The notes beneath the pieces were generated by a model. That model saw only the letters and a program-made list of their open reading frames with translations, searched no databases and was not told where the DNA came from. A stretch of 64,000 nucleotides of DNA. It comes from Burkholderia sp. lig30 (GTDB lineage: Bacteria > Pseudomonadota > Gammaproteobacteria > Burkholderiales > Burkholderiaceae). Where the stretch lies: NCBI RefSeq assembly GCF_000687455.2, contig NZ_JGVW01000087.1, forward strand, positions 1-64,000. Direction: 5' to 3'. This document shows positions 1-64,000 of the stretch, one piece after another; the stretch's first letter is position 1, and every line of letters begins with the position of its first letter. The position numbers were made by a program, and so were the translations under genes.

Positions 1-47
1 TGCTCGACGCCGCGCGCGGCGAGCCGGGCGCGGCCGCGCCTGGCTGA
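1..47 (+). CDS. possible 3' end of an upstream gene (partial)
   Basis: An open frame enters from the left edge and stops at TGA 45-47. It is Ala/Gly/Pro-rich, as frames in GC-rich coding DNA often are. Only about 15 codons are visible, so no product can be named and the frame may be open by chance. Confidence 0.25.
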   Translation, partial: LDAARGEPGAAAPG

Positions 48-69
48 CACGCGACCGGGCACGGCGCGT

Positions 70-1305
70 TCAGTGCCGTGTCGGCGCGCCGCCGGATTCC
101 GCCTGCGCGAATATGGCACGCAGCGCCGGATGCACGTCGTCGCGCCAGTGCGCGCCGGTGAAGAGCCCGTAGTGATCGCAGCCGTCGACGTCGAGCCGAT
201 GCCGCTCGACGGGCGCGAGGCCGCAGCACAGTTCGTGCGCGGCATGCGTCTGCCCGGCGCCGGTGACGGCGTCGAGGGTGCCTTCCACGGTCAGCAGCGC
301 GGTGCCGTGAAGCGCGGCCGGTTCCACGGGCACGCCATGCACCTGCCATGTGCGATTCGCGAGGCAGGCGCGCTGAAACACGAGGTCGAGCGTATCGAGA
401 AAGTATTCGGCCGGCATGTCGAGCAGTGCGGTGTACTCGCGCATCGCGCGCCGCGCGTCGTCCAGCGCGCCGGGGTCGGCGCGCGACGCGGCTTGCGTGT
501 AGTGCCCGATCAGCGTCAGGTAGCGCTGCGGATAGACGATCGCGATCTCCGCCTGTTGCAGGTAGGTGGGAAACACACTGCGGCCGCGGCCCGCGAAACC
601 GTTGGGCACCACGTCGATCAGGTTGTCGCGGCACCAGTCGAGCGAATGCGCGTTCGCCGCATGGCCGAGCGTACTCGGATTGAGCCGTGTATCGATCGGG
701 CCGCCGATCAGCGTGACGCTTGCCGGTGGCGCGAGGTCACGGCCGGCGCGCAACGCGAGCGCGCCGAGCGCGGGGAAGGTGGCCTGGCAGACCGCGACGA
801 CGTGCAGCGGCCGCGCGTCGCGCATCAGCGTGTCGACGAAATCGTCGAGCATCGTCACGTACTCGTCCAGTCCGAAGCGTCCCGCCTCGGTCGGCACGTC
901 GCGGGCGTTCGCCCAGTCGGTCACGTAGACGTCGCCATCGGCGAGCAGCGTCTCGACGGTCTCCCGCATCATCACGGCCGCATGGCCCGCGAGCGGCGCG
1001 CACAGCAGCACCGCGCGCGGCGCGCGGGCCGCGTGTGCGCGGGAGAAGCGCAGCAACCGGCAGAACGGCGTCTGCGCGACGACCGCTTCGTCGATCGCGA
1101 CGCGCTGGCCGTCGAGCTCGAGCGGTTCGATCGCGAATGGCGGCGGCTCGGCGTCCGGCCCGATGAGCGGCTCGAACAGGTCTGCGTAACAAGACGACGC
1201 GGCATGCGGCAGCGTAGCCGCCGGCCACGCCTCGAACGCATGCCGGGTTGCCGCGCGCCACGCGCGCAACCATTGACGCTGCTGCTCGACGAGGGCATAC
1301 CACAT
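70..1305 (-). CDS. phaZ: intracellular polyhydroxybutyrate depolymerase
   Basis: This is a 411-aa protein of the intracellular PHB depolymerase family (alpha/beta hydrolase fold), which releases hydroxybutyrate from storage granules. The nucleophile region reads VVAVCQATFP, with Cys173 where this family uses a cysteine instead of a lipase serine. A C-terminal CDHYGLFTG segment carries the likely catalytic His, and the Asp probably lies in VEGTLDAVTG. The frame is open up to 1491, but the start at 1305 is preceded by AAAGGA at good spacing and begins MWYALVEQQ, so it was preferred. A phasin gene lies far away at 51.3-51.7 kb, so PHB metabolism is present but not clustered here. Confidence 0.85.
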   Translation of the reverse strand: MWYALVEQQRQWLRAWRAATRHAFEAWPAATLPHAASSCYADLFEPLIGPDAEPPPFAIEPLELDGQRVAIDEAVVAQTPFCRLLRFSRAHAARAPRAVLLCAPLAGHAAVMMRETVETLLADGDVYVTDWANARDVPTEAGRFGLDEYVTMLDDFVDTLMRDARPLHVVAVCQATFPALGALALRAGRDLAPPASVTLIGGPIDTRLNPSTLGHAANAHSLDWCRDNLIDVVPNGFAGRGRSVFPTYLQQAEIAIVYPQRYLTLIGHYTQAASRADPGALDDARRAMREYTALLDMPAEYFLDTLDLVFQRACLANRTWQVHGVPVEPAALHGTALLTVEGTLDAVTGAGQTHAAHELCCGLAPVERHRLDVDGCDHYGLFTGAHWRDDVHPALRAIFAQAESGGAPTRH

Positions 1306-1584
1306 GGCGATCCTTTGGGAGAGGTCGGACGAATCTGCATTATCGTCACTGTCGCAGCGCTGTGGGGCACCGATTTGACACGCATCAAGCGTATCGGCGT
1401 GTGGCGGTTGCCGACATGCATGGGTGGGCGGTGTGGCCGTTACGTAGGGCAGGCGGGGCGAGCTGATGGAGCGAGCCAGTGGGCCGGGCAAGCGGGACAG
1501 GCCCGTGGCACGGCCGCGGCTAGGCGCGCGGTGCGGACGCTGCTACAGTCGTCGATCCCATCCCCGAAAGCGGAGCAAATCGTA

Positions 1585-2214
1585 ATGAAGCTGATCGGCA
1601 TGCTGGATTCCCCATTCGTGCGACGCGTCGCCATTTCGGCGAAACTGCTCGACCTCCCGTTCGAACACCAGTCGCTGTCGGTGTTCCGGCAGTTCGACCA
1701 GGTGAAGGCGATCAATCCGGTCGTCAAGGTGCCGACGCTCGTCACCGGCGACGGCGCGACGCTGCTCGACTCGTCGCTGATCCTCGATTACCTCGACCAC
1801 CTCGCCGCGCCGGAGCGGCGGCTGCTGCCCGACGCCCTCGATGCCCGCGTGCGCGCGCTCGAACTGGTCGGCTTCGCGCTGGCCGCGGCCGAGAAGACGG
1901 TCCAGGTGGTCTACGAGGAAGGCTTGCGTCCGGGCGAGAAGCGGCACCAGCCGTGGCTCGACCGGGTGCTCGGGCAGCTCGAGGCCGCGTACGGCGAACT
2001 GGAGAAGCGCATCGCGGGCGTCACGGGCTGGCTCGGCGGCGAGCGCGTGATGCAGTCGGACGTGACCGTCGCGGTCGTGTGGCGCTTCACGCAGTTCATG
2101 GCGTCCGACTATCCCGATCTGGCCCGCATCGATGCGGCGCGCTTTCCGGCGCTCGCCGCGCATTCCGCGCGTGCGGAGGCGCTGCCCGCATTCATCGGGA
2201 CACCGCTCGCTTAG
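1585..2214 (+). CDS. glutathione S-transferase family protein
   Basis: This 209-aa protein has the two-domain GST layout. An N-terminal thioredoxin-like domain (about residues 1-80) carries DSPFVRRVAIS near the start, the KVPTL cis-Pro segment and DSSLILDYL for glutathione binding. A helical C-terminal domain follows. The start at 1585 has GGAG upstream; the same frame is open far upstream only because of antisense GC bias opposite phaZ. It probably conjugates or reduces electrophiles in the cytoplasm, but the substrate cannot be read from sequence. It is divergent from phaZ. Confidence 0.88.
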   Translation: MKLIGMLDSPFVRRVAISAKLLDLPFEHQSLSVFRQFDQVKAINPVVKVPTLVTGDGATLLDSSLILDYLDHLAAPERRLLPDALDARVRALELVGFALAAAEKTVQVVYEEGLRPGEKRHQPWLDRVLGQLEAAYGELEKRIAGVTGWLGGERVMQSDVTVAVVWRFTQFMASDYPDLARIDAARFPALAAHSARAEALPAFIGTPLA

Positions 2215-2327
2215 GGCTGTTGATCAGTGTGATCTGGCCCCAGGCTGCGTGGCGCGGCGATTATTCGCTGCCGACGACAAGTGACTTCGCGGCGATGTGA
2301 TTTATCCGGGCGGCGGCCGTTCTTACA

Positions 2328-2564
2328 ATGCACTTCATCGGTGATCCGCCGCGCTTGATGGAGTCGATGATGAAAGCCTGGATTGAAGCCAACCTGTACC
2401 ATCCGTCGGTCGTCCTGCCTTTGGTGACGCTGACGCAGTTGATGGTCGCGCACGATTTCAATCTCGGGCAGGTCGGTCTGATCGTCGCGGCGAAGGGTGC
2501 GCAGGCGGCGGTGTCGCACTCGCGCGAATTGGTCGATGCGTGGCACGATGGCGCGCATGCGTGA
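2328..2564 (+). CDS. small hypothetical protein
   Basis: This is a 78-aa ORF with no recognised family. Alternative starts lie at 2358, 2367 and 2370, the last giving MKAWIEANLYHPS. It has a short hydrophobic stretch (VVLPLVTLTQLMV) and a helical C-terminus. A clean Rho-independent terminator follows on the same strand at 2718-2742, which supports plus-strand transcription here. No function is proposed. Confidence 0.45.
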   Translation: MHFIGDPPRLMESMMKAWIEANLYHPSVVLPLVTLTQLMVAHDFNLGQVGLIVAAKGAQAAVSHSRELVDAWHDGAHA

Positions 2565-2717
2565 GCGCCGCGTTCTCCCCGAAAGGGCGGCAGCCCGGCC
2601 GGCTGCGCGCCGTTCGGACCGCTTCGGTCGTGCAGGTCGCCATCGAGTCATCTAGCCATTCCGGCTGATCGGCCGATACCAGCCGATCGAGCGGTGGCGA
2701 CAGGCCGCCGCATTCGG

Positions 2718-2742
2718 AACCCCGGCACCCGCCGGGGTTTTT
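2718..2742 (+). terminator. Rho-independent terminator
   Basis: A perfect 9-bp stem (AACCCCGGC with GCCGGGGTT) encloses an ACCC loop and runs into five T's on the plus strand. It would end transcription of the small upstream ORF and lies just beyond the stop of the minus-strand ProP-type gene. Confidence 0.8.
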
Positions 2743-2757
2743 CATTTCGTGCGGCGC

Positions 2758-4248
2758 TTACGCGCGCGCAGCCGACACGGTGCCATACACGTCGGCGTCA
2801 CGGCGCGCATCGCCGTCACGCAGCGCGCGCACCAGCTCGTGTGCCTCGCGGCGCGTCGCGACGGCGGGCGGCGAGCCCTTCAGCGGCTGGCGCGCGGTTT
2901 CGGTCAGCGCCAGCACCGACACGATGCCGACGATCGCCGCGCCCATCATGTAATACGCCGGCATCATCAGGTCGCCGGTGGCGTCGACGAGCCACGCGGT
3001 CACGAGCGGCGTCGTGCCGCCGAACAGCGACACCGATACGTTGAAGCCGATCGCGAGCGCGCCGTAGCGGATCTCGGTCGGGAACAGCGCCGGCAGCGCC
3101 GACGGCATCACGCCGGTGAAGCACGACAGCAGCGTGCCGAGGATCAGCAGGCCGCCGAAGACCGGCAGCGTGTCGCCGCTGCGGATCAGGAGCAGCGCCG
3201 GGGTCGACAGCAGCAGGAAGCCGACGCAGCCGGCGAGCATCACCGGCTTGCGGCCCACGGTGTCCGACAGGCGGCCGGCGGCGAGCGTCATCGGCATCAT
3301 CAGCACCATCACGACCAGCACCAGCACGAGGCCGTGCGCCTCGTCGAAATGCAGCGTCGACGACAGATAGCTCGGCAGGTACGACAGCGCCATGTAGTCG
3401 GTGACGTTGAAGATCAGCACGAGGCCGACGCAGAGCAGCATCGCGCGCCAGTTGCGCGCCAGCGTCTCGCGAAAGCGCGCCTTCGGCACCGCCTTGTCCT
3501 GCGCCTCGCGGGCTTCGGCCTGGCGCTTGAACGCGGGCGTTTCCTCGAGCTTCATCCGGATGTAGAGACCGATCAGGCCGAGCGGGCCGGCGATCAGGAA
3601 CGGCACGCGCCAGCCCCACGACAGCAGCGCCTCCTGCGACAGCGACGCGGTCAGCAGCGCGACGACGCCCGCACCCATCACGTAGCCGACGAGCGTGCCG
3701 AATTCGAGGAAACTGCCCATGAAGCCGCGCCGCCTGTCGGTCGAGAACTCGGCGATGAAGGTTGCGGCGCCGCCGTATTCGCCGCCGGTCGAGAAGCCCT
3801 GCACGAGGCGCGCAACGAGCAGCAGCACGGGCGCCATGATGCCGATCGACGCATAGCTCGGGATCAGGCCGATCGCCAGGGTGCCGGCCGCCATCATGAT
3901 CATCGTCATCGCAAGCACGCGCTGGCGGCCGATGCGGTCGCCGAGCGGGCCGAACACCATGCCGCCGAGCGGGCGCACGAGGAACGCCGCGGCGAACGTG
4001 CCGAAGGTCGCGAGCAACTGCGCGGACGGGCTGGTGGACGGGAAGAACACCTTGCCGAGCGTAACGGCGATGTAGCTGTAGACGCCGAAATCGAACCATT
4101 CCATCGCATTGCCGATGGCCATCGCGCCGACCGCGCGCTTGAGCAGGTTCCGGTCGACGACGGTGATGTCGTCTGCGGCGAGGGGCGCGCTGTCCGGCGC
4201 GGGGGAGGAAGCAGCAGCTGGGCTGGCGTGTGTAGCGGTCAAGGTCAT
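2758..4248 (-). CDS. proP: MHS-family MFS transporter, ProP-like (proline/glycine betaine:H+ symporter type)
   Basis: This 496-aa inner-membrane protein has about 12 predicted membrane segments. It carries the MFS loop signature GDRIGRQRVL between TM2 and TM3 and the metabolite:H+ symporter features NAMEWFDFGVYSY near TM1 and GFSTGGEYGG in TM4. ProP homologues import proline and betaine in osmotic stress, but related transporters take up dicarboxylates or citrate, so the substrate is inferred. The start at 4248 has AAAGGAG upstream, whereas the longer frame to 4305 has no such site. The C-terminus lacks an obvious coiled coil of the E. coli ProP type. Confidence 0.8.
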   Translation of the reverse strand: MTLTATHASPAAASSPAPDSAPLAADDITVVDRNLLKRAVGAMAIGNAMEWFDFGVYSYIAVTLGKVFFPSTSPSAQLLATFGTFAAAFLVRPLGGMVFGPLGDRIGRQRVLAMTMIMMAAGTLAIGLIPSYASIGIMAPVLLLVARLVQGFSTGGEYGGAATFIAEFSTDRRRGFMGSFLEFGTLVGYVMGAGVVALLTASLSQEALLSWGWRVPFLIAGPLGLIGLYIRMKLEETPAFKRQAEAREAQDKAVPKARFRETLARNWRAMLLCVGLVLIFNVTDYMALSYLPSYLSSTLHFDEAHGLVLVLVVMVLMMPMTLAAGRLSDTVGRKPVMLAGCVGFLLLSTPALLLIRSGDTLPVFGGLLILGTLLSCFTGVMPSALPALFPTEIRYGALAIGFNVSVSLFGGTTPLVTAWLVDATGDLMMPAYYMMGAAIVGIVSVLALTETARQPLKGSPPAVATRREAHELVRALRDGDARRDADVYGTVSAARA

Positions 4249-5095
<847 letters not shown>

Positions 5096-5104
5096 GCGCG
5101 GCGC

Positions 5105-5836
5105 TTACGCGCCCGCGTCGTCGCCGGCCGCGGCCTGCCGCCAGATGCAGGTGCCCTTGACCGACTTGTCGAGCGCGTCGAGCTGCGCCTGGTGCGCGGC
5201 CAGCTCGTCGTCGCTCGCGGCGAGCACCGGCAGGTCGAGCGCCGCGAACGACACGCGCTGGCCGTTCCCCGCGCCGTCCTCGGACGCGCCGTCGTCGAGC
5301 ATGTCGATCACGAGGCTGTCCTGACCGCGCGTCATCGCGAGATACACCTCGGCGAGCAGTTCCGAGTCGAGCAGCGCGCCGTGCAGCGTGCGGTGCGCGT
5401 TGTTGATGTCGAACCGGTCGCACAGCGCGTCGAGCGAGTTGCGCTTGCCGGGGAACATCTGCTTGGCCTGCACGAGCGTGTCGATCACGCCCGAGCATTG
5501 CTCGGCGAACGGCGGCAGGCCGAGCAGCGCGAATTCCGCGTCGAGGAAGCCGAGGTCGAACGGCGCGTTGTGGATGATCAGTTCCGCGTCGCGCACGAAG
5601 TCGCGCAACGGGTCGGCGATCTCCGCGAACTTCGGCTTGTCGCTCAGGAACTCGGTCGTGAGCCCGTGCACCGCGAGCGCGCCCGGATCGCTGTCGCGCC
5701 CGGGATTGACGTAGAAGTGCAGGTTGTTGCCGGTGAGCCGCCGGTTCAGCAGCTCGACGCAGCCGATTTCGATGATGCGGTCGCCGGTGCGGGCGTTCAG
5801 GCCGGTGGTTTCGGTATCGAGAATGATCTGGCGCAT
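5105..5836 (-). CDS. dnaQ: DNA polymerase III epsilon subunit, 3'-5' proofreading exonuclease
   Basis: This 243-aa DEDDh exonuclease proofreads within the Pol III core. Motif ExoI is ILDTETTGLN (Asp7, Glu9), ExoII is around HNAPFDLGFLD and ExoIII is HRTLHGALLDSELLAEVY with the catalytic His and Asp. The tail after about residue 180 carries the region expected to bind the polymerase alpha subunit. It lies 36 nt downstream of rnhA on the same strand, the rnhA-dnaQ pairing seen in many proteobacteria, and is probably co-transcribed with it. Confidence 0.95.
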   Translation of the reverse strand: MRQIILDTETTGLNARTGDRIIEIGCVELLNRRLTGNNLHFYVNPGRDSDPGALAVHGLTTEFLSDKPKFAEIADPLRDFVRDAELIIHNAPFDLGFLDAEFALLGLPPFAEQCSGVIDTLVQAKQMFPGKRNSLDALCDRFDINNAHRTLHGALLDSELLAEVYLAMTRGQDSLVIDMLDDGASEDGAGNGQRVSFAALDLPVLAASDDELAAHQAQLDALDKSVKGTCIWRQAAAGDDAGA

Positions 5837-5872
5837 GTCGGGAAAAACGGAAAATCGGGGTGTCGGTCAGGA

Positions 5873-6319
5873 TCAGGCGGCCGCGAGCGACTCGACGCCG
5901 CGGTTGGCGAGCGCATCGGCGCGCTCGTTCTCGGGGTGGCCGGCATGGCCCTTCACCCAGCGCCATTCGACCTGATGTTGCGCGACGAGCGCGTCGAGCC
6001 GCTTCCACAGGTCGGCGTTCTTCACCGGCGTCTTCGACGCGGTGATCCAGCCCTTCTTCTTCCAGCCGTGGATCCACTCGCTGATGCCTTTCTGCACGTA
6101 CTGCGAATCGGTGTGCACGACCACGCGGCATTCGCGCTTCAGCGCTTCGAGCGCGGCGATCACGGCCATCAGCTCCATGCGGTTGTTGGTCGTGTTCGGC
6201 TCGCCGCCGAACATTTCCTTTTCCTTGTCGCCGTAGCGCAGCAGCGCGCCCCAGCCGCCCGGGCCCGGATTGCCCTTGCAGGCGCCGTCGGTGTAGATGT
6301 CGATGGTGTCGGTAGTCAT
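5873..6319 (-). CDS. rnhA: ribonuclease HI
   Basis: This 148-aa enzyme degrades RNA in RNA-DNA hybrids (R-loops, Okazaki primers). The N-terminal [17 protein letters not shown] carries the first catalytic Asp (Asp11), [13 protein letters not shown] the Glu, and [11 protein letters not shown] the next Asp. The basic handle [15 protein letters not shown] and the final [15 protein letters not shown] are also present. The ATG overlaps the upstream methyltransferase TGA by 4 nt (ATGA), which fixes the start and implies translational coupling; the same frame stays open to 6955 only as a shadow. Confidence 0.96.
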
Positions 6320-7128
6320 GAATGTTCTTGATGGGTGGTCGGGGAGGCCGCGGGCGTCAGGCCCGGCGCGAGCACGGGCTTTTTCATCTTGATCGAGCCG
6401 ACGAGCCGCATGCCGCGCACGCGCTTGACGGCCGTCACCATGTAGACGGCGCCGAAGATCGGCCACCAGCGGTCGCCGGCCGCTTCCATGAATGCATAGC
6501 GGGCGAGCCACTGGTCGGTGGCGAGCGGCGGGCGGTAGCAGCCGAAGCGGCCGCGTTCCAGGTCGAAGCCGAGCAGCTTGATCCAGTCCTTGAGCCGGAT
6601 GAACGCGATCTGGTCCCGCGCGGCCGGCACGAACGGGCGGTTCGCCATCCTGCCGAACGACTGGCGCATCCCCCACAGGCTGAGCGAATTGAAGCCGGTG
6701 ATGACGAGCTGGCCCTCGGGCATCAGCACGCGCTCGGCCTCGCGCAGCAGCCGGTGAGGGTCGGACGTGAATTCGAGCGTGTGCGGCATCACGATCAGGT
6801 CGACGCTTTGCGACTCGAACGGCAGGTCGAGCAGGTCGCACCAGACGGTGCTGCGCCCGGCGGGCGCGTGCTCGGGGCTGTGCGCCTCGCGCGCCCACGG
6901 GTACTGGTAGGGCGCGCTCGCGCCGCTGGCCGGGTCGAGCACGAGGCCGCGGCACGGCATGCGGTTCTCGCGCAGCGCGTCGAGCTGCGGCAGGCCGAGC
7001 TGCAGCGCGTGAAAGCCGAACACGTCGGACACGGTACGGTCGAGCAGTGCTTGCTCCCAGTCCAGCACGTAACGGCCGGGCGGGGAGTCGGTCCAGGCGG
7101 GCCAGTCTATAATTTGTCGATCAGACAT
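6316..7128 (-). CDS. class I SAM-dependent methyltransferase
   Basis: This 270-aa protein of the Methyltransf_11 type is of unassigned substrate. The central part has the usual order: an acidic segment [25 protein letters not shown] (motifs II/III), [21 protein letters not shown] (motif IV region) and a SLWGMR segment. The first SAM motif is not canonical; only [10 protein letters not shown] resembles it. The C-terminal part ([12 protein letters not shown]) is typical of proteobacterial genes found beside gloB and rnhA. It is the first gene of the methyltransferase-rnhA-dnaQ run and diverges from gloB with only 18 bp between start codons. Confidence 0.85.
7108..7113 (+). promoter_or_regulatory. 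-10 element for gloB
   Basis: A perfect TATAAT lies inside the divergent methyltransferase coding region, 34 nt upstream of the gloB ATG. No clear -35 hexamer stands at 16-18 nt, so the promoter may be activator-dependent or the match may be chance. Confidence 0.45.
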
Positions 7129-7146
7129 AGCGATGATTGCGCGCCC

Positions 7147-7974
7147 ATGAACGAGCTGGAATATGTGCCGGTACCGGCATTCGAGGACAACTACATCTGG
7201 CTCGTGTCGGACGGCAGCGATGCGATCGCCGTCGATCCGGGCGAAGCCGCTCCGGTGCGCCGGTACCTCGACGAACGAGGCTGGCGGCTCACCGCTATTT
7301 TACTCACGCACCACCACGCCGACCATGTCGGCGGCGTCGCGGCCCTCATCGACAGCCAGCCGGCCGGCGTGCCGCTGCCCGTGTTCGGTCCCGCTGATGA
7401 AGCGATCGGCGTCGTCACGCGGCCGGTCGCCGGCGGTGCGCGCGTGACGCTCGACGCGCCGGCGCTGTCGTTCGACGTGCTCGACGTGCCGGGCCACACG
7501 CGGGGCCATATCGCGTATTTTCAGAGGGCCGGTACAGGCACGGCCGGCCAAGGCGCAGCGTCGCTGCATCCGCACGTATTTTGCGGCGACACGCTGTTCT
7601 CGTGCGGCTGCGGCCGCCTGTTCGAGGGCACGCCCGCGCAGATGCTGGCCTCGCTCGATGCGCTCGCGGCGCTGCCGGGCGACACGCGGGTGCATTGCGC
7701 GCATGAGTATACGCTGTCGAACATCCGCTTCGCGCTCGCCTGCGAGCCGGGCAACGCGGCGCTCGGCGCGTGGCGCGACGACGCGCAGGCTCGCCGCGCG
7801 CGAGGCGAGCCGACGCTGCCGACGACGATCGCGCACGAGCGCGCGGTGAATCCGTTCCTGCGCGCGGACAGCGCGGAGATCCGGGCCACGCTCGAAGCGC
7901 TGCTGCATGAACGGGTGTCGGATCGGCTGGCCGCATTCACGCTGATTCGCGAGTGGAAGAACCGGTTCCGGTGA
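7147..7974 (+). CDS. gloB: hydroxyacylglutathione hydrolase (glyoxalase II)
   Basis: This 275-aa metallo-beta-lactamase-fold enzyme hydrolyses S-lactoylglutathione to lactate and glutathione, the second step of methylglyoxal detoxification. It shows the metal motif THHHADHVGG (about residues 57-66), the later His in VPGHTRGHIAYF, the bridging Asp in FCGDTLFSCGCGRLFEG and the CAHEYTLSN segment for glutathione binding. The GloB C-terminal domain ends EWKNRFR. The start at 7147 gives the family N-terminus MNELEYVPVPAFEDNYIW. The frame extends upstream only as an antisense shadow. Confidence 0.96.
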   Translation: MNELEYVPVPAFEDNYIWLVSDGSDAIAVDPGEAAPVRRYLDERGWRLTAILLTHHHADHVGGVAALIDSQPAGVPLPVFGPADEAIGVVTRPVAGGARVTLDAPALSFDVLDVPGHTRGHIAYFQRAGTGTAGQGAASLHPHVFCGDTLFSCGCGRLFEGTPAQMLASLDALAALPGDTRVHCAHEYTLSNIRFALACEPGNAALGAWRDDAQARRARGEPTLPTTIAHERAVNPFLRADSAEIRATLEALLHERVSDRLAAFTLIREWKNRFR

Positions 7975-8012
7975 GGGTTTTTCGAGGAGTCCAAAGCTCG
8001 ATACGAATCTCT

Positions 8013-8058
8013 GAAAACGGCCCCAAATATCAGATTTGGCTGAGTTTTCGGTGTTTTT
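8013..8058 (+). terminator. probable terminator hairpin after gloB
   Basis: Two nested inverted repeats, GAAAAC (8013-8018) with GTTTTC (8044-8049) and CCAAAT (8023-8028) with ATTTGG (8034-8039), are followed by a T-run at 8053-8058. The stem is interrupted, so termination may be partial. Confidence 0.45.
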
Positions 8059-8059
8059 A

Positions 8060-8088
8060 TTGACGTGAAGCATGCACTTCCGTAGTAT
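8060..8088 (+). promoter_or_regulatory. sigma-70-type promoter of mltD
   Basis: TTGACG (8060-8065) and TAGTAT (8083-8088) are separated by exactly 17 nt. Transcription would start near 8095, which excludes the upstream in-frame ATG at 8072 and supports translation from 8126. Confidence 0.75.
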
Positions 8089-8125
8089 CGCCTCCAATTT
8101 CCAGCCGTCGGAAGCCGAGATTTTC

Positions 8126-9664
8126 ATGCGACTTTTACTGAGTGCGCTGCTGGTTCTGCTGCTCGCCGCGTGTGCGAGCCAGGGGCCTGCCGCCAATTCC
8201 GCCGCCGATCCGCAGGCAGCGTCCAATTTCCTCCGCAAGTCCGCCACCGCCAGGGAAACCGTCGACGTCGACAAGCAGTCGGTCGGCGACCTGACGAGCG
8301 CCGACGCCGATCTGTGGGCGCGCATCCGTCGCGGTTTCCAGATGCCCGACCTGCAGACCGACCTCGTCGACATGCAGACCACCTGGTACGCGCAGCGCCC
8401 GGACTACGTGCAGCGCATGACCGAGCGCTCGCAGAAATACCTGTACCACATCGTCGAGGAGCTCGAGGCGCGGCACATGCCGACCGAGCTGGCGCTGCTG
8501 CCGTTCATCGAGTCGGCGTACAACCCGCAGGCGCTGTCCGTCGCGAAGGCGGCCGGCATGTGGCAGTTCATTCCCGGCACTGGCCGCACGTACAAGCTGA
8601 AGCAGAACATGTGGCAGGACGAGCGGCGCGACGTGCTCGCGTCGACGAGCGCCGCGCTCGACTACCTGTCGCGCCTGCATGACATGTTCGGCGACTGGTA
8701 TCTCGCGCTCGCCGCGTACAACTGGGGCGAAGGCAACGTGCAGCGCGCGATCGCGCGCAACCAGGCGGCCGGGCTGCCGACCGACTACCAGAGCCTGCGG
8801 ATGCCGAACGAGACGCGCCACTACGTGCCGAAGCTGCAGGCGGTGAAGAACATCATCGCGCACCCGCAGCAATACGGCCTCGCATTGCCGGACATCCCGA
8901 ACCACCCGTATTTCGTGACGGTCACGACGTCGCGCGACATCGACGTGAAGGTCGCGGCGCGGCTCGCGGACATGTCGCCCGACGAGTTCAAGGCGCTCAA
9001 CCCGTCGTTCGCGAAGCCGGTGATCCTCAGCGCGACCGATCCGCAGATCCTGCTGCCGTTCGACAACGCGGGGGCGTTCGAGAAGAACCTGAAGTCGTAC
9101 AACGGCGCGCTGTCGTCGTGGACCACCTATACGGTCAGCGAGCGCGCCCGCCCGGCGGCGATCGCGGAAAAAATCGGCGTCGACGCCGATACGCTGATGC
9201 AGGTGAACAAGATTCCGGCGGGCATGCGCCTGAAGCCCGGCTCGACGATCGTCGTGCCGCGCGCGGACGACGACGACGAGGACATCAGCGCGGACGTCGC
9301 GGAAAACGGCGTGCTGGCGATGGAGCCTGACGTGCCGGACACGCGCAAGATGCTGATCCGCGTGCGCCGCAAGCAGTCGATGGCGGCGATCGCGAGCCGC
9401 TACGGCGTGTCGGTGGCCCAGCTGAAGTCGTGGAACCGCGCGCGGCGCGACATGGTGATGGCGGGGCAGACGCTGGTGCTGCACGTTCCGGTCGGGCGCG
9501 CGATGCCCGCCGAGCCGGGGCCCGAGCGCATCGCGACGTCGGTTGGTGGCGGGCGGATCGAGCGCGCGAGCTTGAGCGCGGGCGGCAAGGCCGCGCGTGG
9601 CGCGAAGCGCGGCCCGGCGAAGGCCGGCGCGTCGAAGGCGTCGCACAAGGGCAAGAAGAAGTAA
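8126..9664 (+). CDS. mltD: membrane-bound lytic murein transglycosylase D with LysM domains
   Basis: This 512-aa lipoprotein cleaves peptidoglycan glycan strands. The signal peptide ends in the lipobox LLAAC, so Cys16 should be lipidated. The SLT domain (about 105-235) carries the catalytic Glu129 in LLPFIESAYNP and the motifs AAGMWQFIPGTGR and LALAAYNWGEGNVQRA. Two LysM repeats follow (about 345-395 and 408-455). The C-terminal 40 residues are low-complexity and Lys-rich, a lineage-variable tail. The start at 8126 is favoured over 8072, which lies in the promoter spacer and would place 18 residues ahead of the signal peptide. Confidence 0.93.
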   Translation: MRLLLSALLVLLLAACASQGPAANSAADPQAASNFLRKSATARETVDVDKQSVGDLTSADADLWARIRRGFQMPDLQTDLVDMQTTWYAQRPDYVQRMTERSQKYLYHIVEELEARHMPTELALLPFIESAYNPQALSVAKAAGMWQFIPGTGRTYKLKQNMWQDERRDVLASTSAALDYLSRLHDMFGDWYLALAAYNWGEGNVQRAIARNQAAGLPTDYQSLRMPNETRHYVPKLQAVKNIIAHPQQYGLALPDIPNHPYFVTVTTSRDIDVKVAARLADMSPDEFKALNPSFAKPVILSATDPQILLPFDNAGAFEKNLKSYNGALSSWTTYTVSERARPAAIAEKIGVDADTLMQVNKIPAGMRLKPGSTIVVPRADDDDEDISADVAENGVLAMEPDVPDTRKMLIRVRRKQSMAAIASRYGVSVAQLKSWNRARRDMVMAGQTLVLHVPVGRAMPAEPGPERIATSVGGGRIERASLSAGGKAARGAKRGPAKAGASKASHKGKKK

Positions 9665-9721
9665 CCGGCCGGGCGCGCACTGCGTTCCACATGCGGGCCG
9701 CGCGAGCAAAATCGTCCGACG

Positions 9722-9759
9722 AAACGCCGTCACCGGGGGTGACGGCGTTTTCTTTTTTG
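9722..9759 (+). terminator. strong Rho-independent terminator after mltD
   Basis: A perfect 13-bp stem (9722-9734 with 9738-9750) and GGG loop run directly into a T-rich tract (TTTTCTTTTTT). It isolates mltD from carA. Confidence 0.92.
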
Positions 9760-9891
9760 GGGCGCGCGGCGGGCCTCTGGCCAGGATGGCGGACACAGGG
9801 GTACGCTGCAACTGGGCCGGTTCCGGAAACGGAGCGGCGGCCGGCGGCAGGATGCGCGCATCACGATACCCGCATCAAGCGGCCGTTTCGA

Positions 9892-9921
9892 TTGAAGATA
9901 AGGGCATTTTCGGGCTATAAT
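9892..9921 (+). promoter_or_regulatory. promoter of the carA-leuE-carB operon
   Basis: TTGAAG (9892-9897) and a perfect TATAAT (9916-9921) are 18 nt apart. The predicted start near 9928 leaves a leader of about 220 nt before carA, long for this kind of gene. Confidence 0.65.
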
Positions 9922-10150
9922 TTGAAAGTTTGTGCTGATCAACCTCGCACCCTAGCGCCTACCTCACTCATCCCGTTCATCCGCCGCACGCCACCTGCCG
10001 GGCGATGTCGCGAACCCCGCGTGCTGCACGCCGGTTTCGCGGCGCGACAGCAGGCAGCGTCCAGCAGGCGACCGCGCGCGTCATCGCAGCGCGGCGCTCG
10101 CGCGGCAGGGTAAACAGGTCGGCAGCAGGGTGTTCCCCAAGGAGCCTCCC

Positions 10151-11296
10151 GTGTTGCCGTCTTTTTCTCCCGCTTTGCTCGCACTCGCCGACGGCACGGT
10201 CTTTCGTGGTTATTCGATCGGAGCCGTTGGCCATACGATCGGCGAAGTCGTGTTCAACACCGCGATCACCGGCTATCAGGAAATCCTGACTGACCCGAGC
10301 TACGCGCGCCAGATCGTCACGCTCACCTATCCGCATATCGGCAACGTCGGCGTCAACGCCGAGGATGTCGAAGCCACGAAAGTCCATGCCGCCGGCCTGA
10401 TCATCCGCGACCTGCCGACGCTCGCGTCGAACTTCCGCATGGATCGCACGCTCAGCGACTACCTGCGCGACGAAGGCGTCGTCGCGATCGCCGGCATCGA
10501 CACCCGCAAGCTGACCCGCATCCTGCGCGACAAGGGCGCGCAGAGCGGCTGCATCCTGGCCGGCTCGGACGACGAAGCGAAGGCGATCGAGCTCGCGCGC
10601 TCGTTCCCGGGCCTCGCCGGCATGGATCTCGCGAAGGTCGTGTCGACGCCCAAGCCGTTCGAATGGAAGCAGACCGAATGGCGCCTCGGCAGCGGCTACG
10701 GCCTGCAGACCGCACCGAAGTACCGCGTCGTCGCCTACGATTTCGGCGTCAAGTACAACATCCTGCGCATGCTCGCGGAGCGCGGCTGCCATGTGACCGT
10801 GCTGCCGGCCCAGGCCAGCGCGGAAGAGGCGCTCGCGCTGAATCCGGACGGCGTGTTCCTGTCGAACGGCCCCGGCGATCCGGAACCGTGCGACTACGCG
10901 ATCGCGGCGACGAAGACCTTCCTCGAGCGCGGCGTGCCGACCTTCGGCATCTGCCTCGGCCACCAGATCATGGGCCTCGCGGTCGGCGCGAAGACGCTCA
11001 AGATGAAGACGGGCCACCACGGCGCGAACCACCCGGTCAAGGATCTCGGCGACGGCCGCGTGGTGATCACGTCGCAGAACCACGGCTTCGCGGTCGACGC
11101 CGATTCGTTGCCGGCGAACGCGCGCGTCACGCACGTGTCGCTGTTCGACGGCACGCTGCAGGGCTTCGAGCTGACCGACCGTCCGGCGTTCTGCTTCCAG
11201 GGTCACCCGGAGGCATCGCCGGGCCCGCACGACATCGGCTACCTGTTCGACCGCTTCACCGCGTTGATGGACGCGGCCAAGCAGCGCAACGCATAA
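10151..11296 (+). CDS. carA: carbamoyl-phosphate synthase small (glutaminase) subunit
   Basis: This 381-aa subunit hydrolyses glutamine and channels ammonia to CarB for carbamoyl phosphate, the precursor of arginine and pyrimidines. The N-terminal CPSase domain (about 1-150) is followed by a class I glutamine amidotransferase domain with Cys268 in [10 protein letters not shown] and the His/Glu pair in [11 protein letters not shown]. The start is GTG 10151, six nt after AAGGAG; an in-frame ATG at 10130 lies upstream of that ribosome-binding site and is rejected. leuE begins 19 nt downstream. Confidence 0.96.
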
Positions 11297-11315
11297 CGCG
11301 CGGGAGGCACGCATC

Positions 11316-11987
11316 ATGTTCGGTCACGCACTCGGCATCACGGATCTCTGGACCTATGTGTTCGGGGTGGTGTTCATCATCCTGCTGCCGGGGCCGAACT
11401 CGATGTACGTGCTGTCGCTTGCCGCGCAGCGCGGCGTGAAGGCCGGCTATCGCGCGGCCTGCGGCGTGTTTCTCGGCGATACCGTGCTGATGGTCCTGTC
11501 GGCGGCGGGCGTCTCGTCGCTGCTGAAGGCCAATCCGCTGCTGTTCTCCGCCGTCAAGTACGGCGGCGCCGCGTACCTGCTCTATATCGGCACCGGCATG
11601 CTGCGCGGCGCGTGGCGCAAGCTGCGCGCGGGCGCCGGCGAGGCTGCCGAGGCGCCGCGCGCGGCCGACGGCGAGCGCTCTTTCGACAAGCCGTTCCGCA
11701 AGGCGCTGGTCGTGAGCCTCCTGAATCCGAAGGCGATCCTGTTCTTCATCTCGTTCTTCATTCAGTTCGTCGACCCGGCGTTCCCGCATCCCGCGTTGCC
11801 GTTCTTCGTGCTCGGAGCGATCGCGCAATGCGCGAGCTTCCTGTACCTGAGCACGCTGATCTTCGCGGGCGCGCGCCTGGCCGAGCATTTCCGCCGCCGC
11901 CGCAAGCTCGCGGCGGGCGCGGCAAGCAGTGTGGGCGGCCTCTTCATCGGCTTCTCCGTGAAGCTCGCGCTCGCGACGATGGGCTGA
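11316..11987 (+). CDS. leuE: LysE/RhtB-family amino-acid exporter, leucine efflux type
   Basis: This 223-aa inner-membrane protein has about six membrane helices. It carries the family signature [33 protein letters not shown] in two parts, and [17 protein letters not shown]. The order and wording are close to E. coli LeuE, which exports leucine and analogues. The GGGAGG-type site before the ATG is good. It sits between carA and carB in the same direction with short spacers, so it is probably transcribed with them, although an exporter has no evident part in carbamoyl phosphate synthesis. Confidence 0.85.
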
Positions 11988-12036
11988 GCGCAGCCGGCCG
12001 CCACACGACAACGATTACTTTTTGAATTCACAAGCC

Positions 12037-15291
<3,255 letters not shown>

Positions 15292-15321
15292 GCGGTCAGT
15301 TACCTGTAGAAGCAACACGTG

Positions 15322-15384
15322 CCGCGATTAGGCGGCGTTCCCGGCGGTCCGCCGGGGATGCGCTTAATCGCGGTGATTTTTTTT
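15322..15384 (+). terminator. large two-tier terminator between carB and greA
   Basis: The outer 9-bp stem CCGCGATTA/TAATCGCGG (15322-15330 with 15365-15373) encloses an inner CCCGGCGG/CCGCCGGG hairpin, followed by TGA and eight T's. It ends only about 30 nt before the greA start codon. Confidence 0.85.
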
Positions 15385-15413
15385 ATAGCCGTTTTTAGCG
15401 ATTGAAGCCGTTT

Positions 15414-15890
15414 ATGAGCACCATTCCGTTGACAAAGCGTGGCGCAGAACTCCTGCGCGATGAATTGCAGCGCCTCAAGTCCGTCGAGCGGCCGGCCGTG
15501 ATCAACGCGATCGCGGAGGCCCGCGCACAGGGCGATCTGTCCGAAAACGCCGAATACGACGCCGCGAAGGAAAAGCAGGGCTTCATCGAGGGTCGCATCG
15601 CGGAACTCGAATCGAAGCTGTCGGCCGCGCAGATCATCGATCCGACCGTGCTCGACGCCGACGGCCGCGTGGTTTTCGCCGCGACGGTCGAACTCGAGGA
15701 TCTCGAGTCGGGCAGCACCGTCAAGTACCAGATCGTCGGCGACGACGAAGCCGACATCGACCACGGCCTGATCTCGGTCAGCTCGCCGATCGCCCGCGCG
15801 CTGATCGGCAAGTCCGAAGGCGACGTCGCGGCGGTGCAGGCGCCGAGCGGCGTGCGCGAGTACGAAATCATCTCGGTCAGCTACGTCTGA
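15414..15890 (+). CDS. greA: transcription elongation factor GreA
   Basis: This 158-aa protein matches the usual GreA length. It rescues backtracked RNA polymerase by stimulating transcript cleavage. The N-terminal coiled coil (about 1-75) carries the tip acidic pair in [18 protein letters not shown], and the C-terminal globular domain includes [16 protein letters not shown]. The start at 15414 gives [18 protein letters not shown]; an upstream Met at 15402 would add four residues. It lies just downstream of a strong terminator, and I could not define its own promoter. Confidence 0.96.
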
Positions 15891-15891
15891 G

Positions 15892-16365
15892 ATGCGCACG
15901 GCCGTGATGCCGCACCGCGTGTTCCGGTTGCTGTCGACCGTGTGGGTCGGCAGTCTGCTGACGATCGGCTACGCGGTCGCGCCCGTGCTGTTCAACCGGC
16001 TGGAGCGGATGACGGCCGGCTCGGTCGCCGCACGGCTGTTCCGCATCGAGGCAACCATTGGCGTGGTATGCGGCGTGCTGCTGCTTGCGCTGGCGAACCT
16101 GTTGGTGCGGCGCGGCTGCGACGAATATCGCCGCCTGCGCTGGGTTCTGGCGGCCATGGTCGGCTGCGTGCTGATCGGCTATTTCGCGTTGCAGCCGTTC
16201 ATGAATGCGCTGCGGATCGCCGCCCAGGAGGCGGGCACCGACGTCGGGCATTCGGCCTACGCGAGCCGTTTCGGGATGCTGCACGGCATCTCGAGCCTGT
16301 TCTATCTGGTCGAGAGCGTGCTCGGGCTGATGCTGATCTGGAAGCTGCCGACGCGCGACGCATGA
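15892..16365 (+). CDS. DUF4149 domain-containing membrane protein
   Basis: This 157-aa protein has four predicted membrane helices and matches the DUF4149 (TMEM205-like) family often found beside greA in beta-proteobacteria. Recognisable parts are LLSTVWVGSLLTIGYAVAPVLF near the N-terminus and GMLHGISSLFYLVESVLGL near the end. The start lies 1 nt after the greA stop, so the two are translationally linked; MPHR at 15907 is an alternative start. Function is unknown. Confidence 0.82.
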   Translation: MRTAVMPHRVFRLLSTVWVGSLLTIGYAVAPVLFNRLERMTAGSVAARLFRIEATIGVVCGVLLLALANLLVRRGCDEYRRLRWVLAAMVGCVLIGYFALQPFMNALRIAAQEAGTDVGHSAYASRFGMLHGISSLFYLVESVLGLMLIWKLPTRDA

Positions 16366-16410
16366 CGCGCGGCGGCGCACGGCCCCGCATGGAGGCCGTG
16401 CCGGGCGGCG

Positions 16411-16950
16411 TTACTTGTCCTGGTGCGGGCGCTTGGTGCTCGTCTGGCGCTTTTTCGCACGCTTGACGTTGCCGCCCGCGGTCACGCGCTCGTTGCCGCG
16501 CACCACGACTTTTTGCGGCCTCGGGCGGCGCACGGGGCTTGCGTTCGGCGATTGCTTGACGACCTTGACGACGCGCGGCGCACGGCCCTTCTTGTCGGTT
16601 TCGCCGGCGGACGCGGCTTCACCCGCGCTCGGCAGCGTGCCGCTGCGGCGGCCGCGTGCCGGTGCCGGGGCGGCTTCCTCGGGCTTCCAGATCACGAGCA
16701 GCTTGCCGATGTGCTGGATCGGTGCGGCGCTCAGGCGGTCGCAGATCTCGTCGTAGATCGCGACGCGTGCGTCGCGTTCGTCGCCGAACACGCGGATCTT
16801 GATCAGCTCGTGCGCGGCAAGGTGCACGCTGATTTCCGCCAGCACGGCGTCAGTGAGCCCTTCGGCGCCGATCAGCACGACCGGCTTGAGCGCATGGGCC
16901 TGGGAGCGCAGCGCGGAGCGCTCGGCGGGAGAAAGCGAAAGGGCGGGCAT
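16411..16950 (-). CDS. yhbY: YhbY/CRS1 (CRM)-domain RNA-binding protein
   Basis: This 179-aa protein has a CRM domain at residues 1-95, with LSPAERSALRSQAHALKPVV, the loop IGAEGLTDAVLAEI and HELIKIRVFG. E. coli YhbY associates with pre-50S ribosomal particles. After about residue 100 comes a basic, Ala/Pro/Lys/Arg-rich tail roughly 80 residues long that E. coli YhbY (about 97 aa) lacks; such tails are common in Burkholderia homologues and may bind RNA nonspecifically. It is divergent from rlmE. Confidence 0.9.
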   Translation of the reverse strand: MPALSLSPAERSALRSQAHALKPVVLIGAEGLTDAVLAEISVHLAAHELIKIRVFGDERDARVAIYDEICDRLSAAPIQHIGKLLVIWKPEEAAPAPARGRRSGTLPSAGEAASAGETDKKGRAPRVVKVVKQSPNASPVRRPRPQKVVVRGNERVTAGGNVKRAKKRQTSTKRPHQDK

Positions 16951-17132
16951 GGAGTATCGAATTCACAAATAAGGGCGCGCAACGCTGGCGCAAGCCGCGA
17001 TCAGCCGCGCGCCGAAACCACGTAAAATCGCGGCTTGGGCCTCTTTGAGGCCGGCAGCCGCGCGAATAAGACGCGTATTATCCGCCAAAAGCGCGGCCTC
17101 ACGAAGCAAACGGGCAGTAATCTCTCTCTCGC

Positions 17133-17795
17133 ATGGCAAAGAATCGCTTTAACCAATCCTGGCTGCACGACCACATCAACGATCCGTACGTCAAAATGGC
17201 GCAGCGGGAAGGGTACCGTGCGCGCGCGGCATACAAGCTGAAGGAAATCGACGAGCAGGACAAGCTGATCCGTCCGGGCCAGGTGATCGTCGATCTGGGC
17301 GCGGCGCCGGGCAGCTGGAGCCAGTACGCGCGCAACAAGCTCGCGCAGGGCAAGCAGCGCGACACGGCGCGCCAGGGCGGCATCGACGGCACGATCATCG
17401 CGCTCGACATGCTGCCGATGGAGCCGATCGCCGACGTGCACTTCATCCAGGGCGACTTCCGGGAGGACTCGGTGCTGCACCAGTTGGAGGAAGTGCTCGA
17501 AGGGCGGCCGGTGGACCTTGTAATTTCAGACATGGCCCCCAACCTGTCCGGGGTGGCCAGCGCCGATGCTGCGCGGATCGAGCACGTGTGCGATCTGGCG
17601 CTCGAATTCGCGCAGAATCACCTGAAGCCGGATGGCGCGTTGCTGGTGAAGTGTTTCCACGGCAGTGGCTATAGCCAGATCGTCGAGAAATTCAAGCATC
17701 AGTTCAGGACGGTCGCGCCACGCAAGCCCAAGGCGTCCCGCGACAAATCGTCCGAGACGTTCATCCTGGGCCGGCACCTGAAGCACCCGCACTGA
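17133..17795 (+). CDS. rlmE: 23S rRNA (uridine-2'-O)-methyltransferase
   Basis: This 220-aa FtsJ/RrmJ-family enzyme methylates U2552 of 23S rRNA in the 50S subunit. The SAM motif [16 protein letters not shown] is clear. The K-D-K-E tetrad can be placed at the Lys in [13 protein letters not shown], the Asp in [11 protein letters not shown], the Lys in [10 protein letters not shown] and the Glu in [12 protein letters not shown]. It precedes ftsH, the conserved rlmE-ftsH pair, with a spacer of about 170 bp. No strong ribosome-binding site is visible. Confidence 0.95.
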
Positions 17796-17897
17796 CGCGG
17801 GGCGACGTGCCGTAAAACGGGCTCCGGCCCTTGCCAGCCAAGCCGTACGCTATCGCGCCGGTTATCAATGGTTATGGCAGGGGGCTAGGGACTGGAT

Positions 17898-17938
17898 TAG
17901 AATGCCTGAGGAGCACCGCAAGGGAAATGTAGGTGCTC
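17898..17938 (+). promoter_or_regulatory. possible ftsH -10 element and 5' leader hairpin
   Basis: TAGAAT (17898-17903) is followed, where a transcript would begin, by an inverted repeat GAGCACC (17911-17917) with GGTGCTC (17932-17938). The leader could therefore start with a 7-bp stem-loop. No good -35 is seen, so this is tentative. Confidence 0.3.
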
Positions 17939-17962
17939 GTCTATGAGTGAAGGAGTGGTGCT

Positions 17963-19846
<1,884 letters not shown>

Positions 19847-19866
19847 TTCGGTACGTTGCATCGTTG

Positions 19867-19900
19867 ACGGGCTGGTGTGGCACTCACACCAGCCCGTTTT
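19867..19900 (+). terminator. strong Rho-independent terminator after ftsH
   Basis: A perfect 13-bp stem (19867-19879 with 19885-19897) with a 5-nt loop ends in TTTT. It overlaps the upstream extension of the folP frame, so folP translation should begin downstream of it. Confidence 0.92.
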
Positions 19901-19923
19901 GCATTCATCCACGTTCGTCATTC

Positions 19924-20808
19924 GTGTCCAACCCGTCCTTCATCCCCGAGCCGCTGCAGTGCGGCCGATTCAAACTGACGTTCGAGCGCCCGCTCGTGAT
20001 GGGCATTCTCAACGCCACCCCCGATTCGTTTTCCGACGGCGGCCGCTATCTCGCGCGCGACCACGCGTTGCGCCAGGCCGAGCGGATGCTCGCCGAGGGT
20101 GCGGACCTGATCGACATCGGCGGCGAGTCGACCCGCCCGGGCGCACCGCCCGTGCCGCTCGACGAGGAGCTGGCGCGCGTGATTCCGCTCGTCGAGGCAT
20201 TGCGTGCGCTGAACGTGCCGTTGTCGATCGATACCTACAAGCCGGCCGTGATGCGCGCATCGCTCGAGGCCGGCGCGGACCTGATCAACGACATCTGGGG
20301 CTTTCGCCAGCCCGGCGCGATCGATGCCGTGCGCGGCAGCGATTGCGGCCTTTGCGCGATGCACATGCTCGGCGAGCCGCAGACGATGCAGGTGCACGAG
20401 CCCGACTATCGGGACGTGGTGACTGACGTGCGCGATTTCCTTGCCGCGCGCGCGCACGCATTGATGGCTGCCGGCATCGCGCCGGAGCGGATCTGCGTCG
20501 ATCCGGGCTTCGGATTCGGCAAGGCGGTCGTCGACGACAATTACGCGCTGCTCGCCGCGTTGCCCGACACCGCGCCGGCCCGTCCGGACGGCCGCCCGTA
20601 CCCGATTCTCGCGGGGATGTCGCGCAAGTCGATGCTCGGCGCGGTGATCGGCGGCAAGCCGCCGCTGGAGCGTGTCGCGGCGAGCGTCGCGGCCGCGCTG
20701 TGCGCGGTCGAGCGGGGCGCGGCGATCGTGCGCGTGCACGACGTCGCGGCGACCGTCGACGCGCTGAAAATCTGGCATGCCGTGCGCGGAGCCGCACGGC
20801 ATCAATAA
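19924..20808 (+). CDS. folP: dihydropteroate synthase
   Basis: This TIM-barrel enzyme condenses p-aminobenzoate with hydroxymethyl-dihydropterin pyrophosphate in folate synthesis and is the sulfonamide target. Signatures are [51 protein letters not shown] and GFGFGKAV. The start is set at GTG 19924 ([11 protein letters not shown], 294 aa). No ribosome-binding site is seen, and the longer frame from 19864 runs through the ftsH terminator. It is followed 25 nt later by glmM, the conserved folP-glmM pair. Confidence 0.94.
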
Positions 20809-20833
20809 GTCAAAACGAGGAGAAAGGTTCGTT

Positions 20834-22189
20834 ATGGGACGTCGATATTTCGGTACGGACGGCATTCGCGGCAAGGTCGGCGAAGCGCCCATCACTCCGG
20901 ATTTCGTGTTGCGGCTCGGCTACGCGGCGGGCAAGGTGCTGGCCGGTTCCGCGGACGCGGCGGTGGGCACCCGGCCCACCGTGCTGATCGGCAAGGACAC
21001 GCGCGTGTCCGGCTACATGCTCGAGGCGGCGCTCGAGGCGGGTTTCTCGGCGGCGGGCGTCGACGTGATGCTGGCCGGCCCGATGCCGACGCCGGGCGTC
21101 GCCTACCTGACGCGGGCGCTGCGTCTGTCGGCCGGCGTCGTGATCAGCGCGTCGCACAATCCGTATCACGACAACGGCATCAAGTTCTTCTCGGCGGACG
21201 GCAACAAGCTGCCGGACGAAACCGAAGCCGAGATCGAGGCGTGGCTCGACAAGCCGCTTGCCTGCGCACCGTCGGACGGGCTCGGCAAGGCACGCCGGCT
21301 CGACGACGCGGCGGGGCGCTACATCGAGTTCTGCAAGAGCACGTTCCCGGCCGCGTTCGACCTGCGCGGCATGAAGCTCGTGATCGACTGCGCGCACGGC
21401 GCCGCCTACCAGATCGCACCGCACGTGTTTCATGAGCTTGGCGCGGAGGTGATCCCGATCGGGGTCGCGCCGAACGGCTTCAACATCAACGACGGCGTCG
21501 GCGCGACCGCGCCGGACGCACTGGTGCGTGCGGTGCGCGCGAACCACGCGGATCTCGGCATCGCGCTCGATGGCGACGCGGACCGCCTGCAGGTCGTCGA
21601 CGCATCGGGACGGCTGTTCAATGGCGACGAGCTGCTCTACGTGCTGGTGAAGGATCGAATCGCAACTAACGGTCGAGTCGAAGGGGCGGTCGGAACGCTG
21701 ATGACGAATCTCGCCGTCGAAGTCGCGCTAAAGCGCGAGGGCGTGCAGTTCGTCCGGGCCGCGGTCGGCGACCGCTATGTGCTGGAGCAGCTGCGCGAGC
21801 GCGGCTGGCAACTCGGCGCGGAAGGCTCGGGCCACATCCTGTCGCTCGACCGCCACTCGACCGGCGACGGCATCGTCTCTGCGCTGCTGGTGCTCGCGGC
21901 GCTCAAGCGCAGCGGCCAGACGCTCGCGCAGATGCTCGAAAGCGTGACGCTGTTCCCGCAGAAGCTGATCAACGTGCGGATGAAGCCGGGCGCCGACTGG
22001 AAGGGCGACGCAACGATTCGCGCGGCGATCGACGCGGCCGAGACGGCGCTCTCCGGCAGCGGCCGCGTGCTGATCCGCGCGTCGGGTACCGAGCCGGTGC
22101 TGCGCGTGATGGTCGAGGCGCAGCAGGCCGCGGAAGCGAGCCGGCACGCGGAGGCGATCGCCGAAGCGGTGCGCGTGGCGACCACCTGA
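20834..22189 (+). CDS. glmM: phosphoglucosamine mutase
   Basis: This 451-aa alpha-D-phosphohexomutase converts glucosamine-6-P to glucosamine-1-P for UDP-GlcNAc, feeding peptidoglycan and LPS. The N-terminus is [14 protein letters not shown], the phosphoserine loop [13 protein letters not shown] has the active Ser107, the metal loop is [10 protein letters not shown] and the phosphate-binding end is [15 protein letters not shown]. The start at 20834 follows AGGAGAAAGG. Its length is normal for the family. Confidence 0.96.
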
Positions 22190-22290
22190 TCGCGCGGATC
22201 GCGGCGCGGGCGGCTCCGTCGCCGCGCCGCGATCCGCATCGCGGTCCGGCTGCCCGCCCGCATCCGCATCGCGCGCATGACGTGTATATG

Positions 22291-22357
22291 GTCCGGGGCC
22301 GTCCGGGCCGTCCGGGCCTCCGGGTCTCCGGGTCTCCGGGTCTCCGGGTCTCCGGGT
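22291..22357 (+). repeat. tandem repeats (9-10 bp GTCCGGGCC and 8 bp CTCCGGGT)
   Basis: Three copies of a GTCCGGGCC-like unit (the first with an extra G) run into five perfect copies of CTCCGGGT at 22318-22357. Such short perfect repeats are prone to copy-number slippage. Confidence 0.9.
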
Positions 22358-22509
22358 CGATCGCTTCCGACCCTGAATGGCGCGTACGGGCTGCCGCAAC
22401 GGCATTTCCCTGGTTTCCCGGGGCTCCCTTTTGGGCGATTCCTCCGTCATCTCCGTGCGTTCGCACCCGGCCGGATGGGCATCCCCTCGGCGCATCCGTG
22501 CCTTTCAAA

Positions 22510-22575
22510 TAGTCATGTTACTGTCACGCCAGCTTCATCGTTTGTCACATTACTGTCATGGCCACCCCCTAATCT
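22510..22575 (+). promoter_or_regulatory. PhoB-dependent pst promoter with two tandem Pho boxes
   Basis: Two 18-bp Pho boxes lie in tandem, 32 bp apart (three helical turns): 22510-22527 (TAGTCAT-GTTA-CTGTCAC) and 22542-22559 (TTGTCAC-ATTA-CTGTCAT). The downstream box occupies the -35 position, 10 nt before TAATCT (22570-22575), the arrangement of PhoB-activated promoters. It should drive pstSCAB-phoU and perhaps phoBR in phosphate limitation. Confidence 0.85.
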
Positions 22576-22615
22576 TCGCGGTGCCGTAGTCATCCGCTCA
22601 CACACTGGAGGTCTC

Positions 22616-23647
22616 ATGAAATTGATGCAAACCGCGTTTGCTGGCCTGGCTGGCGCGCTCTTCGCCGTTGCTGCGCACGCCGCCGACATCACGGGCGCGG
22701 GCAGCACCTTCGCAATGCCGATCTATACGAAATGGGCTGCTGACTACCAGCAGACCGGTGGCGCGAAGATCAACTATCAGGGCATCGGCTCGTCGGGCGG
22801 CCTGAAGCAGATCGTCGCGAAGACCGTCGATTTCGCCGGTTCGGACGCGCCGCTGAAGGACGAAGACCTCGCGAAGGACGGCCTGTTCCAGTTCCCGACG
22901 GTGGTGGGCGGCGTCGTGCCGGTCGTCAACGTGCCGGGCGTGAAGGCGGGTGAGCTGATCCTGTCGGGCCCGGTGCTCGGCGAGATCTACCTGGGCAAGA
23001 TCAAGAAGTGGAACGATCCGGCGATCGTCGCACTGAACCCGAAGGCCAAGCTGCCGGATACGGACATCGCGGTCGTGCGCCGTGCGGACGGCTCGGGCAC
23101 GAGCTTCATCTGGACGAACTACCTGTCGAAGGTCAGCGAAGACTGGAAGTCGAAGGTCGGCGAAGGCACGACGGTCAACTGGCCGACGGGCACGGGCGGC
23201 AAGGGTAACGACGGCGTCGCGGCATTCGTGCAGCGCCTGCCGGGCGCGATCGGCTACGTCGAGTGGGCGTACGCGAAGAAGAACAACATGGTCTACACCG
23301 CGCTGAAGAACTCGACGGGCGCGGTCGTCGAGCCGAAGACGGAAACCTTCAAGGCGGCGGCTGCCGGCGCGAACTGGTCGAAGTCGTTCTACCAGATCCT
23401 GACGAACCAGCCGGGCAAGGAAGCATGGCCGGTCGTCGGCGCGACGTTCGTGCTGCTCCACGTGAAGCAGGACAAGGCGGAGCAGGGCAAGGAAACGCTG
23501 AAGTTCTTCGACTGGGCGTTCAAGAACGGCGAGAAGGCAGCGGACAACCTCGACTACATCTCGCTGCCGCCGGCGGTCGAGACGGAAATCCGCAAGCAGT
23601 GGAAGGTCAAGGTGACGGACGCGGCAGGCAAGCCGATCGCCGAGTAA
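22616..23647 (+). CDS. pstS: phosphate ABC transporter, periplasmic phosphate-binding protein
   Basis: This 343-aa high-affinity phosphate receptor feeds PstCAB. The signal peptide (1-22) ends AAHA before [13 protein letters not shown], whose TGAGSTF loop is the phosphate-binding signature. Further ligand segments are [20 protein letters not shown] and [12 protein letters not shown]. The start at 22616 has GGAGG upstream and yields a proper signal peptide. It is the first gene of the pst-pho operon, directly behind the Pho boxes. Confidence 0.96.
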
Positions 23648-23663
23648 GCGTTGCAGCGGTTCG

Positions 23664-23687
23664 CTGCCCGGCCGACCCGGCCGGGCA
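23664..23687 (+). other. intercistronic hairpin between pstS and pstC
   Basis: A perfect 11-bp GC stem (CTGCCCGGCCG/CGGCCGGGCAG) with a 3-nt loop and no T-run lies 17 nt after pstS. It is suited to stabilise the pstS message or reduce downstream expression rather than to terminate fully, consistent with a receptor made in excess over the permease. Confidence 0.7.
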
Positions 23688-23741
23688 GTGTGTGCAGTAA
23701 GGCCGGGCGTCGTCGCGCCCGGCACTCAAGAGCAGGCGCCC

Positions 23742-24728
23742 ATGTCTGATATTCCATACGTGTCATCCCGGTCCGCCGACAAGGCGCAGCAACGCGCGCC
23801 CAGCCGACTCGGGGACATTCTGTTCGGCGGTCTCGCCCGCTTCGCCGCGATCGTGACCTTGCTGCTGCTCGGCGGCATCATCGTCTCGCTGATCGTCGCG
23901 TCGATGCCGACCATCCAGAAATTCGGTCTCGGTTTCCTCTGGCATTCCGAATGGGATCCCACCGTCGACGTCTACGGTGCGCTCGTGCCGATCTACGGCA
24001 CCATCGTGACGTCGCTCATTGCATTGTTGATCGCGGTGCCGGTCAGCTTCGGCATCGCGCTGTTCCTCACCGAGCTGGCGCCCGTCTGGCTGCGCCGTCC
24101 GCTCGGCATTGCGATCGAGCTGCTCGCCGCGATCCCGTCGATCGTCTACGGCATGTGGGGGCTGCTCGTGTTCGCGCCGATCTTCGCGGGCTATTTCCAG
24201 AAGCCGATCGGCCGCCTGTTCGACGGCGTGCCGGTGCTCGGCCCGCTGTTCGCCGGCCCGCCGATCGGCATCGGCATCCTGTCCGCCGGCGTGATCCTCG
24301 CGATCATGATCATCCCGTACATCGCGTCGGTGATGCGTGACGTGTTCGAGGTCACGCCCGTGCTGCTGAAGGAGTCCGCGTACGGGATCGGCTGCACGAC
24401 CTGGGAAGTGATGTGGAAGATCGTGCTGCCCTATACGAAGACCGGCGTGATCGGCGGCGTGATGCTCGGCCTCGGCCGCGCGCTCGGCGAGACGATGGCG
24501 GTCACGTTCGTGATCGGCAACACGAACCTGCTCGACAACGTATCGCTGTTCTCGCCGGGCAACAGCATCACGTCGGCGCTCGCGAACGAGTTCGCCGAGG
24601 CGTCGCCCGGTCTTCATACGTCCGCGCTGATGGAGCTGGGCCTGATCCTGTTCGTGATCACCTTCATCGTGCTGGCCATCTCCAAACTGTTGTTGCTGCG
24701 TCTCGAGAAAGGGGAGGGCCAGAAATGA
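23742..24728 (+). CDS. pstC: phosphate ABC transporter permease PstC
   Basis: This 328-aa inner-membrane permease has about six helices. The binding-protein-dependent transport domain has the EAA-like loop [21 protein letters not shown], which contacts PstB. It pairs with PstA to form the phosphate channel. The start at 23742 (MSDIPYVSS) fits the family, and its stop overlaps the pstA start (ATGA). Confidence 0.95.
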
Positions 24729-25618
24729 GCGAGCCCGTACTGAACCTGCCGGGCCCGGACGGCGCCGTGCTCGACGCGATGCGCGGCCGGCTGCAGCGCA
24801 AGCGCAAGCTGATCAACGCGATCGCGCTCACCGCGTCGCTCGGCGCGATGGCGTTCGGCCTGATGTGGCTGATCTGGATTCTCTACACGACGCTGCACCT
24901 CGGCATCGGCGGCCTGTCGCTCGCGCTGTTCACCGAGTCGACGCCGCCGCCGGACACCGCGGGCGGCGGTCTCGCGAACGCGATCGTCGGCAGCCTGATG
25001 CTGGTCGGGCTCGCGACCTTCGTCGGCACGCCGATCGGCATTCTCGCCGGCGTGTACCTCGCGGAATACGGCCAGAAGAACGTGCTGGCGGGCACGATCC
25101 GCTTCATCAACGACATCCTGCTGTCGGCGCCGTCGATCGTCGTGGGCCTGTTCGTCTACGCGCTGGTCGTCGCGAAGTCGGGCCGCTTCAGCGGCTGGGC
25201 CGGCGTGATCGCGCTGGCACTGCTGCAGATCCCGATCGTGATCCGCACGACCGAGAACATGCTGAGGCTCGTGCCGAACGCGTTGCGCGAGGCGGCCTTC
25301 GCGCTCGGCACGCCGAAGTGGCGCATGGTGATGTCGATCACGCTGCGCGCGTCGCTCGGCGGCATCACGACCGGCGTGCTGCTCGCGGTCGCGCGGATCG
25401 CCGGCGAAACGGCGCCGCTGCTGTTCACCGCGCTGTCGAACCAGTTCTTCTCGGTCGACATGGGCCAGCCGATCGCGAACTTGCCCGTCACGATCTTCAA
25501 GTTCGCGATGAGCCCGTTCGCCCAATGGCAGTCGCTCGCGTGGGCGGGCGTGTTCCTGATTACGCTGGGGGTGCTCGGACTCAACATCCTGGCGCGCTCG
25601 ATCTTCTCGAAAAAGTAA
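24725..25618 (+). CDS. pstA: phosphate ABC transporter permease PstA
   Basis: This 297-aa membrane permease is the partner of PstC. It has six helices, the N-terminal basic segment [14 protein letters not shown], and the EAA loop [21 protein letters not shown]. The ATG overlaps the pstC TGA by 4 nt, fixing the start and implying coupled translation. Confidence 0.95.
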
Positions 25619-25633
25619 CGGCGGAGCAATCCG

Positions 25634-26482
25634 ATGAATATGGCAGAGAGCCACCTGAACCCCATCGAACGCGCCGCGGCACCGGCCGGTACGCATGACG
25701 CGCCGGACGGCCATTCGCTCGCGCCGCTGAACGCGAAGATCGAGGTCAACAACCTCAACTTCTTCTACAACAAGTTCCATGCGCTGAAGAACGTCAACAT
25801 GCGCATTCCGGAAGGAAAGGTGACGGCGTTCATCGGCCCGTCCGGCTGCGGCAAGTCGACGCTGCTGCGCACGTTCAACAAGATGTACGCGCTCTATCCG
25901 GAGCAGCGCGCCGAAGGCGAGATCCTGATGGACGGCGAGAACCTGCTGACGACGAAGCGCGACATTTCGCTGCTGCGCGCGCGGATCGGCATGGTGTTCC
26001 AGAAGCCGACGCCGTTCCCGATGTCGATCTACGACAACATCGCGTTCGGCGTGAAGATGTTCGAAAAACTCACGCGCTCGGAGATGGACGATCGCGTCGA
26101 GTGGGCGCTGACGAAGGCGGCGTTGTGGGCCGAGGTGAAGGACAAGCTGAACCAGAGCGGCTACGGCCTCTCGGGCGGCCAGCAGCAGCGTCTGTGCATC
26201 GCGCGCGGCATCGCGATTCGTCCGGAGGTGCTGCTGCTCGACGAGCCGTGCTCGGCGCTCGACCCGATTTCGACGGGCCGCATCGAAGAGCTGATCGCGG
26301 AGCTGAAGAACGACTACACGGTCGTGATCGTCACGCACAACATGCAGCAGGCCGCGCGCTGCTCGGACTACACTGCGTACATGTACCTTGGCGAGCTGAT
26401 CGAGTTCGGCGAGACCGAGAAGATCTTCATCAAGCCCGTGCGCAAGGAAACAGAAGACTACATTACCGGCCGGTTCGGCTGA
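25634..26482 (+). CDS. pstB: phosphate ABC transporter ATP-binding protein
   Basis: This 282-aa ATPase powers the PstCA channel. It carries Walker [10 protein letters not shown], the Q-loop [16 protein letters not shown], signature [14 protein letters not shown], Walker [14 protein letters not shown] and the H-loop [13 protein letters not shown]. An N-terminal extension of about 30 residues precedes the conserved start and is common in this genus. GGAG stands upstream of ATG 25634. Confidence 0.96.
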
Positions 26483-26500
26483 TGACGGAGAAATGCAACC

Positions 26501-27205
26501 ATGCCGGATAAACATTTGTCGAGCCAGTTCGACGCCGACCTGAATGCGGTGTCGTCGAGGGTGCTGGAGATGGGCGGGCTCGTCGAGGCGCAGATCACCG
26601 ATGCGATGCAGGCGCTCAACGAGTTCGACCGCAACGCGGCCGACCGCGCGATCGCGATCGAGGAACGCCTGAACGCGATGGAAGTCGAGATCGACCAGGA
26701 GTGCGGCAACATCATCGCGCGCCGCCAGCCGGCCGCGCGCGACCTGCGCTTGCTGATGTCGATCTCGAAGACGATCACGAACCTCGAGCGCGCCGGCGAC
26801 GAAGCGGAAAAGATCGCGAAGCGCGTGCGCCGCCTGATCGACGAGCCGATCTCGCGCACGGTCAACATCGCCGAGATCAAGGTGTCCGGCGAGATGGCCG
26901 TGGCGATCCTGCGCCGCGCGCTCGACGCGTTCGCGCGCCTCGACACGGTCGCGGCCGCGCAGATCGTCAAGGACGACAAGGAGATCGACCAGGAATTCCG
27001 CGCGTTCGTGCGCAAGCTCGTGTCGTACATGCAGGAAGACCCGCGCACGATCTCGGTCGGCCTCGAATATCTGTTCATCGCGAAGGCGATCGAGCGGATC
27101 GGCGACCATGCGAAGAACATCGCCGAATTCATCATCTACATCGTGAAGGGCACCGACGTGCGGCACCAGCCGCGCGATACGCTCGATCGTGAAGCCAATA
27201 GTTAA
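26501..27205 (+). CDS. phoU: phosphate signalling regulator PhoU
   Basis: This 234-aa helical protein is built of two PhoU three-helix repeats, with metal-binding motifs around EIDQECGNIIARRQPAARDL and ERIGDHAKNIAEFIIY. PhoU couples PstSCAB to PhoR so that the Pho response stays off when phosphate is plentiful. It lies 18 nt after pstB; phoB follows 34 nt later. Confidence 0.95.
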   Translation: MPDKHLSSQFDADLNAVSSRVLEMGGLVEAQITDAMQALNEFDRNAADRAIAIEERLNAMEVEIDQECGNIIARRQPAARDLRLLMSISKTITNLERAGDEAEKIAKRVRRLIDEPISRTVNIAEIKVSGEMAVAILRRALDAFARLDTVAAAQIVKDDKEIDQEFRAFVRKLVSYMQEDPRTISVGLEYLFIAKAIERIGDHAKNIAEFIIYIVKGTDVRHQPRDTLDREANS

Positions 27206-27239
27206 CGCGTCATACGTTCAAGACGGACAAGAGGTCCCG

Positions 27240-27941
27240 ATGCCCAGCAACATTCTCGTCATCGAAGATGAACCCGCGATTTCCGAACTGATTTCGGTGA
27301 ATCTTCAGCATGCGGGACATTGCGCGATCCGCGCATACAACGCGGAGCAGGCGCAAAGCCTGATCAGCGACGTGCTGCCCGATCTCGTGCTGCTCGACTG
27401 GATGCTGCCGGGCAAGTCCGGCATCGCGTTCGCGCGCGACCTGCGCAACAACGAGCGGACCAAGCACATCCCGATCATCATGCTGACCGCACGCGGTGAC
27501 GAACAGGACAAGGTGCTGGGTCTCGAGATCGGCGCGGACGACTACGTGACGAAGCCGTTCTCGCCGAAGGAATTGATGGCGCGCATCAAGGCCGTGCTGC
27601 GCCGCCGTGCGCCGCAGCTGACCGAGGACGTCGTGGCGATCAACGGGCTGCGCCTCGATCCGGCGACGCATCGCGTCGCCGCGCAATCGGAAGGCAGCGA
27701 GATCAAGCTCGATCTCGGCCCGACCGAATTCCGTCTGCTGCATTTCTTCATGACCCACCCGGAGCGCGTGCACAGCCGCACGCAGCTGCTCGACCAGGTG
27801 TGGGGCGATCACGTGTTCGTCGAGGAGCGCACCGTCGACGTTCACATCAAGCGGCTGCGCGCAGCGCTCAAGCCGGCCGGCTGCGATGCTATGATCGAAA
27901 CGGTCCGCGGCAGCGGCTACCGCCTCGCGAAACACGCGTGA
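27240..27941 (+). CDS. phoB: phosphate regulon response regulator PhoB
   Basis: This 233-aa OmpR-family regulator has a receiver domain (1-120) with phospho-acceptor Asp53 in VLLDWMLPG, Thr and Lys in MLTARG and YVTKPFSPKE, and a winged-helix DNA-binding domain (130-230) ending VRGSGYRLAKHA. It binds Pho boxes such as the pair before pstS. The start at 27240 (MPSNILVIEDEP) matches the family; an in-frame ATG/GTG region upstream overlaps phoU. Confidence 0.96.
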   Translation: MPSNILVIEDEPAISELISVNLQHAGHCAIRAYNAEQAQSLISDVLPDLVLLDWMLPGKSGIAFARDLRNNERTKHIPIIMLTARGDEQDKVLGLEIGADDYVTKPFSPKELMARIKAVLRRRAPQLTEDVVAINGLRLDPATHRVAAQSEGSEIKLDLGPTEFRLLHFFMTHPERVHSRTQLLDQVWGDHVFVEERTVDVHIKRLRAALKPAGCDAMIETVRGSGYRLAKHA

Positions 27942-27999
27942 CGCAGCCGCGGTGCATCGTGCGCCGCGGCAGGCTTTTCCTTTTTTCGGACGCTGAATC

Positions 28000-29319
28000 A
28001 TGAACATCATCTGGGCGCGCTTTCTGGTGTCGCTCGTGCTGCTCGTGCTGCTCAGCGTACTGATCGGCGTATTCGCGGGGCTGACGGCCGGCCTCGCATT
28101 CGCGCTGGTCATGCTGGTCGCGCAGGGCTTTTTCAGCACCTTCCATACGCAGCGCCTGTGGCGCCTGCTCGACGCGCCCGTCTACGGCGAAGTGCCGAGC
28201 GCACCGGGCATCTGGGGCGAAATCTACTACCGGCTGCACAAGCTCGCGAAGCAGTGGCACGCACAGGTGCGCCAGGTCGAGCAGCAGCATTCGCGCTTCA
28301 TCCAGGCCATCCAGGCGTCGCCGAACGGCGTCGCGATGCTCGACGACCACGACCAGATCGAGTGGTGCAACGCGATCACCGAGGTGCACCTCGGCGTCGA
28401 TTCGAAGCGCGACCTGCGCCAGCACATCACGAACCTGGTGCGGCATCCGGATTTCATCCGCTACCTGAATTCGCAGCATTACGACGAGACGCTCGTGATG
28501 CACGGCATGGGCACTGCGCGGCAGAACGTGGTGGCCGTCCAGGTGTTTCCGTACGGCGAGAACCGCAAGCTGCTGCTGACGCAGGACATCACCGAGCTGG
28601 AACGCACCGACGCGATGCGGCGCGACTTCGTCGCGAACGTGTCGCACGAGCTGAAGACGCCGCTTACCGTGCTGTCGGGCTTCCTCGAAACGATACGCGA
28701 GCTGCCGCTCGGCGAGGACGAGCGCGCCCGCTATCTCGACCTGATGGAACAGCAGGCGTCGCGGATGCGGCACATCGTGACCGATCTGCTCGTGCTCGCG
28801 AAGCTCGAAGGCGACAGCAGGCCGAGCGCGGACAGCATGGTCGACATGCGGGCCGTGTTCGACCATCTGCGCGACGACGCGGCCACGCTGTCGAACGGCC
28901 ATCACCAGATCACGTTCTCGGTCGACGAGACACTGGCGGTCACGGGCGCGCAAACGGAGATCTTCAGCGCATTCGCCAATCTCGTCACGAATGCGATCCG
29001 CTATACGCCGGAGGGCGGCAAGATCGCGGTCGCGTGGCGGCGCGACGGCGCGCAGTCGGTGTTTTCGGTGACGGACAGCGGGCTCGGCATTCCTTCGTCG
29101 GACCTGCCACGCCTCACCGAGCGCTTCTACCGGGTGGACCGCAGCCGCTCGCGCGACACCGGCGGCACGGGGCTCGGCCTCGCGATCGTCAAGCACGTGC
29201 TGCAGCGCCACGACGCGCACTTGCAGATCCAGAGCGAAGAAGGGCGCGGCAGCATGTTTGCGGCGCGTTTCCCGGCGCAGCGGACGGTTCGCTACAACCC
29301 GGCGGCGTTCGAGGCGTAA
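28000..29319 (+). CDS. phoR: phosphate regulon sensor kinase PhoR
   Basis: This 439-aa inner-membrane histidine kinase has two N-terminal helices (about 8-45), a PAS domain (about 95-195), HisKA with the phosphorylated His216 in VANVSHELKTPLT, and a HATPase domain with NLVTNAIRYTPEGG, SDSGLGIPSSDLP-type and GGTGLGLAIVKHV boxes. It lacks a large periplasmic sensor, as expected since it reads phosphate through Pst-PhoU. It is the last gene of the pst-pho run, before a shared terminator. Confidence 0.95.
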   Translation: MNIIWARFLVSLVLLVLLSVLIGVFAGLTAGLAFALVMLVAQGFFSTFHTQRLWRLLDAPVYGEVPSAPGIWGEIYYRLHKLAKQWHAQVRQVEQQHSRFIQAIQASPNGVAMLDDHDQIEWCNAITEVHLGVDSKRDLRQHITNLVRHPDFIRYLNSQHYDETLVMHGMGTARQNVVAVQVFPYGENRKLLLTQDITELERTDAMRRDFVANVSHELKTPLTVLSGFLETIRELPLGEDERARYLDLMEQQASRMRHIVTDLLVLAKLEGDSRPSADSMVDMRAVFDHLRDDAATLSNGHHQITFSVDETLAVTGAQTEIFSAFANLVTNAIRYTPEGGKIAVAWRRDGAQSVFSVTDSGLGIPSSDLPRLTERFYRVDRSRSRDTGGTGLGLAIVKHVLQRHDAHLQIQSEEGRGSMFAARFPAQRTVRYNPAAFEA

Positions 29320-29391
29320 GCCGGCGCGCACTGGCGTGACGGCGGGCTGTCCGGCCCGTGCGGGCCTGCCTGATTCGGCGGCCGGATACGA

Positions 29392-29420
29392 AAAAGCGCA
29401 GCCTGGAGGGCTGCGCTTTT
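29392..29420. terminator. bidirectional terminator between phoR and ppk
   Basis: A perfect 12-bp stem AAAAGCGCAGCC/GGCTGCGCTTTT with a TGGAG loop carries A's and T's on its two flanks, so it can work for phoR on the plus strand and ppk on the minus strand. Confidence 0.92.
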
Positions 29421-29478
29421 CGCTTGAGCGGGCGGGCCGGCGCGGCTGCTTGCGTGCGCCGGCCTCGTGCTGCTCGAT

Positions 29479-31542
29479 TCAGGTACAGAACTTCGCGAGC
29501 AGGCCGAGCTGCGCGCTGCGCTTCGTCCTGGTCGCGCGCCGACGCTTGTAGTGGCCGTCGCTCTGCATCAGCCATGCGGACTGGTTGTCGCCGAGGCACG
29601 CGGACAGGCCTTCCGCGATCACGCGGCGCTTCAGCTTGCGCTCGCGGATCGGGAACGCGACTTCGACGCGGCGGAACAGGTTGCGATCCATCCAGTCGGC
29701 GCTCGACAGGTAGACGTTCTCGGCGCCGTTCGCGTGGAAATAATAGATGCGGTGGTGCTCGAGAAAGCGGCCGATGATCGAGCGCACCGTGATGTTCTCC
29801 GACAGGCCCGGCACGCCCGGCTGCAGCGCGCAGACGCCGCGCACGATCAGGTCGACCTTCACGCCCGCCTTCGACGCGTCATACAGCGCCGCGATCACGG
29901 ACGGCTCGAGCAGCGCGTTCATCTTCGCGACGATGCGCGCGCGCTTGCCCGCAAGCGCGTTGTCGGTCTCGGCGCGAATCGCGTCGATGATGCGCGGGTG
30001 CAGCGTGAACGGCGACTGCCACAGCTCGTGCAGCTTGAGTTCGCCGCCGATGCCGGTCAACTGCTGGAACACGTGGTGCACGTCCTCACAGATCGCCGGG
30101 TCGGCGGTCATCAGGCCGTAGTCGGTATAGAGGCGCGCGGTGCGCGGATGGTAATTGCCGGTGCCGAGGTGGACGTAGCGCTTGAGCGACGCCTTGCCGT
30201 TGCGCACGACGCGCCGCACGATCAGCATCATCTTCGCGTGGCACTTGTGGCCGACGACGCCGTAGACGACGTGCGCGCCCACCGCTTCGAGCTGCGACGC
30301 CCAGTTGATGTTGGTTTCCTCGTCGAAGCGCGCAAGCAGCTCGACGACTACCGTGACTTCCTTGCCGTTGCGCGCCGCTTCCATCAGCGCGTCCATCAGC
30401 GGCGAATCGGTGCCGGTGCGGTAGATGGTCTGCTTGATCGCGACGACGCTCGGGTCCTTCGCGGCCTGCTGCAGCAGTTCGAGCACCGGCTGGAAGCTTT
30501 CGTACGGGTGGTGCAGCAGGATGTCGCGGTCGTCGATCGCGTCGAACATCGTCGACGCGTTCGCGATCACGGGCGGGATCGACGGCGTATACGGCGGAAA
30601 CTTCAGGTCCGGACGGTCGACGAGATCCGGCAATTGCATGAGCCGCACCAGGTTGACCGAGCCGATCACCCGGTAGCAGTCTTTCTCGCCGAGTCCGCTC
30701 TCGTCGAGCAGGCGCCGCAGCAGGTGCGGTGGCGTGTCGGCGGACACTTCGAGGCGCACCGCGTTGCCGAGGTGGCGCGCGGGCAGTTCGCCCTGCAGCG
30801 CGATGCGCAGGTTGGTGATTTCGTCCTCGTCGACGAGCAGTTCGCTGTTGCGCGTGATGCGGAACTGATTGCAGCTCTTCACCACGAGCTGCGGGAACAG
30901 CTCGCCGACGAAGCGCTGCATGAACGAGCTCAGCAGCACGAAGCCGTGCTCGAAGCCGGACAGCGCCTGCGGCATGCGCACGAGGCGCGGCAGCGCGCGC
31001 GGCGCCTGCACGATCCCCATGACCGCCTGGCGGCCGAACGCGTCGCGGCCTTCCAGCTCGACGACGAAGTTCAGGCTCTTGTTGAGCACGCGCGGGAACG
31101 GGTGCGCGGGATCGAGGCCGATCGGCGTCAGCACCGGCAGCAGCTCGTCGTAGAAGTAGCGCCGCGCCCATTCGACCTGCGACTCGTTCCACGTGTCGCT
31201 GCTGTGGAAATAGATGCCTTCCTGTTCGAGCGCCGGCAGCACGGTGTCGTGCAGCATCGTGTATTGCCGGTGCACGAGCCGCTGCGCGCGCTCGACGACC
31301 AGCTGGTAGACATGCTGCAGCGACATGCCGTCCGGCGCGAGGGCGCCGGGGTCGTCGCGCATCTGCTCCTGCAGCCCGGCCATCCGGACTTCGAAGAATT
31401 CGTCGAGATTGCTGCTCGTGATGCAGATGAAGCGCAGGCGCTCGAGAAGCGGGACGTTCGGGTCGGCGGCTTGCGCGAGCACGCGCTCGTTGAAGCCGAG
31501 GATACCCAGCTCACGGTTCAGAAGCGGATAGCGGACGGACAT
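29479..31542 (-). CDS. ppk: polyphosphate kinase 1
   Basis: This 687-aa enzyme reversibly makes polyphosphate from ATP. It has the N-terminal domain LLNRELGILGFNERVLAQA, the middle head domain and two PLD-like C-terminal domains. VVGHKCHAKMMLIVRR carries the autophosphorylated His, followed by HLGTGNYHPRTARLYTDYG; a second His lies in FLEHHRIYYFHANG. The frame is open to a TTG at 31644, but the start at 31542 (MSVRYPLLNREL) matches the family; neither has a strong ribosome-binding site. It is convergent with phoR and divergent from ppx. Confidence 0.95.
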   Translation of the reverse strand: MSVRYPLLNRELGILGFNERVLAQAADPNVPLLERLRFICITSSNLDEFFEVRMAGLQEQMRDDPGALAPDGMSLQHVYQLVVERAQRLVHRQYTMLHDTVLPALEQEGIYFHSSDTWNESQVEWARRYFYDELLPVLTPIGLDPAHPFPRVLNKSLNFVVELEGRDAFGRQAVMGIVQAPRALPRLVRMPQALSGFEHGFVLLSSFMQRFVGELFPQLVVKSCNQFRITRNSELLVDEDEITNLRIALQGELPARHLGNAVRLEVSADTPPHLLRRLLDESGLGEKDCYRVIGSVNLVRLMQLPDLVDRPDLKFPPYTPSIPPVIANASTMFDAIDDRDILLHHPYESFQPVLELLQQAAKDPSVVAIKQTIYRTGTDSPLMDALMEAARNGKEVTVVVELLARFDEETNINWASQLEAVGAHVVYGVVGHKCHAKMMLIVRRVVRNGKASLKRYVHLGTGNYHPRTARLYTDYGLMTADPAICEDVHHVFQQLTGIGGELKLHELWQSPFTLHPRIIDAIRAETDNALAGKRARIVAKMNALLEPSVIAALYDASKAGVKVDLIVRGVCALQPGVPGLSENITVRSIIGRFLEHHRIYYFHANGAENVYLSSADWMDRNLFRRVEVAFPIRERKLKRRVIAEGLSACLGDNQSAWLMQSDGHYKRRRATRTKRSAQLGLLAKFCT

Positions 31543-31818
31543 CGGGACAGAAGGCGGAAGGTCTGGCGAAGACTCGAAGGGACGCTCGGAAACTCTCACA
31601 GTGCGATGACGTGCAAATGACGGTGTTTGTACTTTGTTGTTCAATTCTACGCTGGAAACCCTTTCGTCTCATAAATGATTCCCCTATATACAATCTCATA
31701 ACGGTCATGTTTGCCGAATGTGACACCGGCAGGCGATCAGCGCTTAAAATGTCGCCTTTGATTGACCGCCCCGCGGCAGCCGAATGCTGCGGGTGAATGC
31801 GCACGGAGCTCCCCTCAG

Positions 31819-33333
31819 ATGGTTACTTCCCCCCACTTGCTGGCTGCCGTGGATCTAGGCTCGAACAGCTTCCGGCTGATCGTCGGGCGGGTCGAGGAGA
31901 CGGCCGCAGGCAGCCAGATCTATCCTGTCGACGCGCTGCGCGAGTCGGTGCGGCTGGCTGCCGGGCTGTCGAGCGACAAGATGCTCGACCGTGCGTCGCA
32001 GGAGCGTGGCTGGGATGCGCTCAAGCGCTTTGGCGAGCGGCTGCGCGACTTCCACCCGGATCACGTGCGGGCCGTGGCGACCAATACGCTGCGCGTCGCG
32101 AAGAACTCAGACGAATTTCTCGGCGAGGCCCAGGCGGCGCTCGGTTTTCCGATCGAAGTGATCGCGGGCCGCGAAGAGGCCCGCCTGATTTATGCCGGCG
32201 CCGCGCATTCGGTGCCCGCCAGTTCCGGCAAGCGGCTCGTCGTCGACATCGGCGGCGGTTCGACCGAATTCATCATCGGCTCGCATTACACGCCGCTCGT
32301 GATGGAGAGTCTCTACATCGGCTGCGTGAGCCACAGCCGCGCGTTCTTTCCGGCGGGCAACGTCGACGAATACACGATGCGGCAGGCGGAGCTCGCCGCG
32401 AAGCGCGAAATCCAGATCATTTCGAGCGAATACAAGAAGGCCGGCTGGGATCAGGCGATCGGCTCTTCCGGCACCGCGCGCGCGCTCGCCGAGCTCGTCG
32501 AGGCGAACGGCTTCAACGACACCGGCGTGTCGCACGGCATTTCGCGCGGCGGTCTCGAGCGCCTCAAGCGCGCGCTGATCAAGGCCGAGAACGTGAACCG
32601 CCTGAAGCTCGTCGCGCTGAAGCCCGATCGCATTCCGGTGCTGGCGGGCGGGCTGTCGATCATGCTCGCGGTGTTCGAGGAGCTCGGCGTCGACTATGTG
32701 GACACGACCGACGGCGCGCTGCGTCTCGGCGTGCTGTACGACCTGCTGGGCCGCACGCAGCACGAGGACATGCGTGCCGTGACCGTCGAGGGCTTCACGC
32801 GCCGCTACGGCGTCGACCGCGCGCAGGCCGGACGGATCGGCGCGCTCGCGACGCGCTTCTACGACCAGCTCGAGGAGCCGGACCCCGAGCGCCGCGAGGA
32901 GTGCCGGATGTTCGTCGGCTGGGCGGCGGCGCTGCACGAGATCGGTCTGTCGATTTCACACAGCGCATACCACAAGCATTCGTCGTACATCGCGAGCAAC
33001 GCGGACATGCCGGGCTTTTCGCGGACCGACCAGGCGCGGCTCGCCGCGCTCGTGCTCGGCCATGCGGGCAAGCTCGGCAAGCTGTCCCAGGCGCGCGAAG
33101 TCGAATGGCCGCTGTTGTTCTGCCTGCGGCTCGCCGCGCTACTGTGCCGGCGCCGTACCGATGCCGGCCTGCCGGAGATTTCCATTGCCGGGATGAAGAA
33201 GGGCGGCTACGAGGTGCGCCTGCCGAACGCATGGGTCGAGCAGAATCCGCTGACCGACTACAGTCTCAGCCAGGAAGCCGCCGAGTGGGAGAAGGTCGGC
33301 ATTCCGTATCGCGTGGTGTACACGAGCGCGTGA
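31819..33333 (+). CDS. ppx: exopolyphosphatase (Ppx/GppA family)
   Basis: This 504-aa enzyme releases phosphate from polyphosphate. It has an actin-like ASKHA fold: AAVDLGSNSFRLIVGRV (phosphate 1), the catalytic Glu in AGREEARLIYAGAA, VVDIGGGSTEFIIG (phosphate 2) and VLAGGLSIMLAVFEEL. The C-terminal HD-like helical domain follows. Start 31819 gives MVTSPHLLAAVDLGS; the frame upstream is rejected for lack of a ribosome-binding site. It is divergent from ppk, so synthesis and breakdown of polyphosphate sit back to back, beside the Pho regulators. Confidence 0.94.
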   Translation: MVTSPHLLAAVDLGSNSFRLIVGRVEETAAGSQIYPVDALRESVRLAAGLSSDKMLDRASQERGWDALKRFGERLRDFHPDHVRAVATNTLRVAKNSDEFLGEAQAALGFPIEVIAGREEARLIYAGAAHSVPASSGKRLVVDIGGGSTEFIIGSHYTPLVMESLYIGCVSHSRAFFPAGNVDEYTMRQAELAAKREIQIISSEYKKAGWDQAIGSSGTARALAELVEANGFNDTGVSHGISRGGLERLKRALIKAENVNRLKLVALKPDRIPVLAGGLSIMLAVFEELGVDYVDTTDGALRLGVLYDLLGRTQHEDMRAVTVEGFTRRYGVDRAQAGRIGALATRFYDQLEEPDPERREECRMFVGWAAALHEIGLSISHSAYHKHSSYIASNADMPGFSRTDQARLAALVLGHAGKLGKLSQAREVEWPLLFCLRLAALLCRRRTDAGLPEISIAGMKKGGYEVRLPNAWVEQNPLTDYSLSQEAAEWEKVGIPYRVVYTSA

Positions 33334-33381
33334 TCCGCATGCGCAGGCCGGGGCGGCCGCGCGCTGCCCGGCCGTACGCGC

Positions 33382-33807
33382 TCACTCCGACGCGCAGACG
33401 ATCGCGGTCAGGAACGGAAACGCTTCCTTGACCGTCGCGTCGCTGCCGGCCTTGCGAACTTGCGCCTCGACCGCGCTCTTCGTGCCCCTGACCACGACGC
33501 CGTACGCCCACTCGCCGATGGGCGTACCGGTGCCGTGCCGGAAGACCGGATCGTTTGCCTGAAAGCCGAGCACGACATAGACGCCGAAGCCATAGGCGGT
33601 GAGCGGGTGTGTCGTGTGAAACGCGTTGACCGAATTCGCCTCGACGTGCATCGGTTCCGGATTGATGTCACCTGCGGCGAGCAGCGGCGCGACGAACGCG
33701 TGGCCGTTCGAGTGGCAATCGAGTGCGTCGTCGACCGATTTCGCGCACGCGATGCCCGGTGTGATCAGCGCTGCGCCGAGCAGTGCGGCGTGAAGAGCGT
33801 TTTTCAT
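33382..33807 (-). CDS. exported protein of unknown function
   Basis: This 141-aa protein has a signal peptide of about 22 residues (MKNALHAALLGAALITPGIA, then CAKSVDD). The mature part has two Cys (in LDCHSNG and near the C-terminus, IVCASE) that may pair. I do not recognise a named domain. The longer frame to 33903 would put 32 residues before the signal peptide, so 33807 was chosen. It is convergent with ppx. Confidence 0.7.
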   Translation of the reverse strand: MKNALHAALLGAALITPGIACAKSVDDALDCHSNGHAFVAPLLAAGDINPEPMHVEANSVNAFHTTHPLTAYGFGVYVVLGFQANDPVFRHGTGTPIGEWAYGVVVRGTKSAVEAQVRKAGSDATVKEAFPFLTAIVCASE

Positions 33808-33901
33808 GCGGTGGTGGCGGTTGTTGCGGGGTATTATCACCCGTTCCGGCGCATCCTGCGGAACGGGCGGCGGGGCGGAGTCGATGCCGCGCGCAACAAG
33901 C

Positions 33902-33937
33902 AAAGGGGCTATAAGCCGGATGGCTTATAACCCCTTT
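33902..33937 (-). terminator. terminator hairpin downstream of tRNA-Pro
   Basis: Stems AAAGGGG/CCCCTTT and TATAAGCC/GGCTTATA, with a single bulge and a GGAT loop, form a 15-bp hairpin 9 nt after the tRNA 3' end on the minus strand. The T-run beyond it is short (TTT). Confidence 0.7.
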
Positions 33938-33945
33938 ATGTTCCT

Positions 33946-34022
33946 TGGTCGGAGCGATAGGATTCGAACCTACGACCCTCTGATCCCAAATCAGATGCGC
34001 TACCAGGCTGCGCTACGCTCCG
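33946..34022 (-). tRNA. tRNA-Pro (anticodon TGG)
   Basis: On the minus strand a full cloverleaf reads from the acceptor stem CGGAGCG/CGCTCCG, through a D-arm (GCGC...GCGC), an anticodon stem with loop TTTGGGA (anticodon TGG), to a T-arm with GTTCGAATC. A discriminator A and an encoded CCA end the gene. Confidence 0.95.
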
Positions 34023-34137
34023 AGGAATCGAGGATTCTATCGTTGAACGACTGTTTCGGTCAATCGAATTGTGCATCATGCGTGCCGGTACGCGCGCGGG
34101 CCGGCGACTTTCGGTTGAGTGGGTGGAGGAAATGACC

Positions 34138-34599
34138 ATGATGAATCTGATCTTGTGGCGCCACGCGGAAGCGGAAGACTACGCGGCGACCGATCTTGCC
34201 CGCCAGTTGACGCCGCGCGGGCGCAAGGACGCGCAGGCGGTCGCAAAATGGCTGCGCAGCCGGCTGGAGAACAACTGCGCGATTCTCAGCAGCCCGGCGG
34301 CGCGCACCGTGCAGACCGTCGAGGCGCTGAGCGACCAGTACCGCACCGTCGACGCGCTGGCGCCCGGCGCGGATGTCGACGACGTGCTGGCGGCGGCCGG
34401 CTGGCCGGACGGCATTGCGCCGACGGTCGTGATCGTCGGTCACCAGCCGACGCTCGGCAGCGTCGCGGCGCGCCTGATCGCCGGCAGCGACGACAGCTGG
34501 ACCGTCAAGAAAGGCGGCGTGGTGTGGCTCGCGAGCCGCACGCGGGAGGGCAACCATCAGGCGATCCTGCGCGCGGTGATCTCGCCCGATCTCGTTTGA
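34138..34599 (+). CDS. sixA: phosphohistidine phosphatase SixA-like (histidine phosphatase superfamily)
   Basis: This protein of about 153 aa has the RHG motif NLILWRHAEAEDY and the second His in VVIVGHQPTLGSVA. SixA removes phosphate from His on phosphorelay or PTS proteins; the exact target here is unknown. GGAGGA (34125-34130) favours ATG 34138 or 34141 over 34132, which is too close to it. Confidence 0.85.
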   Translation: MMNLILWRHAEAEDYAATDLARQLTPRGRKDAQAVAKWLRSRLENNCAILSSPAARTVQTVEALSDQYRTVDALAPGADVDDVLAAAGWPDGIAPTVVIVGHQPTLGSVAARLIAGSDDSWTVKKGGVVWLASRTREGNHQAILRAVISPDLV

Positions 34600-34749
34600 T
34601 TGGCATTGGTCAGATCTTTTTTCGGTCTTTCTGCTAAAGTCAAATCGGCGACACGTCATTGAAAGGACACCGTTTTGCCACGTAAGCGTCACGGCCGGTT
34701 ACTACATTGGCGAGCATGTCGTTTCCTTCCTTACGACCAGGAAAGCCTA

Positions 34750-35556
34750 ATGCGAGATCTGCCGACGCCCACGCTCCCCTTTGCCTCGCTGCCCCTCGAC
34801 TCGGCGCGCCGCCATCTGCCGCGTGCGTCTGAAACCGTCACGTCGGAGTATCGATTGCGCGCCGCGTGGGCGCGCACGGAAGACGAACTGCGCGAGGCGC
34901 AGCGCCTGCGCTACAGTGTGTTCGCGGAAGAGATGGGCGCGCAGCTCAGCGGTCCCGCCGGTCTCGACGTCGATTCGTTCGACGCGTACTGCGACCACCT
35001 GCTGGTGCGCGACCTCGATACCCTCAAGGTCGTCGGCACCTACCGCGTCCTGCCGCCGCACCAGGCCGCCCGTGTCGGCCGGCTGTATGCGGAAGGCGAA
35101 TTCGACCTGTCGCGCCTCACGCACCTGCGCAGCAAGATGGTCGAGGTGGGCCGCTCGTGCGTCCACCGCGATTACCGCAGCGGCGCGGTCATCATGGCGC
35201 TGTGGGGCGGCCTCGGCGCGTACATGATGCAAAACGGCTACGAGACGATGCTCGGCTGCGCGAGCGTGTCGATGGCCGACGGCGGCCACTATGCGGCGAA
35301 CCTCTACCAGTCGCTGTCCGCGAACGCGCTGACGGCGCCGGAATATCGCGCATTCCCGCACACGGCACTGCCGGTCGACGAACTGCAGACCGGCACCGTC
35401 GTCGCGCCGCCGCCGCTCGTCAAGGGCTATCTGCGTCTCGGCGCGAAGATCTGCGGCGCGCCCGCGTGGGATCCCGACTTCAACTGCGCCGACTTCCTGA
35501 CGCTGTTCCGCCTGTCGGACATCAACGCGCGCTACGCCCGCCACTTCCTCGGCTGA
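34750..35556 (+). CDS. olsB: L-ornithine N-alpha-acyltransferase (ornithine-lipid synthesis)
   Basis: This 268-aa GNAT-related protein of the hemolysin/OlsB type uses 3-hydroxyacyl-ACP to acylate ornithine, giving lyso-ornithine lipid. Family segments are EAQRLRYSVFAEEMGA, VVGTYRVLPP, VEVGRSCVHRDYRSG and LGCASVSMADGG. OlsA, the second acyltransferase, is not nearby. Start 34750 has AGGAAAG upstream; a TTG at 34675 is an alternative. Ornithine lipids replace phospholipids in phosphate shortage in many bacteria, which fits its place near the pho block, but no strong Pho box is seen. Confidence 0.85.
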   Translation: MRDLPTPTLPFASLPLDSARRHLPRASETVTSEYRLRAAWARTEDELREAQRLRYSVFAEEMGAQLSGPAGLDVDSFDAYCDHLLVRDLDTLKVVGTYRVLPPHQAARVGRLYAEGEFDLSRLTHLRSKMVEVGRSCVHRDYRSGAVIMALWGGLGAYMMQNGYETMLGCASVSMADGGHYAANLYQSLSANALTAPEYRAFPHTALPVDELQTGTVVAPPPLVKGYLRLGAKICGAPAWDPDFNCADFLTLFRLSDINARYARHFLG

Positions 35557-35586
35557 GCGTTGCGCCCGCGCCGGCTGCAGGCCGGC

Positions 35587-35640
35587 AAAGCGCCCGCCGC
35601 GCGGACTCGTGCCGCGCAGCGGGCGTTTCCTTGTCTTTTT
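35587..35640 (+). terminator. Rho-independent terminator after olsB
   Basis: A long GC stem (AAAGCGCCCGC-CGCGCGG with CCGCGC-A-GCGGGCG-TTT) is followed by a T-rich tract. It ends the olsB transcript about 30 nt after its stop. Confidence 0.8.
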
Positions 35641-35781
35641 CCGTCGATTCGAAAGCAGGGATCCGGTGCTGCGGACTGCCGCGACGCGACCGCGCTTCCG
35701 TGCCGCAAGCGCGCGTCGCATCACGCAGCGCGGCGCATTGCGCCGCGACGTGGCCGGAACGAGAGCGGCGACGCAGCCGGC

Positions 35782-35952
35782 TTAGTGCTTGCGCCGCCAG
35801 TCGAGCAGGTGGTGCTCCGCCATCCAGTGATGGATCATCCCTTCACCCTCGTGGGTCCGCTTGTATTCGCGCGACTCGAACACGGAGAGGGCGATCAGCA
35901 CCATCAGGCCGATGAACAGGCCGATCAGGCCGGCGATTTCCTCAGTTGACAT
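35782..35952 (-). CDS. small single-span membrane protein
   Basis: This 56-aa protein starts at ATG 35952, preceded by a strong AAAGGAGG site. One membrane helix (about residues 5-28, IAGLIGLFIGLMVLIALSVF) is followed by a charged, His-rich C-terminus (MIHHWMAEHHLLDWRRKH). No family was recognised. The good ribosome-binding site and clean single-span layout make a real gene likely. Confidence 0.65.
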   Translation of the reverse strand: MSTEEIAGLIGLFIGLMVLIALSVFESREYKRTHEGEGMIHHWMAEHHLLDWRRKH

Positions 35953-36098
35953 GGCAGCCTCCTTTCCACGGCACAGCGCCATCCTGTACATAGTAGGACA
36001 TGCGCGGCACGACCTGAAACACGGAATTGGGCTAGACTCGGCGCGACCCGAACGCGCCCCGCTGCGGCCGGCGCTTCGTTTTGCAGGAGCAAGACTCG

Positions 36099-36272
36099 AT
36101 GATGCGTTTCATGCTGGCCTTCGTGGCCGCGTCGATCCTCGCCGGATGTGCCGGCGACCCGAAACAGGCGCACCGCGGCCATCCGCCGCAGGACCCGGCC
36201 GATTACCACGGCGTGCCGACCGACATGACGCCCCCGCCGATGCTCGACGAAGCGCCGCCCGGCGCGAAGTAG
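36099..36272 (+). CDS. small lipoprotein
   Basis: This 57-aa protein has a lipoprotein signal ending SILAGC, so Cys17 would be lipidated. The mature part is about 40 residues, polar and Pro-rich, and probably disordered. GCAGGAGC lies upstream. It is divergent from the small membrane protein before it, with about 145 bp between. Function is unknown. Confidence 0.6.
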   Translation: MMRFMLAFVAASILAGCAGDPKQAHRGHPPQDPADYHGVPTDMTPPPMLDEAPPGAK

Positions 36273-36294
36273 GCGAGCGGCGCCGGAGGCTGCG

Positions 36295-37683
36295 CTAGGC
36301 GGCGTGCGCCGGCGACGGGCGGGGGGCTTCCTTGCCGATGTCCGCCGACAATCCCGGCAGGTAGCGCGCGAGCGTGGCGCCGCGCGCGGCCATGAACACC
36401 AGCAGCGCGAGCCAGAGGCCGTGGTTGCCGAGCGCACCGACGAGCATGAGCGTCGCCGCGACGTACGCCGCGAACGACGCGACCATCGCGCGCATCAGCG
36501 CGCGCGTCCGGGTCGCGCCGATGAACACGCCATCGAGCAGGAAGCCCCATACCGAGACGACGGGCGAGACCGCCGCCCATGGCAGATAGCGTGCGGCCAG
36601 CGCGCGGATCGCCGCCTGGTCGGTCAGGCGCGCGACGATCCAGCCGCCGGCGGCCCAGTAGACGAGCGCGAAGGCCAGCGCGCCGAGCACCGACCAGAAC
36701 AGCGTGATGCGTACCGCCTGCCGGAACGCGGCGCGGTCGCGCGCGCCTGCCGCCGCGCCGACGAGCGCTTCGGCGGCATGCGCGAAGCCGTCGAGGCCGT
36801 ATGCCATGAAGGTCTGGAAGTTCAGCAGCAGCGCATTCGCCGCGAGCGTCGCGTCGCCCTGCCGTGCGCCGAGATGGGCGAACCAGCCGAATGCGGTCAG
36901 CAGACACAGTGTCCGGATGAAGATGTCGCGATTCAGCACGACGAGGCGCTTGAGCGCCGCGCGGTCGGCGAGCGCGCGCAGCGCGAGCGGCGGCAACCCG
37001 CGCGGACGCAGGCGCCAGAGCATCCATGCGCCGAGCGCGAAGCCGCACGCGTCCGCGGTGGCGGTCGCCGCGCCGATGCCGGCGATGCCCCAGCCGAATC
37101 CGTACACGTAGAGCAGCACCGCGCCGATGTTCACCGCGTTGATGAACACCTGCGCGACGAGCGCGAGCCGCACGCGCTGCACGCCGAGCAGATAGCCGAG
37201 CACGACATAGTTCGCGAGCGCGAACGGCGCGGCCCAGATCCGTGTGTGGCTGTAGGCGAGCGCGGTCCCGCGCACCGCGTCGCTGCCGCCCAGCGCGGCG
37301 AGCGCGAACGAGACGAGCGGCGTCCGGAGCGCCAGCACCGCCGCGCCGAGCGCGAATGCGGCGGCGAGCGCGCGCAGCACGTTCAGCCGGATGCCGGCCG
37401 CGTCGCGGGCGCCGTGCGCCTGCGCGACGAGGCCCGTCGTGCCCATGCGCAGGAAGCCGAAGCCCCAGAACACGAAATTGAAGAACAGCCCGCCGAGCGC
37501 CACGCCGCCGAGATACTGCGCGCCGTCCAGATGGCCGGCGACGGCCGTATCGACTGCACCGAGAATCGGCTGGGTGAGATTGGCGAGGACGATCGGAAAC
37601 GCGAGCGCGAGCACGCGGCGGTGTGTCACGGCTGCAGGCCTGGATTCGAGGCTCGGGGTGCCGGACGACACGGGGGCGGACAT
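36295..37683 (-). CDS. dinF: MATE family efflux transporter (DinF type)
   Basis: This 462-aa inner-membrane protein has 12 predicted helices in two MATE repeats. N-terminal features include LALAFPIVLANLTQPILGAVDTAV and GGVALGGLFFNFVFWGFGFLRMGTTGLVAQAHG, close to DinF, which exports cationic or toxic compounds by ion antiport. The start at 37683 is 10 nt after the DUF2288 gene stop, so the two are likely co-transcribed. The frame beyond 37683 is a shadow of that gene. Confidence 0.87.
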   Translation of the reverse strand: MSAPVSSGTPSLESRPAAVTHRRVLALAFPIVLANLTQPILGAVDTAVAGHLDGAQYLGGVALGGLFFNFVFWGFGFLRMGTTGLVAQAHGARDAAGIRLNVLRALAAAFALGAAVLALRTPLVSFALAALGGSDAVRGTALAYSHTRIWAAPFALANYVVLGYLLGVQRVRLALVAQVFINAVNIGAVLLYVYGFGWGIAGIGAATATADACGFALGAWMLWRLRPRGLPPLALRALADRAALKRLVVLNRDIFIRTLCLLTAFGWFAHLGARQGDATLAANALLLNFQTFMAYGLDGFAHAAEALVGAAAGARDRAAFRQAVRITLFWSVLGALAFALVYWAAGGWIVARLTDQAAIRALAARYLPWAAVSPVVSVWGFLLDGVFIGATRTRALMRAMVASFAAYVAATLMLVGALGNHGLWLALLVFMAARGATLARYLPGLSADIGKEAPRPSPAHAA

Positions 37684-37693
37684 GCCGGACGGG

Positions 37694-38014
37694 TTACGCG
37701 CGTTCCTGCACGCAGATCCACGGCGACACGACGACCGCCCACAGCTCCGGGTTGCGCGCCGCGTAATCGCGCGCGGTATCGGCTTCCATCCGCGCGACGT
37801 GGCCGGCGGACAGCCATTGCGTGACCTGCGCGGTGTCGTCGCTGGCGATCGCTTCGGCGACGCTGACCAGATCGACGTCGCGCGCGACCGACAGCAGCTT
37901 GCCTTGCGCGAAGAAACGCTCCAGGTCGCACCAGTCGATCTTGGCGGTTTCGCCAAGGAGATTGACGTACAGCGGGCTATGCGACGCGCCCGCGGCGGAT
38001 TCGTGTTCGGACAT
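37694..38014 (-). CDS. DUF2288 family protein
   Basis: This 106-aa cytoplasmic protein matches the DUF2288 pattern: LLGETAKIDWCDLERFFAQG, DVDLVSVAEAIASDD, and a C-terminal ELWAVVVSPWICVQERA. Function is unknown. The chosen start at 38014 gives MSEHESAAG; an upstream Met at 38044 is possible. It precedes the MATE transporter gene on the same strand. Confidence 0.78.
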   Translation of the reverse strand: MSEHESAAGASHSPLYVNLLGETAKIDWCDLERFFAQGKLLSVARDVDLVSVAEAIASDDTAQVTQWLSAGHVARMEADTARDYAARNPELWAVVVSPWICVQERA

Positions 38015-38113
38015 CGGATTCGTGAAATGACGGAATGACGGCATGTGGCGCCACTATAAACCATCCGGCGGCCCACGCCGCGCAATACGCGGGCGCGGGC
38101 GACGCGGCGGTGC

Positions 38114-38845
38114 TCAGCGGGCCGGCAGGTAGCGCGACGGGTCGATCGAGCGGCCGCCGTAGCGCAGCTCGAAGTGCAGCGCGGTGCGATCGTTGTCGGT
38201 GTCGCCCATCTCGGCGATCGTCTGCCCCTGCGTGACCGACTGGCCTTCCTTGACGAGCAGCGCGCGGTTGTGCGCGTACGCGGTCAGGTAATCCGCATTG
38301 TGCTTGAGGATGATCATGTTGCCGTAGCCGCGCAGCCCGTTGCCGGCGTAGACCACGACGCCCGGCGCGGCCGCGCTGACCGGCGTGCCGGCGGCGTTGG
38401 CGATGTCGATGCCCTTCGATTTCGTGCCGTCGAAGGTGCGTACCACGTTGCCGTTCGCCGGCCAGATCAGCGCGATGCCGGATGCCGGCTTCACCGACGG
38501 ATCGGCGGACGCCGACGCCGAGGGGCGGCTTGCCGGGCCCGAACTCGCGCTTCCGCCCGCGCTCGCGCCGGCACGGCCGGCGCTGCCGGTGCCGATGCCC
38601 GACGACGCGGCGCCGGCCGGCGGCACGACGCGCAGCACCTGGCCGACTTCGATCGAATCGGGGTTGGCGATCCTGTTCCAGCGCGCGATGTTCTGCACCG
38701 GCTGACGATTGTCGCGCGCGATCTTGTAGAGCGTGTCGCCGCGTTCCACGCGGTAGTAGCCAGGACCGACGGGGGCGGAGCCGCACGCGGCGAGCAGGGC
38801 GGCGAACGATGCCGCGATGAGCCGTCTCGTTGTTGTTCCGAACAT
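38114..38845 (-). CDS. nlpD: NlpD-like lipoprotein: LysM plus degenerate LytM (M23) domain
   Basis: This 243-aa outer-membrane lipoprotein has lipobox LLAAC (Cys21), a LysM domain (about 28-75, YYRVERGDTLYKIARDNRQP), a Ser/Ala/Gly-rich linker (80-125), then a LytM/M23 domain. The first metal ligand is absent: the site reads KSKGIDIA instead of H-x-G-x-D, and the later HxH motif reads LHFELRY. This matches NlpD-type activators of cell-division amidases, which do not cut peptidoglycan themselves. No rpoS follows, unlike classical nlpD loci. Confidence 0.87.
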   Translation of the reverse strand: MFGTTTRRLIAASFAALLAACGSAPVGPGYYRVERGDTLYKIARDNRQPVQNIARWNRIANPDSIEVGQVLRVVPPAGAASSGIGTGSAGRAGASAGGSASSGPASRPSASASADPSVKPASGIALIWPANGNVVRTFDGTKSKGIDIANAAGTPVSAAAPGVVVYAGNGLRGYGNMIILKHNADYLTAYAHNRALLVKEGQSVTQGQTIAEMGDTDNDRTALHFELRYGGRSIDPSRYLPAR

Positions 38846-38961
38846 TGAACCTCGCAAAGCCCTGCCGTGCGCGGCAGGTGACACAAAACGTCTGATTTTA
38901 ACGGGTTCGACGTGCGGCCCGCAGATTGGTTGCAAGAAGCATCCGGACGGCGAGCGGTGTG

Positions 38962-39873
38962 TCAGTCCGCGAGCGGGGTGACGCGCAGGCGCAGCGCGGC
39001 GGTTTCGGTCGCGCCGGGCGCGAGCCAGCGCAGGCCGAGCCCGTTGTGAATCGCATCGGGCAGGCCGAGCCACGGCTCGACGCAGTAGAAGTCGGACGCC
39101 GGCGTTTCCGTCCAGGTCGTGACCGCGTACCACGGAATCGAGCCCGGCACGTCGAGCGCGATGTCGATCGTGCGGCGGCGGCCCGGCATCACGATCCGGA
39201 CCGGCGTCGTCGGCGTGCCGTCCAGGCAGTGGAAGCGGTCGCCAATGCGCGCGTCGTCGAGCGCGTAGCGCGGGTCGCCCGCCTCGGCGGCGCTGATCGA
39301 GCCGTCGGCGAGCTGCTGGCGGCGGTGCGTTGGCGGCAGCTCCAGCGTCGTCTGTCCGCGCTCGGCGTGCGGCAGCGCGAAGTAGAAGTGATGGCCGGCG
39401 TAGTAGGGCAGCGGCGTGTCGCCGGGATTCGAGGTCGTCAGCGCGACCTCGAGCGTGCGTGCGTCGACGAGGCGATACGTGACCTCGAAGCGGAACGCGA
39501 ACGGATAGCCCGCGTGCAGCGCGTCGCCGCTGCCGAGCGTCATCGTGAGCGCCGTGCCGTCCGCGGACGGCTGCGCCGCGAACGGCAGGTTGCGGGCGAA
39601 GCCATGCATCGGCAGGTCGCGGATCACGCCCGACGCATCGCGCCAGCGGCCGATCTCGCCATCCACCCGGTGACGGCCGAGGAACGGGAACAGCAGCGGA
39701 TTGCCGCCGCGCACGCGCGCGAGATTGCTCCAGTCGGCCGCGTCGGGCCAGAAGATCACCGGCTCGCCGTCGACGTGCCAGGACAGCAGGCGGGCGCCGA
39801 ACTGCGGGGCGATCCGGATCAGCGACGAACCGGCGTGAAGTTCGTGAATCTCGTGTTGCTGGAAGATCGGCAT
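38962..39873 (-). CDS. aldose 1-epimerase family protein
   Basis: This 303-aa GalM-like protein has a beta-sandwich galactose mutarotase fold. The substrate histidines lie in DLPMHGFARNL and YYAGHHFYFALP, and the catalytic Glu is probably in CVEPWLGLPDAI. It interconverts sugar anomers; the sugar is not evident, and D-hexose-6-phosphate epimerase-like roles are possible. The start at 39873 gives MPIFQQHEIHEL. Confidence 0.85.
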   Translation of the reverse strand: MPIFQQHEIHELHAGSSLIRIAPQFGARLLSWHVDGEPVIFWPDAADWSNLARVRGGNPLLFPFLGRHRVDGEIGRWRDASGVIRDLPMHGFARNLPFAAQPSADGTALTMTLGSGDALHAGYPFAFRFEVTYRLVDARTLEVALTTSNPGDTPLPYYAGHHFYFALPHAERGQTTLELPPTHRRQQLADGSISAAEAGDPRYALDDARIGDRFHCLDGTPTTPVRIVMPGRRRTIDIALDVPGSIPWYAVTTWTETPASDFYCVEPWLGLPDAIHNGLGLRWLAPGATETAALRLRVTPLAD

Positions 39874-39975
39874 GACGAATCGGGCTGGTGGGTGGCAGGG
39901 GATCGCCGGATGGCGCAGCGCCATTATCGTGCGGCTTGCGCGTCGGGGAAAACCCCTTCTCGGGAAATCGCGGGT

Positions 39976-40003
39976 ATGACAGGAAAGTGACCGTGGCGAT
40001 AAT
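39976..40003 (+). promoter_or_regulatory. promoter of the 28-codon ORF
   Basis: ATGACA (39976-39981) and GATAAT (39998-40003), each 5 of 6 to consensus, are 16 nt apart. Transcription would begin near 40010, about 46 nt before the small ORF. Confidence 0.65.
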
Positions 40004-40055
40004 GCATTCGACCGGTCATCCTGCTTGTCCGGGCGTGATATTTCGAGGAGAGCGC

Positions 40056-40142
40056 ATGGATCTGGCAATGGCGATGGGTCTCACATTGTTCGGGATGTTT
40101 ACCGGCAGCACGGTGCTTTTCTTCTATCACCTCGGCCGCTGA
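40056..40142 (+). CDS. 28-aa membrane microprotein
   Basis: This ORF encodes a 28-aa, almost wholly hydrophobic peptide that forms one membrane helix (about 5-24) with a basic end (HLGR). It has AGGAG at 6 nt, its own promoter (39976-40003) and a strong terminator 23 nt after the stop, so it looks like a complete gene. Longer frames around it start inside the epimerase region and lack these signals. No function is proposed. Confidence 0.6.
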   Translation: MDLAMAMGLTLFGMFTGSTVLFFYHLGR

Positions 40143-40165
40143 CAGCAAAGCTGGCCCGAATACAC

Positions 40166-40194
40166 AAAGCCCGCCTTCAAATGGCGGGCTTTTT
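40166..40194 (+). terminator. Rho-independent terminator
   Basis: A perfect 10-bp stem AAAGCCCGCC/GGCGGGCTTT with a 7-nt loop is followed by TT and a T-rich flank. It ends the 28-codon ORF transcript. Confidence 0.92.
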
Positions 40195-40258
40195 GCTTTC
40201 TTGTCGCTTACAAGTGGCGTGCACTTGTGTACGTGTCCGCCAAATTGCCGCAAATGCC

Positions 40259-40287
40259 TTGGCGCGGTCATGCCTGCTCGGCATAAT
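40259..40287 (+). promoter_or_regulatory. promoter of uppP
   Basis: TTGGCG (40259-40264) and CATAAT (40282-40287) are exactly 17 nt apart, giving a leader of about 70 nt before uppP. Confidence 0.65.
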
Positions 40288-40363
40288 CAGGGCGCGCTTT
40301 TCGGACGACGCGACGCATCGTCCGCATTGTTTCCCGCTTAACCTCCGTTAAAAGGACAGACGC

Positions 40364-41194
40364 GTGAGCCTCTGGTTTCTGGTATTCCTGAGCGTCCTGC
40401 AGGGCGTAACCGAACTCTTTCCTGTCAGCAGTCTCGGCCATACGTTGCTCGTGCCGGCGCTGTTCGGCATGCATATCGACAAGCACGCACCGCAACTGCT
40501 GCCGTTCCTCGTCGCGCTCCACCTCGGCACGGCGGTCGCGCTGCTGTGGTACTTCCGTGCGCGCTGGGTCGAGCTGGTGCGCGGCTTTTTCGCGTCGCTT
40601 GCCGGCCGGCACAATGACGAAGGCCATATGATGTGGGCGCTCATCATCGGCACGATTCCCGCAGGCCTGGTCGGGCTGCTGCTCGAAAAGCGCATCGAGC
40701 GCGTGTTCCACGATCTGCGCATCGTGGCCGTCGCGCTGATCGTCAACGGCGTGCTGCTGTGGATCGGCGATCGCCTGCAGCGCAGCCGCGCGCATCGTCC
40801 GCCCGAGAAGCTGACGTTCCGGCAGGCGTTCTTCGTGGGGCTCGCGCAGGTGGGCGCGCTGATTCCGGGCTTCTCGCGCAGCGGCCTGACGATGATTGCC
40901 GGCAACGCGGCAGGGCTGACCGCCGAGAAAGCGGCGGAATTCTCGTTCCTGCTCGGCACGCCGATCATTTTCGCGGCCGGGGTGCTGGAGCTGCCGAAGC
41001 TGTTCCGTGCGCCCGGCCAGCTCGGCGACGCGCTGCTCGGCGGCGTGCTGACGGCGGTGGCGGCGTATCTGAGCGTGCGTTTCCTGATGCGTTACTTCGA
41101 AGGGCGCGGCCGTCTGGCCGCGTTCGGCGTGTATTGCGCACTCGCCGGGCTGCTGTGCCTCGGCTGGTTCATGTTCAACCCGCAGCCGGTGTGA
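40364..41194 (+). CDS. uppP: undecaprenyl-diphosphatase (BacA/UppP)
   Basis: This 276-aa integral membrane phosphatase recycles the undecaprenyl carrier for cell-wall and O-antigen synthesis. Motifs are [17 protein letters not shown] (the Glu-rich motif 1) and [13 protein letters not shown] (the active-site Ser/Arg motif), within about eight helices. Translation starts at GTG 40364 with AAAGGA upstream. It is also associated with bacitracin resistance. Confidence 0.94.
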
Positions 41195-41305
41195 TCGTGA
41201 GCGCCGATCTCGCGTGACGATCGGGTATAATTTCGGGCTCGGTATTTGCCGGGCCCGTTTTGCTTCTGTCGCGGCCCGTGCAGGGCCGATGTCCCCATCC
41301 CCAAA

Positions 41306-41382
41306 CCGCCCTTAGCTCAGCTGGATAGAGCAACGGCCTTCTAAGCCGTAGGTCACACGTTCGAGTCGTGTAGGGCGGGCCA
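41306..41382 (+). tRNA. tRNA-Arg (anticodon TCT)
   Basis: A full cloverleaf: acceptor CCGCCCT/AGGGCGG, TA, D-stem GCTC/GAGC, anticodon stem ACGGC/GCCGT with loop CTTCTAA (anticodon TCT), T-arm ACACG-TTCGAGT-CGTGT, discriminator G and encoded CCA. A TATAAT at 41226-41231 may be its -10 element. The sequence beyond is disturbed by gene remnants. Confidence 0.95.
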
Positions 41383-41536
41383 GTAAAATCAAACGGTTAC
41401 TGCGTTTTTCGCCACCCGTCCCAATCCTTCACGGTCGAGCGTTTCGCGCAATCGGTCCCTAGTCGCGAGCGTTTCAGCGAGCAATTCAAGCGCACGTCCA
41501 AGTTGAAATCGTAGAGCGGATCTTCACATCGCGTGA

Positions 41537-41841
41537 CTCGTCATCGAGGATCGCGGGCCGGTCGCCGCGCTGTTCAATGCGCGCTCGTTTCAGTACCTCG
41601 GCCGCCTGTCTTACTCGCTGTACATGGGACATGCGGTACTGAAACCTTCATTTTCCGCGTTGACGCTGAACGCGCGCATTTGCCGGAAGCGCGGGCGTTG
41701 ATCGTCGCCGCCTTTGTCACTGTTTTTCTCATGCTCGCGCATGTCCTCCATGAGCGCATGGAAGCACCTTGTCGTGCGCGCTTCTACGGCTGGTCCATGC
41801 GGTTCCGGGGTGATGTGCCGCACGAAGCGGCGGTCAATTGA
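41537..41841 (+). pseudogene. remnant of an acyltransferase-3 family membrane protein
   Basis: From 41537 one frame reads FNARSFQYLGRLSYSLYMGH, the typical LGxxSYSLYLxH segment of acyltransferase 3 (OafA-like) proteins. It then stops. A second frame continues with VAAFVTVFLMLAHVL and ERMEAPCR, resembling the last membrane helix and C-terminal E-x-P motif of the same family. So this is a frameshifted C-terminal fragment of at most 100 codons; no intact N-terminal part is present. Confidence 0.6.
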
Positions 41842-42341
41842 AGCGCCTCCGGTCAGGCCAGGATACCGTTGGCATGCGGTCTTTTTCAGCTCTTGTTCTG
41901 TTACTGACGAAGGAGCGCGTCCGTACGAGCGCTCGCCATTGCCTCGAACTGACGCCGACCGGAAAGATTTACGCATCAATTACACAGACAAATAAGAAAG
42001 CAATTCGCAATAAACATTACGAAATGCATGCGTAAGTTGATGATTGCAAACAAGAATTGTTTGCAGTAGCATTCGCACACGAAAATCAATCTCATTACAG
42101 AAAATGACAAACACGACAATCATGGAGACCTTCGCAACGAGTCGGCGGACGGCCGGCTCGCCCTATCGACCTCGCGTCTGACCTTCGCGCACGTCCGGCC
42201 CCGGTCTCTCGACGGCCGATCCGCCCACGTGCGCTGACTGCATCCGGGTACTCATCTCGTCTGTCGGTTCACCCACGGACGAGGCCCTGTTTCGCCCTAA
42301 AAAAACGTCGTGCCGATTTATCAATCCTCGTCCGGATCATC
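41842..42341 (+). other. 500-bp region before the porin operon
   Basis: The first half is more AT-rich than its surroundings. It contains the operator-promoter at 42044-42072, then a leader of about 260 nt. The leader holds one short possible uORF (42122-42181, 19 codons, MET...RV) with no ribosome-binding site. No other gene is supported. Confidence 0.5.
42044..42072 (+). promoter_or_regulatory. promoter overlapped by a 21-bp palindromic operator
   Basis: TTGCAA (42044-42049) and TAGCAT (42067-42072) are 17 nt apart. A perfect inverted repeat TGCAAACAA-GAA-TTGTTTGCA (42045-42065) covers the -35 and the spacer, as expected for a repressor or a MerR-like regulator. The cognate regulator is not in the neighbouring genes. 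Confidence 0.6.
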
Positions 42342-43772
42342 ATGCATCGCCCTTTCCCGACTCGTTCTTTGACTGCGATCGCCGCCGCCGCCGCGCTCGT
42401 CGTTTCGCCGCTCGCGCAGGCAGCGGCGCCTGCTTCGGCACAGAGGCTCGAAGCCAAACTCGATCAGATGGCTCAGCAATTGCTGGAAATGCGCAGCGAA
42501 CTTACCCAGCTGAAGCAGGAAAACACGCAGCTCAAGGCGCAGCAGCAGCAACAGGCGCAAACCACGCAGCAGACTGCCGCCGATCAGGCCACGCTCAAGA
42601 GCCAGGTCGACGCGACCAGCCAGTCCGTGCAAACGGCATTGGCGAAACCGTCTCCGCTCGACAACCTGAACCTCTGGGGCTACGGCGAGCTGTACTATTC
42701 GCGCCCGACGCGGCAGTCCGAGAACACGCGCGCCGATCTTGCTCGCGGCGTGTTCGGCATCGGCTACCAGTTCGACGACAAGACCCGCTTCAACTCGGAA
42801 TTCGAAATCGAGCATGGCGTGACGTCATCGAGCGATCCGGGCGAATTCGAAGTCGAGCAGTTCTACGTCGATCACAAGTTCACCGATTCGCTGTCGGGCA
42901 AGGCCGGTCTCTTCCTGATCCCGGCGGGCCTCATCAACGAGAATCACGAGCCGACCAATTTCTACGGCGTGACGCGCAACTTCGTCGAGACGCTGATCAT
43001 CCCGAGCACGTGGCGCGAAGGCGGTCTTGCGCTATCCGGCGACACGACATTCGGTCTCGGCTGGAGTGCGGGCGTGACGACCGGCCTCGATCTCTCCAAG
43101 TGGAACTTCACGCCGACTACGCCGCTGTACACCTCCGCACTGGAGATGCAGAACAACGCGATCGCGCCGATGCAGGCCACCCATCAGGAGATGGCGCTCG
43201 CGAATGCGCAGAAGCTGTCGGGTTTCGTGGCGCTGAACTATCGCGGCGTGCCGGGCCTGACGGTGGGGGGCAGCGTGTTCAACGGCGGCGCCGTGAAAGC
43301 GACGCCCGACATGGGCAGCAGCCAGCGTGTGACGCTGTACGAAGCGCATGCCCGCTATCAGCCGGGACCGTGGGATCTGTCGGCGCTGTACGCACACGGC
43401 AGTTTCTCGCACACGGCCGAAGCGAACGCATCCGCCGCCGCGACCGCGGCGGCGAACGGACAGAGCCTGACCAATCCGATGCCGGCCAGCTTCTACGGCT
43501 GGTATCTGCAGGCCGCGTACAACGCGCATGTCGGCGGCTACCGCCTCGCGCCGTTCGTCCGCTATGAGAAGTACAACATGGCCGCGAGCTATGAAGGTGT
43601 CGGAGCGGGATTCTCGATGCCGGACGGCTTCGCGGTACCGCATGACACCGTGTACACAGTCGGCGCCAATTTCTACCTGAATTCGAACGTCGTATTCAAG
43701 GTCGACTATCAACGCTTCAGGATCAACCGCGACTTCTCGCGTGTCGATCTGGGCCTCGGAGTGCAATTCTGA
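42342..43772 (+). CDS. outer-membrane porin (phosphate-selective-porin-like) with N-terminal coiled coil
   Basis: This 476-aa protein has a signal peptide to about residue 27 (LAQA before AAPAS). A Gln-rich coiled coil follows (about 33-90, heptad-like MAQQLLEMRSELTQLKQEN), then a beta-barrel ending with the terminal Phe of LGLGVQF. The barrel has repeated aromatic strands (WGYGELYYSRP, FNSEFEIEHG, KVDYQRFRIN) similar to porin O/P or OprO-type channels. The coiled coil resembles OmpM/DcaP-type porins. It is the first gene of a four-gene operon and probably provides substrate or product passage for it. Confidence 0.75.
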   Translation: MHRPFPTRSLTAIAAAAALVVSPLAQAAAPASAQRLEAKLDQMAQQLLEMRSELTQLKQENTQLKAQQQQQAQTTQQTAADQATLKSQVDATSQSVQTALAKPSPLDNLNLWGYGELYYSRPTRQSENTRADLARGVFGIGYQFDDKTRFNSEFEIEHGVTSSSDPGEFEVEQFYVDHKFTDSLSGKAGLFLIPAGLINENHEPTNFYGVTRNFVETLIIPSTWREGGLALSGDTTFGLGWSAGVTTGLDLSKWNFTPTTPLYTSALEMQNNAIAPMQATHQEMALANAQKLSGFVALNYRGVPGLTVGGSVFNGGAVKATPDMGSSQRVTLYEAHARYQPGPWDLSALYAHGSFSHTAEANASAAATAAANGQSLTNPMPASFYGWYLQAAYNAHVGGYRLAPFVRYEKYNMAASYEGVGAGFSMPDGFAVPHDTVYTVGANFYLNSNVVFKVDYQRFRINRDFSRVDLGLGVQF

Positions 43773-44329
43773 TGAACCAGAACAAATCTCACTGGATGCC
43801 GTTGGTGACGCTCGCCGCGGCTGCAGGCATCACGCCGACGGTCGTGTTCGGCGCCGACTACTTGTCGGTCACGCAAGCGCAGAAGGCGATGTTTCCGGAT
43901 GCGACGGCATTCGTCGCGCAACCCGTTGCGCTGACGGACGAACAGCGCAAGGCGCTGTCCGCGCAGGCCGGCACGCGCGTCAACCCGGCGCAGTGGAACG
44001 TCTTCGCCGCGAAATCCGGCGAGACGTTGCTGGGTTACGTGATCACCGACGCGGTCATCGGCAAGTTCCAGCTGATCAATTACGCGGTCGCGTTCGGCAC
44101 GGACGGCGCCATTCGCGACATGGAAATCCTCTCCTACCGCGAAGAGCACGGTGGCGAAGTGCGCACGCGTGCGTGGCGCAAGCAGTTCGAAGGCAAGACC
44201 GGTGCCGCGCCGCTGCAGCTCGGCATGGACATCCAGGGCATCAGCGGCGCAACGATGTCGTGCTCGCACGTGACTGAAGGCGTCAAGCGGATCGCGACCT
44301 ACGTCCAGATGGTCCTTGCAAGGAAGTGA
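43772..44329 (+). CDS. exported FMN-binding-domain protein
   Basis: This 185-aa protein has a signal peptide of about 27 residues and an FMN_bind domain ending in ISGATMS. Thr161 of SGAT is the expected site of covalent FMN attachment by ApbE. The usual motif is D-x-x-S/T-GAT; here the Asp position reads Gln (Q-G-I-S-G-A-T), an oddity. The ATG overlaps the porin TGA. Neighbouring apbE supports flavinylation. It probably passes electrons in the periplasm. Confidence 0.8.
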   Translation: MNQNKSHWMPLVTLAAAAGITPTVVFGADYLSVTQAQKAMFPDATAFVAQPVALTDEQRKALSAQAGTRVNPAQWNVFAAKSGETLLGYVITDAVIGKFQLINYAVAFGTDGAIRDMEILSYREEHGGEVRTRAWRKQFEGKTGAAPLQLGMDIQGISGATMSCSHVTEGVKRIATYVQMVLARK

Positions 44330-44330
44330 A

Positions 44331-45281
44331 TTGATCGACGGATCCGCCGACCTCCGGCACCCGGGCCTGCTGCGCAGGGCGAAGCCGCTGCTCGGCACGC
44401 TCGTCGATATCGGCATCGCCGCGACCGACGCCGATATCGCGCTGGCGGCCGCCAATGCCGCGTTCGCCGAAATAGGCGACGTGCACCGGCTGATGAGCTT
44501 TCACGAACCGTCGAGCGACCTGAGCCGCATCAATCGCGCCGTGCCGGGCGAACCGGTCGTGGTCGATCCGCGCACGGCCGACGTGCTTCGGCTCGCGCTC
44601 GAGATGCACGCAGCATCGGGGGGCGCATTCGATTGCACGATCGCGCCGGTGCTGATGCGTCATGGCTTGCTGCCGTTCGTGGACGGCCGGGAATTCGACG
44701 TGCCGCGCCAACCGTTCGACGAACGGCCCTGCAACCCGGGCGACCATGCATCGGGCCACGCGCGCGCATTCGCCGTCGATGGCTGCACGGTGACGAAGCA
44801 GCGCGATTGCCTGATCGATCTCGGCGGGATCGCCAAGGGATACGCGGTCGATTGCGCGATCGACGCAATCATGATGCTCGCCGACGCGCGCGGACACCGT
44901 CTCGGGAGCGTGCTGGTCAATGCCGGCGGCGATCTCCGCTTTCACGGGACGGACGCGATCACGATCCGGCTGCGCGACCTCGACGATCCCGCGCAGTTGA
45001 CCGGCATCGTCGAGATTTCCGGCGGCGCGCTGGCCAGTTCGTCGACGCGCGGCCTGGACGGACTCGCGCGCCAGGTGTCAGCGCTGATCGATCCGCTCGC
45101 CGGAAGGCCTCTCCCAATGGGAGCCGGCGTGACTGTCGCGGCGCCGACCTGCGCGATCGCGGACGCGCTGACCAAAGTGGCGCTGGCCACCGGCGATTCC
45201 GCCCACCCCGTATTTGCGCGTTATGGCGCATCCGTCGTGCGCTTGTGCGCGCAACGCGCTTCTCTTTACGGAACATCATGA
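44331..45281 (+). CDS. apbE: FAD:protein FMN transferase
   Basis: This 316-aa ApbE-family enzyme attaches FMN to a Thr of partner flavoproteins using FAD and Mg2+. Motifs are LLGTLVDIG, MSFHEPSSDLSRIN, LIDLGGIAKGYAVD, VNAGGDLRF and ADALTKVAL. Translation probably starts at TTG 44331, 1 nt after the previous stop, with AAGGAAG upstream; TTG 44316 would add five residues. Unlike most ApbE proteins it has no signal peptide or lipobox, so it may act in the cytoplasm, although the FMN-binding partner is exported. Confidence 0.87.
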   Translation: MIDGSADLRHPGLLRRAKPLLGTLVDIGIAATDADIALAAANAAFAEIGDVHRLMSFHEPSSDLSRINRAVPGEPVVVDPRTADVLRLALEMHAASGGAFDCTIAPVLMRHGLLPFVDGREFDVPRQPFDERPCNPGDHASGHARAFAVDGCTVTKQRDCLIDLGGIAKGYAVDCAIDAIMMLADARGHRLGSVLVNAGGDLRFHGTDAITIRLRDLDDPAQLTGIVEISGGALASSSTRGLDGLARQVSALIDPLAGRPLPMGAGVTVAAPTCAIADALTKVALATGDSAHPVFARYGASVVRLCAQRASLYGTS

Positions 45282-45772
45282 AGCAGCCGACCCACCTACC
45301 GTCCCGAGCGTTCGGGCCCATGCTTGCGTCGCATTCGCGCTGGACGCTGTACCTGCTGACCGCGCTGCTGGTCGTGACGGGATCCGCCTGGTTGTTCGCC
45401 CATTACGGGCGTCAGGACGATGCGTTGCCGAGCCCCGTCGAACCCTGGTCGATGAAGATCCACGGAGCGGCCGCGATGATCGCCATTTTTGCCATTGGCA
45501 CAATGGTTCACAGACACGTGCTGCCGGGCTGGCGAATGCGGCGCAACCGTGTCGTCGGCATCGCGATGTGCATCGCGCTGGGTCTGCTCGCCGTGACGGG
45601 CTACGGGCTCTACTATTTCGACGGCGAAACGCCGCGACGGATCGCGGAGCAGCTGCACTGGGGCGCCGGCTTCCTGCTTCCGTCGGTGTTTGCGACCCAC
45701 GTCGTCGTGGCTCGAATGGCCCGTCGCCGGAAACGGGTTCCGTCACGTCCCGTCGCCGCTCGAGCTGAATAG
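45278..45772 (+). CDS. four-helix membrane protein, DUF4405/cytochrome b-like
   Basis: This 164-aa inner-membrane protein has four predicted helices (about 22-43, 62-84, 92-114, 126-146). His62, His78, His80, His127 and His141 lie near helix ends in the second and fourth helices, where a haem b would be held; this suggests a DUF4405-type cytochrome b. The ATG overlaps the apbE TGA by 4 nt. As the last gene of the operon it could draw electrons from quinol and pass them to the periplasmic FMN protein. Haem binding is inferred. Confidence 0.7.
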   Translation: MKQPTHLPSRAFGPMLASHSRWTLYLLTALLVVTGSAWLFAHYGRQDDALPSPVEPWSMKIHGAAAMIAIFAIGTMVHRHVLPGWRMRRNRVVGIAMCIALGLLAVTGYGLYYFDGETPRRIAEQLHWGAGFLLPSVFATHVVVARMARRRKRVPSRPVAARAE

Positions 45773-46214
45773 CGCATGTATCGCGCCCGCCGTCCCGCCT
45801 CGGGAATAAGCGGCCCACCGCGCGCGTTAACTGTACGTACCGCTCGCCGCCGAACGAATTCATGCCGTCACCCGTGCAGGCGGGTTGTCGTTTTTTCCGG
45901 AGGCTGTTCCGGCCGGCGTGTTCGTGCACAACCTCGCGCCGGGTGCGCTGGCGTGTCGATCTGCTATCTCGGTGCGGGCATGAATGCGACGATCGGCCGG
46001 TATCGCCGTGCCGAAAGCGGAGGGCGTGCAGGACATCGTCGACGTCGTCGCAAGGGCGAAACACAGGATCCCGATCTTTCCGTTGATCGAGACCGCGCGA
46101 GGGATGCGGTCGGCGGTGGAGACCGCGAACTGCTTCGTCGACAATGACTGCCCGCATTACCGGGAAGCGTCAAAGGTTTCATCCCCCTGCGGACGCTTCC
46201 CGCAGGCGTTCCGC
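45773..46214 (+). other. 442-bp region between the flavin operon and hmp
   Basis: Apart from the CitE-like fragment (45984-46131), I see no gene, promoter or strong hairpin here. The short overlapping ORFs on both strands have no ribosome-binding sites. Confidence 0.5.
45984..46131 (+). pseudogene. fragment of a CitE/HpcH-HpaI aldolase family gene
   Basis: About 48 codons read GIAVPKAEGVQDIVDVVARA and then IPIFPLIETARGMRSAVETA, the central strand and active-site region (PK-x-E ... IPLIETARG) of CitE-like lyases/aldolases. Neither the N-terminal barrel strands nor the C-terminus is present in any frame, so it is an internal gene fragment. The frame then runs unselected into hmp. Confidence 0.6.
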
Positions 46215-47510
<1,296 letters not shown>

Positions 47511-47708
47511 TCAATGCGTGGGGCACGGTTGGCTGGCATGCGCTCGCGGCACGCCGCGGCGTTGTGCATTAAGATGCGACGCTTGTAGGAAAATTTCACG
47601 CAAGTTTGATATGGCGCCAATTTAACCGCGTCACTCCGGCGAGCACGCGCGTTGTGCGGAAGTACCACCTGGTCAGAAAGTTTTGGTAGGAAGATGGAGC
47701 GTTTTTTC

Positions 47709-47921
47709 ATGCGTCGGGCAAGCGCGATCGGCTATTTGCTTGCTCGTCGCCGGCAGTTGGTGGAGAAGATGGACGCCGGGATGCGTGGCGACGCCGAGTT
47801 CAACGGGAACAAGGAAATCGCGCGGCTCGACCGTCTGGTGCTCGACGTGCGGGCGGGGCGGATTCGCGCATTCCGGCTCGACGAACCCGAATCGATCGAG
47901 ATCATCGTCACGACGGATTAG
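47709..47921 (+). CDS. small hypothetical protein
   Basis: This 70-aa basic protein is predicted from ATG 47709, with GGAG about 9 nt upstream. It has a basic helical N-terminus and a charged middle (ARLDRLVLDVRAGRIRAFRL) ending IEIIVTTD. An alternative start is 47694. No family was recognised. It diverges from hmp. Confidence 0.45.
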   Translation: MRRASAIGYLLARRRQLVEKMDAGMRGDAEFNGNKEIARLDRLVLDVRAGRIRAFRLDEPESIEIIVTTD

Positions 47922-48399
47922 CACTGTCCAGAGCAAGCGGACGTTTCAGGCGCGGAACGGGAAATTGTCCTGGCTGCGCTTGAGCGACGCGAGCGAACAT
48001 CGAGGGCGATGGCTCGCCAGCCTGGGCCAGCCCGATTCCCCAGGCAGGGCGCGACCGGCCACGCACGGAGTAAAGATTTCTTCAGGCGTGTCGATATACG
48101 GCATTGAAGTAAAGTCAGGTCGCGTGCCAGGCTCACTGCCAACCTTTAGCGATGCTTGCCTTCCCGCCTGCGAAGCAATGTCGGGATAGCTAAATCAACT
48201 GAAGAAAGCCATTCCATCGAGCGGTCGCCGAACTTCGCGGACGAGGCTCCCCATCGAGCCAGGGAGCGGGCGCGACATCCGGTGGTCGCACATTCCGGTG
48301 ATGATTCGGAAGTCCGGTTGACGGTGAGTCGAGTGCCGATCCCTGACAGTTGACGGCCGATCTGATGTCAGGCCTGGTGCAGACATAATCCGGAAGACG
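47922..48399 (+). other. 478-bp intergenic region
   Basis: I find no gene, terminator or clear promoter here. The short ORFs on both strands lack ribosome-binding sites, and none of the translations looks like a known family. A CATAAT near 48386 stands just before the next gene but lacks a good -35. Confidence 0.45.
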
Positions 48400-50712
48400 A
48401 TGATTCGAATCGCAAGTTCCTTTCTGGCAAAACCGGCTCGGTTCATTTTTGCCGGGATCGGCATCACGCTTGCCACGACAGGCGTTACGGCCGTGTCGCT
48501 ATACCAGATGAGACTGGATGCGATGGCGCAGGCGCGCGATACCGCCGAGAACCTCGTGATCTCGCTGCAAAAGGAGACCGAGCGCAATCTCGACCTCTAC
48601 CAGCTTGCGATGCGGGATGTCGTGACAAGCATGGAGAATCCGCGCATCGTTCATCTTCCTCCCGAAACCCGGCAGCTCGTCGCTTTCAGCTCGATCAGCA
48701 GTGCAAGGGAACTCGGCGGACTGTTCGCAACGGATGCGGCAGGCAATCTCGTCCTCGACTCCCGTTCGGTCGTGCCGCGAAATCTGAATGTAAGCGACCG
48801 CGACTACTTCCAGGTTCATCAACAGCAGAAGGAAGCCGACCTTTACATCAGCAAGCCGTTCGCGTCGCGCACGGACAATTCGGGGCAGCCGACGATCGGC
48901 CTGAGCCGGCGTCTCGAGGATGCGAACGGCCAGTTCGCCGGGATTGTCGCAGGGACGCTCCGGCTGACCTATTTCCACCAGCTGTTCGAAGGGACGATCC
49001 TCGGTCCGCACGGGACCATCACGCTGTTGCGCACGGACGGAACCGTGCTGATGCGGCACCCGTACCGCAAGCGCGATATCGGAAGCTCGCTCGCCGGGGG
49101 CCATTCCTTTCCGCCGCTCGTGCAATCCGATCACGGAACCTATGTCGACATCGCCGTGCTGGACCACGTCGAGCGTCTGTACAGCTTCAGGCGTATCGGC
49201 AGCTATCCGCTGGTGGTGGTCGTCGGCCTGGCGACGGACGATATCTATGCCGGGTGGCGCAAGCGGGCATTTGCCATCGGTATCGTGACGGCGGTTCTGG
49301 ATGTGCTGACGATCATGCTGTCCCTGATGTTCAGCGCGCAATTGCGCCGGAGAGTTGCAATGGAGCGCCAGTTGCAGAGCCTTGCATGGTTCGATGCGCT
49401 GACCGGCCTGCCCAACCGCGCGCAACTTGGCAGGGAAACGCTCCGTATCCTGACGGACGCCGGCCGGAATTCGTCGCATTTCGCGGTGCTGTTCATCGAT
49501 CTGGACCGTTTCAAGCGGGTCAATGACACGCAGGGCCACTCCGTCGGCGACGAAGTGCTGAGGGAGATCTCGCGGCGTCTCAGGAGTCACGTCCGGGGTG
49601 AGGACGTGATCGGCCGCCTCGGTGGAGACGAGTTCCTGGCCGTGCTGCACGATTGCGACGTCAACACGGCTGCACACGTCGCCGGGCGTATCCTGCGGGA
49701 CATGTATCAGCCTGTCACCGTCAACTCGACGCACGAAACCAGCATCACGCTCAGTGCGAGCATCGGCATCGCGTTGTATCCGCACGACGGGCTGGACGCC
49801 GATACGCTGGTGCGGAATGCGGACATGGCGATGTACCAGGCGAAAAGCGCGGGACGCAACCGGGTGCATTTCTACGCGCCCGAATACGAGCGTCAGGCCA
49901 AGGAGCATCTCGAACTCGAAATCGCGCTGCAGCGGGCGATGAAAGCGCGGGCGCTGAGCCTCGCCTACCAGCCCAAGGTCGATTTGGCGGGAACGCTGCA
50001 TGGCGCCGAAGCCCTGGTTCGGTGGCGCGACGAGAAGCTGGGCTTCGTGCCGCCAGACCGCTTCATCGCCATCGCGGAAGAAAGCGGCCTGATTGCGGAA
50101 CTGGATGCCTGGGTGCTCGACGAGGCCTGCCGCCAGCTCGCCGCGTGGCGGCGCGACGGCATCGACGTGCCGAACATATCGGTGAATGTCTGTGCCGCCG
50201 ACTTCAAGAGTGCGGATTTCCCCGGCTTTATCGCGCGCACGCTGGAGGCCCATGGCCTGCGGAGCGCAGACCTGATCCTGGAAATGACCGAGCGCGTGAT
50301 GTTCGACGAGTCGGTCGATGACATCCGCACGTCGCTCGATGCGATCCGCGCCCTCGGCATCGCGCTGTCGATCGACGATTTCGGCACGGGCTACTCGTCC
50401 CTGAGCTATCTCCACCGGTTCCCCGTCAAAGAGCTGAAGCTCGACAAGAGCTTCGTACAGGACATCGGGTTCGATGCGATGGCCGAATCGCTGGCGCAGG
50501 CCGTCATCAACATCGGCAACGTGCTGCAGATGACGGTCATCGCGGAAGGTGTGGAAACGCAGGAGCAGCGCGACTTTCTGCATGGCCACGGCTGCCTGAT
50601 GTACCAGGGGTATCTGTATTCGCGGCCGCTGTCGTCGGGGGAGCTGGCGCGCTGGGTGGAAACGCATCGGCAACGCACGCCGGCAAGCGAGTCAGCCCAG
50701 GTCGTGACTTGA
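48400..50712 (+). CDS. membrane-bound GGDEF-EAL c-di-GMP protein with dCache-like sensor
   Basis: This 770-aa protein has one helix at 14-36, a periplasmic dCache-like sensor (about 40-285, RDYFQVHQQQKEADLYISKP and FAGIVAGTL), and a second helix (about 290-315). A GGDEF domain (325-490) and an EAL domain (500-755) follow. GGDEF at 408-412 is intact, and R399-G-E-D402 stands five residues before it, an inhibitory c-di-GMP site. EAL (537-539), EMTERV, IDDFGTGYSSL and AEGVET are present, so both synthesis and breakdown are possible. The ligand is unknown. Confidence 0.92.
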   Translation: MIRIASSFLAKPARFIFAGIGITLATTGVTAVSLYQMRLDAMAQARDTAENLVISLQKETERNLDLYQLAMRDVVTSMENPRIVHLPPETRQLVAFSSISSARELGGLFATDAAGNLVLDSRSVVPRNLNVSDRDYFQVHQQQKEADLYISKPFASRTDNSGQPTIGLSRRLEDANGQFAGIVAGTLRLTYFHQLFEGTILGPHGTITLLRTDGTVLMRHPYRKRDIGSSLAGGHSFPPLVQSDHGTYVDIAVLDHVERLYSFRRIGSYPLVVVVGLATDDIYAGWRKRAFAIGIVTAVLDVLTIMLSLMFSAQLRRRVAMERQLQSLAWFDALTGLPNRAQLGRETLRILTDAGRNSSHFAVLFIDLDRFKRVNDTQGHSVGDEVLREISRRLRSHVRGEDVIGRLGGDEFLAVLHDCDVNTAAHVAGRILRDMYQPVTVNSTHETSITLSASIGIALYPHDGLDADTLVRNADMAMYQAKSAGRNRVHFYAPEYERQAKEHLELEIALQRAMKARALSLAYQPKVDLAGTLHGAEALVRWRDEKLGFVPPDRFIAIAEESGLIAELDAWVLDEACRQLAAWRRDGIDVPNISVNVCAADFKSADFPGFIARTLEAHGLRSADLILEMTERVMFDESVDDIRTSLDAIRALGIALSIDDFGTGYSSLSYLHRFPVKELKLDKSFVQDIGFDAMAESLAQAVINIGNVLQMTVIAEGVETQEQRDFLHGHGCLMYQGYLYSRPLSSGELARWVETHRQRTPASESAQVVT

Positions 50713-50839
50713 GTTCGAGGCGACTTTCATTGAATCAGGCGGGCCGGTCCGCCGAGTTCGTCTTGACGCGCCACGCGGGCATGTCCGCCAGACACTGCGC
50801 GTGCATGCCCGCGACCTCGCGCGATGCGGCCGACGCCGT

Positions 50840-51028
50840 CTAGCGCATGCGTGCAAAGGCTTTCAGGACGGCGCGGCCCTCGGCCGTGATGCGCGGGCCC
50901 AACGCGACCGGATCGAGGGCCACCAGATGCTGCTCCAGCAGCGCGTGAAATTCGTCGCGATCCGTCTCGATGCGATCCGGTGCGTCGTTGAGCAGCATCA
51001 ATGTGGTGAATTCATGCGGACTGAGCAT
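50840..51028 (-). CDS. small conserved-type hypothetical protein
   Basis: This 62-aa protein begins MLSPHEFTTLMLLNDAP, with AAGGAG upstream of ATG 51028. The last part, PRITAEGRAVLKAF, reads like the 'x-T-x-x-G-x-x-L-L' tail seen in small Burkholderia proteins. It may be a winged-helix-like fold, but I claim no function. The longer frame to 51142 is rejected. Confidence 0.6.
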   Translation of the reverse strand: MLSPHEFTTLMLLNDAPDRIETDRDEFHALLEQHLVALDPVALGPRITAEGRAVLKAFARMR

Positions 51029-51275
51029 GCTTGTCTCCTTACGCGGAAGTAGCTTCGTTTCATGGTCATGGTTGGCGCCGGTACAGCGTGTCGGCGCCGT
51101 GACTGCTACATGGACGTCCAGTGACTGACTGCTTTGCTGCATGGGGAAATCGTGTGCGGTCGACAGCGCGGATTTTCATCCGACCCTTGCGACTTTCGTT
51201 CAACGTGATGCTTTGCTTTCAAGCACTGCGGCAGCGCGGTCGCCAGACGCGACGCGCGACGCGTGTATCGACAGG

Positions 51276-51740
51276 CTAACCATCGGATTTCTTGACTCGA
51301 TCCGATACGCTGCCGGCGCCCGGGAAGGCCGACTCCAGCATGGCCCTGGCGACGTCGGTGCCGACGGACGCCTGTTTCGCAAGGTGATCGACGAGCGTCC
51401 GGGTGGTGGCGTCGTGATACCCGTATTGGGAACCGAGAATCTTCATCATTTCGGTCTGCGTGCCCGACATCACTTCATAAAGCTTGCGGCTGTAAGCCAG
51501 CATCATGTCCGCGCCGGACTGCATCCGGCCGACCTGCCGCGTGATCAGCGCTTCGGGCGTCTTGACGGACAGCGCATCCAGCCAGTAAGCCTGGCTCTCG
51601 CCGAGCCCCTGGCGGACCGCTTCCAGATTCGCTTCCACCACGCTCTGGAAGCCGTCGAACGTCTGATGGGCCAGGCTGTACAGGGCGTTCGTGTTGCTCT
51701 TGTGCAGCGCAATGACTTGCTCTTGCGACAAAGCGTTCAC
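51276..51740 (-). CDS. phaP: phasin family protein
   Basis: This 154-aa helical protein matches the PHA granule phasin family (Phasin_2): FDGFQSVVEANLEAVRQGL, ESQAYWLDALSVKTPEALI, and a middle region with MMLAYSRKLYEVMSGTQTEM. Phasins coat PHB granules. Translation starts at GTG 51740, with GAGAGGA upstream. The product stays in the cytoplasm. It is divergent from catB, and far from phaZ at 0.07-1.3 kb. Confidence 0.85.
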   Translation of the reverse strand: MNALSQEQVIALHKSNTNALYSLAHQTFDGFQSVVEANLEAVRQGLGESQAYWLDALSVKTPEALITRQVGRMQSGADMMLAYSRKLYEVMSGTQTEMMKILGSQYGYHDATTRTLVDHLAKQASVGTDVARAMLESAFPGAGSVSDRVKKSDG

Positions 51741-52067
51741 TCGTCCTCTCCTTGGTTGGCATCGGTGGGCGCCGGATCGCCGTGAAGCCGGCGGCATCCT
51801 GTGCGATCTCGGGGCAGTGAACGTGCGGCTTGAATCAGCCCGCTGACCCGGCGAATGACCGAACTGGAGGATGCATTCTAGCTTTGTCAAAACAATGTGA
51901 AGCATTCCTCTCGATAGGGGGATACCCGTAACTTTCGTTGCGACGCGATCGAGATTTTTCGTGCCAGAGCATCGATGCGCCGCGACGCGGCGCTTCCGCT
52001 GAAGCCCCCGCCGGCTAGTCCGCGAGAGTATGGTGCAGCGCGGTATTTTCGTATGACCCGCTCATCT

Positions 52068-52086
52068 CCATACCTGGCAGGTATGG
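52068..52086 (+). promoter_or_regulatory. LysR-type (BenM/CatM-like) operator
   Basis: A perfect 19-bp palindrome CCATACCTG-G-CAGGTATGG contains ATAC-N7-GTAT (52070-52084), the binding consensus of BenM and CatM. Its centre (52077) lies about 65 bp before the predicted transcription start near 52142, the usual recognition position for LysR-type activators. Confidence 0.8.
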
Positions 52087-52105
52087 ATGTTGGCTTGCAA
52101 AAGTA

Positions 52106-52135
52106 TTGGACGGTCCAAAAGGCGACACGTATAAA
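52106..52135 (+). promoter_or_regulatory. promoter of the cat-ben operon
   Basis: TTGGAC (52106-52111) and TATAAA (52130-52135) are 18 nt apart. The -35 is also the left arm of a small palindrome TTGGAC-G-GTCCAA (52106-52118), possibly a second regulator contact. It places the start near 52142, so the ATG at 52144 is leaderless and 52171 is favoured. Confidence 0.6.
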
Positions 52136-52170
52136 TCCGTTCCATGAACTTCACTCACGCAGCTTCCGCC

Positions 52171-53313
52171 ATGACCTCAGCGACGATTGAACGCATCGAA
52201 ACCTCGCTCGTCGATCTGCCGACGATTCGCCCGCACAAGCTTTCGGTCGCCACGATGCATGGACAGACCCTGATGCTGGTGAAGGTGTACTGCAGCGATG
52301 GCGTCGTCGGTATCGGCGAAGGCACCACGATCGCCGGCATGGCCTACGGCCCGGAAAGCCCCGAGGCGATGAAGCTCGCGATCGACACGTACTTTGCTCC
52401 GGCGATGATCGGCAAGGATGCCGAACGAATTCAGGCGCTGATGGAGCACCTCGGCAAGCTGATCAAGGTCAATCACTTCTCCAAGAGCGCGCTCGAAACC
52501 GCGTTGCTCGATGCGCAAGGCAAGCGCCTTGGCGTGCCGGTGAGCGAATTGCTCGGCGGTCGCCGGCGCGAGCGCCTGCCGGTCGCGTGGACGCTGGCTT
52601 CCGGCGATACCGCCAGGGACATCGCCGAAGCCGAGACGATGCTCGACGTGCGCCGGCACAAGGTCTTCAAGCTGAAGATCGGCGCGAAGGAACTGAAGAC
52701 GGACATCAAGCACGTCGCCGACATCAAGAAGGCGCTCGGCGACCGCGCCGCGGTGCGCGTCGACGTCAACATGGCCTGGAGCGAGACGCAGGCTGCGTGG
52801 GCCATTCCGGCGCTGGCCGATGCCGGCTGCGAACTGGTCGAGCAGCCGGTGGCGTCCGCCGCGGCGCTGGCGCGCCTGATGCGCCGGTTCCCGGTCGCGT
52901 TGATGGCCGACGAGATCCTGCAGGGGCCGGAAAGCGCATTCGAGATCGCGAAGCACCATGGCGCCGACGTGTTCGCCATCAAGATCGAACAAAGCGGCGG
53001 GCTCTTTGCCGCGCAGCGCGTGGCCGCGATCGCCGACGCGGCAGGTATCGAGCTCTATGGCGGCACGATGCTCGAAGGTGCGTTCAGCACGATTGCATCG
53101 GCGCATCTGTTCGCCAGCTTCGCGAAATTGCAGTGGGGCACCGAATTGTTCGGGCCGTTGCTGATCACCGAAGAGATCCTGACCACGCCGCTGGATTACA
53201 GCGACTTCGAATTGACCGTGCCGAACGGCCCGGGCCTGGGTATTGAACTCGACGAAGCCAAGGTCAGGCATTTCACCCGCGACGGGCTGACGAAAGTCAC
53301 GAAGTCATCCTGA
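52171..53313 (+). CDS. catB: muconate cycloisomerase
   Basis: This 380-aa enolase-superfamily enzyme lactonises cis,cis-muconate to muconolactone in the catechol branch of the 3-oxoadipate pathway. It shows PTIRPHKLSVATMHGQTLM at the N-terminus, catalytic Lys167/Lys169 in FKLKIG, metal ligands in RVDVNMAWSE, LVEQPVA and MADEILQGP, and the AIKIEQSGG Lys. The start at 52171 gives MTSATIERIETSLVDLPT; the ATG at 52144 would be leaderless. It is the first gene of the cat-ben run. Confidence 0.95.
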   Translation: MTSATIERIETSLVDLPTIRPHKLSVATMHGQTLMLVKVYCSDGVVGIGEGTTIAGMAYGPESPEAMKLAIDTYFAPAMIGKDAERIQALMEHLGKLIKVNHFSKSALETALLDAQGKRLGVPVSELLGGRRRERLPVAWTLASGDTARDIAEAETMLDVRRHKVFKLKIGAKELKTDIKHVADIKKALGDRAAVRVDVNMAWSETQAAWAIPALADAGCELVEQPVASAAALARLMRRFPVALMADEILQGPESAFEIAKHHGADVFAIKIEQSGGLFAAQRVAAIADAAGIELYGGTMLEGAFSTIASAHLFASFAKLQWGTELFGPLLITEEILTTPLDYSDFELTVPNGPGLGIELDEAKVRHFTRDGLTKVTKSS

Positions 53314-53336
53314 CATCCAGCAAGAGGAACCTGACG

Positions 53337-53627
53337 ATGCTTTTCCACGTACGCATGGACGTGAATCTCCCGGTCGACATGCCGGCCGATGTCGCCAATG
53401 AAATCAAGACGCGCGAGAAGGCGTATTCGCAGGAACTGCAGCGCAGCGGCAAGTGGCGCCATATCTGGCGCCTCGTCGGCGAGTACGCGAACTACAGCGT
53501 CTTCGATGTCGAGAGCAACGCGGAACTGCACGACATCCTGACCGGCTTGCCGCTGTTCCCGTACATGGAGATTTCGGTGACGCCGCTGTGCCGTCACCCG
53601 TCGTCGGTTCGCGACGGCGATGCCTGA
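53337..53627 (+). CDS. catC: muconolactone delta-isomerase
   Basis: This 96-aa enzyme converts muconolactone to 3-oxoadipate enol-lactone, and its homologues form a decamer. The family wording MLFHVRMDVNLP, REKAYSQELQRSGKW, WRHIWRLVGEYANYSVFDV and LPLFPYMEISVTPLCRHPSS spans the whole length. AGAGGA lies before the ATG. It sits 23 nt after catB. Confidence 0.96.
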   Translation: MLFHVRMDVNLPVDMPADVANEIKTREKAYSQELQRSGKWRHIWRLVGEYANYSVFDVESNAELHDILTGLPLFPYMEISVTPLCRHPSSVRDGDA

Positions 53628-53705
53628 GCCTGGGAGACGGTCGCCCTTCTAGAGCGAGCGCGTCCCGAGTCGTTTTATTCGGAAAACTAAATGGAGACAG
53701 TCATC

Positions 53706-54641
53706 ATGAACGTCAAAGTATTCGAAACGAAAGAAGTGCAGGATCTGCTGAAGGTCGCGTCCAACCTGGACGGCAAGGATGGCAACGCCCGTTTCCAGCA
53801 GGTGCTCCATCGTCTGTTGAGCGACCTGTTCAAGGCCATCGACGATCTCGACATCACGCCCGATGAAGTGTGGGCCGGCGTCAACTACCTGAACAAGCTC
53901 GGCCAGGACGGCGAAGCGGCGCTGCTCGCCGCGGGCGTCGGCCTGGAGAAGTATCTCGACATCCGCATGGACGCCGCAGACCAGGCGGCCGGCATCCACG
54001 GCGGCACGCCGCGCACCATCGAAGGCCCGCTGTATGTCGCGGGTGCGCCGGTGCGCGAGAGCATCTCCAGAATCGACGTCAATCCCGACTCGGACGCAGG
54101 CCCGCTGATCATCCACGGCACGGTCACGGGCCCGGACGGCGAGCCGGTCGCCGGCGCGCTGGTCGAATGCTGGCATGCCAATTCGCACGGCTTCTATTCG
54201 CACTTCGACCCGACCGGCGCGCAGAGCGACTTCAACCTGCGCGGCGCGGTCAGGACCGGCGCCGACGGCAAGTACGAATTCCGCACGCTGATGCCGGTGG
54301 GCTACGGCTGCCCGCCGCACGGCGCGACGCAGCAGCTGCTGAACGCGATTGCCCGCCACGGCAACCGTCCGGCGCACGTGCACTTCTTCGTCACCAGCAG
54401 CGACTACCGCAAGCTGACCACGCAGTTCAACATCGAAGGCGATCCGCTGACCTGGGACGACTTCGCGTACGCGACCCGCGAGGGGCTGGTCCCGCCGGTG
54501 GTCGAGAAGACCGGTGGCGCAGCGCTGGGCCTGAAGGCCGACACGTACAAGGACATCGAGTTCAACTTCAGCCTGACCTCGCTGGTGCAGGGGAAGGACA
54601 ACCAGGTCGTCCAACGTCCGCGGGCTTCGGCCGCGGCGTAA
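53706..54641 (+). CDS. catA: catechol 1,2-dioxygenase
   Basis: This 311-aa intradiol dioxygenase opens catechol to cis,cis-muconate with Fe(III). The iron ligands fall at Tyr164 (NSHGFYSHF), Tyr200 (VGYGCPP), His224 and His226 (RPAHVHFFV), the same numbers as in the Acinetobacter enzyme. A helical N-terminal linker (1-100) binds lipid and mediates dimerisation in homologues. The start at 53706 has GGAG upstream. It stands between catC and benA. Confidence 0.96.
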   Translation: MNVKVFETKEVQDLLKVASNLDGKDGNARFQQVLHRLLSDLFKAIDDLDITPDEVWAGVNYLNKLGQDGEAALLAAGVGLEKYLDIRMDAADQAAGIHGGTPRTIEGPLYVAGAPVRESISRIDVNPDSDAGPLIIHGTVTGPDGEPVAGALVECWHANSHGFYSHFDPTGAQSDFNLRGAVRTGADGKYEFRTLMPVGYGCPPHGATQQLLNAIARHGNRPAHVHFFVTSSDYRKLTTQFNIEGDPLTWDDFAYATREGLVPPVVEKTGGAALGLKADTYKDIEFNFSLTSLVQGKDNQVVQRPRASAAA

Positions 54642-54652
54642 CAGCCCGACGC

Positions 54653-54679
54653 GGCGGCGGCACGGCACGTGCCGCCGCC
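54653..54679 (+). other. intercistronic hairpin between catA and benA
   Basis: A perfect 11-bp stem GGCGGCGGCAC/GTGCCGCCGCC with a 5-nt loop and no T-run lies in the 117-bp gap. It may mark a processing or partial-termination point that adjusts cat against ben expression. Confidence 0.65.
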
Positions 54680-54758
54680 ATCGATCCCCAGCAGGGATCA
54701 TTCGACACCGATGCGAGCACTCCGGGCAGGGCCGGAGCGGCGCGTAGGGAGAGGAAAC

Positions 54759-56114
54759 ATGTCCGCCATCATCGACAAAGCCAACGAACTGGATCATCTG
54801 CTCGCCACTGCGGTGCAGGATGACAAAGAGGCCGGTGTATTCCGTTGCCGTCGCGATATTTTCACCAACGCCGAGTTGTTCGAGCTGGAGATGAAACACA
54901 TCTTCGAGAGCAACTGGGTGTACCTGGCGCATGAAAGCCAGGTTCCGAACAACAACGACTACTACACCACGTGGATCGGCCGTCAGCCGGTGGTGGTCAC
55001 GCGCGACAAGAACGGCGAGCTGCACGCGGTGATCAATGCCTGCGCGCACAAGGGCGCGATGCTGTGCCGGCGCAAGCACGGCAACAAGGGCAGCTTCACG
55101 TGCCCGTTTCACGGCTGGACGTTCTCCAACGCCGGCAAGCTGCTGAAGGTGAAGGACGAGAAGACCACCGAATACCCGGTGCAGTTCAACACCGAGGGAT
55201 CGCATGACCTGAAGAAGGTCGCGCGCTTCCAGAACTATCGCGGCTTCCTGTTCGGCAGCCTCAATGCGGACGTGCTGCCGCTGGAAGACTACCTCGGCGA
55301 AGCGCGGGTGATCATCGACCAGATCGTCGACCAGGCGCCGGACGGGCTGGAAGTGGTGCGCGGCAATTCCTCGTACGTCTACGACGGCAACTGGAAGATG
55401 CAGATGGAAAACGGCTGCGACGGCTACCACGTCAGCACCGTGCACTGGAATTACGCGGCGACGATGGGGCGGCGCAAGGAAGACGGCACCCAGGCGGTGG
55501 ACGCGAACGGCTGGAGCAAGTCGGTGGCGGGCGTGTACGGGTTCGAGCACGGCCACATCCTGCTGTGGACCAAGACGATGAACCCGGAAGTGCGGCCGGT
55601 CTATCGGCACCGCGACGAAATCGCGGCGCGTGTCGGCGAAGCGAAGGCGGAATTCATCGTCAACCAGACCCGCAACCTGTGCGTGTATCCGAACGTGTTC
55701 CTGATGGATCAGTTCAGCACGCAGATTCGCGTGGTGCGCCCGCTCGGCGTGGACAAGACCGAAGTCACGATCTTCTGCTTCGCGCCGAAGGGCGAGAGCG
55801 CAGCCGATCGCGCGACGCGGATCCGCCAGTACGAGGACTTCTTCAACGTCTCCGGCATGGGCACCGCTGACGACCTGGAAGAGTTCCGCGCGTGCCAGAA
55901 CGGCTATGCCGGCATCACGGCGATGTGGAACGATCTGTCGCGCGGCGCGCCGCTGTGGGTCGAGGGCGCCGACGAGAACGCGAAGAAGATGGGGCTCAAG
56001 CCGATCATTTCGGGCGAGCGCAGCGAGGACGAAGGCTTGTTCGTGTGTCAGCACGAATACTGGGTGCGGGTGATGCGCGACGCACTGAAGAAGGAACGTG
56101 AGGAGGCGCTGTGA
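54759..56114 (+). CDS. benA: benzoate 1,2-dioxygenase large (alpha) subunit
   Basis: This 451-aa Rieske oxygenase hydroxylates benzoate to a cis-diol carboxylate. The Rieske cluster ligands are Cys95/His97 ([11 protein letters not shown]) and Cys115/His118 (TCPFHGW). The mononuclear iron site has His224 and His229 in [10 protein letters not shown] with Asp221 before them. It forms an alpha3beta3 oxygenase with BenB and takes electrons from BenC. The start at 54759 has GAGAGGA upstream. Confidence 0.96.
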
Positions 56115-56602
56115 TGAGCATCGACTACCAGAAAATCTGCGCGGCGCTGTACCGTGAAGCGCGCCTGCTCGACGATCGCCAGTGGGACGAATGGCTGGCC
56201 TGCTATTCGGACAACGTCACCTACTGGATGCCGGCCTGGGACGACGACGACCAGCCCACCGACGACCACGAGAGCCAGATCTCGCTGATGTACTACCCGA
56301 ATCGGGGTGGCCTGGAAGATCGCGTGTTCCGCATCAAGACGGAGCGCAGCGGCGCGTCGACGCCCGAGCCGCGCACCAGCCACAACATCACCAATGTGGA
56401 AGTGCTGGCCGAGCGTGGGGATGAAGTGGACGTGCGCTACAACTTCCACACGCTCAACCATCGCTACAAGACCACCGACCATTTCTTCGGCACGGTGTTC
56501 GCGACGTTGCGCAACGGCGATGACGGCTTGTTGATTTCGTACAAGAAGATCGTGCTGAAGAACGACTACATCCGGCAGGTACTCGACGTCTATCACGTTT
56601 GA
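56114..56602 (+). CDS. benB: benzoate 1,2-dioxygenase small (beta) subunit
   Basis: This 162-aa subunit has the cystatin-like fold of ring-hydroxylating dioxygenase beta subunits (EARLLDDRQWDEWLACYSD, YWMPAWDDDD, SHNITNVEVLAE). It supports the alpha subunit structurally. The ATG at 56114 overlaps the benA stop by 1 nt; AGGAGG sits seven bases before it, which favours it over GTG 56111. Confidence 0.95.
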   Translation: MSIDYQKICAALYREARLLDDRQWDEWLACYSDNVTYWMPAWDDDDQPTDDHESQISLMYYPNRGGLEDRVFRIKTERSGASTPEPRTSHNITNVEVLAERGDEVDVRYNFHTLNHRYKTTDHFFGTVFATLRNGDDGLLISYKKIVLKNDYIRQVLDVYHV

Positions 56603-56642
56603 CGTCGGACAGTACGCATTAGAGGCAGTAAAGGAGGTTCCC

Positions 56643-57665
56643 ATGTCCAGTTTCACAGTTGCACTGAATTTCGAGGACGGCGTCACGCGTTTCGTCGAAT
56701 GCAAGGCGGGCGAGAAGGTGCTCGATGCCGCCTTCCGCGCCAGGATCAACCTGCCGATGGATTGCTCCGACGGCGTGTGCGGCACCTGCAAGTGCCGCGC
56801 CGAGAGCGGCAGTTACGACCTGGGTGACGATTACATCGAGGACGCGCTGAGCGAGGACGAGAAGAACGGCGGCCTCGTGCTGACGTGCCAGATGGTCCCG
56901 CAGAGCGATTGCGTGATTTCGGTGCCGGCATCGTCCGCGGTGTGCAAGACCGGGCAGAGCACGTTCGCGGCGACCGTCGCGAATGTCGAGCTGCACAACG
57001 ATGCGGCCGTCGTGCTCGAACTGGACGTGGAAACCGCTGCGCCGGTGTTCCTGCCCGGCCAGTACGTCAACATCGACGTGCCGGGCAGCGGCCAGCACCG
57101 TTCGTATTCGTTCTCGTCGGCGCCGGGTGAATCGAAGGTCAGTTTCCTGATCAAGAAGATCCCCGGCGGCGTGATGAGCACGTGGCTCGAATCCGCGCAG
57201 CCGGGCGACGCGCTGGCGCTGACCGGGCCGCTCGGCAGCTTCTATCTGCGCGACGTGCAGCGGCCGCTGTTGTTCCTCGCCGGCGGCACGGGGCTCGCCC
57301 CGTTCCTGTCGATGCTGGAGGTGCTGGCGCGCGCCAATTCGCAGCAGAAGGTGCACTTGATCTACGGCGTGACCCGTGACCTCGATCTGGTGGAGGTCGA
57401 CGCGATCGACGCGTATGTGGCGAAGCTGCCGAATTTCAGCTACGCGACCGTCGTGGCCGAAGAGGCATCGAACCATCCGCGCAAGGGCTGGGTGACGCAG
57501 CACATCCCGGCCGATGCGTTGAACGACGGCGACGTCGACGTCTATCTGTGCGGGCCGCCGCCGATGGTCGACGCGGTGCGCAAGCATTTCGACGACACCG
57601 GCGTGAAGCCGAACAGCTTCCACTACGAGAAGTTCACGCCCAACGCGGCACCGAAGGCGGCATGA
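56643..57665 (+). CDS. benC: benzoate 1,2-dioxygenase electron transfer component
   Basis: This 340-aa reductase passes electrons from NADH to BenAB. A plant-type [2Fe-2S] ferredoxin domain has Cys41, Cys46, Cys49 and Cys82 (DCSDGVCGTCKC). Then a FAD domain (about 100-205, HRSYSFSSAP) and a NAD domain (about 210-330, FLAGGTGLAPFLSML and YLCGPPPMVDAV) follow. The ATG at 56643 has AAAGGAGG upstream. Confidence 0.95.
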   Translation: MSSFTVALNFEDGVTRFVECKAGEKVLDAAFRARINLPMDCSDGVCGTCKCRAESGSYDLGDDYIEDALSEDEKNGGLVLTCQMVPQSDCVISVPASSAVCKTGQSTFAATVANVELHNDAAVVLELDVETAAPVFLPGQYVNIDVPGSGQHRSYSFSSAPGESKVSFLIKKIPGGVMSTWLESAQPGDALALTGPLGSFYLRDVQRPLLFLAGGTGLAPFLSMLEVLARANSQQKVHLIYGVTRDLDLVEVDAIDAYVAKLPNFSYATVVAEEASNHPRKGWVTQHIPADALNDGDVDVYLCGPPPMVDAVRKHFDDTGVKPNSFHYEKFTPNAAPKAA

Positions 57666-58438
57666 TCATGCAGCGATTCTCCGGCAAGGTCATGGTGGTC
57701 ACCGGTGCGGCCCAGGGCATCGGCCGTGGCGTCGCGCTGCGGGCGGCCGCCGAAGGCGGCAAGGTGCTGTTCGTCGATCGCGCCGACTTCGTCACCGAAG
57801 TCGCCGCGGAAGCGGCGGGCGCGGACACGGCGGGGTTCGTGGCCGACCTCGAGACGTACGAAGGCGCGGAAGCGGCGATGGCATTCGCCGCGCAACGGTT
57901 CGGCGGCATCGACATCCTGATCAACGGTGTCGGCGGCGCGATCCGCATGCGTCCGTTCGCCGAATTCGAGCCGGCGCAGATCGACGCGGAAATCCGTCGC
58001 TCGCTGATGCCCACGCTGTACACCTGTCACGCGGTGCTGCCGCACCTGCTCAGGCGGGGCGGCGGCACCATCGTCAATGTCTCGTCGAACGCGACGCGCG
58101 GCATTCGCCGCGTGCCGTACTCGGCGGCCAAGGGTGGCGTCAATGCGCTGACGCAGTCGCTGGCGATGGAATACGCGGAACGCAACATCCGCGTCGTCGC
58201 GACTGCGCCGGGCGGAACCAGTGCGCCGCCGCGACGCGTCCCGCGCAATGCCGCGGGCGACAGCGAGCAGGAAAAGGCCTGGATGAGCGAAGCGGTGCAG
58301 CAGGTGACCGATTCGACTTTCTTCAAGCGCTACGGCAGCCTCGACGAACAGGTCGCGCCGATCCTGTTCATGGCGTCGGACGAGGCCAGCTACATCACCG
58401 GCACGGTGTTGCCGGTCGCCGGCGGCGACACGGGCTGA
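57662..58438 (+). CDS. benD: cis-1,2-dihydroxycyclohexa-3,5-diene-1-carboxylate dehydrogenase
   Basis: This 258-aa short-chain dehydrogenase oxidises and decarboxylates the benzoate diol to catechol. It has the NAD motif TGAAQGIG (14-21), NGVGG and the YSAAKGG catalytic Tyr/Lys with the Ser in VSSNATRG. The ATG overlaps the benC TGA by 4 nt; a second Met lies two codons later. Confidence 0.95.
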   Translation: MIMQRFSGKVMVVTGAAQGIGRGVALRAAAEGGKVLFVDRADFVTEVAAEAAGADTAGFVADLETYEGAEAAMAFAAQRFGGIDILINGVGGAIRMRPFAEFEPAQIDAEIRRSLMPTLYTCHAVLPHLLRRGGGTIVNVSSNATRGIRRVPYSAAKGGVNALTQSLAMEYAERNIRVVATAPGGTSAPPRRVPRNAAGDSEQEKAWMSEAVQQVTDSTFFKRYGSLDEQVAPILFMASDEASYITGTVLPVAGGDTG

Positions 58439-58459
58439 GCGCACCGTACATCGGCACGC

Positions 58460-58480
58460 GCCCGGCGTTCGCCGCCGGGC
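58460..58480 (+). other. intercistronic hairpin between benD and the Rid gene
   Basis: A perfect 8-bp stem GCCCGGCG/CGCCGGGC with a 5-nt loop and no T-run lies in the 62-bp gap. It may mark the boundary between the pathway and the downstream genes without full termination. Confidence 0.6.
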
Positions 58481-58500
58481 CTATACAACAGGGGGTATCC

Positions 58501-58899
58501 ATGAGCGATCGCAAAGCCGTCATTCCCGACGGAATGGAAGCGGTGTACGAGAAGATCCGCTATTCGCCTGCAGTCAAGGTCGGCAACACGATCTACGTGT
58601 CCGGCCAGATCGGCCGTGACGCGGCGATGCAGCTGGTCGAAGGCCGCGAAGCGCAGATGACGCAGGCGTTCGACAACCTCGAGCGGGTGCTGGCGGCCGC
58701 GGGGGCGTCGCTGCGGGACGTGGTCGACCTGACCACGTTCCATACCGACATGCGCGACCTGCCGCTGTTCATGCAGGTGCGCGACCGCTATTTCGACTCG
58801 GACCCGCTGCCGGCCTGGACGGCGGTAGGCGCGCACATGCTCGGCGGCGCGCCGGGCTACATCGTTGAAATCAAGGCTGTCGCCGTCTTGCCGGAATAA
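58501..58899 (+). CDS. RidA/YjgF-family protein with substituted active-site arginine
   Basis: This 132-aa protein matches the Rid family (YVSGQIGRD, FDNLERVLAAAGASLRDVV, TTFHTDMRDLP). In RidA the conserved P-A-R-S supplies the Arg essential for imine or enamine deamination; here it reads PAWTAVGA, with Trp106. It is therefore probably a Rid4-7 type rather than a RidA deaminase. It lies within the ben-cat run, before the GTPases; its role, possibly handling a reactive intermediate, is unclear. Confidence 0.85.
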   Translation: MSDRKAVIPDGMEAVYEKIRYSPAVKVGNTIYVSGQIGRDAAMQLVEGREAQMTQAFDNLERVLAAAGASLRDVVDLTTFHTDMRDLPLFMQVRDRYFDSDPLPAWTAVGAHMLGGAPGYIVEIKAVAVLPE

Positions 58900-59011
58900 C
58901 CCGGTGATGCGCGCCTGTCCACGGATGTGTTTCCGGAATCGCCGGGCCGCAGGCCGCATGGCCGCGCCGGCGCACGCCGCTTGAATGCCTGAAGCGTTGA
59001 GGAGCCGACCC

Positions 59012-60268
59012 TTGTCCGGAGCAATTCGCGAGCAGGCGGCACGGGATGTCGTATCCGTGTTGCCGAACCGCGCCGACGATCTGGCGCGCCTGCAGACGCT
59101 CGCCGAGGACGGCGAGCCCGTCGTCACCGTCATCGGCAAGTACAACCACGGCAAGAGCCGTCTGCTCAATGAGCTGATCGGCCGCGACACCTTCTCCGTG
59201 GCCGACCGGCGCGAGACGGTGGCCCTGTCGGGCAGCGTGCATCATGGCGTGCGCTGGCTGGATGCGCCGGGGCTGGACGCAGACGTCGGCACCGAGGACG
59301 ATCGCCACGCGTGGCAGGCGGCGTGGCTGGAGTCGGACGTCCGTCTGTTCGTGCATGCGGCGAAGGAAGGCGAACTGGACGCGAAGGAGCTGTCGCTGCT
59401 GGCCGGGCTGCGCGCAGACGGCGACAGGACGCAGCGGCAGACGTTTTTCGTGCTGTCGCAAGTGGATCAGGTGGCCGACGACGCCGAACTGGACACGGTC
59501 CGCGATGCGATCGGCGCGCAGGTGCCGGGCATCGCGCTGAACGCCGCTTCCGCCACGCGTCATCGCAAGGGCCTGGAAGGCGGGAAGGCCTTGCTGCTGG
59601 AGAAAAGCGGCATTCCCGCGTTGCGCGCCACGCTGGAGGCGGCGCTCGCCCGCGTGCCGGGGGCGCGCGCGCATGAATCCGCGTTGCTGTTCGGCGAGAT
59701 GCGCGAAGAACTGCGACAGCTTCGCGCCGGGCAGGAACACGTGCTTGACGCGTTGCGCGACACGCAGCGGCAGCAGCGGCAGGCCTACGATCAGGGCTTG
59801 AAGGCGGTCATCGACAAGGTGAGCGGCGACATCGGAACGATGCTGAATGCGCTTGGCCCGGACGACGCCTCGGTGCCGGATTCCGCAAAGGACGCGTACG
59901 CGATCACCGCGGGAAAACGTCAACGCGCACAGATCCAGATCGGCTACTCGCGCGCCTGCATCGAAATCAACGCCTTTCTGGTCGGCCACGGTGTCGTCGG
60001 TTTGCCGCCGGAGCGGCAGACCGCGGCACGCAGCCTGAACTCGGTGATGGTTGCCGTCATGGGCGTGTCCGTGAAGTACCGCCGCGACTTGCGCACGATG
60101 TTCTGCGAAGCGGCGGGGCGCGACCGCATGCAGCGCGCATTCACTCAGTATTACGAATGGTCGGATGACAGAAAGGCGTTGGCGACGCGGATTTCGGAAA
60201 CCGGGGCGGCCATTGCCGCACTGGACGGCGCGACCGCTGCGTTGCACACACTGGAAGCGGGCGCATGA
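59012..60268 (+). CDS. dynamin-like GTPase 1
   Basis: This protein of about 418 aa has a P-loop GKYNHGKS (42-49), G3 DAPG (84-87) and a G4-like SQVD (149-152). After about residue 215 it is predicted helical (REELRQLRAGQEHVLDALRD), as expected for a bacterial dynamin-like stalk. Translation probably starts at TTG 59012 with GAGGAG at 7 nt; an ATG at 58985 has no site. The stop overlaps the next GTPase start by 4 nt. It follows the Rid gene within the ben-cat run. Confidence 0.75.
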   Translation: MSGAIREQAARDVVSVLPNRADDLARLQTLAEDGEPVVTVIGKYNHGKSRLLNELIGRDTFSVADRRETVALSGSVHHGVRWLDAPGLDADVGTEDDRHAWQAAWLESDVRLFVHAAKEGELDAKELSLLAGLRADGDRTQRQTFFVLSQVDQVADDAELDTVRDAIGAQVPGIALNAASATRHRKGLEGGKALLLEKSGIPALRATLEAALARVPGARAHESALLFGEMREELRQLRAGQEHVLDALRDTQRQQRQAYDQGLKAVIDKVSGDIGTMLNALGPDDASVPDSAKDAYAITAGKRQRAQIQIGYSRACIEINAFLVGHGVVGLPPERQTAARSLNSVMVAVMGVSVKYRRDLRTMFCEAAGRDRMQRAFTQYYEWSDDRKALATRISETGAAIAALDGATAALHTLEAGA

Positions 60269-61845
60269 AAGCGGGCCTGAGCAACGAGCAGCGCTTCATT
60301 GTCGAGGTGGATTCGTTCGAGTTCATCGCGCAGGATGTCGACAAGACCCGGCGTGCGCTCGCGGACTGGCTCGCGGCATTGAACGCCGATCTTCAGGCCA
60401 GCCGTCTGGCATGCGCGGGACTGACGGAGCAGAGCGGGCTGGCGCTTCAGGCGAACGCCATCGACACCGTGTTGCGGAACGGCATGCACGCGTGGTCGCG
60501 GCAATGGTCCAGTCTGGACGCGGCTCGCGCGCTGGCCGATACCTTCGACGACAAGGTGTTGCTGCTGGTGTTCGGCAAGTTCAATGCGGGCAAGAGTTCA
60601 TTCTGCAATTTCATGGCCGAACGCTTCGCCGCGCACGGCAAGACGGTGCGGCATTTCCATCTCGACGCCGGCCGCATCGTGCAGACACCGGAACGCTTCG
60701 AGGAAGGCACGACCGAAACTACCGCGCGGCTGCAGGGTGTTTGCCTGGGTGAGAAGCTGGTTCTGCTGGATACGCCCGGGTTGCATTCGGCGACGCCGGA
60801 GAACGCGGCATTGACGCGGCGCTTCACCGAAAGCGCCGACGGCGTGTTGTGGCTGACCAGTTCCACCTCGCCCGGGCAAGTGCAGGAACTGGACGAACTG
60901 GGACGGGAACTGCATCGCAACAAGCCGCTGCTGCCGGTCGTGACCCGCAGCGACATGTACGACGAAGACGAAGTCGACGGCGAGATCCGCAAATTTCTTT
61001 GCAACAAGACCGCGCAGAACCGCGCCGAACAAGAGGCCGACATCAAGACCCGCGCGGAACAGAAACTCCGGGCGATGGGCGTCGACGCGGCGCTGCTGAA
61101 AACGCCGATATCGATCTCCGCGCACATGGCGCGCGAACAGGGGCATACGCCGGCGGCGATGATCGAGGCCGGCTTCGAGCGGCTGTACGCCGCGCTGCTG
61201 GCCATTGCCGGGCCGGCATTGTTCTATAAGCGGCGCAAGCTGGCGGAAGTATGGCTGCACCATCTGGAAGAGAACGTGCTGGGCCTGTTGTGCCGCGAGG
61301 TGTCTCCGTTGCTGGCGGCGTTGAACGCATCGTCGCAAGCCGCGCTCGCGCGGCTCGAACGGCAGCGGGAGCAGATCGTCGGCGCCGTGTGGCGCAGCGT
61401 CGTGCCGGCGCTGCCAGCATTGCTGGAAACCCATGCGGCAACGCGCGATGCGGCAGCGATCCGCAACAGCCTGTCGGATTCGGTCTTCGACGCGTTCTGC
61501 CGCGAAGCGAGCGGGCAGCTGGCCGATTACGCGGTCGAGCCGGATGCGTCGCTTGCGCGAATCCAGCTGGACGACGACGCGGGTTTCGAGGATCTCGTGG
61601 TCGACTGTTCCGGGGAAGTCAGCGACATCTGCCAGGTCGCGGGCGTCGACTACCCGCATCTGTACGCCGCGCTGGAAACGGCAATTCACAAGAACCTGCT
61701 TCGCCTGTCGAGCGATGCAGCCGAACAGTGCCGCGCTTCAATCACGCGGCTGATGGATGCCGCAACGTGTGTGAAAGACGCGTTGCGGCTTCACGAACGC
61801 GATCTGCTCGACATCAAGCGAGCATTACGCACCGAATCCGCTTGA
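60265..61845 (+). CDS. dynamin-like GTPase 2
   Basis: This 526-aa protein has an N-terminal helical stretch (1-95), then P-loop GKFNAGKS (104-111), a Thr-rich switch EGTTETTARL (147-156), G3 DTPG (169-172) and G4 TRSD (227-230). A long helical C-terminal part (about 290-520) follows; a weakly hydrophobic segment near 320 (LLAIAGPALFYKRRKLAEVW) may touch the membrane. The overlapping starts suggest it forms a heteromeric pair with GTPase 1. It is related to bacterial dynamin-like proteins such as the LeoA/DynA type by layout, not by name. Confidence 0.78.
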   Translation: MKAGLSNEQRFIVEVDSFEFIAQDVDKTRRALADWLAALNADLQASRLACAGLTEQSGLALQANAIDTVLRNGMHAWSRQWSSLDAARALADTFDDKVLLLVFGKFNAGKSSFCNFMAERFAAHGKTVRHFHLDAGRIVQTPERFEEGTTETTARLQGVCLGEKLVLLDTPGLHSATPENAALTRRFTESADGVLWLTSSTSPGQVQELDELGRELHRNKPLLPVVTRSDMYDEDEVDGEIRKFLCNKTAQNRAEQEADIKTRAEQKLRAMGVDAALLKTPISISAHMAREQGHTPAAMIEAGFERLYAALLAIAGPALFYKRRKLAEVWLHHLEENVLGLLCREVSPLLAALNASSQAALARLERQREQIVGAVWRSVVPALPALLETHAATRDAAAIRNSLSDSVFDAFCREASGQLADYAVEPDASLARIQLDDDAGFEDLVVDCSGEVSDICQVAGVDYPHLYAALETAIHKNLLRLSSDAAEQCRASITRLMDAATCVKDALRLHERDLLDIKRALRTESA

Positions 61846-61933
61846 CGGGCGCGCCGCCCCCGACGGTCCCGAAGACGAACCGTTCCGCGACGCGGCGTTG
61901 TCCGTGCGCTTCATGGTCCGCACCGGTCACAGT

Positions 61934-62878
61934 ATGAAACTTGAGTTGAGACACCTGCGTTACTTCGTGGCAGTGGCCGAAGAGCGCAACTTCACGCGCG
62001 CCGCCCAGCGGTTGCATATCGCCCAGCCACCGCTGTCGCGCCAGATCCAGCAGCTCGAGCAAGTGCTGGACGTACAGCTGTTCGAACGCAATTCGCGCCC
62101 GCTCAAGCTCACCGACACCGGCCGCTTCCTGTACTCGCACGCGGTCCAGTTGCTCGCGCAGAGCATCGAGCTCGAATCGATGACGCGGCGCGTGGGCAAG
62201 ATCGAGCGCAGTCTGTCGGTGGGCTTCGTCGGCTCGACGCTGTACGGCTTGCTGCCGAAGATCATTCGCCGCTTTCGTCAGGAGAACGGCGCCGTCGAGC
62301 TGACCCTGCATGAAATGACGACGATGGACCAGATCAAGGCGCTCAAGGAGGGCCGCATCGACGTCGGCTTCGGCCGCATCCGGCTCGAAGATCCGAGCAT
62401 CCGGCGCGTGCTGCTGCGCGAAGAGCGGATGATCGTGGCGCTGCCGCTCGGCCATCCGCTCGCCGGCGCGAAGGACGCGCTTTCGTTGTCGGATCTCGTC
62501 AACGAAACGCTGATCATCTTCCCGAAGGCGCCGCGCCCGAGCTACGCGGACCAGGTGCTGGCCGCGTTTCACGATCGCTCGCTGACGCCGCGCCGCATCC
62601 ACGAAACGCGCGAACTGCAGATCGCGCTCGGGCTGGTCGCGGCGGGAGAAGGGCTGTCGATCCTGCCGGGCAGCGTGCATGGCCTCAAGCGCGACGACGT
62701 CGCGTACAAGTCGCTCGACGATCCCAGGCTCGTGTCGCCGGTCATCATGAGCATGCGCATGCTCGACGAATCGGAGGACATCCAGCGCATGCTCGAATTG
62801 ATCTACCGGCTCTACGACGAGGAGAACATGGCGGGCGTGGCGTCGGTGGAGCGCGACGGACAATCCGTCGCGAGCTGA
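61934..62878 (+). CDS. catR: LysR-type transcriptional regulator, BenM/CatM-like
   Basis: This 314-aa regulator has an N-terminal winged HTH (1-60, LELRHLRYFVAVAEERNFTRAAQ, IAQPPLSRQIQQLE) and a two-part effector domain starting SVGFVGSTLYGLLPKII, all close to BenM/CatM, which bind cis,cis-muconate and benzoate. It lies downstream of the GTPases on the same strand, so it probably controls catB through the ATAC-N7-GTAT site far upstream. The start at 61934 was chosen from the MKLELRHL family start. It ends 6 nt before the convergent TolC-family gene. Confidence 0.85.
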   Translation: MKLELRHLRYFVAVAEERNFTRAAQRLHIAQPPLSRQIQQLEQVLDVQLFERNSRPLKLTDTGRFLYSHAVQLLAQSIELESMTRRVGKIERSLSVGFVGSTLYGLLPKIIRRFRQENGAVELTLHEMTTMDQIKALKEGRIDVGFGRIRLEDPSIRRVLLREERMIVALPLGHPLAGAKDALSLSDLVNETLIIFPKAPRPSYADQVLAAFHDRSLTPRRIHETRELQIALGLVAAGEGLSILPGSVHGLKRDDVAYKSLDDPRLVSPVIMSMRMLDESEDIQRMLELIYRLYDEENMAGVASVERDGQSVAS

Positions 62879-62884
62879 CCGGAT

Positions 62885-64000
62885 TCAGCGCGCGCCGATC
62901 GTCCCGGTCGCGAGCGCGAGGGCGGCTGCGGCCGACAACGCGCCGCAGTAGCTGTCGACGGACGCGTTCTTTGCCGCAATCAGCTGGCTTTGCGCGAGCG
63001 TCGCGTCGGTGATCGAGCCGACGCCGCTCCGGTATGCCGTCAGCGCCGCGTCGTAGCTCGTTTGTGCCGCGTCGACGAGCGCATTGGCGGCTTCGTGCGA
63101 CGCGAGGCTCGTTTGCAACGCGTTTTGCGCCGCGACGATCTGCCGGACTGCTTCTTCCTTCGTGCGCGTGAGGCGAGTCGCCGCGCTCTCCGCATCGTTG
63201 CGCGCCTGCAGCAGCACGGCCGACCGGAAACCGCCGTCATACAGCGGGAGTGTCACGCCGACGAAGACGCCCGCGCCGTACCGGCTGCCGTTCAGGTTGA
63301 CGGTCGGCGCCTGCTGGCCGATCGCCGGCAGCGCCGTGATGCCCGCGCGCCCGCTGCTGTACGACGTCGTCGCGGACGCGAACACCTTCGGCATGAATTC
63401 CGCCTCTGCTGCCTTGACCCTGGCCTGATCCGCCTGCACGGTCGCGTACGCGCTCAACAAGTCGGGGCGTCGCGCGATCGCGTCCGACACGATCTCGTCG
63501 ACCGGTGCACGAAGTGCCGGCGACAGCGGCCGTGCCGGCAGCGTGGCGATCGACGGCCTGGACAGCGGCGAGATGCCGAGCGACGACACGAGGCCCAGAT
63601 AGCTGTCGCTCTCCGCGCCGCGCGCGTCGACGAGCGCGAGATTGGCCTGCGCGCGATTCTGCGTGGCCTGCGCGACCTCGACGATCGTGCCGACGCCCTG
63701 CTTGAGCCGGGTGCGGGCGGCCAGCGCAATCGCGTCGGCATTGTCGAGACCCTGCCGTGCGCTGCGCGCGCGCGATCGCGCGGCTTCGTATCGGTAATAC
63801 GCGACCGTCACGTCGTGGATCACCTGCTGGTGAACCGCGGTGAACGCGACGTTCGACGCGACCGATGCCTGTTTCGCCGCCTCGACCCGCGCGGCGCGCT
63901 CGCCGAAGTCGAACAGCAGCCATTGCAGCGCGAGCACCGAGATGGCGCCGCGCGCCGTCGTGTCGGCCGACGCCGTGCCGAGCGGCGTCGTGGTCGAGCC
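62885..64000 (-). CDS. TolC-family outer-membrane efflux protein (partial; continues past the window)
   Basis: This minus-strand frame is open to the right edge, so the N-terminal part is missing. At least 372 residues show two OEP repeats: WLLFDFGERAARVEAAKQAS, RLKQGVGTIVEVAQATQNRAQAN and, in the second, VGVTLPLYDGGFRSAVLLQA, YRSGVGSITDATLAQSQLI. This is the outer-membrane channel of an RND or MFP-type efflux system. A GTG at 63937 lies in frame but the coding sequence clearly runs on beyond it. The partner pump genes are outside the window. Confidence 0.87.
   Translation of the reverse strand, partial: GSTTTPLGTASADTTARGAISVLALQWLLFDFGERAARVEAAKQASVASNVAFTAVHQQVIHDVTVAYYRYEAARSRARSARQGLDNADAIALAARTRLKQGVGTIVEVAQATQNRAQANLALVDARGAESDSYLGLVSSLGISPLSRPSIATLPARPLSPALRAPVDEIVSDAIARRPDLLSAYATVQADQARVKAAEAEFMPKVFASATTSYSSGRAGITALPAIGQQAPTVNLNGSRYGAGVFVGVTLPLYDGGFRSAVLLQARNDAESAATRLTRTKEEAVRQIVAAQNALQTSLASHEAANALVDAAQTSYDAALTAYRSGVGSITDATLAQSQLIAAKNASVDSYCGALSAAAALALATGTIGAR

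Follow-up and report, generated by a model that had tools for sequence, protein, structure and literature searches.

Gene order around the two GTPase genes

The window, the whole 64-kb stretch of DNA analysed here, contains the gene string catB-catC-catA-benABCD-rid, followed by two genes for dynamin-like GTPases (DLP1 and DLP2) and then by a BenM/CatM-like regulator gene (Table 1). The position of the pair after benABCD-rid and before this regulator, as claimed in an earlier sequence-only reading, was confirmed by the equivalog match of BenD and by BenM being the best model of the regulator. The reasoning of that reading does not list catB-catC-catA (52144-54641), which form the head of the same string. 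The benD start was chosen near the beginning of its NCBIfam match, with a longer ORF at 57548-58438, and ATG 61934 of the regulator fits the model starts better than 61898.

Table 1. Positions of the genes and of the candidate operator within the window
Feature	Position	Strand	Evidence or remark
candidate BenM/CatM-type operator ATAC-N7-GTAT	52070..52084	+	starts 74 nt before catB start
catB, muconate cycloisomerase	52144..53313	+	MR_MLE_N and MR_MLE_C
catC, muconolactone isomerase	53337..53627	+	MIase, E 5e-43
catA, catechol 1,2-dioxygenase	53691..54641	+	Dioxygenase_C, Dioxygenase_N
benA, benzoate dioxygenase large subunit	54669..56114 (longest ORF)	+	profile match
benB, benzoate dioxygenase small subunit	56111..56602	+	profile match
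benC, reductase	56643..57665	+	profile match
benD, diol dehydrogenase	57668..58438	+	NCBIfam NF040811 BenD above cut-off (equivalog)
rid (YjgF/RidA family) gene	58501..58899	+	Ribonuc_L-PSP
DLP1, short dynamin-like GTPase	59012..60268; alternative start 58985	+	G motifs, MMR_HSR1
DLP2, dynamin-family GTPase, 526 aa	60265..61845	+	G motifs, Dynamin_N
LysR-type regulator, BenM/CatM-like	61898..62878	+	best model NF040709 BenM, E 6.4e-97, below strict cut-off

The exact motif ATAC-N7-GTAT, which we take to be the BenM/CatM-type operator consensus, occurs once in the window, upstream of catB, and this single operator-like site together with the short gaps between genes is consistent with one transcript. 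Across 80 related loci the motif was found at 79 sites, of which one precedes DLP1 by no more than 300 nt. No transporter ORF was seen by eye among the window ORFs between benD and the regulator, in agreement with the earlier remark that the cluster holds no benK/benE-like transporter, and about 4.7 kb past the window end there is an MFS gene. Capture of the pair by a mobile element was considered and rejected, as no long repeats flank 58400-62900, where only short imperfect matches were found, and the GC/GC3 values of the two genes (0.673/0.827 and 0.641/0.797) are only slightly off those of the ben genes.

Read from ATG 58985, DLP1 would have 427 aa and end at 60268. TTG 59012, the start as first read, is more likely, because AGGAG is located at 59000-59004, 7 nt ahead, and the start annotated for the Acinetobacter homologue falls in the same alignment column. 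The ORFs and motifs bear out the initial description of two large GTPases with complete P-loops, DAPG/DTPG motifs and a 4-nt overlap, and 57 of 75 related loci have a possible DLP2 start codon at the exact 4-nt-overlap spot (five of the 80 were left out by a length filter). The G1, G3 and G4 motifs are GKYNHGKS, DAPG (DAPGL) and SQVD in DLP1 and GKFNAGKS, DTPG (DTPGL) and TRSD in DLP2, which has about 95-100 aa ahead of its P-loop region. Among 49 aligned members of each protein, G1 and G3 are invariant or almost so, and in the G4 motif of DLP1 the Q and D are invariant (49/49), with S kept in 25 and V present in 24. Residues 353-363 of DLP1 (numbered from 58985) form a conserved hydrophobic segment, SVMVAVMGVSV, which is followed by basic residues and is, by hydropathy, the most hydrophobic of the conserved 11-residue stretches.

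DLP2 passes Pfam Dynamin_N (40.7 bits against a cut-off of 27, E 3.2e-10), and DLP1 passes MMR_HSR1 (E 3.8e-7) and reaches 23.5 bits for Dynamin_N, below the same cut-off, which the Acinetobacter baylyi DLP1 homologue passes at 33 bits. A GTPase domain with G1-G4 and a Dynamin_N match places the pair in the dynamin superfamily. The profile check suggested by the sequence-only reading succeeded for Dynamin_N in DLP2 and MMR_HSR1 in DLP1, but fell short for Dynamin_N in DLP1 and gave partial matches for LeoA. LeoA/LeoBC were the best PADLOC matches of the pair, modest (E 2.5e-15 and 2e-12) and extending over roughly half of the LeoA profile, with residues 21-283 of 427 in DLP1 and 31-371 of 526 in DLP2 covered, and the LeoA profile matched 49/49 members in each alignment; a full-length LeoA, LeoB and LeoC set was not found, the window holding two genes versus three. 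In the PDB, the 49-member DLP2 profile retrieved no dynamin structure up to E 1, the best rows being coiled-coil, and a direct match of DLP2 to the Campylobacter jejuni DLP structures was weak (E 0.015). The best PDB matches of the DLP1 profile were Era/Der GTPases, with dynamins appearing at E 0.05 at best and IniA at E 0.14.

Linkage to catechol and benzoate genes

The 80 relatives retrieved by a named scan share 44-74% identity with DLP1. They belong to the alpha-, beta- and gammaproteobacteria, are related by descent and do not represent 80 independent events. CatA was nearby in 73 of them and at least one ben/cat gene in 79, the one remaining locus having only 162 bases of upstream DNA. 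Ben/cat contexts were likewise found in samples of the genus and the family, for 12 of 13 clear relatives whose regions were opened (CatA in 12/17 opened regions, the other five being L038 and four weak matches), and for all five matches in an order sample of 399 genomes, the window included; these sets and the named one overlap in part. Six long matches were on plasmids, and all four of those opened were in clusters with catA. DLP2 was on the same strand as DLP1 in 79/79 called genes, and catA in 69/69. This co-directional placement beside cat/ben genes recurs in distant lineages and is not chance. Close relatives do not sit in random genomic contexts (79/80, 12/13 and 5/5), so the proposal of the sequence-only reading withstands the synteny test by which random placement would have refuted it; the same contexts support a role in the pathway and speak against an unrelated captured module, which it had offered as an alternative.

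The nearest labelled upstream gene was catA in 33 loci (at 400 nt or less), benE in 13 and rid in 7, with others in the remainder, and since upstream neighbours are rearranged between loci, plain frozen synteny does not describe the arrangement. In 26 of the 59 loci flanked by about 10 kb on either side, catA occurred without any benABCD gene (by clustering). Given this count and the direction of catA, the common factor looks to be catechol cleavage more than benzoate, so that the earlier proposal finds support as a pathway role, and probably less in its focus on benzoate. The idea that the pair had been swapped into a transporter's place finds no support, as many loci with the pair also have benK-like and benE genes.

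Other GTPases fall outside this pattern. L038, a relative that shares 47% identity with DLP2 across about 420 residues, is located outside ben/cat loci, in an island with AAA ATPases. Nine genomes of the phylum matched the DLP1 profile over the GTPase domain only; seven were opened, none of the regions concerned held a ben/cat match at E 1e-5, and these weak matches sit outside the ben/cat-linked clade. A Dynamin_N control on 61 genus genomes gave six other matches in four other genomes, all of them more than 10 kb from any CatA match (one, in G059, about 21 kb away); this control missed the known pair of G057 and is thus not exhaustive.

The pair is an optional, dispensable extra: CatA was present in 61/61 sampled genus genomes, the pair in 3/61 and CatA without it in 58/61, some of these CatAs being 82-84% identical to that of the window. 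Decay could also be found, as in Caballeronia terrestris (L073, the same locus as L036), whose DLP1 is broken and which lacks a DLP2 match, L039 with a short remnant only, L123 with DLP1 in two frames and Xanthomonas arboricola (L119) with a split DLP1; clear breaks affect only 3/80 named loci (L073, L119 and L123). Both proteins are under purifying selection, with dN/dS of 0.044-0.163 for DLP1 (7 pairs) and 0.069-0.399 for DLP2 (9 pairs), compared with 0.020-0.158 for CatA. DLP1 and DLP2 vary closely together, their identities correlating at r 0.92, compared with 0.96 for BenA-BenC and 0.72 for DLP1-CatA; the partial correlations (DLP1-CatA given BenA 0.70, DLP1-BenA given CatA 0.59) do not single out CatA. 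A CatA tree of 98 rows required at least three changes in pair presence (two forced by starred branches), against a shuffled mean of 23.8; L175 (stop) was dropped, L171 (pair-bearing copy) was left out, and the genus CatA loci came from 30 matches. Pair-minus CatAs are clustered, yet not on one side of a single branch, and since all 27 pair-minus rows are from the genus of the window, the clustering says little.

Possible roles of the pair

The recurrence of the pair in pathway clusters of three classes suggests that aromatic degradation includes an unstudied task on the membrane side. We propose, as a plausible reading held somewhat short of probable, that two different dynamin-like GTPases, expressed together with catechol ortho-cleavage, act as a heterotypic pair that limits inner-membrane damage by aromatic intermediates. 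The pair would have been incorporated into the cluster for catechol ortho-cleavage (cat, often ben-cat), so that muconate or benzoate, via the BenM/CatM-type regulator, would turn on the operon and both GTPases would be made. DLP1 and DLP2 might then assemble together, by analogy with the Campylobacter DLP1/DLP2 pair, and the complex could bind the inner membrane, with the hydrophobic segment of DLP1 as a possible contact, and might use GTP there to remodel or seal membrane disturbed by catechol, its quinones or benzoate at high flux. There is also a small chance that the pair places CatA on, or feeds CatA from, the inner membrane, or shapes domains for catechol making and cleavage; if so, a toxic lipophilic diphenol would be handled at the membrane before spreading, in a bacterial metabolon organised by dynamins.

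CatA crystal structures with bound phospholipid have been described, which fits the main rival to membrane protection, a rather unlikely one, namely that the pair or DLP1 alone serves as an assembly, lipid-loading or reactivation factor for CatA or as its membrane tether. It would also account for catA being the commonest direct neighbour and being retained in the well-flanked loci without benABCD, and Escherichia coli muconate strains carried 'catA and auxiliary ACIAD1443' (PMC4570557). We infer that ACIAD1443 is the DLP1 homologue of A. baylyi, because DLP1 follows catA in its locus (L102); however, the passages of PMC4570557 that were available give no effect of ACIAD1443 and do not name a second GTPase gene. 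The 58 genus genomes with CatA and no pair, which include CatAs close to that of the window, and the failure of pair-minus CatAs to fall on one side of a branch, albeit clustered in one genus, also argue against a CatA helper. Genes that merely hitch-hike with a mobile ben-cat operon would be patchy (3/61 in the genus, 5/399 in the order sample) and would decay as L073, L039 and L123 do, but passengers would hardly show purifying selection, so few clear breaks, or persistence while neighbours vary between loci, and we rate this as less likely again. It is quite improbable that the pair assists uptake or export, say by arranging membrane domains for the cluster's porins or aromatic acid transporters: benE lies directly upstream in 13 loci, and the flanks of 35/80 include a benK-like MFS gene, whereas in many loci the pair comes straight after catA with no labelled transporter nearby, and the window itself showed none by eye between benD and the regulator.

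The least probable reading, very unlikely in our judgement, is an anti-phage module (LeoABC-like or dynamin-type defence) captured and driven by the benzoate promoter. The PADLOC LeoA and LeoBC matches point to it, as do distant relatives, one beside cas1/cas2 (L138), one beside CRISPR-associated genes of a Photobacterium plasmid (L025) and one located on a Klebsiella plasmid (L026), and the closer relative in the AAA island (L038). Nevertheless, those profile matches are partial, the clade is almost fixed to one catabolic pathway, DLP2 had no match among 50,697 phage records, viral contigs scanned by pattern yielded none either, and location in a defence island or phage was not found, with L038 as the exception. 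The distant three-gene modules (L025, L026 and L038) have a small protein between GTPase and dynamin. That DLP1 is a fusion of a GTPase with this small protein is not claimed, because profile comparison with the three small proteins gave probabilities below 5%; the split DLP1 of X. arboricola would still fit the idea.

Comparison with known systems

Bacterial dynamins are, to our knowledge, widespread, and few have a known task. The close members studied here are almost all in one well-studied catabolic cluster, present in A. baylyi, for which inducer, toxic intermediate and partner enzyme are all known, and so offer a clean way to probe function; they also bear on muconate production, where the apparent DLP1 homologue is carried with catA as an 'auxiliary' gene. 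The names 'catX' and 'catAX' were reportedly used in older muconate work, a usage not found in the open-access full text searched. In the open-access literature covered, no account treating these GTPases as dynamins or testing them was found. GTPase genes beside catA, catBCA or ben-cat were reported in three genomes in 2019, including A. baylyi ADP1 and, with catBCA, B. glumae BGR1 (PMC6449761); the parts available to us give no function, and the word dynamin is absent. Of these three genomes, A. baylyi is the one compared here.

LeoA/LeoBC, known from LeoA of enterotoxigenic E. coli, are the best PADLOC match of both window proteins and differ from the pair in gene content and context. IniA of mycobacteria and DynA of Bacillus subtilis are, according to the parts of the sources available (PMC6104087 for DynA), dynamin-like proteins tied to chemical membrane stress, as in the role proposed here. 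Their inducers differ from those of the window pair. We know of no catabolic operon that includes either of them. Cj-DLP1/Cj-DLP2 of C. jejuni (PDB 5owv, 5oxf) form a 2:2 hetero-tetramer that tethers membranes, whereas the window pair is known from its genes; the available text describes an operon that, unlike the window cluster, is not catabolic, and purified proteins of 84.5 and 71.2 kDa, compared with 427 and 526 aa for DLP1 and DLP2. At the level of genes, both cases present two different dynamin-like GTPases adjacent in one operon, in the window a predicted one.

Gene order at the window end and the two GTPases

The window ends in a single plus-strand gene string that includes DLP1 and DLP2, the two dynamin-like GTPase genes. 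Simple scans for promoter and terminator sites gave no excess over shuffles and zero sites in the rid–DLP1 gap, and the exact ATAC-N7-GTAT, which we take to be the BenM/CatM site pattern, occurs as a single copy in the window, starting 74 nt 5′ of catB. Because the genes form one string on one strand, the rid–DLP1 gap carries no such signal and the lone operator-like site precedes catB, the pair could most simply be read as the distal part of a single cat-ben operon. On the minus strand behind the regulator (window 62885-64000 and L154:419-4106, on the same contig, G000:C87, just past the window end) lie genes for an outer-membrane efflux protein, a FUSC-family protein and an HlyD protein, which resemble an aromatic-acid efflux set, and beyond them is an MFS gene that matches OATP (L154:4666-6057).

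Features of the plus-strand gene string, in order
Feature	Position	Strand	Remark
catB	52144-53313	+	
catC	53337-53627	+	
catA	53691-54641	+	
benA, benB, benC, benD	in this order between catA and rid	+	
rid	58501-58899	+	
DLP1	59012 or 58985 to 60268	+	
DLP2	60265-61845	+	
LysR-type regulator	within 61898-62878	+	best NCBIfam model BenM

The sequence-only reading had called both proteins dynamin-like GTPases. By Pfam profiles this holds for DLP2, which exceeds the Dynamin_N cut-off, whereas DLP1 falls slightly below it and exceeds that of MMR_HSR1, although its Acinetobacter baylyi homologue passes Dynamin_N. In alignments of 49 members each, the G1 and G3 GTPase motifs vary little or not at all, and the G4 TRSD of DLP2 is invariant; in the G4 of DLP1, Q and D occur in 49/49, S in 25/49 and V in 24/49. 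Over the GTPase domain, DLP1 and DLP2 show a distant relationship to each other (hhalign probability 92%). The PADLOC LeoA profile hits every one of the 49 sequences in either alignment; for the window's pair the match covers part of the protein. PDB profile searches placed Era/Der GTPases on top for DLP1 and returned no dynamin structure for DLP2. The most hydrophobic conserved stretch, SVMVAVMGVSV (DLP1 353-363), has basic residues after it; it is no more than a candidate for contact with the membrane. We regard the biochemical identity of the pair as good.

Linkage to ben/cat loci and a probable tie to catechol ortho-cleavage

Scanning named genomes with a DLP1 alignment gave 129 pattern matches and 90 relatives, of which the best 80, 44-74% identical to DLP1, were kept; since the seed alignment consisted of cat-linked members and the view covers the best 80 of the 90, it may be biased to the cat-linked clade. 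The genera represented are Burkholderia, Paraburkholderia, Caballeronia, Pararobbsia, Herbaspirillum, Comamonas, Variovorax, Diaphorobacter, Acidovorax, Alcaligenes, Bordetella, Achromobacter, Paenalcaligenes, Xanthobacter, Xanthomonas, Pseudoxanthomonas, Acinetobacter and others. Tblastn searches with the window's proteins as queries place CatA in 73 of these 80 loci, the best of the 90. Among the seven CatA-less loci, L113, L115 and L117 have benABCD, L114 has benD, L109 and L123 have catB and lack upstream DNA, and L106, beginning 162 bases before its DLP1 match, shows no ben/cat gene.

Samples drawn regardless of context, which overlap the named 80 in some genomes, agree with this linkage. 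Genus and family searches opened 17 regions (14 family matches, the window's own excluded, plus three genus matches, counting weak ones), 12 with CatA, the remaining five being L038 and four weak matches. The order sample yielded matches in 5 of 399 genomes, all five (window included) in ben/cat loci, one assigned solely from a benD match at a distance of 6.4 kb. The class sample matched the window itself (1/369). The phylum sample gave 12 of 398: two full-length relatives, one fragment beside cas1/cas2 and nine GTPase-domain-only matches, seven of which were opened with no ben/cat match nearby. Among plasmids, 37 records match DLP2 and six cover most of it; the four of these six opened all lie in catA-containing clusters. 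The random genomic context that the sequence-only reading had named as refuting its idea is not what the named and order-sample loci present, and the ben/cat linkage is firm.

Within the named loci the pair runs in the direction of catA, with catA, benE, rid, benD, catD or a benK-like gene as nearest labelled neighbour, and several Acinetobacter loci have the order catA-DLP1-DLP2-catM-catB. Because 26 of the 59 loci flanked on each side by about 10 kb have catA without a benABCD gene by clustering (L080 and L100 among them carry a BenD-like gene, 47-48% identity), the common factor is probably catechol ortho-cleavage. The 80 named loci hold a raw count of 79 exact operator-like sites: 60 close to where catB, catA, benA or the regulator begins, one ahead of DLP1 and 15 with no labelled gene close by.

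Optional presence and possible roles

CatA occurs in 61/61 sampled genomes of the genus and the pair in only three, a fourth match being weak (95 residues covered). Four related genomes (L186-L189) have catB-catA-benABCD-rid without the pair, and genome G050, in which the pair follows one catBA copy, also holds a second, pair-less ben-cat cluster (loci L028 and L190). Some copies have decayed in place (L036/L073, L039, L123), and dN/dS is far below 1 for all pairs tested, above CatA values. Given this scarcity, the pair-less clusters and the decay, the pair is an optional accessory, kept under selection by some lineages. In Xanthomonas arboricola pv. populi (L119:10001-11230) DLP1 lies in two frames, and an ATG for the second part overlaps the stop codon that ends the first; the gene is either naturally split or recently broken. 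A genome without the pair has a different Dynamin_N gene about 21 kb from catA (G059:C5:153302-175694), probably by chance.

Most likely the pair would act at the inner membrane while catechol flows through the pathway. The best rival is a direct role with CatA. Identities over loci correlate strongly between DLP1 and DLP2 (r 0.92; BenA-BenC 0.96) and less with CatA (0.72 and 0.66), and partial correlations (0.70 and 0.59) do not set CatA apart from BenA. An anti-phage function, which the sequence-only reading gave as an example of a captured module, is unlikely for this firmly cat-linked clade. A DLP2 tree built from 83 rows by a quick method leaves the two plasmid-borne distant relatives outside, whereas L038, the lone close relative outside ben/cat, joins the X. 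arboricola member within the cat-linked set on a long branch (support 99). Its island (L038:9144-19279) encodes, in one direction, a 270-aa GTPase, a small protein with a hydrophobic N-terminus, a DLP2 homologue (47%), a third dynamin-like GTPase and two AAA ATPases. This placement and gene content hint at exchange, in either direction, between catabolic and defence-like settings.

Several more distant loci were also seen. Among the phylum-sample relatives of DLP1 beyond the clade, the nearest is a truncated GTPase gene, lying at the end of a contig and adjoining cas1 and cas2 (L138:2004-4025), with repeats, seen by eye only, at the opposite end. GTPase, small Ser-rich protein starting MWWL and dynamin follow one another on a Photobacterium plasmid beside CRISPR-associated genes (L025:8489-13184) and on a Klebsiella plasmid between IS26 copies (L026:6381-9581).

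Comparison with known systems

The CatM/BenM regulon of Bordetella petrii is reported to include two GTPase genes, with distant homologues in operons with catA (A. baylyi ADP1) and catBCA (B. glumae) and no function stated in the passages describing them (PMC6449761). Plasmids with 'catA and auxiliary ACIAD1443' are listed elsewhere (PMC4570557); by gene order in the A. baylyi locus, ACIAD1443 would be the DLP1 homologue. The portions of open-access full text searched yielded no work naming these proteins dynamins or testing them. The Campylobacter DLP pair (PMC6104087) serves as a model for DLP1/DLP2, and DLP2 gave a single weak match to a Campylobacter DLP in a single-sequence search.
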